Below are positions 1 through 32,995 of a DNA stretch of 32,995 nucleotides, one piece after another. Positions within the stretch are counted from its first letter, which is position 1. Every line of letters begins with the position of its first letter. Made by a program: the position numbers and the translations under genes. Origin of the DNA: Ignavibacteriota bacterium (GTDB lineage Bacteria > Bacteroidota > Ignavibacteria > UBA10030 > UBA6906); contig PMNE01000060.1 in the NCBI GenBank assembly GCA_003162635.1, positions 82,720-115,714 of the forward strand, read 5' to 3'. Under the pieces are notes generated by a model, which was not told the origin of the DNA, did no database searches, and saw nothing but the letters and a program-made list of their open reading frames with translations.

Positions 1-908
1 ATGATGCCGATGCCGCCGACGAAGAGCGAGAGACCGGTGATGAAAAGACCGATCGAGGCGATGACCAAACTGATGGGTGCGAAGGTCTGCGTGAGAATTT
101 CCTGCTGGTTGATGTTGAAATCATTCGGCTTCCCGGGCGCAAGGTTCCGGATCGTCCGCATGATCCCTTCAAGCTCCAGCTTGGCATCCTCCATATGGTC
201 CAGATCGATCACTTTCACCTGAATGGTCGCGTCGCGTTTCGTGCCGTAATGACTCTCAAAGGAGAAGAGGGGAATGAAAATGCGCGTATCGCAGGTAAAC
301 TCGCCGAACATTCCTCCCTGTTTCTCGAACACGCCGATCACCGTGTACGGGAACCCCGCCACCCGGATCGTCTTCCCGATGGGATCCTCGTGGGTGAAGA
401 GATTCTCGGCCACCGTCGCGCCAATGGCAGCCACCGGCCTCCCGCCGCTCGATTCCTCCACCGTGAAGAACCGGCCGTCCGCAAGGGTCGAGCCGGCCGT
501 CGCAAGATATTCCCAGGTCGTCCCGCTGACGAGCGCCCCCTCCATACTATTGCTTCCGTAGGCCGTACGCCGGCGGGTGGTCACGACGGGAGCCACTGCC
601 GCCGTGTACAGCGACTGGCGCTCGACACGGGGCGCGTATGTCACCTCAAGATTTCGCCGGTTCCGGAACGTCGACCAATCATCGTTCGACACCCAGGGGA
701 AGCGCTGGATGTAGAGAACGTCCGTGCCGAATGCCGCCGCACTTCGCGCGAACGCACGGTTCACCCCTTCGATCGCGGTCGACATCAGCGTTACCGATAC
801 GATGCCGATGACGATACCGAGGGTCGTGAGAACGGACCGCATCTTGTTCGCACGGATCGCGCGGAACGAGATCGCCAGCCCCTCTTTTAGCTCCGTCAGG
901 AAATACAT
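1..908 (-). CDS. MacB-like ABC transporter permease, N-terminal part (cut by window edge)
   Basis: Translating the minus strand from ATG at 908 gives an open frame of 302 codons that runs off the left edge. It begins MYFLTELKEGLAIS. A first membrane segment follows (about residues 24-48, with LTTLGIVIGIVSV), then a long extracytoplasmic region, then a second hydrophobic segment near the edge (ISLVIASIGLFITGLSLFVG). This is the MacB/FtsX-type layout: one membrane helix, a periplasmic MacB_PCD domain, then a C-terminal FtsX core that lies mostly outside the window. GGGGAG sits 5 bases before the ATG. The ATPase gene ends 15 bases upstream, so the two are surely co-transcribed. The expected role is the inner-membrane part of a tripartite exporter of peptides, macrolides, lipids or other substrates; the substrate cannot be told from sequence. 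Confidence 0.9.
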   Translation of the reverse strand, partial: MYFLTELKEGLAISFRAIRANKMRSVLTTLGIVIGIVSVTLMSTAIEGVNRAFARSAAAFGTDVLYIQRFPWVSNDDWSTFRNRRNLEVTYAPRVERQSLYTAAVAPVVTTRRRTAYGSNSMEGALVSGTTWEYLATAGSTLADGRFFTVEESSGGRPVAAIGATVAENLFTHEDPIGKTIRVAGFPYTVIGVFEKQGGMFGEFTCDTRIFIPLFSFESHYGTKRDATIQVKVIDLDHMEDAKLELEGIMRTIRNLAPGKPNDFNINQQEILTQTFAPISLVIASIGLFITGLSLFVGGIGI

Positions 909-923
909 GACATCTCCCCGTTC

Positions 924-1643
924 TTAGGAGGCCTGCGCTCTCTGGTAGATCCGCCGGTTCTTTACCGGTTCATCGCTTTCGATCTTCCCGTCCCGAAGCC
1001 GGATTGTCCGGTAGGCATGTTCGGCAATCTCCGCCTCATGTGTCACGAGGATGATCGTGTTTCCCTGTTTGTGCAGATCCTCGAACAGCATCATGATCTC
1101 CTCCCCCGTTTTCGAGTCGAGGTTTCCCGTCGGTTCGTCCGCCAGGATGATCGAGGGACGCGTCACGAGTGCCCGCGCAACGGCCACCCGCTGACGCTGA
1201 CCGCCGGAGAGCTCGTTCGGTTTGTGGTGGATCCTGTCGCCGAGCTGAACGTGCGTCAGCGTTTCCTGGGCACGGCGCTTCCTCTCGGCCGAGGGGACGC
1301 CCGCATAGATGAGGGGAAGCTCGACGTTATGAAGACTGTCGGAACGGGCCAGGAGGTTGAACGTCTGGAACACGAACCCGATTTCCTTGTTCCGGATCCT
1401 CGCCAGAGCGTTATCGTCCATATCGCTGACGTTGAGGCCGTTGAAGAGGTATTGGCCGGAGGTCGGCGTATCGAGACAGCCGATAATGTTCATCAAAGTC
1501 GATTTCCCGGACCCCGATGGCCCCATAATGGCCACATATTCGTTCTTCTGAATCGCAAGGGACACGCCCTGGAGTGCCATAACCTGCTCGGCCCCTCCCA
1601 TGTCATATGCCTTGACGATGTTCTTCAATTCGATGACGCTCAT
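924..1643 (-). CDS. ABC transporter ATP-binding protein (MacB/LolD type)
   Basis: A 239-residue ATPase with all the ABC landmarks: Walker [10 protein letters not shown] at residues 41-49, Q-loop Gln93, signature LSGGQ at 145-149, Walker B IILADE at 165-170 and the switch His at 202. The sequence belongs to the LolD/MacB branch that pairs with FtsX-like permeases. A GTG two codons upstream (1649) is an alternative start, but the SD sequence GGGAG lies 7 bases before the ATG at 1643 and would be too close to the GTG. It sits between the adaptor and permease genes and should energise that exporter from the cytoplasmic face. Confidence 0.93.
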
Positions 1644-1674
1644 TCTCACTCTCCCGTTATGCGTATGTCATTCT

Positions 1675-2940
1675 TCACGATTGCTCACCGGAGGGTTTCG
1701 GCCCCCCCTTGTGCTGCTCTTCGATGCGTACCTTCATGCCGTCTTCCAGCTCCCTGTTGATGGCCTTGTAACTGCCGGAGACCACTTGCGCACCCTCGGC
1801 CACTCCTTCGGTAATCTCCACATACTGGTCGCTGCTGATGCCACGTTTCACGGGCATGGCCTTGACCACGCCGTTGTCCACCACGAACACGATTTCCTTC
1901 GGCTTGTTTTCGGTCTTCGCCTTCGCGTTGTTCGCGGCAACGGCGCCCCCCTGCTCACCCTCGGCCGCTGGCTGCTTCGTCTCCGTCTTTGCGGCACGCG
2001 TCGTGACCGACTGGATCGGCACGGTAAGGACGTTCTGCTTGGTTTCCGTTTCCACGTCAGCCGTCATCGACATCCCCGGCCGCAGCGTCATGTCCTTGTC
2101 AACCACCCGCATCTTCACCTGGAAATTCGTCACTTCCTCCTGCGTCCCGGTGCCCGTGGAACGCGCCGTGTTGGCAATCTCATAGACCACCGCATTGACC
2201 TTCCGATTGGGAAACGCATCGATCGCGATCCGGGCAGTGTCGCCGACCGAGACCAGGATGACATCCGTTTCGCTCACGTCGACCCTTGCCTCCATGCGGG
2301 AGAGATCAGCGATGGTCATGACCTCCGTCCCCTGAAATTGATTCGTCCCGAGCACCCGCTCACCGAGTTCCGAATTGAGCTGGCTGACCGTTCCGTCCAT
2401 CGGCGAGAGGATGGTCGTCTTGCGCAGGTTCTCCTCCGCCTGGTTCACGTAGGCCGCGGCCTGTGCATTGGATGCCTGCGCCGACTCATAGTCCGCCCGC
2501 GCCTGGTCGAAATCCGATTGAGAGACGAGATTCTTTTCAACAAGGGTCTTGGCCCGCCGGAACGCGAGCTCAGCCTTCGTGAGAATCGCCTTCGTCTGAA
2601 GCAACCCCGCCGTGGATTGGTCGCGCTGGGCGATGTACACATCCGGCTTGATCTTCAGAAGGAGATCCCCCTTCTTGACCCTGTCACCTTCCTTCACGGG
2701 AAGCGACACGATCTCGCCGCTCACCTCCGGTGAGATCTTCACCTGCACCTCCGGCTGAATCTTGCCCGTGGCAGTGACAACCTGGGTCAGGGTCCGAGGC
2801 GTGACTTTCTCCACCTGGACTGGTGTGATGACATCTTTCTTGCTCCCCAGGAAGATCACGAGTCCCACTGCGATGAGGACGAGGACAATCAAGGAGATGA
2901 TGATCACATTCTTCTTTGTCTTTTTCCCATTCGTTGCCAT
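1675..2940 (-). CDS. Periplasmic adaptor subunit (HlyD/MacA family)
   Basis: 421 residues. A basic N-terminus is followed by a single membrane helix at about 12-32 (VIIISLIVLVLIAVGLVIFL). Next comes the first half of a biotinyl/lipoyl-like domain (PVKEGDRVKKGDLLLKI), a long alpha-helical hairpin rich in Gln, Ala and Glu, the second half-motif, a beta-barrel domain and a C-terminal membrane-proximal domain. This is the membrane fusion protein layout that bridges an inner-membrane transporter to a TolC-like channel. AGGAG lies 9 bases before the ATG. The gene is 27 bases downstream of the outer membrane factor and upstream of the ATPase, as expected for a MacA-like partner. An Ala/Lys/Glu-rich insert at roughly 325-350 looks disordered. 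Confidence 0.92.
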   Translation of the reverse strand: MATNGKKTKKNVIIISLIVLVLIAVGLVIFLGSKKDVITPVQVEKVTPRTLTQVVTATGKIQPEVQVKISPEVSGEIVSLPVKEGDRVKKGDLLLKIKPDVYIAQRDQSTAGLLQTKAILTKAELAFRRAKTLVEKNLVSQSDFDQARADYESAQASNAQAAAYVNQAEENLRKTTILSPMDGTVSQLNSELGERVLGTNQFQGTEVMTIADLSRMEARVDVSETDVILVSVGDTARIAIDAFPNRKVNAVVYEIANTARSTGTGTQEEVTNFQVKMRVVDKDMTLRPGMSMTADVETETKQNVLTVPIQSVTTRAAKTETKQPAAEGEQGGAVAANNAKAKTENKPKEIVFVVDNGVVKAMPVKRGISSDQYVEITEGVAEGAQVVSGSYKAINRELEDGMKVRIEEQHKGGPKPSGEQS

Positions 2941-2967
2941 CCGTTGTCACTCCTATGCGTGAAGAAT

Positions 2968-4317
2968 TTAGTACGACCGCTCACCAAGCATGTACTCCAC
3001 ATTGCGCTTGGCGGTGACGTAATTGTAGACCGAATTTACCAGATTCGCCTGTGCGGACACAAGCGTTGTGTTGGCAGTGTAGAGATCGAGAAGGGTGCCT
3101 GCCCCCAGATTGTACCGCTCCTCGGCGATCTTGCTATCCTCAGAGGCGGAGACGACCCCCTTCTGGCTCACTTCGTACTGCTTGCGCGCCGCTTCGAGAT
3201 CGAGCAATGCATTCTTCAACTGCGCGTTGATATCCCGCTCCGCCTGGACCAAACTGATCTCCGCGATGCGCCGGCCGGCGATCGCAGACTGCAGAGAGAG
3301 GTTCGTCTGAAATCCATCAAAGATGGTCCAGCGGACATTAAGCCCCCAGTTGATGGTTTTGTTGTCGCGGAGGCTGCTGAGTTGATCGCTGGAAAGACCG
3401 TATCCCACTGAAGCGGACAACGAGGGGAAATAGCCGCTCCGGGCCATTGTCACACCTGAACTTGCCGCGTCGAATGATTCCTTCGCTCCGAGGTAATCGG
3501 GGCGGGACAGAAGAGCCCGCTTCGACAACCCGGCGAAATCACCGAGGTGGGCGGTGGTTGAATCGAGATCGGCTTGTTCGATCTCCAACGCTATCGAGGA
3601 ATCCGCGAAGGTGTACTCCTTCTCCGGATCCAGGCCAACCAGGGCAACGAGATTCGTTCTTGCCTTGTCAAAACTGTTCTGCGACGTGATAAGGGCGAGC
3701 TCATCGGTTGCCACGGCAGACTGCTGGCGGTACACATCTGCCATCGCCGCCGAGCCAACCTTGTTCGATTCCGTGATGCGCTCAAGCTGACGCTGGTCGC
3801 GCTTGAGCGTTTCGTCGGCTACCTTCACCAGTTGTCCATTCCGCAACACATCCAGATAGTTGCTTTGGACCTGAAAGACAATGCTCTGGCGCGTCCTGAC
3901 GGTAGCGTGGACGGCGGCATCAGACCTGGAACCCGCCTGGCCCACCAAGGCCTGCTTCGAGAGCCCGTCGAAAAGAACGAGGCCCGCACTGAGCCCCGCG
4001 TCAAAACTCGTCGTCGTGGTTCGCGACGGCGGAAGGAGGAACGTCCCACCCCCGACACTCGCAGTGCTTGCGGCCGCCCGGTCTGTCTGGTATCGATTCC
4101 ATCCGCCGGAGGCAGAAACCGAAGGCAGATAGCCGCCGTACGCAGCGGTCAAGCCTGCCGCGGCTGAGCTGGCATTTGCATCCGACTGAATGATGCTGGA
4201 GTTGTTTACCAACGCTACCTGAATCGCCTGGTCCAGACCCATGACTACTTCCTGCGCCTGCACGGCGGCCCCCCCAAGCACACACAGGCCTACCACAGCC
4301 GCTTTCACGAATCGCAT
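2968..4317 (-). CDS. TolC-family outer membrane efflux protein
   Basis: 449 residues from the chosen start. The N-terminus MRFVKAAVVGLCVLGGAAVQAQ is a clear signal peptide, and GAGGAG sits 6 bases before this ATG. The open frame continues 23 codons further upstream, but that extension would bury the signal peptide. Two repeats of long heptad-like helices rich in Ala, Ser, Gln and Leu follow, as in the outer membrane efflux family (OEP). The GAGTLLDLY and VSAQANLVNSVYNY stretches near the C-terminus are typical. It should form the trimeric outer membrane channel for the MacAB-like pump encoded just downstream. It starts 65 bases after the CCA-adding enzyme gene, probably in the same transcript. 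Confidence 0.92.
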   Translation of the reverse strand: MRFVKAAVVGLCVLGGAAVQAQEVVMGLDQAIQVALVNNSSIIQSDANASSAAAGLTAAYGGYLPSVSASGGWNRYQTDRAAASTASVGGGTFLLPPSRTTTTSFDAGLSAGLVLFDGLSKQALVGQAGSRSDAAVHATVRTRQSIVFQVQSNYLDVLRNGQLVKVADETLKRDQRQLERITESNKVGSAAMADVYRQQSAVATDELALITSQNSFDKARTNLVALVGLDPEKEYTFADSSIALEIEQADLDSTTAHLGDFAGLSKRALLSRPDYLGAKESFDAASSGVTMARSGYFPSLSASVGYGLSSDQLSSLRDNKTINWGLNVRWTIFDGFQTNLSLQSAIAGRRIAEISLVQAERDINAQLKNALLDLEAARKQYEVSQKGVVSASEDSKIAEERYNLGAGTLLDLYTANTTLVSAQANLVNSVYNYVTAKRNVEYMLGERSY

Positions 4318-4382
4318 AGTGTACTCCTCGAATGGGAATTGCTGGTGATAGTGTAGTTTAACGGCATCAAAAATGGATTGTT

Positions 4383-5786
4383 TCACAAGACAGTGTCTTT
4401 AATAGAGAGAAGGTATGCCAAAGCCGCATCATGTTCGTTGGGGATCTTCCCATCAAGAATGGCCTCTTCAATGGCTTTTTTCAGCGTCCCCACGGCCCGA
4501 CCCGGGTCAATCCGGCAAACGGCCATAATCTCTTCACCCTTCACCGGCGGCTGCCAGTTGCGGAGGCGATCCCTCTCCTCCACTTCCCTGATCTTCTGGA
4601 CCACGTTGTCGTAGTTGCCCAGGTACCGGCGGATAAGCGCCGGATTCTTCGATGTGATATCCGCCCTGCAGAGGACCATCAGGTCGTCGGTATCGACCCC
4701 CGCCTCAAAGACCAGGCGGCGGACCGCGGAATCGGTCACGATGGTGTCCACGAGAGCCATCGGCCGGAGATGAAGGCGGACAAGTTTCTCCACATATGGG
4801 AGATGATCAAGAGGAAGCTTCATCCTCTGAAAGATCTTCTTCATCATGCGGGCACCGATATCCTCATGCCCGTGGAATGTCCAGCCCAGTCCTTCCTTGA
4901 ACGCCTTCGTCTTCGGTTTGGCGATATCGTGCACCAGCGCGGCGAACCGGAGCCAGAGGTTTCCGGAGACGCTTGCGACGTTGTCCACGACGACGCACGT
5001 GTGCAGGAAGACGTCCTTGTGGTGATGGTCTTTCCGCTGATCGACGCCGGCCATCTGGGCGATCTCCGGAAAAACAATGTGGAGCACGCCGGTATCGAAC
5101 AACAGGCGGAGGCCGACGGACGGAAGAGGCGACCTGAGGATCTTCAGAAACTCATCGGTCACGCGTTCCTGCGAAACCACGGAAAGCCGCTCGCGCATCT
5201 TCTTCACCGCAGCGAGCGTTTCCGGAGAGACGGTAAACCCAAGTTGGGCGGCAAAACGGATCGCCCGCAGGATTCGGAGCGGATCGTCTTCGAACGTCTG
5301 TTCCGGATCGAGCGGCGTACGCAGCAGTCGCGCTGCGATGTCGGCCCGCCCGCCAAACGGGTCAAGGAGCGTCCCGTAGGAGTCACCGTTGATGGAAGCA
5401 GCGATAGCGTTTACCGTGAAATCCCGGCGGCGGAGATCGTCATCCATCGTTCCGGCAGTCACATCGGGGTTGCGCGAATCGGCAGTATATCGTTCACGCC
5501 GCGCCCCGACAAACTCCACCTTCCCCCCCGGGAGGGGAACGGCTGCAGTCCCGAATCTTTCAAACGGAACCACCGTCGGCGCGCCGATGTCTTCCGCAAA
5601 TTCCCTCGCAAATGCAATCCCGTCCCCCATCACGACGATATCGATATCCTGATCTTCGCGCCCCAGAATCGAATCGCGGACATATCCGCCGACAACGTAG
5701 ACCCTGCGTCCCGTCCGGTCTGCAAGGGCGCCGATCCGCCGCAGGAGAGGACTGGGAAGGGAAATATGCTCCACCGCACCGGCCAT
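4383..5786 (-). CDS. cca: CCA-adding enzyme / poly(A) polymerase family protein with HD domain
   Basis: 467 residues. The class II nucleotidyltransferase head is plain: GGYVRD at 33-38, the metal-binding DIDIVV at 47-52, RRRDFTVNA at about 119-127 and then DDPLRILRAIRFA. A C-terminal HD-type domain follows (ALVHDIAKP, with FHGHEDIGA after it). The family adds or repairs the 3' CCA of tRNAs, or in some relatives adds poly(A). The one tRNA gene in this window has no encoded CCA, so such an enzyme is required. The ATG overlaps the upstream oxidoreductase stop codon by one base (TGATG), which suggests translational coupling. Residues alone do not separate full CCA addition from A-adding or CC-adding activity. 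Confidence 0.92.
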   Translation of the reverse strand: MAGAVEHISLPSPLLRRIGALADRTGRRVYVVGGYVRDSILGREDQDIDIVVMGDGIAFAREFAEDIGAPTVVPFERFGTAAVPLPGGKVEFVGARRERYTADSRNPDVTAGTMDDDLRRRDFTVNAIAASINGDSYGTLLDPFGGRADIAARLLRTPLDPEQTFEDDPLRILRAIRFAAQLGFTVSPETLAAVKKMRERLSVVSQERVTDEFLKILRSPLPSVGLRLLFDTGVLHIVFPEIAQMAGVDQRKDHHHKDVFLHTCVVVDNVASVSGNLWLRFAALVHDIAKPKTKAFKEGLGWTFHGHEDIGARMMKKIFQRMKLPLDHLPYVEKLVRLHLRPMALVDTIVTDSAVRRLVFEAGVDTDDLMVLCRADITSKNPALIRRYLGNYDNVVQKIREVEERDRLRNWQPPVKGEEIMAVCRIDPGRAVGTLKKAIEEAILDGKIPNEHDAALAYLLSIKDTVL

Positions 5787-6778
5787 CAGATCTTAAAATG
5801 CTGCTGATCGATTTTCTTTATGATCTCATTCGCCACTTCCAACGCATGCCGCCCGTCCTCCCCGCTGACCACGGGAGGTGTGCCGGAAGCAACACACTTC
5901 ACAAAAAGCTCGAGTTCGAGTCGGAGGGCGTTCACCTCCTTCACCGGAGGCTGTTCAAACACAATTCGCCTCTTGTGCGCCCCCGACCCGATTTCTCCCA
6001 GCATCATGGTCCCTTTCTTCTCGGGCTCATTCTCTCCCACCAGTCGGAAAACCTCGGCCGTCCCTTCCGAAAAATCGATCGAGAGATATGCATTCTTTTG
6101 AAACAGGCGCATCTTCCGCATCTTCCGTTGCGATATTCTGCTGGCGGTCACATTGGCGACACATCCGTTCTCGAACTGAAGACGCGCGTTCGCGATATCC
6201 ACACTTTCCGAGACGACAGCGACGCCGTTCGCTTCCACAGCACGGACCGGCGACTTGACAAAGCTGAGGATCAGATCGATGTCGTGGATCATCAGGTCCA
6301 GGACGACCGTGACGTCCGTCCCGCGTGGATTGAACTGCGCGAGCCGGTGGGATTCGACGAACATGGGGGCGATCGTGTAATGCTCCAGCGCGAGGATGGC
6401 GGGGTTGAAGCGCTCGATATGCCCCACCTGGAGACAAAGGCCGCGTTCGGCCGCCGCGCGGCAGAGCCGGTCCGCTTCATCGATGGACTGCGTGATCGGC
6501 TTCTCAAGAAAGACGTGTTTTCCTCCCGCCAGCGCCTCCATCGCCACCGCGTAATGGGCGCTCGTGCTGGTGGCAATGGTGACCGCATCGGTCCGGCCCA
6601 GCAGTTCTGCCACACTTGCCGCTGCACTCGTTCTGCATTGCGACGCCACCTCCCGGGCTCTCTCCGGGTCAAGATCAAAGACTCCGGCGAGCACCGCACC
6701 GGGGATATCCGCAAGCATCTTGGCGTGGAGTGATCCGAGGTGGCCTACCCCGATCACTCCCACACGCACGCATTCCAT
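5786..6778 (-). CDS. Gfo/Idh/MocA-family NAD(P)-dependent oxidoreductase
   Basis: 330 residues. A Rossmann fold starts at once, with the dinucleotide motif GVGHLG at 10-15. The family motif EKP is at 92-94 and a conserved HDIDLIL segment sits in the C-terminal substrate domain. The SRISQRKMRKMR stretch recalls the subgroup seen near lipid A genes (GnnA-like UDP-GlcNAc 3-dehydrogenases), but that is only resemblance from memory; no lpx gene is in view and the substrate is not assigned. It leads a probable operon with cca and the efflux genes and has its own promoter upstream. Confidence 0.88.
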   Translation of the reverse strand: MECVRVGVIGVGHLGSLHAKMLADIPGAVLAGVFDLDPERAREVASQCRTSAAASVAELLGRTDAVTIATSTSAHYAVAMEALAGGKHVFLEKPITQSIDEADRLCRAAAERGLCLQVGHIERFNPAILALEHYTIAPMFVESHRLAQFNPRGTDVTVVLDLMIHDIDLILSFVKSPVRAVEANGVAVVSESVDIANARLQFENGCVANVTASRISQRKMRKMRLFQKNAYLSIDFSEGTAEVFRLVGENEPEKKGTMMLGEIGSGAHKRRIVFEQPPVKEVNALRLELELFVKCVASGTPPVVSGEDGRHALEVANEIIKKIDQQHFKI

Positions 6779-6823
6779 ACCTCACATCCTTTTCCCGATC
6801 GTTACGCGACGATCATATCAACA

Positions 6824-6852
6824 AATATACCCATAACCCCGCCGAATATCAA
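6824..6852 (-). promoter_or_regulatory. Sigma-70-type promoter for the oxidoreductase-cca-efflux operon
   Basis: On the minus strand TTGATA (6852-6847) and TATATT (6829-6824) are 17 bases apart. The predicted transcript start is about 40 bases before the ATG at 6778. It faces away from a promoter for the plus-strand methyltransferase gene. Confidence 0.6.
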
Positions 6853-6865
6853 TGAATGCGGTTCC

Positions 6866-6894
6866 TTGCAATTCGGGCCCCATTGTGATACATT
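6866..6894 (+). promoter_or_regulatory. Sigma-70-type promoter for the RlmI-like gene
   Basis: TTGCAA (6866-6871) and TACATT (6889-6894) have a 17-base spacer. The predicted start point, near 6901, is only about 3 bases before the ATG at 6904, so the transcript would be leaderless or nearly so. Confidence 0.45.
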
Positions 6895-6903
6895 TTATGA
6901 CAT

Positions 6904-8088
6904 ATGATACAAGCGCGTCTCCACAAACAGATTCACCTCCGGAACAAGGAGGAACATCGAATAATCGCCGGGCATCCGTGGGTTTTCAGCAATGAAATCC
7001 GTGAAGCACGGGGGGAACCTGCGATCGGCGACGTTGTCGAGGTCTTCTCGGCGCGCGGACTCCCCCTTGGCGTCGGCTTGTACAACCCCCATTCGCTGAT
7101 CGCGGTCCGCCTTCTTTCAACGAGTCCGGTGGAAATCGACCGGGAGTTCCTCCGGGCGAGGATCGCTGATGCTCTTGCTTTGCGCGAGGGCCTCTATCCG
7201 GGCGAGTCGACGTACCGCCTCGTCCATGGCGAAGGAGATTTTCTCTCCGGGCTGGTGATCGACCGGTTCGGCGATCAGTTTGCAGTGCAGACGTTCGCGT
7301 ACGGGATGGAGCTGCGGCTTCCCCTCGTGTGCGAGATCCTTGAAGAAATGTTCCATCCTTCCGCCATTGTGGCGAGGAATGATTCACCACTTCGTGCGCT
7401 GGAGAACCTCCCCTCATACCGAAAGGTCCTGGCGGGAGAGGCCGGGCCCGTTGTTATTGAAGAACGGGGAGTGAAGTATGGTCTTGACCTCCGGGAAGGA
7501 CAGAAAACGGGGTTCTTCCTCGACCAGCGCGAGAACCGCGCGGCCCTTGCCCGCTACTGTGCTGGGAAGAAGGTGTTGGACGGATTCTGCAACGACGGCG
7601 GCTTCTCGCTGACAGCAGCCAGAGCGGGGGCCTCGAGCGTCCTCGGGGTCGACATTTCGGACGAAGCGGTTGCGCGTGCACGGTCGAACGCCGCCATCAA
7701 TGGAATCGCCAATGTGCAATTTGAAACCGGCGACATGTTTGCGATGTTGAAGACGCTGTCGGAGCACGAAGAGAAGTTTGATGTGATCGTGCTCGACCCG
7801 CCTTCGTTCACAAGGACGAAAAAGAACGTGCAGACGGCGAAGAAAGGATACAGGGATCTCCATGCAGCAGCACTGCCGCTCCTTCCGCGCGGAGGAATAC
7901 TGCTGACGGCATCGTGCTCGCATCACATTCTTCCGGAAGTCTTCCTGGAGCTCGTGGACGAAGCGGTACGGAAAGCGGGGCGGCAGCTTCAGCTGCTCGA
8001 ATGGCGCGGGGCGGCACCCGATCACCCGACACTCCCGGCCGTTCCTGAAACCCAGTATTTAAAGGCGGGGATCTTCCGGATACTCTGA
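6904..8088 (+). CDS. Class I SAM-dependent rRNA methyltransferase (RlmI-like)
   Basis: 394 residues. The N-terminal ~80 residues form a PUA-like RNA-binding domain (HPWVFSNEI is the family hallmark). A central domain precedes a Rossmann-type methyltransferase with the SAM loop FCNDGG at 228-233, LDPPSF at about 297-302 and a candidate catalytic Cys in ASCSHH at 338. RlmI methylates C1962 of 23S rRNA to m5C, and relatives of the same layout act on rRNA. The usual family form of the SAM loop is FCYTGG, so the Asn-Asp version is a small deviation. No SD is seen before the ATG, which fits a near-leaderless message. Family membership is sure; the exact target base is inferred. Confidence 0.9.
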   Translation: MIQARLHKQIHLRNKEEHRIIAGHPWVFSNEIREARGEPAIGDVVEVFSARGLPLGVGLYNPHSLIAVRLLSTSPVEIDREFLRARIADALALREGLYPGESTYRLVHGEGDFLSGLVIDRFGDQFAVQTFAYGMELRLPLVCEILEEMFHPSAIVARNDSPLRALENLPSYRKVLAGEAGPVVIEERGVKYGLDLREGQKTGFFLDQRENRAALARYCAGKKVLDGFCNDGGFSLTAARAGASSVLGVDISDEAVARARSNAAINGIANVQFETGDMFAMLKTLSEHEEKFDVIVLDPPSFTRTKKNVQTAKKGYRDLHAAALPLLPRGGILLTASCSHHILPEVFLELVDEAVRKAGRQLQLLEWRGAAPDHPTLPAVPETQYLKAGIFRIL

Positions 8089-8137
8089 TGACCGTCGCAT
8101 TGGAGCGTTCCATGAAAAGAAGAGAGGAGGAGGAAAA

Positions 8138-8869
8138 ATGAGCCGCTTTTTGTTGTGCGCTTCCTTTGGGATCATCCTGGGTTCAGCGCAGCCGGCCGTC
8201 GCAGCGATTACCTGCATGAATGCGGAATCGGACAGTCACCCATCTCCCGCCCCGCCGGCCGCGATAAGGAACTACTGGGGGGTCGATCTGCTCGTCTCGA
8301 CGGGCGGGTTTGGGCTCGGGATGTTTTACCGGAGGGAATTCGACCCGGACCTGTGCGGGTTCATTGATTTCTCCGTCTCAGAGGCGGCCGACGAAAGGGA
8401 GGTCACTCAATTCGATTATTACGGCCAGCCCTATATTACGGGAAAGTTGAATCGCTTTTTTGTCCTCCCGCTCATGGCTGGAGTCCAATACCGGCTCTTT
8501 CGCGAGGACATCGTGGACTCGTTCCGGCCCTTCGTCAATGCGGCGGTCGGGCCAACGCTCATCTATATGAGCCCCTACGCGGAATTCGTGAATAACGCAG
8601 ACGGCACGACTTCGGAACAGCAGGTGGAGTTTTTCCACAGTCTCGGCAGGGGGACGCCCCACTACACGGCATCCGCCTATATCGGATTCGGGGCAAATTT
8701 CGGTTCCGAGAAGAGCAGCGTGTATGGGATCAACTTCCGCTACTATTTTACCTACCTTCTGGGAGACGGCCTTCCGTCGATGTACGACCCCAATACGTTT
8801 GCCCTCTCCTCGCGGAAGAAAGACTTCGGCGGCTTCTTCATTACGCTGAACATCGGAATGGGCTCTTGA
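8138..8869 (+). CDS. Outer membrane beta-barrel-like protein of unknown function
   Basis: 243 residues. The first ~23 are a signal peptide (MSRFLLCASFGIILGS, cleavage near AVAA). The rest is rich in Gly and aromatic residues with alternating polar/hydrophobic strands (FGLGMFYRREF, YRLFREDIVDSFRPFVNAAVG, FGGFFITLNIGMG). It ends in a Gly/Phe-rich strand, as small outer membrane barrels do. A purine-rich SD stretch (GAGGAGGAGG) lies just before the ATG. It starts 49 bases after the methyltransferase gene and may be co-transcribed. No specific family was recognised; porin-like or structural roles are equally possible. Confidence 0.75.
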   Translation: MSRFLLCASFGIILGSAQPAVAAITCMNAESDSHPSPAPPAAIRNYWGVDLLVSTGGFGLGMFYRREFDPDLCGFIDFSVSEAADEREVTQFDYYGQPYITGKLNRFFVLPLMAGVQYRLFREDIVDSFRPFVNAAVGPTLIYMSPYAEFVNNADGTTSEQQVEFFHSLGRGTPHYTASAYIGFGANFGSEKSSVYGINFRYYFTYLLGDGLPSMYDPNTFALSSRKKDFGGFFITLNIGMGS

Positions 8870-8973
8870 ATGGCGAAAGGCACTGGCACACACTCCGGAT
8901 CTCCCCTAAACCCGTCGAGGTACCAATGCCTTTCAGGTGTTACGCGTGTGCAAGCTACACACTCCGTGAATGC

Positions 8974-9012
8974 CGCGTGGTGACGGGCATCACCCACCGC
9001 GTCATTGACGCG
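8974..9012. other. Two adjacent inverted repeats between convergent genes
   Basis: The first hairpin pairs 8974-8983 with 8990-9001, with a bulged C. The second is a perfect 6-bp stem, CGCGTC/GACGCG, at 8998-9012. They lie just past the uvrA stop and downstream of the plus-strand barrel gene. Neither strand has a good T-run, so a transcript-end or mRNA-stabilising role is only a guess. Confidence 0.4.
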
Positions 9013-9023
9013 CGGCTTTCCCT

Positions 9024-11810
9024 CTAGGAGACCAGAAACGGCTTGAGGAAACGCCCGGTGAAAGAAGCCGGATTCGCGGCGATTTCCTCCGGTGTTCCTG
9101 TTGCCACAATCCGCCCGCCGTCGGCTCCGGCTTCCGGACCGAGGTCGATCACGTGGTCGGCGCACTTGACGACGTCAGGGTTGTGTTCGATGATGACCAC
9201 GGAATTCCCCGCATCAATCAGGGCACTGAAACTGCGGAGCAATTTCGCGATGTCATCAAAATGAAGACCCGTCGTCGGCTCGTCGAAGAAGAAGAGAACG
9301 TGCCGGTCGGCCGGCGGCATGCTGAGATGTGCTGCCAACTTGATGCGCTGCGCTTCGCCTCCCGACAGGGAAGTCGCCGATTGCCCCAGGCGAAGATACC
9401 CGAGCCCGACCTCTTCCAGCACCTTCAGCTTTTGCGCCACCTTCCTCCCTCCCGCATCCTCCTGGAAGAAGACAATTGCTTCGGTCACGGTCATGCCGAG
9501 GACATCGTCGATGTTTTTTCCGCGGAAGCGGACATCGAGGACTTCCCTCTTGTATTTCTTCCCCTTGCATGCATCGCATGTCAGGAACAGATCGGCGAGG
9601 AACTGCATCTCCACCTTGACGACGCCGTCCCCCTCGCATTCCTCGCATCGGCCGCCCGGAACGTTGAACGAAAACGTTCCGGGTGAGTAGCCCCGTATCC
9701 TCGCGGCTTGTGTGGCCGCGAAGAGGTGGCGAATCTGGTCGAAGACCTGGATGTAGGTGACAGGGTTGGAACGGGGTGACCGCCCGATAGGGGTCTGGTC
9801 GACCATTTCCACGCCGCTCACATGCTCATACCCGTCCAGCGTGCGGTACGCTCCGGGGTGGGCCGATTGCTCACCGAGCGCACGGCGGAGGCCTTTGTAC
9901 AGCACATTATGGACAAGAGTGCTCTTGCCACTACCGCTGACTCCGGTCACGCATACCAGCATGTTCAGCGGGATGGTCAGGTCGATTTCCTTCAGATTGT
10001 GTTCGCGCGCGCCCTCCACGCGGATAGCGCGCCCGTTCGACACCCGGCGGTCCTTCGGAACCGGAATCGCCTTGCGTCCCGCAAGATAATCGCCCGTCAT
10101 CGAACCGTTCCCTTCGCGAAGCATTTCCGCCAGGGGGCCGGCAAAGACGACGTTTCCCCCCTGCTCGCCCGCGCGGGGTCCCATGTCAACAATCATGTCC
10201 GCCGCCCGGATCATATCCGCATCGTGTTCAACGACGATGACGGTGTTTCCCGTATCGCGCAGCGCCTTCAGAATCCGGATCAACCGCCCATTGTCCCGTG
10301 GATGCAGACCGATGCTCGGCTCATCCAGAACGTAGACCGCCCCCATGAGAGAAGAGCCAAGCGATGTGGCAAGGTTGATTCGCTGCGATTCCCCCCCCGA
10401 GAGCGTGCTGGAGAGACGATCGAGCGTGAGGTAACCGATCCCGACGTCGTCAAGGTACGCGATCCGCTTCCGAAGCTCCTGCATGATCCTCCGGGATATT
10501 GCCTCCTCTTCCGCGGAGAACCGGAGCGAATCGAGGAACACCCGCACCTCGCCAATTGTCATAACCACCACATCAGAGATCCGCTTCTCGCCGACCCGCA
10601 CGTCGAGGGCTTCCTGACGGAGACGCGCGCCCCTGCACGCCTGGCACGTCGTGTATCCTCGATAGCGGCTCAGGAGAACACGGTAGTAAATCTTGTATGA
10701 CTTCTTCTCCATCATCTTGAAAAAGCCGTTCAGCCCTTCAAAATCGGCATTCCCCTCTCTGATCAGAAGACGCTCGCGGTCGGTCAATTGGCCATAGGGG
10801 ACGTCGACGCGGAGTTCCGCAGATGCGGCAGCGCGGAGAAGAGCCCGGAGCCATTCCTTGAATTTCGGCGTTGACCATGGCTGGATCGCGCCTTCGCGCA
10901 GGGACTTCCGCTTGTCGGGCACGACAAGATCCATGTCGATCCCCACGGCACGGCCGAATCCCTGGCATTCCGGACACGCCCCGAACGGGTTGTTGAAGGA
11001 AAAGAGCCGTGGGTCCGGTTCCTCATACGCGATATGGCAGTCGGGACACGAGAAGTCCTGGCTGAAATGCAGCACTTCGTTCTTCTCCGGCAAGATCACG
11101 GCGGCATGGCCGTTCCCCGCGGCGAATGCCGTTTCGACCGCATCGGCGATTCGATCATTGACCGTCCCCTTTGCGAAGACCAGCCGGTCCACCAGAACCT
11201 GAACGCCCCCGTCCGGCATTTTCTTCGGCGCCCGGCCCTCGTTCAGGTCGATAATCTCCCCCCCGACGATAATCCGGAAGAAACCCTCCTTTTGAACGTT
11301 GGCAAGAGATCGTTCCAGTGTTTCCTTGGGGTGATGGGGGAGCGGAAATGCCACCAGGAGCTTGAGGCGGTCTGTCTCCTCCTGCTTCTCCAGCGCTGCT
11401 TCGACGGTGCGGACGGAATCAGGAGCGATCAGTCTGCCACATTGCCTGCAATTTGTCTTGCCGACCCTCGCAAAGAGGAGGCGCAGGTAATCATACACCT
11501 CGGTCGTCGTCCCCACGGTGGATCGCGGGTTCCGCGTGTTCGTCTTCTGCTCGATCGCCATCGCCGGACTCATCCCCCGGATGAGATCGACATCGGGCTT
11601 ATCCATCCGCTCCAGAAACTGTCTGGCGTATGAGGAGAGACTTTCTACGTACCGCCGTTGTCCATCCGCATAGATCGTATCGAATGCCAGGCTGGACTTC
11701 CCCGACCCGCTCACCCCCGTGACGACGATGAGGCGGTTCCGGGGAATGTCGAGACTGATATTCTTCAGGTTGTGAACCCTTGCCCCCCGGATGATGATGC
11801 TCTCTTCCAT
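9024..11810 (-). CDS. uvrA: Excinuclease ABC subunit UvrA
   Basis: 928 residues, close to the usual ~940. It starts MEESIIIRGARVHNLKN, the standard UvrA beginning; a 28-codon upstream extension has no family similarity, so the ATG at 11810 was chosen. It has two ABC ATPase modules. The first has Walker A GVSGSGKSS at 32-40, signature LSGGESQRI and Walker B VYVLDEPSIGLH. The second has [18 protein letters not shown] and FFFDEPTTGLH. Zinc-binding cysteine pairs are visible in CRQC, CPDC/CPEC and CEEC/CDAC. UvrA dimers scan DNA for bulky lesions and load UvrB in nucleotide excision repair. The gene stands alone here, with its own promoter. Confidence 0.98.
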   Translation of the reverse strand: MEESIIIRGARVHNLKNISLDIPRNRLIVVTGVSGSGKSSLAFDTIYADGQRRYVESLSSYARQFLERMDKPDVDLIRGMSPAMAIEQKTNTRNPRSTVGTTTEVYDYLRLLFARVGKTNCRQCGRLIAPDSVRTVEAALEKQEETDRLKLLVAFPLPHHPKETLERSLANVQKEGFFRIIVGGEIIDLNEGRAPKKMPDGGVQVLVDRLVFAKGTVNDRIADAVETAFAAGNGHAAVILPEKNEVLHFSQDFSCPDCHIAYEEPDPRLFSFNNPFGACPECQGFGRAVGIDMDLVVPDKRKSLREGAIQPWSTPKFKEWLRALLRAAASAELRVDVPYGQLTDRERLLIREGNADFEGLNGFFKMMEKKSYKIYYRVLLSRYRGYTTCQACRGARLRQEALDVRVGEKRISDVVVMTIGEVRVFLDSLRFSAEEEAISRRIMQELRKRIAYLDDVGIGYLTLDRLSSTLSGGESQRINLATSLGSSLMGAVYVLDEPSIGLHPRDNGRLIRILKALRDTGNTVIVVEHDADMIRAADMIVDMGPRAGEQGGNVVFAGPLAEMLREGNGSMTGDYLAGRKAIPVPKDRRVSNGRAIRVEGAREHNLKEIDLTIPLNMLVCVTGVSGSGKSTLVHNVLYKGLRRALGEQSAHPGAYRTLDGYEHVSGVEMVDQTPIGRSPRSNPVTYIQVFDQIRHLFAATQAARIRGYSPGTFSFNVPGGRCEECEGDGVVKVEMQFLADLFLTCDACKGKKYKREVLDVRFRGKNIDDVLGMTVTEAIVFFQEDAGGRKVAQKLKVLEEVGLGYLRLGQSATSLSGGEAQRIKLAAHLSMPPADRHVLFFFDEPTTGLHFDDIAKLLRSFSALIDAGNSVVIIEHNPDVVKCADHVIDLGPEAGADGGRIVATGTPEEIAANPASFTGRFLKPFLVS

Positions 11811-11878
11811 GAAGAATCTTCCATGTGACAGTAAGATATCGTATGTGCATCGCGCCACAAGCGAAAGGCGCAATGAAA

Positions 11879-11907
11879 AAGCTACGCCATCCAACGCCGA
11901 AAGTCAA
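11879..11907 (-). promoter_or_regulatory. Possible promoter of uvrA
   Basis: On the minus strand TTGACT (11907-11902) and TAGCTT (11884-11879) are 17 bases apart, about 70 bases before the uvrA ATG. The -10 match is weak. No clear LexA box was seen. Confidence 0.4.
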
Positions 11908-11915
11908 CCTGCGGG

Positions 11916-11961
11916 CACAAAAAGCGCGGCGCCCCTGCGGAACCTTCTCCGCGGGGGCGCC
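11916..11961 (-). terminator. Strong intrinsic terminator closing the pilus locus
   Basis: A 14-bp stem (11928-11941 with 11948-11961, one G-U type pair) with a 6-base loop is followed on the minus strand by GCTTTTTG. It lies 26 bases past the stop codon of the Ig-domain lipoprotein gene and separates that transcript from the uvrA promoter. Confidence 0.9.
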
Positions 11962-11987
11962 TCAGCCTCCAACAACAACCAGGAAAA

Positions 11988-13442
11988 TCAGTTGACGATC
12001 CCGTCGATCGTGAACGTCGCGGTCCCGTTGGGCCCGCTGACCGCCACCGTGAGCGTCACGTACGTCGCAATTTGAACATTCGACGTCCCGTCGCTCAATT
12101 TGCAGGTGAACTGCGTAATACCGACTCCGGGGAAGATCTCGTCCCCCATAACAAAGGTGCCATTCTGACCGGGAAACAGAGAGACGGCAACCTGGTTCGT
12201 CGGATCATTGGGATCGGGCGGCGGGGGCACCGCCGCGCTTACGGAAATCACCGTATTCTTGGAAAGAGGATGCCCCAACTCATCGGAGACCGTAAAGCTA
12301 AACGTCTGGCTCCCTCCGTTGGCAATAGTGAACGTCAGCGGGCTGAAGTTGGTGATCAGGGCTTTCCCGCTCCAAAGAACAAGGATGCTGTCCGTAATCG
12401 TCACTGCCCCTTCGCCGACGGTCTTCGCAACGATGTATTGATAGCCATTCCCATAGGTTACCGACGCGTACTGTCCGTAAGGGAAGGGATTGCCGCTGAT
12501 AAGATTGGCTGTCCCCTGCCCGTCCCTGCTCGTGAACACGCTCGGCTCAATCACACCGGCGCTGCTCCGGAAGTACACCGCAGTTCCCTGCGCCACGGGG
12601 TTGCTGTAACGGTCGCCGACGAGGACGGAGATCGGCGAGAGCACGTTCACCCAATCGAGGATCGGAAGATTGTACTGCGCGGGAGCGATGGTGAAATGGG
12701 TCTGATCCGGGAACCCTGCATCGATGATAATGCGAACGGGGGTGGACGTAATGACGCGCGTCCCCACCGTCGTCGTGGCAACGATCTGCATGACGCCCGA
12801 CCTGGTGCCGGCCGTGACTGTCGTGTATGCCTGCCCGATGCTATTGGTGGTGATGGGCGAGGGGGAGATATACTCCCCGCCGTTCGGCCCGTTGGAGATG
12901 GTGACGCTCAATTGGACCGCATGCGCTGCATCGATCGGCTGGCCGAGAGAATCCCTCACTTCCCAACTCAGAAGCGCTGTTTCGTTCCCACCGACTCCCC
13001 GTACTTCAATCTCCTGACGGTCGGCCCCCAGGAACGCAACCGTCTGCGCAAGGCCGCTCCCGCCCCCCCCCGGCCCCACGAGCGATTTCGGCTTCATGGC
13101 AATGGTGACGGAAGTGATTGACCCGGACGAAATGGAGACGAGAGCCGTTGTATCCCTCCACCCCGTCTTGCTGAGCGAGAGGAGAACCGTCGTCGTGCTG
13201 TCCACGTTGAACGACAGGTTAAACTGCCCGTTTGCATCCGTCGTGGCCGTCTGCGTTCCCCCGGCATAGCTCTGGCCGGAAACAGCGACACCGGCCATCG
13301 GCGCGGAAGTCGTGAGGTCCGTCACCGTCCCGCTGATCTTTCCTTGACCGCTGACAGGAGAAGCCGTATTATCGTTCTTGCAGGATATGACACCGGCGGC
13401 CATCGCCGCAACCAGAATGACAATCCACACGCTCTTTTTCAT
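11988..13442 (-). CDS. Lipoprotein with carboxypeptidase-regulatory-like and bacterial Ig-like domains
   Basis: 484 residues from the ATG at 13442, with AAGGG 9 bases upstream. A 13-codon upstream extension is rejected because the signal peptide starts here. MKKSVWIVIL leads to a lipobox VISC with the lipid-bearing Cys at 21. Residues ~30-125 form a CarboxypepD_reg-like fold (GKISGTVTD, then TTDANGQF). Then follow at least two Big_1/invasin-like Ig repeats (SWEVRDSLGQPIDA; VGDRYSNPVAQGTAVYF) and a further Ig-like module near the C-terminus. It is the last gene of the pilus cluster, 44 bases after the secretin gene. A surface or periplasmic accessory role such as adhesin or pilus-associated lipoprotein fits, but no function is proven. 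Confidence 0.85.
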   Translation of the reverse strand: MKKSVWIVILVAAMAAGVISCKNDNTASPVSGQGKISGTVTDLTTSAPMAGVAVSGQSYAGGTQTATTDANGQFNLSFNVDSTTTVLLSLSKTGWRDTTALVSISSGSITSVTIAMKPKSLVGPGGGGSGLAQTVAFLGADRQEIEVRGVGGNETALLSWEVRDSLGQPIDAAHAVQLSVTISNGPNGGEYISPSPITTNSIGQAYTTVTAGTRSGVMQIVATTTVGTRVITSTPVRIIIDAGFPDQTHFTIAPAQYNLPILDWVNVLSPISVLVGDRYSNPVAQGTAVYFRSSAGVIEPSVFTSRDGQGTANLISGNPFPYGQYASVTYGNGYQYIVAKTVGEGAVTITDSILVLWSGKALITNFSPLTFTIANGGSQTFSFTVSDELGHPLSKNTVISVSAAVPPPPDPNDPTNQVAVSLFPGQNGTFVMGDEIFPGVGITQFTCKLSDGTSNVQIATYVTLTVAVSGPNGTATFTIDGIVN

Positions 13443-13486
13443 GACGTCGCACCCTTCGGATTGGATGATTCCAGGCCCCATGGATC

Positions 13487-14734
13487 CTATTCGCTGCTCT
13501 TGCCTGAGATGTGGTGCTCCCCCTTCAACTGCTCGTCAAGCCATCGATCGAACAGTCCGTCCTCCTTTGTCTTCTGCGTGATCCGTTCCTGCAGGGTAGG
13601 CACAAGTTCCGCCTTGATGAGAATGACCAGTTCCTTCTTAATCGTCTCTTCCCTGTTGTAGCCGAAGAGATATCGGAGGCCAAAGACGTACCAGGGAAGG
13701 TCCTTGAGGAAGGGAATCCCCTGCCGAACCACATCGTTCTCGGAATTGTACAGACCCCCGATGATCGTCTCCTCACCGTCGAGCATGAGCAGATTGGTGC
13801 TTGCCTTCGTCTTGTTCAGTATCGTGCTGATCGTCCCGGGCTCGACCGAACTCCGCTCGACTTCGACCTTCATGTGGATGAAGTTCACCCCCTGCTCGGA
13901 GATCACTTGCGGAGTCACCGTGACGATCGTACCGGCGCTATAGAACTTGTCGATGAGGTTCCCCGCAAAATCGCGCTCCCGGATGGAGAAGTCCTGCCCG
14001 ACCTGGATGCGCCCTTCCTCACCGGAACGAACGGCAATCTGGGGGCCGCTGAGAATCTCCCCAAGTGAATACGTGCTAAAAAGCTTTGCCGTCGCAGTGA
14101 TATTGGCAAACGACAATTTCGGCGTCACCGTCGTCTTGAAAATCTCACTTGTGACCTTGTCGCCCCCCCCGAAACTCGACGTGATATCCACGTCGTTCGT
14201 GCTCTTCATGAAACTCCAGTTGATGCCGGTTTCGTTCAGCTTGTCGAGGTCGACCTCAAAGAAAACCGCGGAGATCTTGACTTCCCGGCTCCGGAAATTC
14301 GCAGCTTCCTTGACGAACCCGACCGTCCCCGCTATCGTAGGTCCCGTCGTCCCCGCCTGCACCCCCCCTTTTCCCGCTTCCGTTCCGCCGCTGATCTGGA
14401 TGTACCCCTCGTACTCGGTGTACCAGACTTCATTCTTCCGGCAGATGGCCTCCAGGGCATCCCGCCATTGCATCCCCTGAATATCCACATTGATCGGCCC
14501 GGTACGGTGCTCCGTATCGATGATGATCTTCGCGATCGACTTCTTGCTCACCTCGCTGATCACGGAGAGTGCTTTGTCAAAGGACGCGGTCGGCGCGATT
14601 GAGACCAGCTCGGCCGGCGATATGTACTCCCGCAGATTTCGCCGTTCCGAGGAGCTCCCTCCCTGTACCTGCCCCATTGCCGCCTGCGCGACGCAGACGA
14701 GGGCCACAACCATGAACAACGCTGCATTCTTCAT
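13487..14734 (-). CDS. Short secretin, PilQ/GspD-like outer membrane channel
   Basis: 415 residues. A signal peptide (~1-22, ending AAMGQ) is followed by an STN-like domain (~45-120, with VDIQGMQWRDALEAIC) and then a secretin core: GGLYNSENDVVRQGIPFLKD and LVILIKAELVPTL are family hallmarks. AGGAG lies very close to the ATG. PilQ proteins are usually over 600 residues with AMIN and several N-domains; this one has room for only one periplasmic domain before the channel. By position it is the outer membrane pore of the pilus machine. The gap to the PilO/P-like gene is 13 bases. Confidence 0.88.
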   Translation of the reverse strand: MKNAALFMVVALVCVAQAAMGQVQGGSSSERRNLREYISPAELVSIAPTASFDKALSVISEVSKKSIAKIIIDTEHRTGPINVDIQGMQWRDALEAICRKNEVWYTEYEGYIQISGGTEAGKGGVQAGTTGPTIAGTVGFVKEAANFRSREVKISAVFFEVDLDKLNETGINWSFMKSTNDVDITSSFGGGDKVTSEIFKTTVTPKLSFANITATAKLFSTYSLGEILSGPQIAVRSGEEGRIQVGQDFSIRERDFAGNLIDKFYSAGTIVTVTPQVISEQGVNFIHMKVEVERSSVEPGTISTILNKTKASTNLLMLDGEETIIGGLYNSENDVVRQGIPFLKDLPWYVFGLRYLFGYNREETIKKELVILIKAELVPTLQERITQKTKEDGLFDRWLDEQLKGEHHISGKSSE

Positions 14735-14747
14735 AATCTCCTCGGTC

Positions 14748-15644
14748 CTATTTTTTTACGACTGTTTGAAGCGGGCCATAGCGGATCTTTAACTCCACTT
14801 TTTCGATAATCCCACCCTTGTTCAGGGTACATTCGATCCGCCCCCCTTCAGGGTCGATCTTCGTGACATATCCCAGATAGACCTCGTCCCCTTCCTGGAG
14901 TGTCCGAATGACGTTCGTCTGATCCAGCACGTAGGCCTTGCCGGTGATGACAGCCTTCAGATCGGAACGCTCGATCTCGACGAGTTCGCGCGCGTTCGGC
15001 GCGATGCCGCTCGAAATCACCGGTGCGAAGGGATCAACGGCAAGCGGATTCGGTGTGATGGACCGTTCGCCGAGGGAGCTGGAAAGCTCCGTCACCGATG
15101 AGAAGTAGGCCCTCACGGCCATCTCGAATGTTACAAGAACCTTCCCCTCTTCCTTCTCCGTCGGGGCGACCTCAAGCCCATGGATCGTCATCGTTTGTAT
15201 TTTGTAGAGCTTACGGTCGTTTTCCAGGTACCAGACGAACCGGTAGAAATTCTCGAACGGCGCCTCCCCCTTGAGGTTGTACACGTTGTAGCCGTAATTC
15301 CCGAGCGACTGGACGCCAGAGTACACCATATCGAGCTTCACATCTCCGCTGAGGTCGATCAGACGGCTGAAGTATGCGTAGCTCTGCGAGGTGATGTCCA
15401 CAGGGGGGATGTCCTTGTTCCGGTTCTCCCACCGTTTCTGCGTATCAGTCAGGAGGGTGCTCAGATCGTTGAACTCATTCACCAGGTTCGGCGTGTTCTG
15501 CAGCTCTTCGTCGATCTTCTTCACTTCCTTCTCGATCTGCTTCGACTTCCGCGGCAAATTGAACGCCCTGATGTAGGTTCCCACCCCCAGAACCAGAAGG
15601 AACAGGACGCCGAGCGCGATGCTGTTGCGGACTTTATATGACAC
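14748..15644 (-). CDS. PilO-like protein with PilP-like C-terminal domain (putative fusion)
   Basis: 298 residues, GTG start with AAGGAG 7 bases upstream. One membrane helix at about 8-27 (SIALGVLFLLVLGVGTYI) is followed by a coiled coil rich in Lys and Glu (30-75) and a ferredoxin-like region (100-185) with NFYRFVWYLENDRKLY, as in PilO. After a Pro-rich linker (~190-215), residues ~225-295 (LKAVITGKAYVLDQTNVIRT... then EGDEVYLGYVTKI) read as a small beta-domain like the C-terminal part of PilP. PilN/O/P form the inner-membrane and periplasmic alignment complex linking PilM to the secretin. The PilO part is fairly sure from order and topology; the PilP part is inferred. No separate pilP is seen. 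Confidence 0.78.
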   Translation of the reverse strand: MSYKVRNSIALGVLFLLVLGVGTYIRAFNLPRKSKQIEKEVKKIDEELQNTPNLVNEFNDLSTLLTDTQKRWENRNKDIPPVDITSQSYAYFSRLIDLSGDVKLDMVYSGVQSLGNYGYNVYNLKGEAPFENFYRFVWYLENDRKLYKIQTMTIHGLEVAPTEKEEGKVLVTFEMAVRAYFSSVTELSSSLGERSITPNPLAVDPFAPVISSGIAPNARELVEIERSDLKAVITGKAYVLDQTNVIRTLQEGDEVYLGYVTKIDPEGGRIECTLNKGGIIEKVELKIRYGPLQTVVKK

Positions 15645-15668
15645 GGCTGTTCTCCTTCTCCCGAGTGG

Positions 15669-17231
15669 TTACTGTCCAGCAGCAGGACTGGGGACTTCGA
15701 TGTTGTACTTGTACACTGTCTGGTCCCTGATGGCCTGCACGTTCACTTCTTTCAAAAGCGAGTTGTCGAACAACGTCGCCAACCGGGGAATTCTCGTCCG
15801 ATAGACCGTGAACCCGTTGATCTTGATCAGTCCCTCCTGACCCGCCGCAAAATCGCTGAGCCAGATCGAGTTGAGGTCCTCCACACCGTGGCTGACCTGC
15901 GTCAGGACCTTGCTCCACCGCTCGCTTCCGGGGACAAGGGAATCATAGAGGGCAAGCGACGTCTTATACCGCCCCAGTTGTTCCTGGAGAGTCTGGATAG
16001 AGCCTGCCAGGGTCTGGTTCTCCGCCCTTTGTCCCTCCTTGAGCGTCAACACATCGCGCAACTCCCGGATGTCGCGCGATTTCTGGCCGATCTGCCACGT
16101 GAAGAAGAGGGTGGACAGGAACAGCAGGAGCATCAGGAGGTACCCATGCCAGGCCAGCTTGAAGACCCGCTGCCCTTCGCGGATCTCCGCGGGGAGCAGA
16201 TTCACCTTATACACGAGAGGGTTGTTCGGTTCGAGGACCCGCCATGCGACGCCGATGGGGACGGCGTACTCGGAGAGCATGTCCTGCTCCTCTGCCGTCA
16301 GTTCCGTTGTGTCAAGACGGGGCGCCAGGAGATACTCCACCTCCTGTTCAGGAAGCTGCTGGATCAGAAAGTCCCGAAAGGCAATCCGCTTGGATTCACC
16401 CGCGAGGATGATACGATGAATGCGCGGAATCGCCAGGTTGTCCTGCTCGAGCAGCAGCCGGCTGTAGACCGTATTCTGCAGGTTCGGCGAGTCGTACCCT
16501 TCGCCCAGGATCGGGGCGAACTGGTAGAAGTGATCGCCGCGCATGAAGATCAGGCGCGTGAATTCCACGCCGACGTAGATGATCACCGACACTTCCTGCG
16601 GCTGGAGATCGTAGTTGAGCCGCACGGTGTTCATGAGTGAAATGTCGGCGCTGTCGATCACAGGGATGAACGGAATCCGCCCGCCGATGAAACCCTTGAC
16701 ATTCTCCAGGGAATTGATGAGACTCAGCCCATCCTCGCGCACAACGCACAGGAGGTTCCCTTCGTCCGTCTTGATCGCGTCCACCGCATCGGCGGCCGGC
16801 TGGAAGGCACGGATATTCTTCAACTCCTCCAGAATCCGATCCTTCAACTTCTTCCCCTTCAGCCCGAAGTCGCTTTCGAGGATGTGGTAGTAGATCGCCG
16901 GTTCGGAGAGACTATACGTGAGGGAATACCGGTTGGAGGGATACTGGGCAAGCAATCCCAGCAGCACGGCATTATTGTCCTCAGACTGGGATTCAGCAAC
17001 TGCTTCAGAGGTCGTGCCTTCCCCCAGACTGAATGCGTCGGTGCTGTCACCGACGGCGGGGGCCATGGTCTCTGCGGGCTTCTGCTCCTGCAGTTTGGTA
17101 ATCAGCGTCGCCGACCTGAGCTCCTGGACGATGATGCGATTCTTCCGAGCGACCAGGTGTGCGAGTTTGACATCCAAACCATCAACGAAGAGACCGATGA
17201 CCGATTTGCCTCGACCTGCTACTTTGGCCAT
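15669..17231 (-). CDS. PilM-PilN-like fusion protein
   Basis: 520 residues. The N-terminal ~330 residues resemble the actin-like PilM fold (SVIGLFVDGLDVKLAHL at the start; VSVIIYVGVEFTRLIFM further on). A membrane helix at about 358-378 (YLLMLLLFLSTLFFTW) follows, then a coiled coil and a PilN-like periplasmic domain with WSKVLTQVSHGVEDLNSIWL. In most bacteria these are separate cytoplasmic and inner-membrane proteins. The ATG at 17231 was chosen because the similarity begins right after it. A GTG at 17276, overlapping the pilT stop, is in frame, and neither start has a clear SD. Confidence 0.8.
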   Translation of the reverse strand: MAKVAGRGKSVIGLFVDGLDVKLAHLVARKNRIIVQELRSATLITKLQEQKPAETMAPAVGDSTDAFSLGEGTTSEAVAESQSEDNNAVLLGLLAQYPSNRYSLTYSLSEPAIYYHILESDFGLKGKKLKDRILEELKNIRAFQPAADAVDAIKTDEGNLLCVVREDGLSLINSLENVKGFIGGRIPFIPVIDSADISLMNTVRLNYDLQPQEVSVIIYVGVEFTRLIFMRGDHFYQFAPILGEGYDSPNLQNTVYSRLLLEQDNLAIPRIHRIILAGESKRIAFRDFLIQQLPEQEVEYLLAPRLDTTELTAEEQDMLSEYAVPIGVAWRVLEPNNPLVYKVNLLPAEIREGQRVFKLAWHGYLLMLLLFLSTLFFTWQIGQKSRDIRELRDVLTLKEGQRAENQTLAGSIQTLQEQLGRYKTSLALYDSLVPGSERWSKVLTQVSHGVEDLNSIWLSDFAAGQEGLIKINGFTVYRTRIPRLATLFDNSLLKEVNVQAIRDQTVYKYNIEVPSPAAGQ

Positions 17232-17265
17232 AGGACTGATTACCGGTTGTGAGTACGTGTGGTCT

Positions 17266-18504
17266 TCAATCGCCACCGCCCATCGGGGCGAGGTTCATGA
17301 TCTGCTGGAAGCGCCGCTTGTTATTCGAAGCGACAACGCCATTTTCCAGTGAGATCCTTTTCTGCATATACAAACGTTTCAGATCCTGTTCCAGCGTCAT
17401 CATGCCAAGGTCGCCCGATTCCGCCATCATCTGGTAGATTTCGCCCGTATTGTTGTTTTTGATCGCGGCCCGGACCGACGGGGTCATGATCATCACTTCT
17501 TTTGCCAGGACTCGCTTCCCGTCGAGACTCGGAACAAGTTTCTGCGACACAACAGTCGTCAGTGTATCCGCCAGGCGGATCCGCACGCGTTCCTGCTCCC
17601 GTTCCGGAACCTCGCCGATGATACGATCGATCGTTTCGACAGCCGAGGCAGTATGAAGCGTGGAAAACACCTTGTGTCCGCTGTCCGTAATTTCCAGTGC
17701 GGTCAGAATCGTATCCGGGTCGCGCATTTCTCCGATGACAATGATGTCGGGGTCCTGGCGCAGCGCTTGAATCGCTCCCTCCTTGAACGAAAGGACGTCC
17801 CTTCCCACCTCCCGATGCCTGATAATACAGTGATCGGGACGGTGGACGTACTCCACGGGGGAGGCGATGATGACAACGTGGCCATCGACGGTGTGGTTGT
17901 TGGCATCGATGATGCTGTCCAGCGTGGAACTCTTCCCGGAGCCCGTGATGCCCGTGACCAGGGTCAGCCCCTGCTCCATGTGTGCGAGACTCAGCATCTT
18001 GGTTACATTCTGGTGGAACTCCAGGTTCTTGTAAGGGCGGACGTTGGTATTGATGGAGCGCATGTTCAATGCGAGGTGATCCAGGTCGAAGTAGGCATTG
18101 GCGCGGTACCTGTACGACTTGTCTTCCTCTGTCACGCTGTAGGAGAGGTCGAGACTCCTGTTTTCGTAAAGGAACAACCTCTGGCGTTCCAGGAGGATGC
18201 TCTGGATCAGGACGTTGAACTCATCCAGCGTGAAATTACCGAGGTCTTTTGCCGGACGCTTCTCCCCATAGATTCGATACCATACATGTCCCCCTGTCCC
18301 ATACCCCCCAATGTCGATGTCCGACGCGTTGATCTTGGACATCCTGACAAGGTAGGTGTCCATTAATTTCCGGAGAGCGGTCCTTTCGGCCGGGGATTGC
18401 TTGGTCAAGAGGTCGCCGATCAACATCTGACGCTCCATGCCCGGCACTGTATCGGGCAGAGCGCTGGCAATCTCCTGCAACGTCTTTATTGCCGTCTCTA
18501 TCAT
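17266..18504 (-). CDS. PilT-like twitching/retraction ATPase
   Basis: 412 residues. Walker A GITGSGKSS lies at ~185-193, Walker B IIVIGEMRD at ~254-262 and the His box STLHT follows. The ASDIDI segment, which in PilT sits near the N-terminus, is here at ~60-65, so there is an extra N-terminal region of about 55 residues. PilT hexamers depolymerise the pilus. The start at 18504 is preferred over TTG at 18534 because the promoter at 18546-18574 predicts a transcript start near 18539, leaving no room for an SD before the TTG. The gene ends just upstream of the PilM-like gene and probably co-transcribes with it. Confidence 0.9.
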   Translation of the reverse strand: MIETAIKTLQEIASALPDTVPGMERQMLIGDLLTKQSPAERTALRKLMDTYLVRMSKINASDIDIGGYGTGGHVWYRIYGEKRPAKDLGNFTLDEFNVLIQSILLERQRLFLYENRSLDLSYSVTEEDKSYRYRANAYFDLDHLALNMRSINTNVRPYKNLEFHQNVTKMLSLAHMEQGLTLVTGITGSGKSSTLDSIIDANNHTVDGHVVIIASPVEYVHRPDHCIIRHREVGRDVLSFKEGAIQALRQDPDIIVIGEMRDPDTILTALEITDSGHKVFSTLHTASAVETIDRIIGEVPEREQERVRIRLADTLTTVVSQKLVPSLDGKRVLAKEVMIMTPSVRAAIKNNNTGEIYQMMAESGDLGMMTLEQDLKRLYMQKRISLENGVVASNNKRRFQQIMNLAPMGGGD

Positions 18505-18545
18505 AAGGTCACATGAGACCTGGTTATGTCGCAAAACTCAACGTG

Positions 18546-18574
18546 AATATATCCAAACCTGCCAGGAATGTCAA
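18546..18574 (-). promoter_or_regulatory. Consensus-like sigma-70 promoter before pilT
   Basis: On the minus strand TTGACA (18574-18569) and TATATT (18551-18546) are separated by 17 bases. The predicted start is about 35 bases before the pilT ATG, so the pilT to lipoprotein genes can be made apart from pilB/pilC. The gap 18505-18756 also holds three copies of TGGCAGG (minus strand; plus positions 18558-18564, 18651-18657, 18686-18692). The first lies inside the promoter spacer. Confidence 0.75.
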
Positions 18575-18756
18575 CAACTTGCTGCATCTTCTGTAACACC
18601 GGCATTCATCTCATCCCCGGCTTCACAAAGCACCCACAATCTATTTCCATCCTGCCACTTAAAAACACCCAAAAAATGTTGCGAACCTGCCAAAATTCGC
18701 ATATTTCGGGGGAAAGCTCTGCTCCCCCCACCACAACCACGGGACGGCGCCCAACG

Positions 18757-20550
18757 TCAGTCCCCGGTCGTCGCTGAAGCGATCTCTTCAAGCGTTGTCT
18801 GTCCGAGCTTCATCCTCTCCATGCCTGCCCGGCGAATCGTCCACATGCCGTCTTTGACGGCCTGCTCCCGCACTGCTTCCTCGTCCACTTCGGCTCCGGA
18901 TTTGACGATCAGCCGTCGGATATCCCTCGTGAAATAGAGCGCCTCATGAATGGCGGCTCTTCCCTTATACCCACCGCTGCACTTGTCGCAGCCGGCGGCT
19001 TCGTAGAACGTGTACTGGTCCAGATCTTCCTCGGTGAAACCGAACTTCAGATAGGTGTCTCTGTCCAGTTCGTTCTTCGCCACGGGACGCCTGCAGGCGG
19101 TACAGAGCGTCCGGATCAGCCGCTGTGCCACGATGATGTTGATCGCGTAGGCGATCAGGAACGGCTCGATCCCCATTTTATACAAACGGCTGACCGCGCT
19201 CGGGGCGTCGTTCGTATGAAGAGTGGAGAATGTCAAGTGTCCCGTATTGGCAAGCTTGATGGCAATCTCTGCCGTGGTCTTATCGCGCATCTCTCCGACC
19301 AACACGATGTCGGGGTCATGACGGAGGATACCGCGGATGGCCTGATCGAAGGTCATCTTCGGCCCGATCTTCAGCTGGCGGGCGCCGCGGATGATATACT
19401 CTACCGGGTCCTCCACGGTCAACACGTTCACCGTAGGATCTATCACCTGGTGGAGTGCGGCAACCAGCGTCGTGCTCTTGCCGCTTCCCGTCGGACCCGT
19501 CAGGATGACGATCCCCTGAGGTTTATTGATCGCCTTGTTGAAGAACTCCTTGGCCGGACCGGTGAGACCGAGTTTGTTCAGGTCAGTGATCACCTTCCGG
19601 TCGTCGAGAACGCGGATGACGATGCTTTCAAACTTGTGTTTGTATTCCACGCCGACGATCGGCATGATCGAGACACGGAAGCGGATCATGGTGCCGTCGA
19701 TCTCGCGCTGGATGAAGCCGTCCTGCGTCGCCTCGCGCTCGAATCGGTCAACATTCTTGGAGCGATCCTTCACGACCGCCGCAACGGCCTCCGGCATGGT
19801 CTTCTCCTGCACGTGCCAGAGCTTCAGCGAGCCGTCCACCCGGAACCAGAATTCGGTGCAGTTCCCTTCCTTTGCGAGGATGTGAATGTCGCTTGCCCCC
19901 TGCCGGACGGCTTCTACAAGCGAACCCTCGACCAGGTTGACAAGGGCGCTCTTGGAGATTTCGGCTTCCAGCGCCTCTTCGTCAAGAGCCGTCTCCTCCT
20001 CATCGTCCTTGACCTGCAGCCCGACTTGCGAGTTCTCCAGAAGTTTCAGGAACTCGTTCTCAGGCGGGATGACCTGCTCGAAAAGGTTCTGCAAATCCTT
20101 GAGGCGGCAATAGGCGACCTCGTACTTCTTTGCCCCAAAGTTCCTTGCGACCAGGGGGATCCTCCGGTCGGTCGGATCGGCCGCAATGATGATGAGCTTG
20201 TCGGGTTGTTTCTCGTCGAATCTCAGCGGGACCATCTTGGTCTGCAGCAGCATCTCGCGGATATTGGCCGGCAGGTTGTCGACGAGTTTCTTGATGAAGT
20301 CGATCTTGGGCTTGTCGAGCTTCTCGTCCGCGAGGTAGATCTCCCGGAAGGCATAGAGATCGGCAACCTCCCGGAATACTGCATCGTGGTCGGCGTTGAA
20401 ATCGTTCACCAGGATCTGGCCGAGATTGCGCCTGTTTTTCTTCTCTTCCGATTCCTTGACCTTGAGGGACTTCTCAAGGGTCTCGTAATCGATGATCCCT
20501 TTCTTCAGGAGGGCGAACCCGATCTTGTCGGTGATGTCGATGTGCGCCAT
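18757..20550 (-). CDS. pilB: PilB-like pilus assembly ATPase
   Basis: 597 residues. An N-terminal GspE/MshEN-type domain (~1-160) is followed by a long acidic linker, then the PilB/GspE ATPase: Walker A GPTGSGKST from residue 352 with Lys358, Asp box TVEDPVEYI, Walker B IVLVGEMRD and His box STLHTNDA. A four-Cys zinc motif (CTAC then CDKC) is typical of PilB/GspE. All catalytic residues are present. It powers pilus extension together with PilC, whose gene is 39 bases upstream. No clear SD precedes the ATG, so coupling to pilC is possible. Confidence 0.95.
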   Translation of the reverse strand: MAHIDITDKIGFALLKKGIIDYETLEKSLKVKESEEKKNRRNLGQILVNDFNADHDAVFREVADLYAFREIYLADEKLDKPKIDFIKKLVDNLPANIREMLLQTKMVPLRFDEKQPDKLIIIAADPTDRRIPLVARNFGAKKYEVAYCRLKDLQNLFEQVIPPENEFLKLLENSQVGLQVKDDEEETALDEEALEAEISKSALVNLVEGSLVEAVRQGASDIHILAKEGNCTEFWFRVDGSLKLWHVQEKTMPEAVAAVVKDRSKNVDRFEREATQDGFIQREIDGTMIRFRVSIMPIVGVEYKHKFESIVIRVLDDRKVITDLNKLGLTGPAKEFFNKAINKPQGIVILTGPTGSGKSTTLVAALHQVIDPTVNVLTVEDPVEYIIRGARQLKIGPKMTFDQAIRGILRHDPDIVLVGEMRDKTTAEIAIKLANTGHLTFSTLHTNDAPSAVSRLYKMGIEPFLIAYAINIIVAQRLIRTLCTACRRPVAKNELDRDTYLKFGFTEEDLDQYTFYEAAGCDKCSGGYKGRAAIHEALYFTRDIRRLIVKSGAEVDEEAVREQAVKDGMWTIRRAGMERMKLGQTTLEEIASATTGD

Positions 20551-20589
20551 GGTACCGTGACTCGTTGTTGGGGGATGGCAAAATGCCTG

Positions 20590-21969
20590 TCAGGACATAG
20601 GTTCCTGCACAACCGTGACGGTCGATTGGCCCATCGCCGGGTTTTTCGGCCTCATCGTCGCCGTCTCCGAGGAAACAAGGGTCAATGCCGTCAACACGAT
20701 CATGATGACCATCGAGATCCAGAGCTGGATGAAATCGATGGCGTTCCTCATCTTATATGATGTTTCCTTTTCATAGTACTCCGCGAGCTGGAGAGCGGTG
20801 TTCTTCACGGTCCCGGTCTCCGCGCCGGAGTGAAACCGCGCGATGGCGGTCTTCGTAAACACGCCGGTTGCTTCGAATGCTTCGGTAATCCCGGCCCCCT
20901 TCTGAATCATCATGGGAAGGGCAACGGTCTTGATCTGGTGTTCCATAAACTTGTTCCCGCACGCTTCCGCTGCAAGACGGATCACCTCGATGTTCTCCCC
21001 CGCCCCGCTGTAGAGGGCATAGAAGACACGGCAGAAGATTTCGATGCTGGTCTTGTGGAGGAGCTGCCCGATGACCGGAACGCTCCAGATATACTTGTCC
21101 ATGATGAACCGGCCGCGGTCCGTCATGAAGAAACGGACGGCCAGGATCGTCGGAACGATTATGATGATCAGGAGGATGATCATATGGTCCACCAGAAAAT
21201 CACTGAGGACCAGGGTCGCTTTGGTCATCGGCGGCAGATCCACCTTGAACTTCACGAACAACTTGGCGGTGGCGGGGAAGATGTACCCGACGTAATAGAT
21301 GACGGCGCCGAAGAGAACGATCAGCGTCACAATGGGACTGATCAGGGCGCTCTTGAGATTCTTCTTGAATTCGGCCTGACGCTCGAGGAACTTCGCCGTG
21401 CTGTCGTAGATCTCGGCCATGTTCCCGCTCTTGGAGGCGAGACCGAGCATGTGGGCGGTAAACCGGCCGAGAACCGCTTCATGCTTGATGAAGGCGCGCT
21501 CGCTGTCCTTTCCCTGCTTCAGCTCCGTGTTGATGTCCTTGATCGCTTCGCGCAGCGTCCGGTTCTGGATGTCGTTCACCATGAGCTGCATGATCTCGTT
21601 GAACGGGAGCTTCTGCCGGATCAGGTCGGCGCTGACGCGGACAAAGGTGACGACCTCGGTGGCCGGAGGCCTTGCCTTGAAGTCGAACATCCGCTTCTGC
21701 ACGCGGATGACCCGGAAGCCCATTTTCTGAAGGGCCTCCCTGACTTCCCCCTTCGTGAAGGCCTTCTGCTCCCCCATGATGGGTTTCTCCGTTCCCCGCT
21801 GCACCTTGTACACCCAGGTGGCGCGGGGTATGACGTGCAGCAGCTTGAAATTGCGCTGCTGGGAGAGTTGCCCGGCTTTCTGCTTTGCCGTATGGGTGGA
21901 ATCTGCTTCGAGGATTCCCTGGATGGGTTTCCCTCCGGGGGTCACGCCTTCTATCCGATACTCCGCCAT
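20590..21969 (-). CDS. pilC: PilC-like inner-membrane platform protein
   Basis: 459 residues with two T2SSF domains (about 105-235 and 310-435) and strongly hydrophobic segments at ~215-240 (ALISPIVTLIVLFGAVIYYV), ~265-290 (IILLIIIIVPTIL) and ~420-440. The motifs RQKLPFNEI and FHSGAETGTV are family-like. PilC sits in the inner membrane and is turned by PilB to insert pilins. An extra N-terminal domain (1-100) with a YRIEGVTPGGKPIQG start is common in the family. TGAGGAG lies 6 bases before the ATG. Confidence 0.94.
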   Translation of the reverse strand: MAEYRIEGVTPGGKPIQGILEADSTHTAKQKAGQLSQQRNFKLLHVIPRATWVYKVQRGTEKPIMGEQKAFTKGEVREALQKMGFRVIRVQKRMFDFKARPPATEVVTFVRVSADLIRQKLPFNEIMQLMVNDIQNRTLREAIKDINTELKQGKDSERAFIKHEAVLGRFTAHMLGLASKSGNMAEIYDSTAKFLERQAEFKKNLKSALISPIVTLIVLFGAVIYYVGYIFPATAKLFVKFKVDLPPMTKATLVLSDFLVDHMIILLIIIIVPTILAVRFFMTDRGRFIMDKYIWSVPVIGQLLHKTSIEIFCRVFYALYSGAGENIEVIRLAAEACGNKFMEHQIKTVALPMMIQKGAGITEAFEATGVFTKTAIARFHSGAETGTVKNTALQLAEYYEKETSYKMRNAIDFIQLWISMVIMIVLTALTLVSSETATMRPKNPAMGQSTVTVVQEPMS

Positions 21970-22055
21970 GCGGTGCTCCTCACTCTAGTCCGTTCATCGG
22001 TGCAATATGTCACTTCCGCACCTTCCGGGATGTGCTCCCCATCAAACAGAGAAAG

Positions 22056-22137
22056 GGTAGCCTCTCCTGCCGGCTCACGCGTACCCGCTACCGGATCCCC
22101 CACCCGGAAGCGCGCGGAAGCGACGCGAAGAGCTACC
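22056..22137 (-). other. GC-rich structured leader between third pilin gene and pilC
   Basis: On the minus strand GGTAGC occurs at 22137-22132 and again at 22092-22087, while its complement GCTACC occurs once at 22061-22056, followed by CTTTCTCTGTTTG. Either GGTAGC copy could pair with the single GCTACC, giving two mutually exclusive stems. The shorter one could act as a weak terminator before pilC. The region 21970-22160 has no gene. Confidence 0.4.
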
Positions 22138-22160
22138 CCCTCCCCTGTATTTCGTTCAAT

Positions 22161-22568
22161 TCAGTTCGTTTGCGTGTTGTCGACAATGACACTGTCAGCG
22201 TAGACCAGCATGACCAACTTGACATTCCCGGGGTTCAGACCGGTCTGTGTCCCCACTCCCGTCAATGTGACATGATCCGGGGTTCCCCCCACGGGATCCG
22301 GATTGAGCGAATAGGTCCCGTTATCGTTGACGGGCTTGCTCGTAATCTTCGCCATGGTCAAACCGCGGAAACTGTAATTGCCACCCCCCAGCACTGATGG
22401 CTTTCGAAAATACGCCCGGGCTGCTGACGCATAATGGGCAAGATCATTGGCGACTTGATCACGGTTGGTGGATGTTGCCTGGTCCTGGAACATGGTCATC
22501 CCCACGGCAATCATGACGCCTATGATGACAAGACCGACCACGATAAGTAAGAGCTGCTGGCTGCCCAT
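22161..22568 (-). CDS. Pilin-like protein 3 (divergent member of the set)
   Basis: 135 residues. The start MGSQQLLLIVVGLVIIG is closely related to the two upstream pilin-like genes, with a hydrophobic helix at ~5-25, then TSTNRDQVANDLAHYASAA and a GGGNYSFRGL turn in the same place. The C-terminal half is different. No GF(T/S)LIE-type cleavage site or Glu5 is present. The probable SD (GGGAAA) lies in the 3' arm of a hairpin just upstream. As last of three pilin-like genes it may be a minor pilin. Confidence 0.75.
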   Translation of the reverse strand: MGSQQLLLIVVGLVIIGVMIAVGMTMFQDQATSTNRDQVANDLAHYASAARAYFRKPSVLGGGNYSFRGLTMAKITSKPVNDNGTYSLNPDPVGGTPDHVTLTGVGTQTGLNPGNVKLVMLVYADSVIVDNTQTN

Positions 22569-22575
22569 AGTCTGT

Positions 22576-22593
22576 TTTCCCGGCCCGGGGAAA
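22576..22593 (-). promoter_or_regulatory. Hairpin covering the SD of pilin-like gene 3
   Basis: TTTCCC and GGGAAA (22576-22581 and 22588-22593) form a 6-bp stem with a 6-base loop. The 3' arm on the minus strand holds the only SD-like purines before the ATG at 22568. No T-run follows, so translational dampening is likelier than termination. Confidence 0.4.
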
Positions 22594-22598
22594 GAGTG

Positions 22599-23015
22599 TT
22601 AGTTGACCATCCAGACGCTATCGCGATCCGGCCACACTTTGGCTTGCACCTGAACTGCTGTGCCGTTGTTCAATTCGTTCCCGATACCTTTGATGGTCAG
22701 GGAGGCAGAGGTTCCCGTGCCACTTCCGGCAACCGTGATGGAATACGTGCCGTTGCCATTCGAGGGCTTGTTCGTCAGCCTCGACAGACCAGTCGCGTCT
22801 GCCGTCAGTCCGCTGAACGTATAGCCGCCGCCGCCGAGCGCTACCGGACGACGATAGTATTGCTGCGCACGCGATGCGAGGTTCACCAGGTCATTAGTGA
22901 GTGCATCACGGTTCGCAGAAATCGCGCTGTCGGAGAACATCGTGATCCCGACCGCTACTGCAATGCCCACGACGATGACGCCGAGGATGATGAGCAAAAG
23001 TTGCTGTTGTCCCAT
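22599..23015 (-). CDS. Pilin-like protein 2
   Basis: 138 residues: MGQQQLLLIILG, a hydrophobic helix to ~27, then an amphipathic helix (SANRDALTNDLVNLASRA), QQYYRRP, a Gly-rich turn and a beta-rich C-terminal half. I count 123 of 138 residues identical to pilin-like protein 1, with the first 64 residues the same. The fold outline is that of a type IV pilin, but there is no standard prepilin peptidase site and no Glu5: the residue after M is Gly, then three Gln. AAGGAG lies 7 bases before the ATG. It follows a terminator after gene 1, so it is probably made at a lower level. Confidence 0.78.
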   Translation of the reverse strand: MGQQQLLLIILGVIVVGIAVAVGITMFSDSAISANRDALTNDLVNLASRAQQYYRRPVALGGGGYTFSGLTADATGLSRLTNKPSNGNGTYSITVAGSGTGTSASLTIKGIGNELNNGTAVQVQAKVWPDRDSVWMVN

Positions 23016-23150
23016 TACGGTTCTCCTTCAATTGCGTTGGTAAAGTTGCCGAGGCTGCACCCTCCCCACATCACTCGCGATACTTATGACCAAGAACCGT
23101 GCGACAAGCAACACTTGCTGGCCACCAAGAATCTGTCTTCCCCGCCACGG

Positions 23151-23178
23151 GAAAAAAGAGCCCCCTGAACAAGGGGGC
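23151..23178 (-). terminator. Intrinsic terminator after the lead pilin gene
   Basis: A 7-bp stem GCCCCCT/AGGGGGC (23160-23166 with 23172-23178) is followed on the minus strand by TCTTTTTT. It lies between the first two pilin-like genes. Partial read-through would give excess lead pilin over the genes downstream, as is common for major pilins. Confidence 0.85.
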
Positions 23179-23198
23179 CCGTACGATGGCGTAGAGTG

Positions 23199-23615
23199 TT
23201 AGTTCACAGTCCAGACGCTGTCGCGATCCTGCCACACCTTGCATTGCACTTGCACCGCTGTACCGTTGTTCAATTCGTTCCCGATACCCGTGAGGGTAAG
23301 GGTCGCAGCAGTTCCCGTGCCGCCTGCAGCCGTGCTGATTGTATAGGTACCGTTCCCATTCGAGGGCTTGTTCGTCAGCTTCGCCAGACCAGTCGCGTCT
23401 GCCGTCAGTCCGCTGAACGTATTGCCGCCGCCGCCGAGGGCTACAGGACGACGATAGTATTGCTGCGCACGCGATGCGAGGTTCACCAGGTCATTGGTGA
23501 GTGCATCACGGTTCGCAGAAATCGCGCTGTCGGAAAACATCGTGATCCCGACCGCCACTGCGATCCCCACGACGATGACGCCGAGGATGATGAGCAAAAG
23601 TTGCTGTTGTCCCAT
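23199..23615 (-). CDS. Pilin-like protein 1 (probable major pilin)
   Basis: 138 residues, same layout as protein 2: MGQQQLLLI start, single hydrophobic helix, amphipathic extension, AQQYYRRP motif, Gly-rich turn, beta-rich C-terminal half ending DRDSVWTVN. It has one Cys (VQCKVW) that the duplicate lacks. AAGGAG lies 7 bases before the ATG. A sigma-54-like promoter upstream and a terminator directly downstream give it its own short transcript, as expected for a major pilin. The pilin call rests on topology and on lying between pilB-like and pilC genes; the missing cleavage motif leaves some doubt. Confidence 0.78.
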   Translation of the reverse strand: MGQQQLLLIILGVIVVGIAVAVGITMFSDSAISANRDALTNDLVNLASRAQQYYRRPVALGGGGNTFSGLTADATGLAKLTNKPSNGNGTYTISTAAGGTGTAATLTLTGIGNELNNGTAVQVQCKVWQDRDSVWTVN

Positions 23616-23702
23616 GACGCTGCTCCTTGTACGTTAGTGTTGTTGGATTTGAGTGGTTTCGAATTTCATACTCTCAACTCATGTTCGTTCTGCCTGTAGT
23701 TA

Positions 23703-23718
23703 TGCAAGTGGCATGCCA
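23703..23718 (-). promoter_or_regulatory. Sigma-54-type promoter of the lead pilin gene
   Basis: The minus strand reads TGGCATGCCACTTGCA against the consensus TGGCACG-N4-TTGCA. The -24 GG (23717-23716) and -12 GC (23705-23704) are exactly 10 bases apart. The predicted start, near 23692, gives a 5' leader of about 77 bases. pilA genes of several bacteria use sigma-54 with a PilR-type activator. Confidence 0.7.
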
Positions 23719-23777
23719 AACAACAATATCGTTAAAAAGAGCGGATAACGGCCGACCAGGGATTTCTCAGTTATTCA

Positions 23778-23805
23778 GGAGGTAATTGTGACATCATGGA
23801 GGTAA
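23778..23805 (-). promoter_or_regulatory. Paired direct repeat, possible activator site for the sigma-54 promoter
   Basis: TTACCTCC occurs twice on the minus strand (23805-23798 and 23785-23778), 20 bp apart, i.e. about two helical turns on the same face. The pair is 60-90 bp upstream of the -24 element, where enhancer-binding proteins usually sit. No such activator gene lies in this window. Confidence 0.4.
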
Positions 23806-23873
23806 CAATTGCACCCGAAACAGGGTAGGATGGGGCAGGAACAGCAACAGCGGTCACGCCCGCCAGTCAACGA

Positions 23874-25730
23874 TTACGCCAGGGCCGCTGCAACCTCCGT
23901 CAACGTCGTCAACCCGCGCTTCAGCAATTCAGTTCCGGCGCGGGTCAGCGTCACCATCCCCTGCTCGATTGCTTTCTCTTTCAAGTCCTTGGCGTCAAGC
24001 CGATCGTGCGACCAAAGAACGATTTCCCTGACTTCCGGCGTGAAATCCAGCGCTTCATGCAGGGGAAGGCGTCCCTTGAACCCACCCGTGCAATTGATGC
24101 AGCCAACCGGGCGGTAAAACGTCGTCGCCGCGGCTTCCTCTTCCGTGAACCCGAGCCGAAGAACAAGATCGCGGCTCACCTTATTGATCGGCTCCTTGCA
24201 TCGTTCGCAGAGCCGGCGAACCTGCCGCTGCGTCACCACCACAGCGAGCCCCTCGGCGATGAGAAACGGTTCAATTCCCATTGCCATCAGATGGGCAACA
24301 GTCGCAACGCCGTCGCGGGCGTGGATTTTCCCAAAGACATGGCGCCCCGTCATGGCAAGGCGGAGACCCGTCCTCGCCGCAAGAGGCGATTCGAGTTCAC
24401 CAAGGTAGATCACATCGGGATCGTGGTTGATGACCGCCCGCACCGCGTCGTCGTACTCGAGCTTCGGGTTCAGCCGGATCTGCTGCGCCCCTTCGATGAC
24501 GAACTCCATTGGATTCTCCACCGTCACGGTACTATACCCCTGCCGCATCACAATCTTGAGCATGGAGGCAACGGTGTCGATCCGGCCCGCACCGGAGGGT
24601 CCCGCGACAAGGATGAGTCCGCTGGGACGGGCGATGGCCTCACGGACGGTGCGGAGCGTCACGGGTTCGGGAATGGCCGTGTCGAGCGGGACGGGGTCGA
24701 CATCCCGCCGGACGTGTATCGCAATGGATTCGAGCTTGCCTGATACCTCGCGCGACAGAACCGGCAGGATCGACACCCCAAAACGAACCGTTTGGCTGTC
24801 GATGCTCTTCTGGAACGATCCCCCCTGGGCCGCCATGCGCTCGAAACGGTCCATGCTCGGACCCCGCGATTTAATCACCGCTGCAACTGCTTCCGTCCGC
24901 GTATCTTCGATCGTGTACCACAGAGCAAGCTGTCCGTCGATCCTGAACCAGACGTCGGTCTTCCGGGCGGCCTTCGGTATCACGTGGATGTCAGTCGCAC
25001 CGACCCTTACGGCATCAGCGAGGATGTTCTCGATCAGTGCCTGCAATTGGCCCCGGGAGATATCCTTGTCGAGGATCTCCTCGAAGTCGGATTCGCTCTC
25101 CTCCACTGCCAGATCCGACGCGGCGAGGGATGTGCTGCCGGGCTGGTCCTTTTCCAGCGTCAGCTGGCGCCAGTACTCGGCCCAGTCGCGCTCCTTCATG
25201 TAGCAGATCTCGAACTTCTTGTACGGAAGGGCGCGCGCGACGTCGGAGATTTCCCGATCGGCGGGATTGGGCGTGACAACGATGATCTTGTCGGGCTGGT
25301 TCTCCGCCAGGTCGTAGGGAAGCACCTTGTGCCGCATCGCAAGCTGGCGGACCTGCTCCGGAAGTCCCCGGATGATCTTCAGCACGTCGGAGGGAAGGAG
25401 TCTTCGGGGACCCCTGTCGTTAATGTCGATGACACGGAAAGCGTAGAACTGCGCGACCTGATAATGAAGAACATCCTGCGACAGCCCAAATTCCTCCTTC
25501 AGGATGTCGATCAGGCTCCTCTTGTCCTTCTCGTTCTGCTTCTTCCAGTCCGCCGCCTGCATCGCAACCTCTTCGGAGATGATCCGGTTGCGAACAAGGT
25601 GTTCGAGGAACGACGTCATGAAGGGGCGCGGTCCCCCCGCCTGCGTCCGCGGACCCGCGGTGATATTGGTGCTCCTCCGCTGTTCGTCCTCCGACGGTCT
25701 CGGCATCATTGGAAGATCTGATTTCGCCAT
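23874..25730 (-). CDS. PilB/GspE-like protein with degenerate ATP site (probable pseudo-ATPase)
   Basis: 618 residues, collinear with the intact PilB encoded downstream: N-terminal GspE/MshEN-like domain (~35-200), linker, then the ATPase fold. The nucleotide site is decayed. Walker A reads GPSGAGRID at 377-385, so the P-loop Lys is Arg383 and the Ser/Thr is Ile384. The Asp box reads TVENPMEF, Walker B VIYLGELES and the His box GKIHARDG in place of STLHTNDA. The zinc cysteines remain (CERC, CINC). The frame is intact over its whole length, so the protein is kept, not a pseudogene. It is directly upstream of the pilin genes and 7 bases after an orphan receiver gene. A regulatory or scaffold role in pilus assembly is the simplest reading. 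Confidence 0.9.
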   Translation of the reverse strand: MAKSDLPMMPRPSEDEQRRSTNITAGPRTQAGGPRPFMTSFLEHLVRNRIISEEVAMQAADWKKQNEKDKRSLIDILKEEFGLSQDVLHYQVAQFYAFRVIDINDRGPRRLLPSDVLKIIRGLPEQVRQLAMRHKVLPYDLAENQPDKIIVVTPNPADREISDVARALPYKKFEICYMKERDWAEYWRQLTLEKDQPGSTSLAASDLAVEESESDFEEILDKDISRGQLQALIENILADAVRVGATDIHVIPKAARKTDVWFRIDGQLALWYTIEDTRTEAVAAVIKSRGPSMDRFERMAAQGGSFQKSIDSQTVRFGVSILPVLSREVSGKLESIAIHVRRDVDPVPLDTAIPEPVTLRTVREAIARPSGLILVAGPSGAGRIDTVASMLKIVMRQGYSTVTVENPMEFVIEGAQQIRLNPKLEYDDAVRAVINHDPDVIYLGELESPLAARTGLRLAMTGRHVFGKIHARDGVATVAHLMAMGIEPFLIAEGLAVVVTQRQVRRLCERCKEPINKVSRDLVLRLGFTEEEAAATTFYRPVGCINCTGGFKGRLPLHEALDFTPEVREIVLWSHDRLDAKDLKEKAIEQGMVTLTRAGTELLKRGLTTLTEVAAALA

Positions 25731-25737
25731 ACCCGAG

Positions 25738-26112
25738 CTACCCTTGGGATGTGCTTGGTCTGAACTTCTCGATCAGGGCGACGATGTCTTCAAGAGGAGT
25801 GGTTTTGCTCACAAAGAAGTCGCGCGGTGATTCCGCGGCGAGCCCCCTAGTATGTTCGTCATCATACCCCGAAATGAAGATGAACGGAATCTCCGCCGAG
25901 GAGGTAAATTCCCTCACGTAACTGTGAAAACGGACGCCATCCAGCGTTGGCATGAACACGTCGGAGATGATCAGATCGAATTTCTCCTCGTCCAGCGCTT
26001 CGCGGGCCTGTTTTCCGTCCTCCGCCAGTACCACGTCATAGCCATGGTCGCGCAATGCGGTACCCATGGCGTGGAGGAAACCCTCTTCGTCGTCCACCAG
26101 AAGGATTTTCAT
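25738..26112 (-). CDS. Orphan response-regulator receiver domain
   Basis: 124 residues from the ATG at 26112, with GAGG 6 bases upstream; an 11-codon extension is rejected because the receiver fold starts at MKILLVDDEE. The acidic pocket is D7-D8, the phospho-acceptor D51 (IISDVFMP), the switch Ser81 (FISGYDD) and Lys103 (VSKTTP). No output domain follows, so it is CheY/PilG/PilH-like and must act by protein contact. It ends 7 bases before the degenerate PilB-like gene. No histidine kinase is in the window. Confidence 0.92.
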   Translation of the reverse strand: MKILLVDDEEGFLHAMGTALRDHGYDVVLAEDGKQAREALDEEKFDLIISDVFMPTLDGVRFHSYVREFTSSAEIPFIFISGYDDEHTRGLAAESPRDFFVSKTTPLEDIVALIEKFRPSTSQG

Positions 26113-26126
26113 GAATTTCCTCAGTG

Positions 26127-26149
26127 AAAAGGAGTGATCCCCCACTCCT
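26127..26149 (-). terminator. Possible intrinsic terminator after the tRNA gene
   Basis: AGGAGTG/CACTCCT (26130-26136 with 26143-26149) forms a 7-bp stem with a 6-base loop, followed on the minus strand by TTTTC. It lies 31 bases past the tRNA 3' end and just before the receiver gene, so some read-through into that gene is possible. Confidence 0.6.
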
Positions 26150-26180
26150 GCTTTCGGCGCATGGAACGCGGGGCTGCTTG

Positions 26181-26254
26181 TGGGCCCTGTAGGGCTCGAA
26201 CCTACGACCCGCAGATTATGAGTCTGCTGCTCTAACCAGCTGAGCTAAGGGCCC
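26181..26254 (-). tRNA. tRNA with anticodon CAU (Met, or Ile2 if lysidine-modified)
   Basis: A 74-base cloverleaf: acceptor GGGCCCT/AGGGCCC (7 perfect pairs), D-arm GCTC...GAGC with AGCTGGTTA loop, anticodon stem GCAGA/TCTGC with loop CTCATAA, T-arm GTAGG-TTCGAGC-CCTAC, discriminator A. The 3' CCA is not encoded. The anticodon is CAU. The first acceptor pair is G-C, so it is not a typical initiator. Elongator Met and Ile2 both fit; the GGGCCCTTAGCTC start recalls Ile2 of other bacteria, but this is not decisive. Confidence 0.95.
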
Positions 26255-26261
26255 CCGCCTG

Positions 26262-26290
26262 AATATAGAGAGTACCCCGTGCAAAAACAA
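26262..26290 (-). promoter_or_regulatory. Promoter of the tRNA gene
   Basis: On the minus strand TTGTTT (26290-26285) and TATATT (26267-26262) are 17 bases apart, with the start point close to the tRNA 5' end. Its -35 box is 4 bases from that of the divergent plus-strand promoter. Confidence 0.5.
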
Positions 26291-26294
26291 CCAT

Positions 26295-26323
26295 TTGAAA
26301 TCCTCCCCCTTTTTTGCTATTGT
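26295..26323 (+). promoter_or_regulatory. Promoter of the small secreted protein gene
   Basis: TTGAAA (26295-26300) and TATTGT (26318-26323) are 17 bases apart; the expected leader to the ATG at 26426 is about 95 bases. Confidence 0.45.
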
Positions 26324-26425
26324 TTCGGGTGCAAAGTGCGCTTTGTCACGTTTGGGGGGAACCCGTGTCGATACATTGTGCCAACAGGACATTGCAAGCC
26401 CTTGAGAGGAAGGAGCAGCATTTTC

Positions 26426-26788
26426 ATGAATAGTCTCAACGTCCGTCGGGGTGTCCCCCTTCTCTTGTTCGTTGCTGCGCTCCTGGTATGTTCGGGCGAA
26501 GCCGTTGCCCAGAAACATCCTCCCACCATCCGGGAATTTCTCCTCCAGTATAAGGGAAAAGAAATCCAGATTTCGGACAAGACCGGCGGCGTGGAACAGT
26601 TCGTCACCGGCGATGCATCCAAGACCTACACGCTCGTCCTCAACGACGTCCAAAACGACTACATCGTCGTTACGCGGAATACATCCACCGACAAGCGGAC
26701 ATTCCTCTATCCTCTTTCCATCATCCGGAGGGTGATTTTCTTGTTCGACGGACGGCCGTACGACAAGATCCTCCTTGAACTGTACTAA
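26426..26788 (+). CDS. Small secreted protein of unknown function
   Basis: 120 residues. The first ~29 form a signal peptide (RRGVPLLLFVAALLVCSG, cleavage after AVAQ). The mature part is about 90 residues, mixed alpha/beta in look: PPTIREFLLQYKGKEIQI, then TYTLVLNDVQNDYIVVTRN, ending FLFDGRPYDKILLELY. AGGAG lies 10 bases before the chosen ATG. The frame is open 49 codons further upstream, but that stretch crosses the promoter and lacks a signal peptide. No family recognised; periplasmic or exported. Confidence 0.7.
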   Translation: MNSLNVRRGVPLLLFVAALLVCSGEAVAQKHPPTIREFLLQYKGKEIQISDKTGGVEQFVTGDASKTYTLVLNDVQNDYIVVTRNTSTDKRTFLYPLSIIRRVIFLFDGRPYDKILLELY

Positions 26789-26885
26789 GTTCTCCTCAGG
26801 CCCGCCCCTCCTGCGTTTCCCACTCGGACGCCGGGAACAAGGGGAGCCGTCTTGCCGGATCGGCGGAGCGTCCATTCAGGAACAC

Positions 26886-26914
26886 TTGACTTCCTAGCGG
26901 AAATCCAGTATCTT
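26886..26914 (+). promoter_or_regulatory. Promoter for the zinc-ribbon protein and rpsU
   Basis: TTGACT (26886-26891) and TATCTT (26909-26914) have a 17-base spacer. The predicted start is ~90 bases before the ATG at 27013. The rest of the gap 26789-27012 shows nothing else clear. Confidence 0.55.
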
Positions 26915-27012
26915 AATGGCTGGAGTAAAGCCTCGGTCTTCCTCAGTTCTGCGTTTTCCGACCTCCGCTCCTCTGCATGAGATTCGTTTCAATTTGCGCA
27001 AGGAGGGCAAGT

Positions 27013-27396
27013 ATGGCCAAGGGTAAGAGTATCCTTCAGCATTGCGCCCACTGTGAGCGGACGACCAAGATGGAGGTCATCGGGCCGGTCGAAAACCAGC
27101 CCGAGAAGACATGGTACCGATGCACGCGTTGCCGCCACGCAGCTTTGATCGACATGGCTGCCCTGCGCCAGGAGCTGGAGACAGCGCAGAGGAAACCGGA
27201 ACGGGCCGACTGCCTGGAGTACAAACCGGGGAACAGCTACCAGATCGGCGAGGCAATCTTCCACGTCGAGTGGGGAATCGGGAAGGTCGTCTCCAAAGAA
27301 AGGACCTCGGGGGGCGACAAGGCCATCGTTGTGGCGTTTGAAAAACTCGGCGAACGGCGTCTTCTGGAAAACGTCGCCGCAGAGGCAGAACCGTAG
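27013..27396 (+). CDS. Small protein with zinc ribbon and UvrD/PcrA-type Tudor-like C-terminal domain
   Basis: 127 residues from MAKGKSILQH, with AGGAGG 6 bases before the ATG. Two CxxC pairs (CAHC near 11, CTRC near 37) form a zinc ribbon at about 10-45. After a short helix, residues ~78-122 (FHVEWGIGKVVS, then DKAIVVAFEKLGERRLL) match the pattern of the small Tudor-like domain at the C-terminus of UvrD/PcrA helicases, and more loosely CarD-type domains, both of which touch RNA polymerase. No helicase is attached. A transcription-linked role is possible but unproven. rpsU follows 45 bases later, likely on the same transcript. Confidence 0.75.
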   Translation: MAKGKSILQHCAHCERTTKMEVIGPVENQPEKTWYRCTRCRHAALIDMAALRQELETAQRKPERADCLEYKPGNSYQIGEAIFHVEWGIGKVVSKERTSGGDKAIVVAFEKLGERRLLENVAAEAEP

Positions 27397-27425
27397 GATT
27401 GTCTTCCAGGAAAATCTTCGATGCG

Positions 27426-27436
27426 AAGGAGGTGAT
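27426..27436 (+). promoter_or_regulatory. Extended Shine-Dalgarno sequence of rpsU
   Basis: AAGGAGGTGAT is an 11-base perfect complement to the usual 16S rRNA 3' end, the longest I noticed in the window. It sits 5 bases before the TTG start of rpsU. Confidence 0.8.
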
Positions 27437-27441
27437 TTCGT

Positions 27442-27636
27442 TTGGTCGGTATCGTCGTTGCAGATAACGAACCCATTGACCGCGCCATCAAGCGTTTCAA
27501 GAAGAAATACGAGCGCTCCGGCATTCTCAAGGAGTTCAAGAAGCGCGCCTATTTTACGAAACCCTCCGTCAAGAAAAGGATGAAGAAGGTGAAAGCCGTC
27601 CGCCGCGCACAGCGGACGTTGGCTGAACAAACCTGA
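27442..27636 (+). CDS. rpsU: 30S ribosomal protein bS21
   Basis: 64 residues beginning (M)[18 protein letters not shown], then [17 protein letters not shown] and a basic tail, the bS21 pattern and length. bS21 sits on the 30S platform next to the anti-SD end of 16S rRNA. The start is TTG at 27442; no ATG or GTG fits the family N-terminus, and the very strong SD fixes it. In some Bacteroidota rpsU is known to keep a strong SD as part of feedback control by bS21 level; the same may hold here. Confidence 0.93.
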
Positions 27637-27645
27637 GAGTCATCC

Positions 27646-27669
27646 CGAACCCGCCGCAAGGCGGGTTCG
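27646..27669 (+). terminator. Hairpin after rpsU, probably shared by convergent genes
   Basis: CGAACCCGCC/GGCGGGTTCG (27646-27655 with 27660-27669) is a perfect 10-bp stem with a GCAA tetraloop. It starts 10 bases past the rpsU stop. The T-run after it is poor on both strands, so strong termination is uncertain. The minus-strand TPR gene ends 94 bases away. Confidence 0.6.
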
Positions 27670-27762
27670 ATGTTTATGCCGCGGCACTCTTGATCGGCTG
27701 CTGCTTCGACCTTTCGAACCCCGAACGTGCGCCGTGTGCTCCCGGCAGGCAAGGAGTCACTC

Positions 27763-29634
27763 CTACCAGACTTCTCCCCGGTCAAGAAGAACCTTCTGCG
27801 CATCCATCTGCCCCAAGACCGCTGCACGCTTGAATGCTTCCAACGCTCCCTTCTCCTCACGGAGCTGTTTCCCCTCGATCAAGCCGATGAGATAGTACGC
27901 ATTTCCCAGATTCGGATTGAGCGCCAACGACTGCTGCAGCATCGCAAGGGCCTCGCGAGACCTCCCCTGCAACATGAGAGCATGGCCGATATTGTACGGC
28001 AATGCATACGACGTCGGTTCTCTCTCCAACGCCTTCCGGTACAACGCAAGTGCTGTGTCAATCTTTCCCTGTGCAAGTTTCAGATTCCCAAGATTGTTGT
28101 ACGTCGCAGCGCGCTTGGGAGAGAGAGCGATCGTCGCCCTGAAGATCCTCTCCGCGCTCACGGTGTCCCCCATCCCAAGGAATGCCGTCCCGAGACTGTT
28201 CAGCGTTCCGGGGTGATCGGGCGAAAGTTCCAGCGCATGCTGGTAGTATGGAATGGATTCCCGGAAGGAGCCCTTATCCTGCAGGTATTCACCCATCTCG
28301 GCATACGAAAGAGGGTGAGTCGGACTAACATCAAGCGCCCGGATCCACACCGTCTCCCTATCGCGCCATTCGGGAATATCGCGGACCACGAGGACTGCAA
28401 GGAACGCGCACCACGCACACGCACACCCGATGGCGATCCCACCCCACATCCTCCGGGCGGAAGCGGGATGGGAAACGAGGAAGCCGGTCAATGCACCACC
28501 CACCATGATTGCGAAAGGAACGGTGGCAAGGTACGCGTACCTGTTAGCGGTGAGTTGTATTGACATCATCACAAATCCCGCCATTGGGAGAATGAGGAGG
28601 AGGTACGCCATCCAGCCAAGGAGCGGCCCTCTCTTTCCGCGAAACAACCCGATGCAACAAAGCACCGTCACCGCAACGGGGACAGACGAGACTAAAATGG
28701 AGGCAACGCGGCCGGGATAGTCATAGACGGCCGCAAACCGGAATGGCCAAACCGTTTTGACCAGGTAGAAGCCAAGATTGTAGGACCCGAGTTCCAATCT
28801 GTTGATATGCGACTGTGCAGACAGAACAAGGTCCATGTCATCGCTGATAGACGCGCGGTACGAAACGTACGCCCCTGCGGCGGCTATGATGAAAAAGGGG
28901 GCCTTTTCCCACAGTCGGAGGAGAAGCCATCTCCAGCTCCTGACTTCCCTTTCCACAGCGAGATCGAGAAGGAGCAGAACCCCGGGGATCATCACCACCG
29001 ACCCCTTCGAGAGAATGGCCGCTGCGAAGAGAAGCAGCGACAGGAGATACGACCGACGTGCAGGAGTGTGTCCACGTCGGGAAGCGTAGCGGAGATAGAG
29101 AAGGACCGTTCCGAAGGAAAAGAAAGCGCTCAGAAGGTCCTTCCTGCTGGATGCACAGGCGACGGATTCCACCCGGAGCGGTTGCAGGGAGAAGAAGAGT
29201 CCGGCAATCAGGCATCCCCAGAGAACGGCCGGAAAGGAGCTCCCGGCGAGTCGCCCCCCCTCCGGCCTGTCGGCTTGCCGCATCCGGATGATCGCCAGCA
29301 TGACAAAAAAGACAAGGACCGCGTTTCCGGAGTGGAGGAGAATATTCGTCAGGTGATGCCCGCGGGGATCCAACCCCCACACCGCGTAGTCGATGGCGTG
29401 GGACAGGTGGGTGAGCGGCGTGTAGGAAAGGAAATAGAACCGCGAAAACATCATCCCCACCGCCGCCGCCGAAAGGGGGATGCTGAAAGGGCTTTCTGTC
29501 ACATACAGGTTGTCGTCCCAGCCAATGAAGTCATTTCGCAAGGCGGGGCTGAAGACCATGAAGGTAATGACTCCCACCAGCAATGCCGCTGCCAGGATTG
29601 CAGCGGAGGGAGATAATCGTTGGAGTGCGCGCAT
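27763..29634 (-). CDS. Multi-pass membrane protein with C-terminal TPR repeats (TMTC-like)
   Basis: 623 residues from the ATG at 29634. After the first membrane helix comes NDFIGWDDNLYVTESPF, the acidic-loop pattern of GT-C type glycosyltransferases and eukaryotic TMTC O-mannosyltransferases. About ten hydrophobic segments run to ~410. The C-terminal ~200 residues hold five or so TPR units (e.g. YNNLGNLKLAQGKIDTALAL, YNIGHALMLQGRSREALAML). Such proteins are thought to use lipid-linked sugars at the membrane, but activity here is inference. A GTG at 29706 would add 24 residues; it falls inside a leader hairpin, so the ATG is preferred, though neither has a good SD. Confidence 0.75.
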   Translation of the reverse strand: MRALQRLSPSAAILAAALLVGVITFMVFSPALRNDFIGWDDNLYVTESPFSIPLSAAAVGMMFSRFYFLSYTPLTHLSHAIDYAVWGLDPRGHHLTNILLHSGNAVLVFFVMLAIIRMRQADRPEGGRLAGSSFPAVLWGCLIAGLFFSLQPLRVESVACASSRKDLLSAFFSFGTVLLYLRYASRRGHTPARRSYLLSLLLFAAAILSKGSVVMIPGVLLLLDLAVEREVRSWRWLLLRLWEKAPFFIIAAAGAYVSYRASISDDMDLVLSAQSHINRLELGSYNLGFYLVKTVWPFRFAAVYDYPGRVASILVSSVPVAVTVLCCIGLFRGKRGPLLGWMAYLLLILPMAGFVMMSIQLTANRYAYLATVPFAIMVGGALTGFLVSHPASARRMWGGIAIGCACAWCAFLAVLVVRDIPEWRDRETVWIRALDVSPTHPLSYAEMGEYLQDKGSFRESIPYYQHALELSPDHPGTLNSLGTAFLGMGDTVSAERIFRATIALSPKRAATYNNLGNLKLAQGKIDTALALYRKALEREPTSYALPYNIGHALMLQGRSREALAMLQQSLALNPNLGNAYYLIGLIEGKQLREEKGALEAFKRAAVLGQMDAQKVLLDRGEVW

Positions 29635-29698
29635 GTCCGACGGCAGGAGTGAAGGGAACGAGAGTTCAGCCGGAACAAATGATCGCTCTGAAAGCACG

Positions 29699-29752
29699 GG
29701 AGACACGTCCTCTCATCGACCATCCCACCCGAGTCACGAGGAACATGTCTCC
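29699..29752 (-). other. Long-range hairpin in the leader of the TPR gene
   Basis: GGAGACA (29699-29705) pairs with TGTCTCC (29746-29752), and inside it TCCTC (29708-29712) pairs with GAGGA (29738-29742). The structure lies between the histone-like gene and the TPR gene and would hide the GTG at 29706. Confidence 0.4.
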
Positions 29753-29781
29753 CTTCTTAAACCCTTTCGGGAAGAGAATGC

Positions 29782-29979
29782 TCACTCTCCCTTTTCGGGC
29801 GTCTTCGCCTGGGCCTTGATTTCCTGGACCTCTTTTCGGATCTCCTGGGCCTTTTTCTTCAGTTCGTTCATGTTCTTCCGGACCCGGGTCCCTGCCGACT
29901 TGTTTCCCTTTTCATAGAACTTCACGAAGTCCTTCTCGAACGAAACCACCAGGTCTTTCAATTCCTGAAGCTTGCTCAT
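29782..29979 (-). CDS. Histone H1-like (Hc1-type) small basic protein
   Basis: 65 residues, almost all helical and Lys/Glu-rich: KLQELKDLVVSFEKDF, KFYEKGNKSAGTRVRKNM, then LKKKAQEIRKEVQEIK. The GNK(S/A)AGTRVRK segment is the hallmark of the Hc1 family found in Bacteroidota and Chlamydiae, where it binds DNA. AAGGAGG lies 7 bases before the ATG. It is probably a nucleoid protein; the family call is from the motif and size. Confidence 0.88.
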   Translation of the reverse strand: MSKLQELKDLVVSFEKDFVKFYEKGNKSAGTRVRKNMNELKKKAQEIRKEVQEIKAQAKTPEKGE

Positions 29980-30021
29980 CGATAGCCCTCCTTCTGGTTA
30001 TGGATTGCCTACCTGACGTTT

Positions 30022-30038
30022 ACCCGCAGAATGCGGGT
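30022..30038. terminator. Small hairpin between the histone-like and DHS-like genes
   Basis: ACCCGCA/TGCGGGT is a 7-bp stem with a 3-base loop, 50 bases past the stop of the minus-strand DHS-like gene. No real T-run follows on that strand, so it is a weak candidate. Confidence 0.35.
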
Positions 30039-30087
30039 TTGTGCCCGACACATGTCCGGCGGTCTGCCTGTCAGCTTGGTCTCATTT

Positions 30088-31191
30088 TCATTTGCGTCGC
30101 AATGTCTTCACATACTCACGGCGCAGCACATCGACCATTTCCTTGCGTCGATCGTACAGCCGTTTCAGCTTTCGGGGCCGTCGCTTTGTCAACACATACG
30201 ATGTCAGAATCGGCATGGCCACGGTGGAATCCAGATATGCCACAACAGTGTCAGGGAGCTTCTCCGGGTCGACCTTCCCCCAGCTTACCGCCTCCGACGG
30301 CGTAGCGCCGGAAAGTCCTCCCGTATCCGGCCGCGCATCGGTGATCTGGAGGAAGAAGTCGTGCCCCTTTTCCTTGATCTTGAGCACTTCCTGAATCTGC
30401 GGCTCGGTCTGCAGCATGAAGTTCTTCGGCGAACCTCCACCAAAGATCAGCAGCCCGCTCAATCCTCCCTTCCTCTTTGCGTCGAGAACGATCGCTGCCG
30501 TCTCATTGACATCAAGGAGAGGGTCGATCCGCGTCGCATAGCCGGAGAGCTCAATTTCCGCGATATTCATCCCAATAGAGCTGTCACCCGGCGATGAGGT
30601 ATAGACCGGAACACCGCATCGGTACGCGGTCGCCAGCACGCTGCTATTTCGGATGCCGAGCACCTTCTCTCTTTCCGCCACATATCTACCAAGAAGATGG
30701 TGCAATTCGGCAGTCCCCATTTCCTTTTGGAATTCCTCGTTCCGGATGACCGAACGGAAGAATTCGTCGGTGTCCAAAAGGACGCTGTAATCGAAAAGAA
30801 TGTCGTAGATCCGGATGACCCCCTCTTTTCGGAGGAGTCTGTCGTCCAGAAACGGACTCCCCTGATGGAGCGATTTGCCGATGGAGAAATGGGTGTCGTG
30901 ATACAGGTTTGCCCCTGTGCTGACAATCCAGTCGACAAACCCGTTTTTTATGAGCGGCACGACGCACGATCCGCCCAAACCGGCAGGGGTCAACGCGCCA
31001 GTCAAACTCATGCCGACGGTGACGTTTGGTTCCAGCATCTTTTTTGCATAGAGCTGGCACGCCTCGCGCAAACGCCCCGCATTGTAGGCCTGAAAATAGG
31101 AGTCCACAAGCGCTTCCACCGAGATTCTCTTCGGAATCGGAGCGGGAACGATGGGCCTCCCTCTCAGGAATTTACTCTTGTGGTGCTTCAT
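30088..31191 (-). CDS. Deoxyhypusine-synthase-like protein
   Basis: 367 residues, the size of DHS proteins. The NAD-binding and active-site blocks are readable: [14 protein letters not shown] near 61-74, STGANLYHD at 91-99, [10 protein letters not shown] at 251-260 with the expected catalytic Lys256, and [20 protein letters not shown] at ~287-306. In eukaryotes and archaea DHS moves an aminobutyl group from spermidine to eIF5A. Bacteria lack eIF5A, so bacterial forms, known in Chlorobi and others, probably make polyamines such as homospermidine or modify another target. No SD is seen, but the start fits the family. Confidence 0.92.
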
Positions 31192-31233
31192 TCAGATACA
31201 GTATCAGGGGAACCTTCTAACTGCATGTGGCGC

Positions 31234-31263
31234 AATATAGGCGGAATTCTCACAAAAAAGCAA
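31234..31263 (-). promoter_or_regulatory. Promoter of the DHS-like gene
   Basis: On the minus strand TTGCTT (31263-31258) and TATATT (31239-31234) are 18 bases apart, with a leader of about 35 bases. Confidence 0.5.
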
Positions 31264-31344
31264 GCGAATTCTCTCCATTTTTGAAGATCTGAAAATGCTC
31301 CTCTTTGTCCTGTAGCACACTTCAAAAAGAGCTTGAAACACGGC

Positions 31345-31373
31345 TTGACAACGAGGTTCTTTGTCTGTATATT
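31345..31373 (+). promoter_or_regulatory. Strong sigma-70 promoter of the fur-feoAB operon
   Basis: TTGACA (31345-31350) and TATATT (31368-31373) are 17 bases apart, the same boxes as the pilT promoter. The start is expected near 31380. Confidence 0.8.
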
Positions 31374-31375
31374 TA

Positions 31376-31392
31376 TTTGGACTAATTCTAAA
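31376..31392 (+). promoter_or_regulatory. Possible Fur-type operator over the transcript start
   Basis: TTTGGACTAATTCTAAA is an inverted repeat (TTTGGA/TCTAAA, 5 of 6 pairs) in AT-rich DNA across the predicted start. Its place just after the -10 box would allow repression by the regulator encoded next to it. Confidence 0.4.
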
Positions 31393-31403
31393 GAAGGCAG
31401 AAG

Positions 31404-31847
31404 ATGGACGTTGAAGCGGCACACGAGACGTTGACCCGGTACTTGCGCTCGAAGGGGAAGCTCCGCGCGACTTCCGAGCGCTTTGCCGTTCTTGATGCGG
31501 TATTGCAGAGCCAAGGGCATTTCGATGCCGAGGCGCTGTACTACCGGATGATTACCAAGGGGATCAAGGTCTCGAAGGCGACCGTCTATAATACGCTTGA
31601 CCTCCTGCAAGATTGCGGTCTCGTGTCCAAATACCGGTTCGCTGAGAACACGTCGCGATACGAGAAGGCATTTGGCCGCCCCCGCCACCACCATCTCATC
31701 TGTCTGGAATGCGGCGACATCATCGAATTCGTCAGCGACCGTCTGGAGAAGATACAGGACGAAGTATGCAGTGAAAAGAACTTCTCCCCGCAAAGCTCCT
31801 CCCTGCAGGTCTTCGGCACCTGCTCGAAATGCAGCAAGAAACCATGA
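31404..31847 (+). CDS. Fur-family metal-dependent transcriptional regulator
   Basis: 147 residues. A winged-helix DNA-binding half (RATSERFAVLDAVL, then VSKATVYNTLDLL as recognition helix) and a dimer/metal half with RPRHHHLIC, CLECGDIIEF and a second Cys pair, CSKC, at the C-terminus (structural zinc). Fur, PerR and Zur all share this. The feoA and feoB genes downstream argue for iron sensing, but PerR is not excluded. It ends 7 bases before feoA. Confidence 0.92.
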   Translation: MDVEAAHETLTRYLRSKGKLRATSERFAVLDAVLQSQGHFDAEALYYRMITKGIKVSKATVYNTLDLLQDCGLVSKYRFAENTSRYEKAFGRPRHHHLICLECGDIIEFVSDRLEKIQDEVCSEKNFSPQSSSLQVFGTCSKCSKKP

Positions 31848-31854
31848 GAAATCA

Positions 31855-32094
31855 ATGAGTGCACGCTCAACGTTGACATTGGGTGACATCCCTATAGGCG
31901 CCTCCGTCCGGATCCGCCGGTTGAATTCGCGTCCCGACGTATCTACCCGCCTCCGCGAACTGGGTTTTTGCGAGAACGAGGTGGTCCGTTGTGTGACACA
32001 CGGCTACGGCAACATTATTTGTGAGATCCGAAATTCCCGCGTGGGGCTCGATACCGGTCTCGCCCGAGGGATCGTCGTCAGTTACCTTGAATGA
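31855..32094 (+). CDS. feoA: FeoA ferrous iron transport accessory protein
   Basis: 79 residues: TLGDIPIGASVRIRRL, LRELGFCENEVVRCVTHG and LDTGLARGIVV form the SH3-like FeoA fold. It binds FeoB in the cytoplasm and tunes Fe(II) uptake. The ATG was placed at 31855 since the fold starts at once; only a weak SD (GAGA) is seen, and coupling to the upstream fur-like gene (7-base gap) is likely. Confidence 0.93.
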   Translation: MSARSTLTLGDIPIGASVRIRRLNSRPDVSTRLRELGFCENEVVRCVTHGYGNIICEIRNSRVGLDTGLARGIVVSYLE

Positions 32095-32183
32095 ACCACA
32101 CGGGGCGAATCGGACGGTCTTTTCGGCGTCACGCATTACGGCAATGGAGGGGGTGGAGGGAAAGGCACGGGCATGGCAGGGAA

Positions 32184-32995
32184 ATGATGCCCACAATGAT
32201 TGCTGTTGCCGGAAACCCGAACTGCGGCAAGACAACACTGTTCAACAGTCTCACCGGCCTTCGCCAGAAGGTCGGTAACTACCCCGGCGTCACCGTGGAG
32301 CGGAAGGAAGGGCGCCTGCGCCTGGAGGACGGATCTGACGTCCCCATCCTCGACCTCCCCGGCACGTATAGTCTGAACCCCGGCTCCCCCGATGAGCAGT
32401 TGGCAACCGACATCATCCTCGGCAATGCCGCCCATACCCCGCGCCCGAACCTGGTCCTCTGCGTCGTTGACGCCAGCCATCTGGAACGGAACCTGTACCT
32501 CGTCAGCCAGATCATCGACGCCGACATTCCGGTCGTCGTTGCGCTCAACATGGTCGACCTGGCCGAACGGTCGGGGATGTCGATCGACATTCCGTCGTTG
32601 TCCCGCAGCCTGGGCGTGCCGGTCATCCCGACGGTTGCCAGCAAGGGGATCGGAATCAGCGAACTGCGGCATGCGCTCTATGCAGGAGGGATCTCGCGTG
32701 ACCGGCGGCAGGCCTGGCGGCGTCTGTGGGAACTCCCCGAGCCCGTGGAGCGTGAAACCGAGGAGCTTGCTCGCATCCTCCATCATGCAAACGGACCATC
32801 GCATCCCGCCGCCCTTCTTGAGGCCATGAACCTTCTTGCGGCCGACACTGCGAAGGTCGACATGATGGAACGCTACGGCCCGGACGTCCTGGCGCACGTG
32901 CGCGGAGCCCACGAGAAACTGGATTTCCTCGGGTTCAGCCGTCACTCCGTTTTCGTGGAGTCCCGATACGCCTGGATCCGTTCCATTTGTGCCGG
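32184..32995 (+). CDS. feoB: FeoB ferrous iron transporter, N-terminal part (cut by window edge)
   Basis: 270 codons are in view. It begins MMPTMIAVAGNPNCGKTTLFN, giving the G1 motif at once, then G3 DLPGTYSL, G4 NMVD, and the helical GDI-like region, ending just before the membrane core. FeoB is the GTPase-linked inner-membrane Fe(II) transporter. The first ATG (32184) and the next codon (ATG 32187) are both possible starts; AGGGAA lies close upstream. The gap to feoA is 89 bases with no other signal seen. Confidence 0.95.
   Translation, partial: MMPTMIAVAGNPNCGKTTLFNSLTGLRQKVGNYPGVTVERKEGRLRLEDGSDVPILDLPGTYSLNPGSPDEQLATDIILGNAAHTPRPNLVLCVVDASHLERNLYLVSQIIDADIPVVVALNMVDLAERSGMSIDIPSLSRSLGVPVIPTVASKGIGISELRHALYAGGISRDRRQAWRRLWELPEPVERETEELARILHHANGPSHPAALLEAMNLLAADTAKVDMMERYGPDVLAHVRGAHEKLDFLGFSRHSVFVESRYAWIRSICA

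Follow-up and report, generated by a model that had tools for sequence, protein, structure and literature searches.

Why would a type IV pilus-like machine keep, beside a catalytically complete extension ATPase, a second PilB whose nucleotide site has come apart? The question is raised by PilB2 (a name that is positional only), encoded in the 32,995-nucleotide stretch of Ignavibacteriota DNA analysed here as a whole (the window), which the first-pass annotation took for a retained pseudo-ATPase of the pilus machine. Our analyses bear out that proposal: the loss is clade-wide and falls selectively on catalysis, the frames are intact and dN/dS lies far below 1. Taken together, they suggest that the catalytic site was lost long ago and that the gene has been kept across several genera mostly for its N-terminal end, as a component for docking or control and no longer as an engine.

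The degenerate nucleotide site of PilB2

The gene and the sites discussed below are located as follows, residues having been mapped on a structure-numbered alignment to Geobacter PilB (numbering of PMC5424180).

23874-25730, minus strand: PilB2, PilB-derived pseudo-ATPase of 618 aa (ORF, translation, Pfam T2SSE 6e-61, AlphaFold model against the PDB, tree)
25155-25625, minus strand: N-terminal domain, residues 36-192, ND0 and ND1, with ND1 at 25155-25364 (identity to the genus g6, tree-length ratio)
24777-24779, minus strand: first arginine finger lost, Gly318 (Geobacter PilB R271; structure-numbered alignment)
24714-24716, minus strand: second arginine finger lost, His339 (Geobacter PilB R286; structure-numbered alignment)
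24573-24602, minus strand: degenerate Walker A GPSGAGRIDT, residues 377-386 (translation, codons, alignment)
24312-24347, minus strand: altered His box GRHVFGKIHARD, residues 462-473 (alignment)
24090-24209, minus strand: zinc tetracysteine C508, C511, C544 and C547 (alignment; kept in 8/8 degenerate copies)

By domain, fold and zinc site, PilB2 is a member of the PilB/GspE-fold proteins. Both this fold and the N-terminal domain are present, and the AlphaFold model (pLDDT 80, pTM 0.53), which bears on the fold alone, has 5oiu, 5tsh and 5zfr as its closest PDB structures by Foldseek, PilB, PilF and GspE being the best solved relatives. The protein is 38% identical over almost its full length to PilB1, encoded 3.3 kb downstream. 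It scores 273 bits against TIGR02538 (cut-off 676, which the intact PilB1 also misses with 413), 201 against NF053534 for TfpB (cut-off 850) and 86 bits against TIGR01420 for PilT/PilU (cut-off 319). Since PilB2 fails the catalytic definition of the PilB/GspE family, we file it as a PilB-derived pseudo-ATPase.

Where the Walker A of PilB1 reads GPTGSGKSTT, that of PilB2 has lysine changed to Arg383, Ser/Thr to Ile384 and threonine to Asp385; the translation agrees with the residue numbers that the first-pass annotation had given to Arg383 and Ile384. That annotation had also described an altered His box, in which we find the first histidine replaced by Arg463 and the second, His470, retained, and it had counted as preserved the zinc cysteines, the Walker B glutamate (the catalytic Glu445) and the full-length frame, all of which are present in the translation and alignment. 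The catalytic losses are nevertheless wider than it stated, for both arginine fingers and the motif arginine that comes after the catalytic glutamate are gone too. In Geobacter PilB numbering, Lys331, Thr327, R271, R286, R397 and the first His-box histidine are missing, and Glu395 (catalytic), Glu357 (Asp-box, here Glu409), Thr411 and Arg455 (interchain) are retained. The two arginine fingers are described as completely conserved in the PilB/GspE family, for which the tetracysteine zinc site and the clade-specific interchain arginine are also named as a feature (PMC5424180). Arg455 of PilB contacts the neighbouring subunit at the nucleotide-free interface, and the interfaces with bound nucleotide are served by T327, R271 and R286 (PMC5424180); in the dead copies Arg455 persists, and most of the other three residues are gone. 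From these residues we strongly infer that PilB2 has lost catalysis.

The operon and the candidate partners

PilB2 lies in a conserved operon running from the response regulator through PilB2, pilins, PilC, PilB1, PilT, a PilM/N- or GspL-like protein, a GspM-like protein and the secretin to an Ig/invasin-type protein.

25738-26145, minus strand: receiver-domain response regulator (Pfam Response_reg 2.9e-21, synteny)
23703-23718, minus strand: sigma-54-type -24/-12 promoter TGGCATGCCACTTGCA, in the gap that separates PilB2 from the first pilin (motif match, conservation)
22161-23615, minus strand: three short pilin-like genes at 23199-23615, 22599-23015 and 22161-22568 (ORFs, weak ComP_DUS match, synteny)
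20590-21969, minus strand: PilC platform protein (Pfam T2SSF; sole PilC in the genome by whole-genome search)
18757-20550, minus strand: PilB1, catalytically intact extension ATPase (translation, Pfam, motifs)
17266-18534, minus strand: PilT-like retraction ATPase with intact GITGSGKSS (translation; TIGR01420 8e-95, just under cut-off)
15669-17276, minus strand: PilM/N- or GspL-like protein (ORF, synteny; no match in Pfam, the name reflecting location and length)
14748-15644, minus strand: GspM/PilO-like protein (ORF, synteny; likewise no match in Pfam and a name reflecting location and length)
13487-14734, minus strand: secretin (Pfam 2.5e-27, synteny)

The response regulator ends 7 bases ahead of PilB2 and adjoins it in the family loci whose contig extends that far. 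On the other side, TGGCATGCCACTTGCA is a perfect sigma-54-type match (chance expectation 0.01 per window) that recurs at the same place, with 0-2 mismatches, in 17 related loci, including loci without PilB2; given its position between PilB2 and the pilins, the response regulator and PilB2 may form a transcription unit of their own. In the three pilins, of which the first two are near-identical copies, the leader at the start is very short (MGQQQLLLII or MGSQQLLLIV) and the glutamate usual at position 5 is absent. Near the response regulator, most family loci also encode a small protein that contains cysteines and a PcrA/UvrD tudor-like domain (in the window at 26977-27396, plus strand).

In the whole genome, 98% complete, this locus accounts for the single PilC and for all three T2SSE (PilT-family) ATPases, and a search of that genome found no second T2SSE-type pilus machine. 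The partner of PilB2 is therefore most likely to be sought in this machine; the PilM-like stator, PilB1 and the adjacent response regulator are, we infer, the candidates.

Phylogenetic history and selection

We surveyed 21 genomes of the Ignavibacteria family to which the window belongs, apparently metagenome-assembled. Eight of them, from four genera, carry at the same operon place a PilB2 in which the Walker A lysine is replaced by arginine, valine or alanine. The P-loop reads GPSGAGRID in the window, GPSG[GC]GRTAT in three genomes of the genus g6 and GPAGSGVTT in genome G004, and none is recognisable in the three genomes of g12. Intact PilB2 is found in seven genomes of five genera, which form the sister clade. 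The gene is missing from three more (G001, G003 and G014) that retain the rest of the operon, and PilB2 is thus dispensable; the sample also includes one genome with the N-terminal half only (G002) and two whose contigs break at the PilB2 place (G007, G020). The Walker A lysine is present in 0/8 degenerate PilB2, 7/7 sister-clade PilB2, 20/20 PilB1 and 14/14 PilB3 (the paralogue of other families), and every catalytic residue is kept in all 20 aligned PilB1. Within the degenerate set, 8/8 copies have both the interchain Arg455 and the complete zinc tetracysteine, the first arginine finger has gone from 7/8 and the catalytic glutamate from 5/8; many copies lack either this residue or the Asp-box glutamate, the latter being absent from G004 and g12. 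At the Mg-binding Ser/Thr of the P-loop, g6 has threonine and the window isoleucine.

The first-pass annotation had asked whether Arg383 and Ile384 are constant. Arginine is (4/4), within the window and the genus g6 only, valine or alanine taking its place in the other degenerate orthologues; Ile384 occurs in the window alone. Orthologues with an intact GKS/T, which would have pointed to a local mutation or a sequencing error, do occur, but as a sister clade, and the degenerate state is common to at least four genera, so that it is not a local mutation; sequencing error can be discarded as well, the lysine loss being common to independent genomes and GC3 normal throughout the gene. Among 391 genomes of the class no closer relatives turned up outside the family, and an intact GK[ST] is found in 25/25 out-family homologues whose DNA was read.

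A phylogeny of 56 PilB proteins unites all degenerate copies in one clade (100/100), whose sister is the intact PilB2 of the family (99/96), and the two are jointly sister to PilB3 (98/97) and not to PilB1, which rules out a recent duplicate of PilB1. Several independent P-loop losses, as the arginine, valine and alanine replacements might suggest, were dropped in view of this single clade, and catalysis was most likely lost once, in the ancestor of one family clade. A tree of operon-core genes sets the carriers, along with G001 and G014, apart from the rest by a branch (SH-aLRT 99) and has one state change; its markers are linked to PilB2, and as a species tree it therefore depends on the operon. 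The simplest history would then comprise one catalytic loss, divergence of the dead site from lysine to arginine, valine or alanine, and later deletions of the gene. In two loci outside the family (L107 and L108, from genomes G049 and G025), PilB3 has its own PilC and lies near genes matching receiver domains; this arrangement may represent the context in which PilB2 originated.

The degenerate copies are under purifying selection, the outcome of the dN/dS check that the first-pass annotation had proposed. Pairwise Nei-Gojobori values, the larger distances being near synonymous saturation, are 0.060-0.099 among g6 copies and 0.115-0.142 when the window is compared with g6, all far below 1. A pair of intact PilB2 has 0.072, and PilB1 has 0.039-0.063 in those same g6 and window comparisons. 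The rate of PilB2 exceeds that of PilB1 throughout, and constraint is weaker in g12, where one pair gives 0.24; relaxation therefore makes up part of the signal. Ongoing decay by frameshift in two g6 copies (G005, G017) is ruled out since both breaks coincide with two-base N gaps of the assembly, and every readable copy is thus full length. Apparent frameshifts of PilT and PilC in L084, L088, L110 and L118 are likewise N runs from scaffolding, a pseudogene trap in these MAGs.

Constraint has been redistributed along the protein. At alignment columns that do not vary among 41 catalytic homologues from the order, the degenerate copies keep 105/240 cells at the nucleotide site and 539/717 outside it, cells not being independent. 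RecA, the slowest part of intact PilB2 (tree length 0.38), reaches 3.14 in the degenerate clade, and N2D passes from 0.83 to 2.8, while the N-terminal domain is little changed (1.57 intact, 1.77 degenerate); the RecA/N-terminal ratio is 1.77 (bootstrap 1.30-2.41) against 0.24 (0.14-0.36). Between the window and g6, identity amounts to 88% in ND0, 97% in ND1 and 54% in RecA. Constraint on the N-terminal domain, the part best preserved, is retained, not raised, and RecA, N2D and the C-terminal part are released, which supports a role of PilB2 through its N-terminal domain.

Possible roles of PilB2 and known systems

We consider it probable, at roughly 60%, that PilB2 was once a second pilus-assembly ATPase, lost its catalytic activity and has since been retained in the same type IV pilus-like machine as a non-catalytic subunit, docking or regulating through its N-terminal domain. 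The protein would still fold as a ring-forming PilB, and the closed interface driven by ATP could not be completed. It might dock through ND1 onto the PilM-like protein of its own operon and gate or tune PilB1, the one extension motor besides it, through shared or competitive use of the socket; alternatively, it could supply a fixed, nucleotide-free signalling state, and the adjacent receiver-domain protein would perhaps set the state of PilB2. ND1 is the binding site of GspL/PilM-type stators, the N-terminal domain also binds regulators such as PilZ (PMC8389850), and extension motors presumably compete with retraction motors for access to the stator (PMC11656802). In Myxococcus, a PilB with a dead Walker A is a dominant signalling form, probably in the nucleotide-free state (PMC5544727), and an inactive PilT supports PilU (PMC6762196). 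It is tempting to go further and to see here a natural, clade-wide pilus pseudo-ATPase that is a stand-alone, stator-docking regulator, a nucleotide-free PilB whose active N-terminal domain controls the engagement of PilB1, possibly under the receiver protein; this fuller picture we advance only tentatively.

Other readings have to be weighed against the docking or regulatory role; among the mechanisms put forward in the first-pass annotation were also mixed hexamers with PilB1 and a switch for PilC, either of which would be a further candidate. Non-catalytic subunits change step size, force or speed in other ring motors, and PilB2 protomers might do the same within PilB1 rings. Such insertion would be compatible with the ring fold and with the zinc site and Arg455 retained by 8/8 copies, as it would with the near full-length similarity of the two proteins, and PilB-TfpB hetero-oligomers have been raised as a possibility in a 2024 review (PMC11656802). 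Yet the arginine fingers that a neighbour's site would need are mostly gone too, and N2D and RecA, which would make the shared interfaces, are among the parts that have drifted (2.8 and 3.1 against 0.83 and 0.38 in the intact clade), so that we regard mixed hexamers as unlikely. We give slightly less credit to slow decay, according to which PilB2, once redundant, lost catalysis and is now being eliminated, slowed by residual constraint, for example against toxic misfolding: the three losses of the gene from otherwise present operons and the fast evolution of g12 and G004 are in its favour, but 0/8 copies have a disabled ORF, dN/dS is well below 1 with narrow intervals, ND1 of the window and g6 is nearly identical, and the clade is of an age near synonymous saturation, over which neutral genes would not keep their frames open.

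Two further readings leave PilB2 a working nucleotide site. Weak nucleotide binding may persist, judging by the Asp-box glutamate in the window and g6 and the P-loop threonine of g6, and a glycine-rich loop is kept in both; it is a longer step, and an improbable one, to a sensor that binds ATP or ADP through the arginine-substituted P-loop and the Asp-box glutamate and switches without hydrolysing. The window has isoleucine at the Mg-binding position, and with the Asp-box glutamate gone from G004 and g12, and the loop itself from g12, nucleotide binding cannot be the common function of the clade. The least probable, to our mind very much so, is an active ATPase with an atypical site, in which another basic residue would stand in for the P-loop lysine. 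Glu445 and His470 are present and nothing further was found in its favour; the lysine, both arginine fingers, the arginine after the catalytic glutamate and the first histidine are gone from the window copy, and the sister lineages show further, different losses.

The 2024 review (PMC11656802) poses as an open question what use certain pili have for more than one PilB. One family presents, at one place of one operon, an intact, a dead and an absent second PilB with a live motor adjoining, which amounts to a natural separation of function; comparing the three states allows one to ask what PilB does beyond hydrolysis, and via which domain. The first-pass annotation named no described PilB pseudo-ATPase encoded beside pilin genes, and our search of the open-access literature found no natural PilB pseudo-ATPase described.

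With PilB/GspE proteins (PF00437, TIGR02538; Geobacter PilB, Thermus PilF), PilB2 shares domain order, fold, zinc tetracysteine, interchain arginine and an operon with PilC, PilT and pilins, but it is devoid of the Walker A lysine and both arginine fingers. The ND0/ND1 layout is common to PilB2 and the MshEN-type c-di-GMP-binding ATPases (MshE, C. perfringens PilB2). Of the MshEN-like sensor once proposed for the N-terminal domain, the N-terminal role is favoured by the redistribution of constraint, whereas c-di-GMP sensing is unlikely, since the motif glycine of those ATPases is missing (R71-S-L replaces R-x-G of the RLGxxL-type motif, and no second motif was seen by eye in the domain) and the MshEN Pfam score, 22.4, is below the cut-off of 23.1. 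The Walker A mutant of Myxococcus PilB is a catalytically dead PilB with a signalling output, but it is engineered and not a natural paralogue (PMC5544727). PilU, the second retraction ATPase, resembles PilB2 as a paralogue working beside a primary motor; unlike it, PilU belongs to the PilT side and needs its own Walker boxes, the inactive partner tested having been an engineered PilT (PMC6762196). TfpB of Acinetobacter baylyi is a second and phylogenetically distinct PilB homologue on one pilus machine, as PilB2 would be, although it is described as an active motor, partly able to act alone, and is not encoded beside pilC (PMC8213720); as a second motor on one pilus, it can be regarded as the nearest functional parallel to PilB2.
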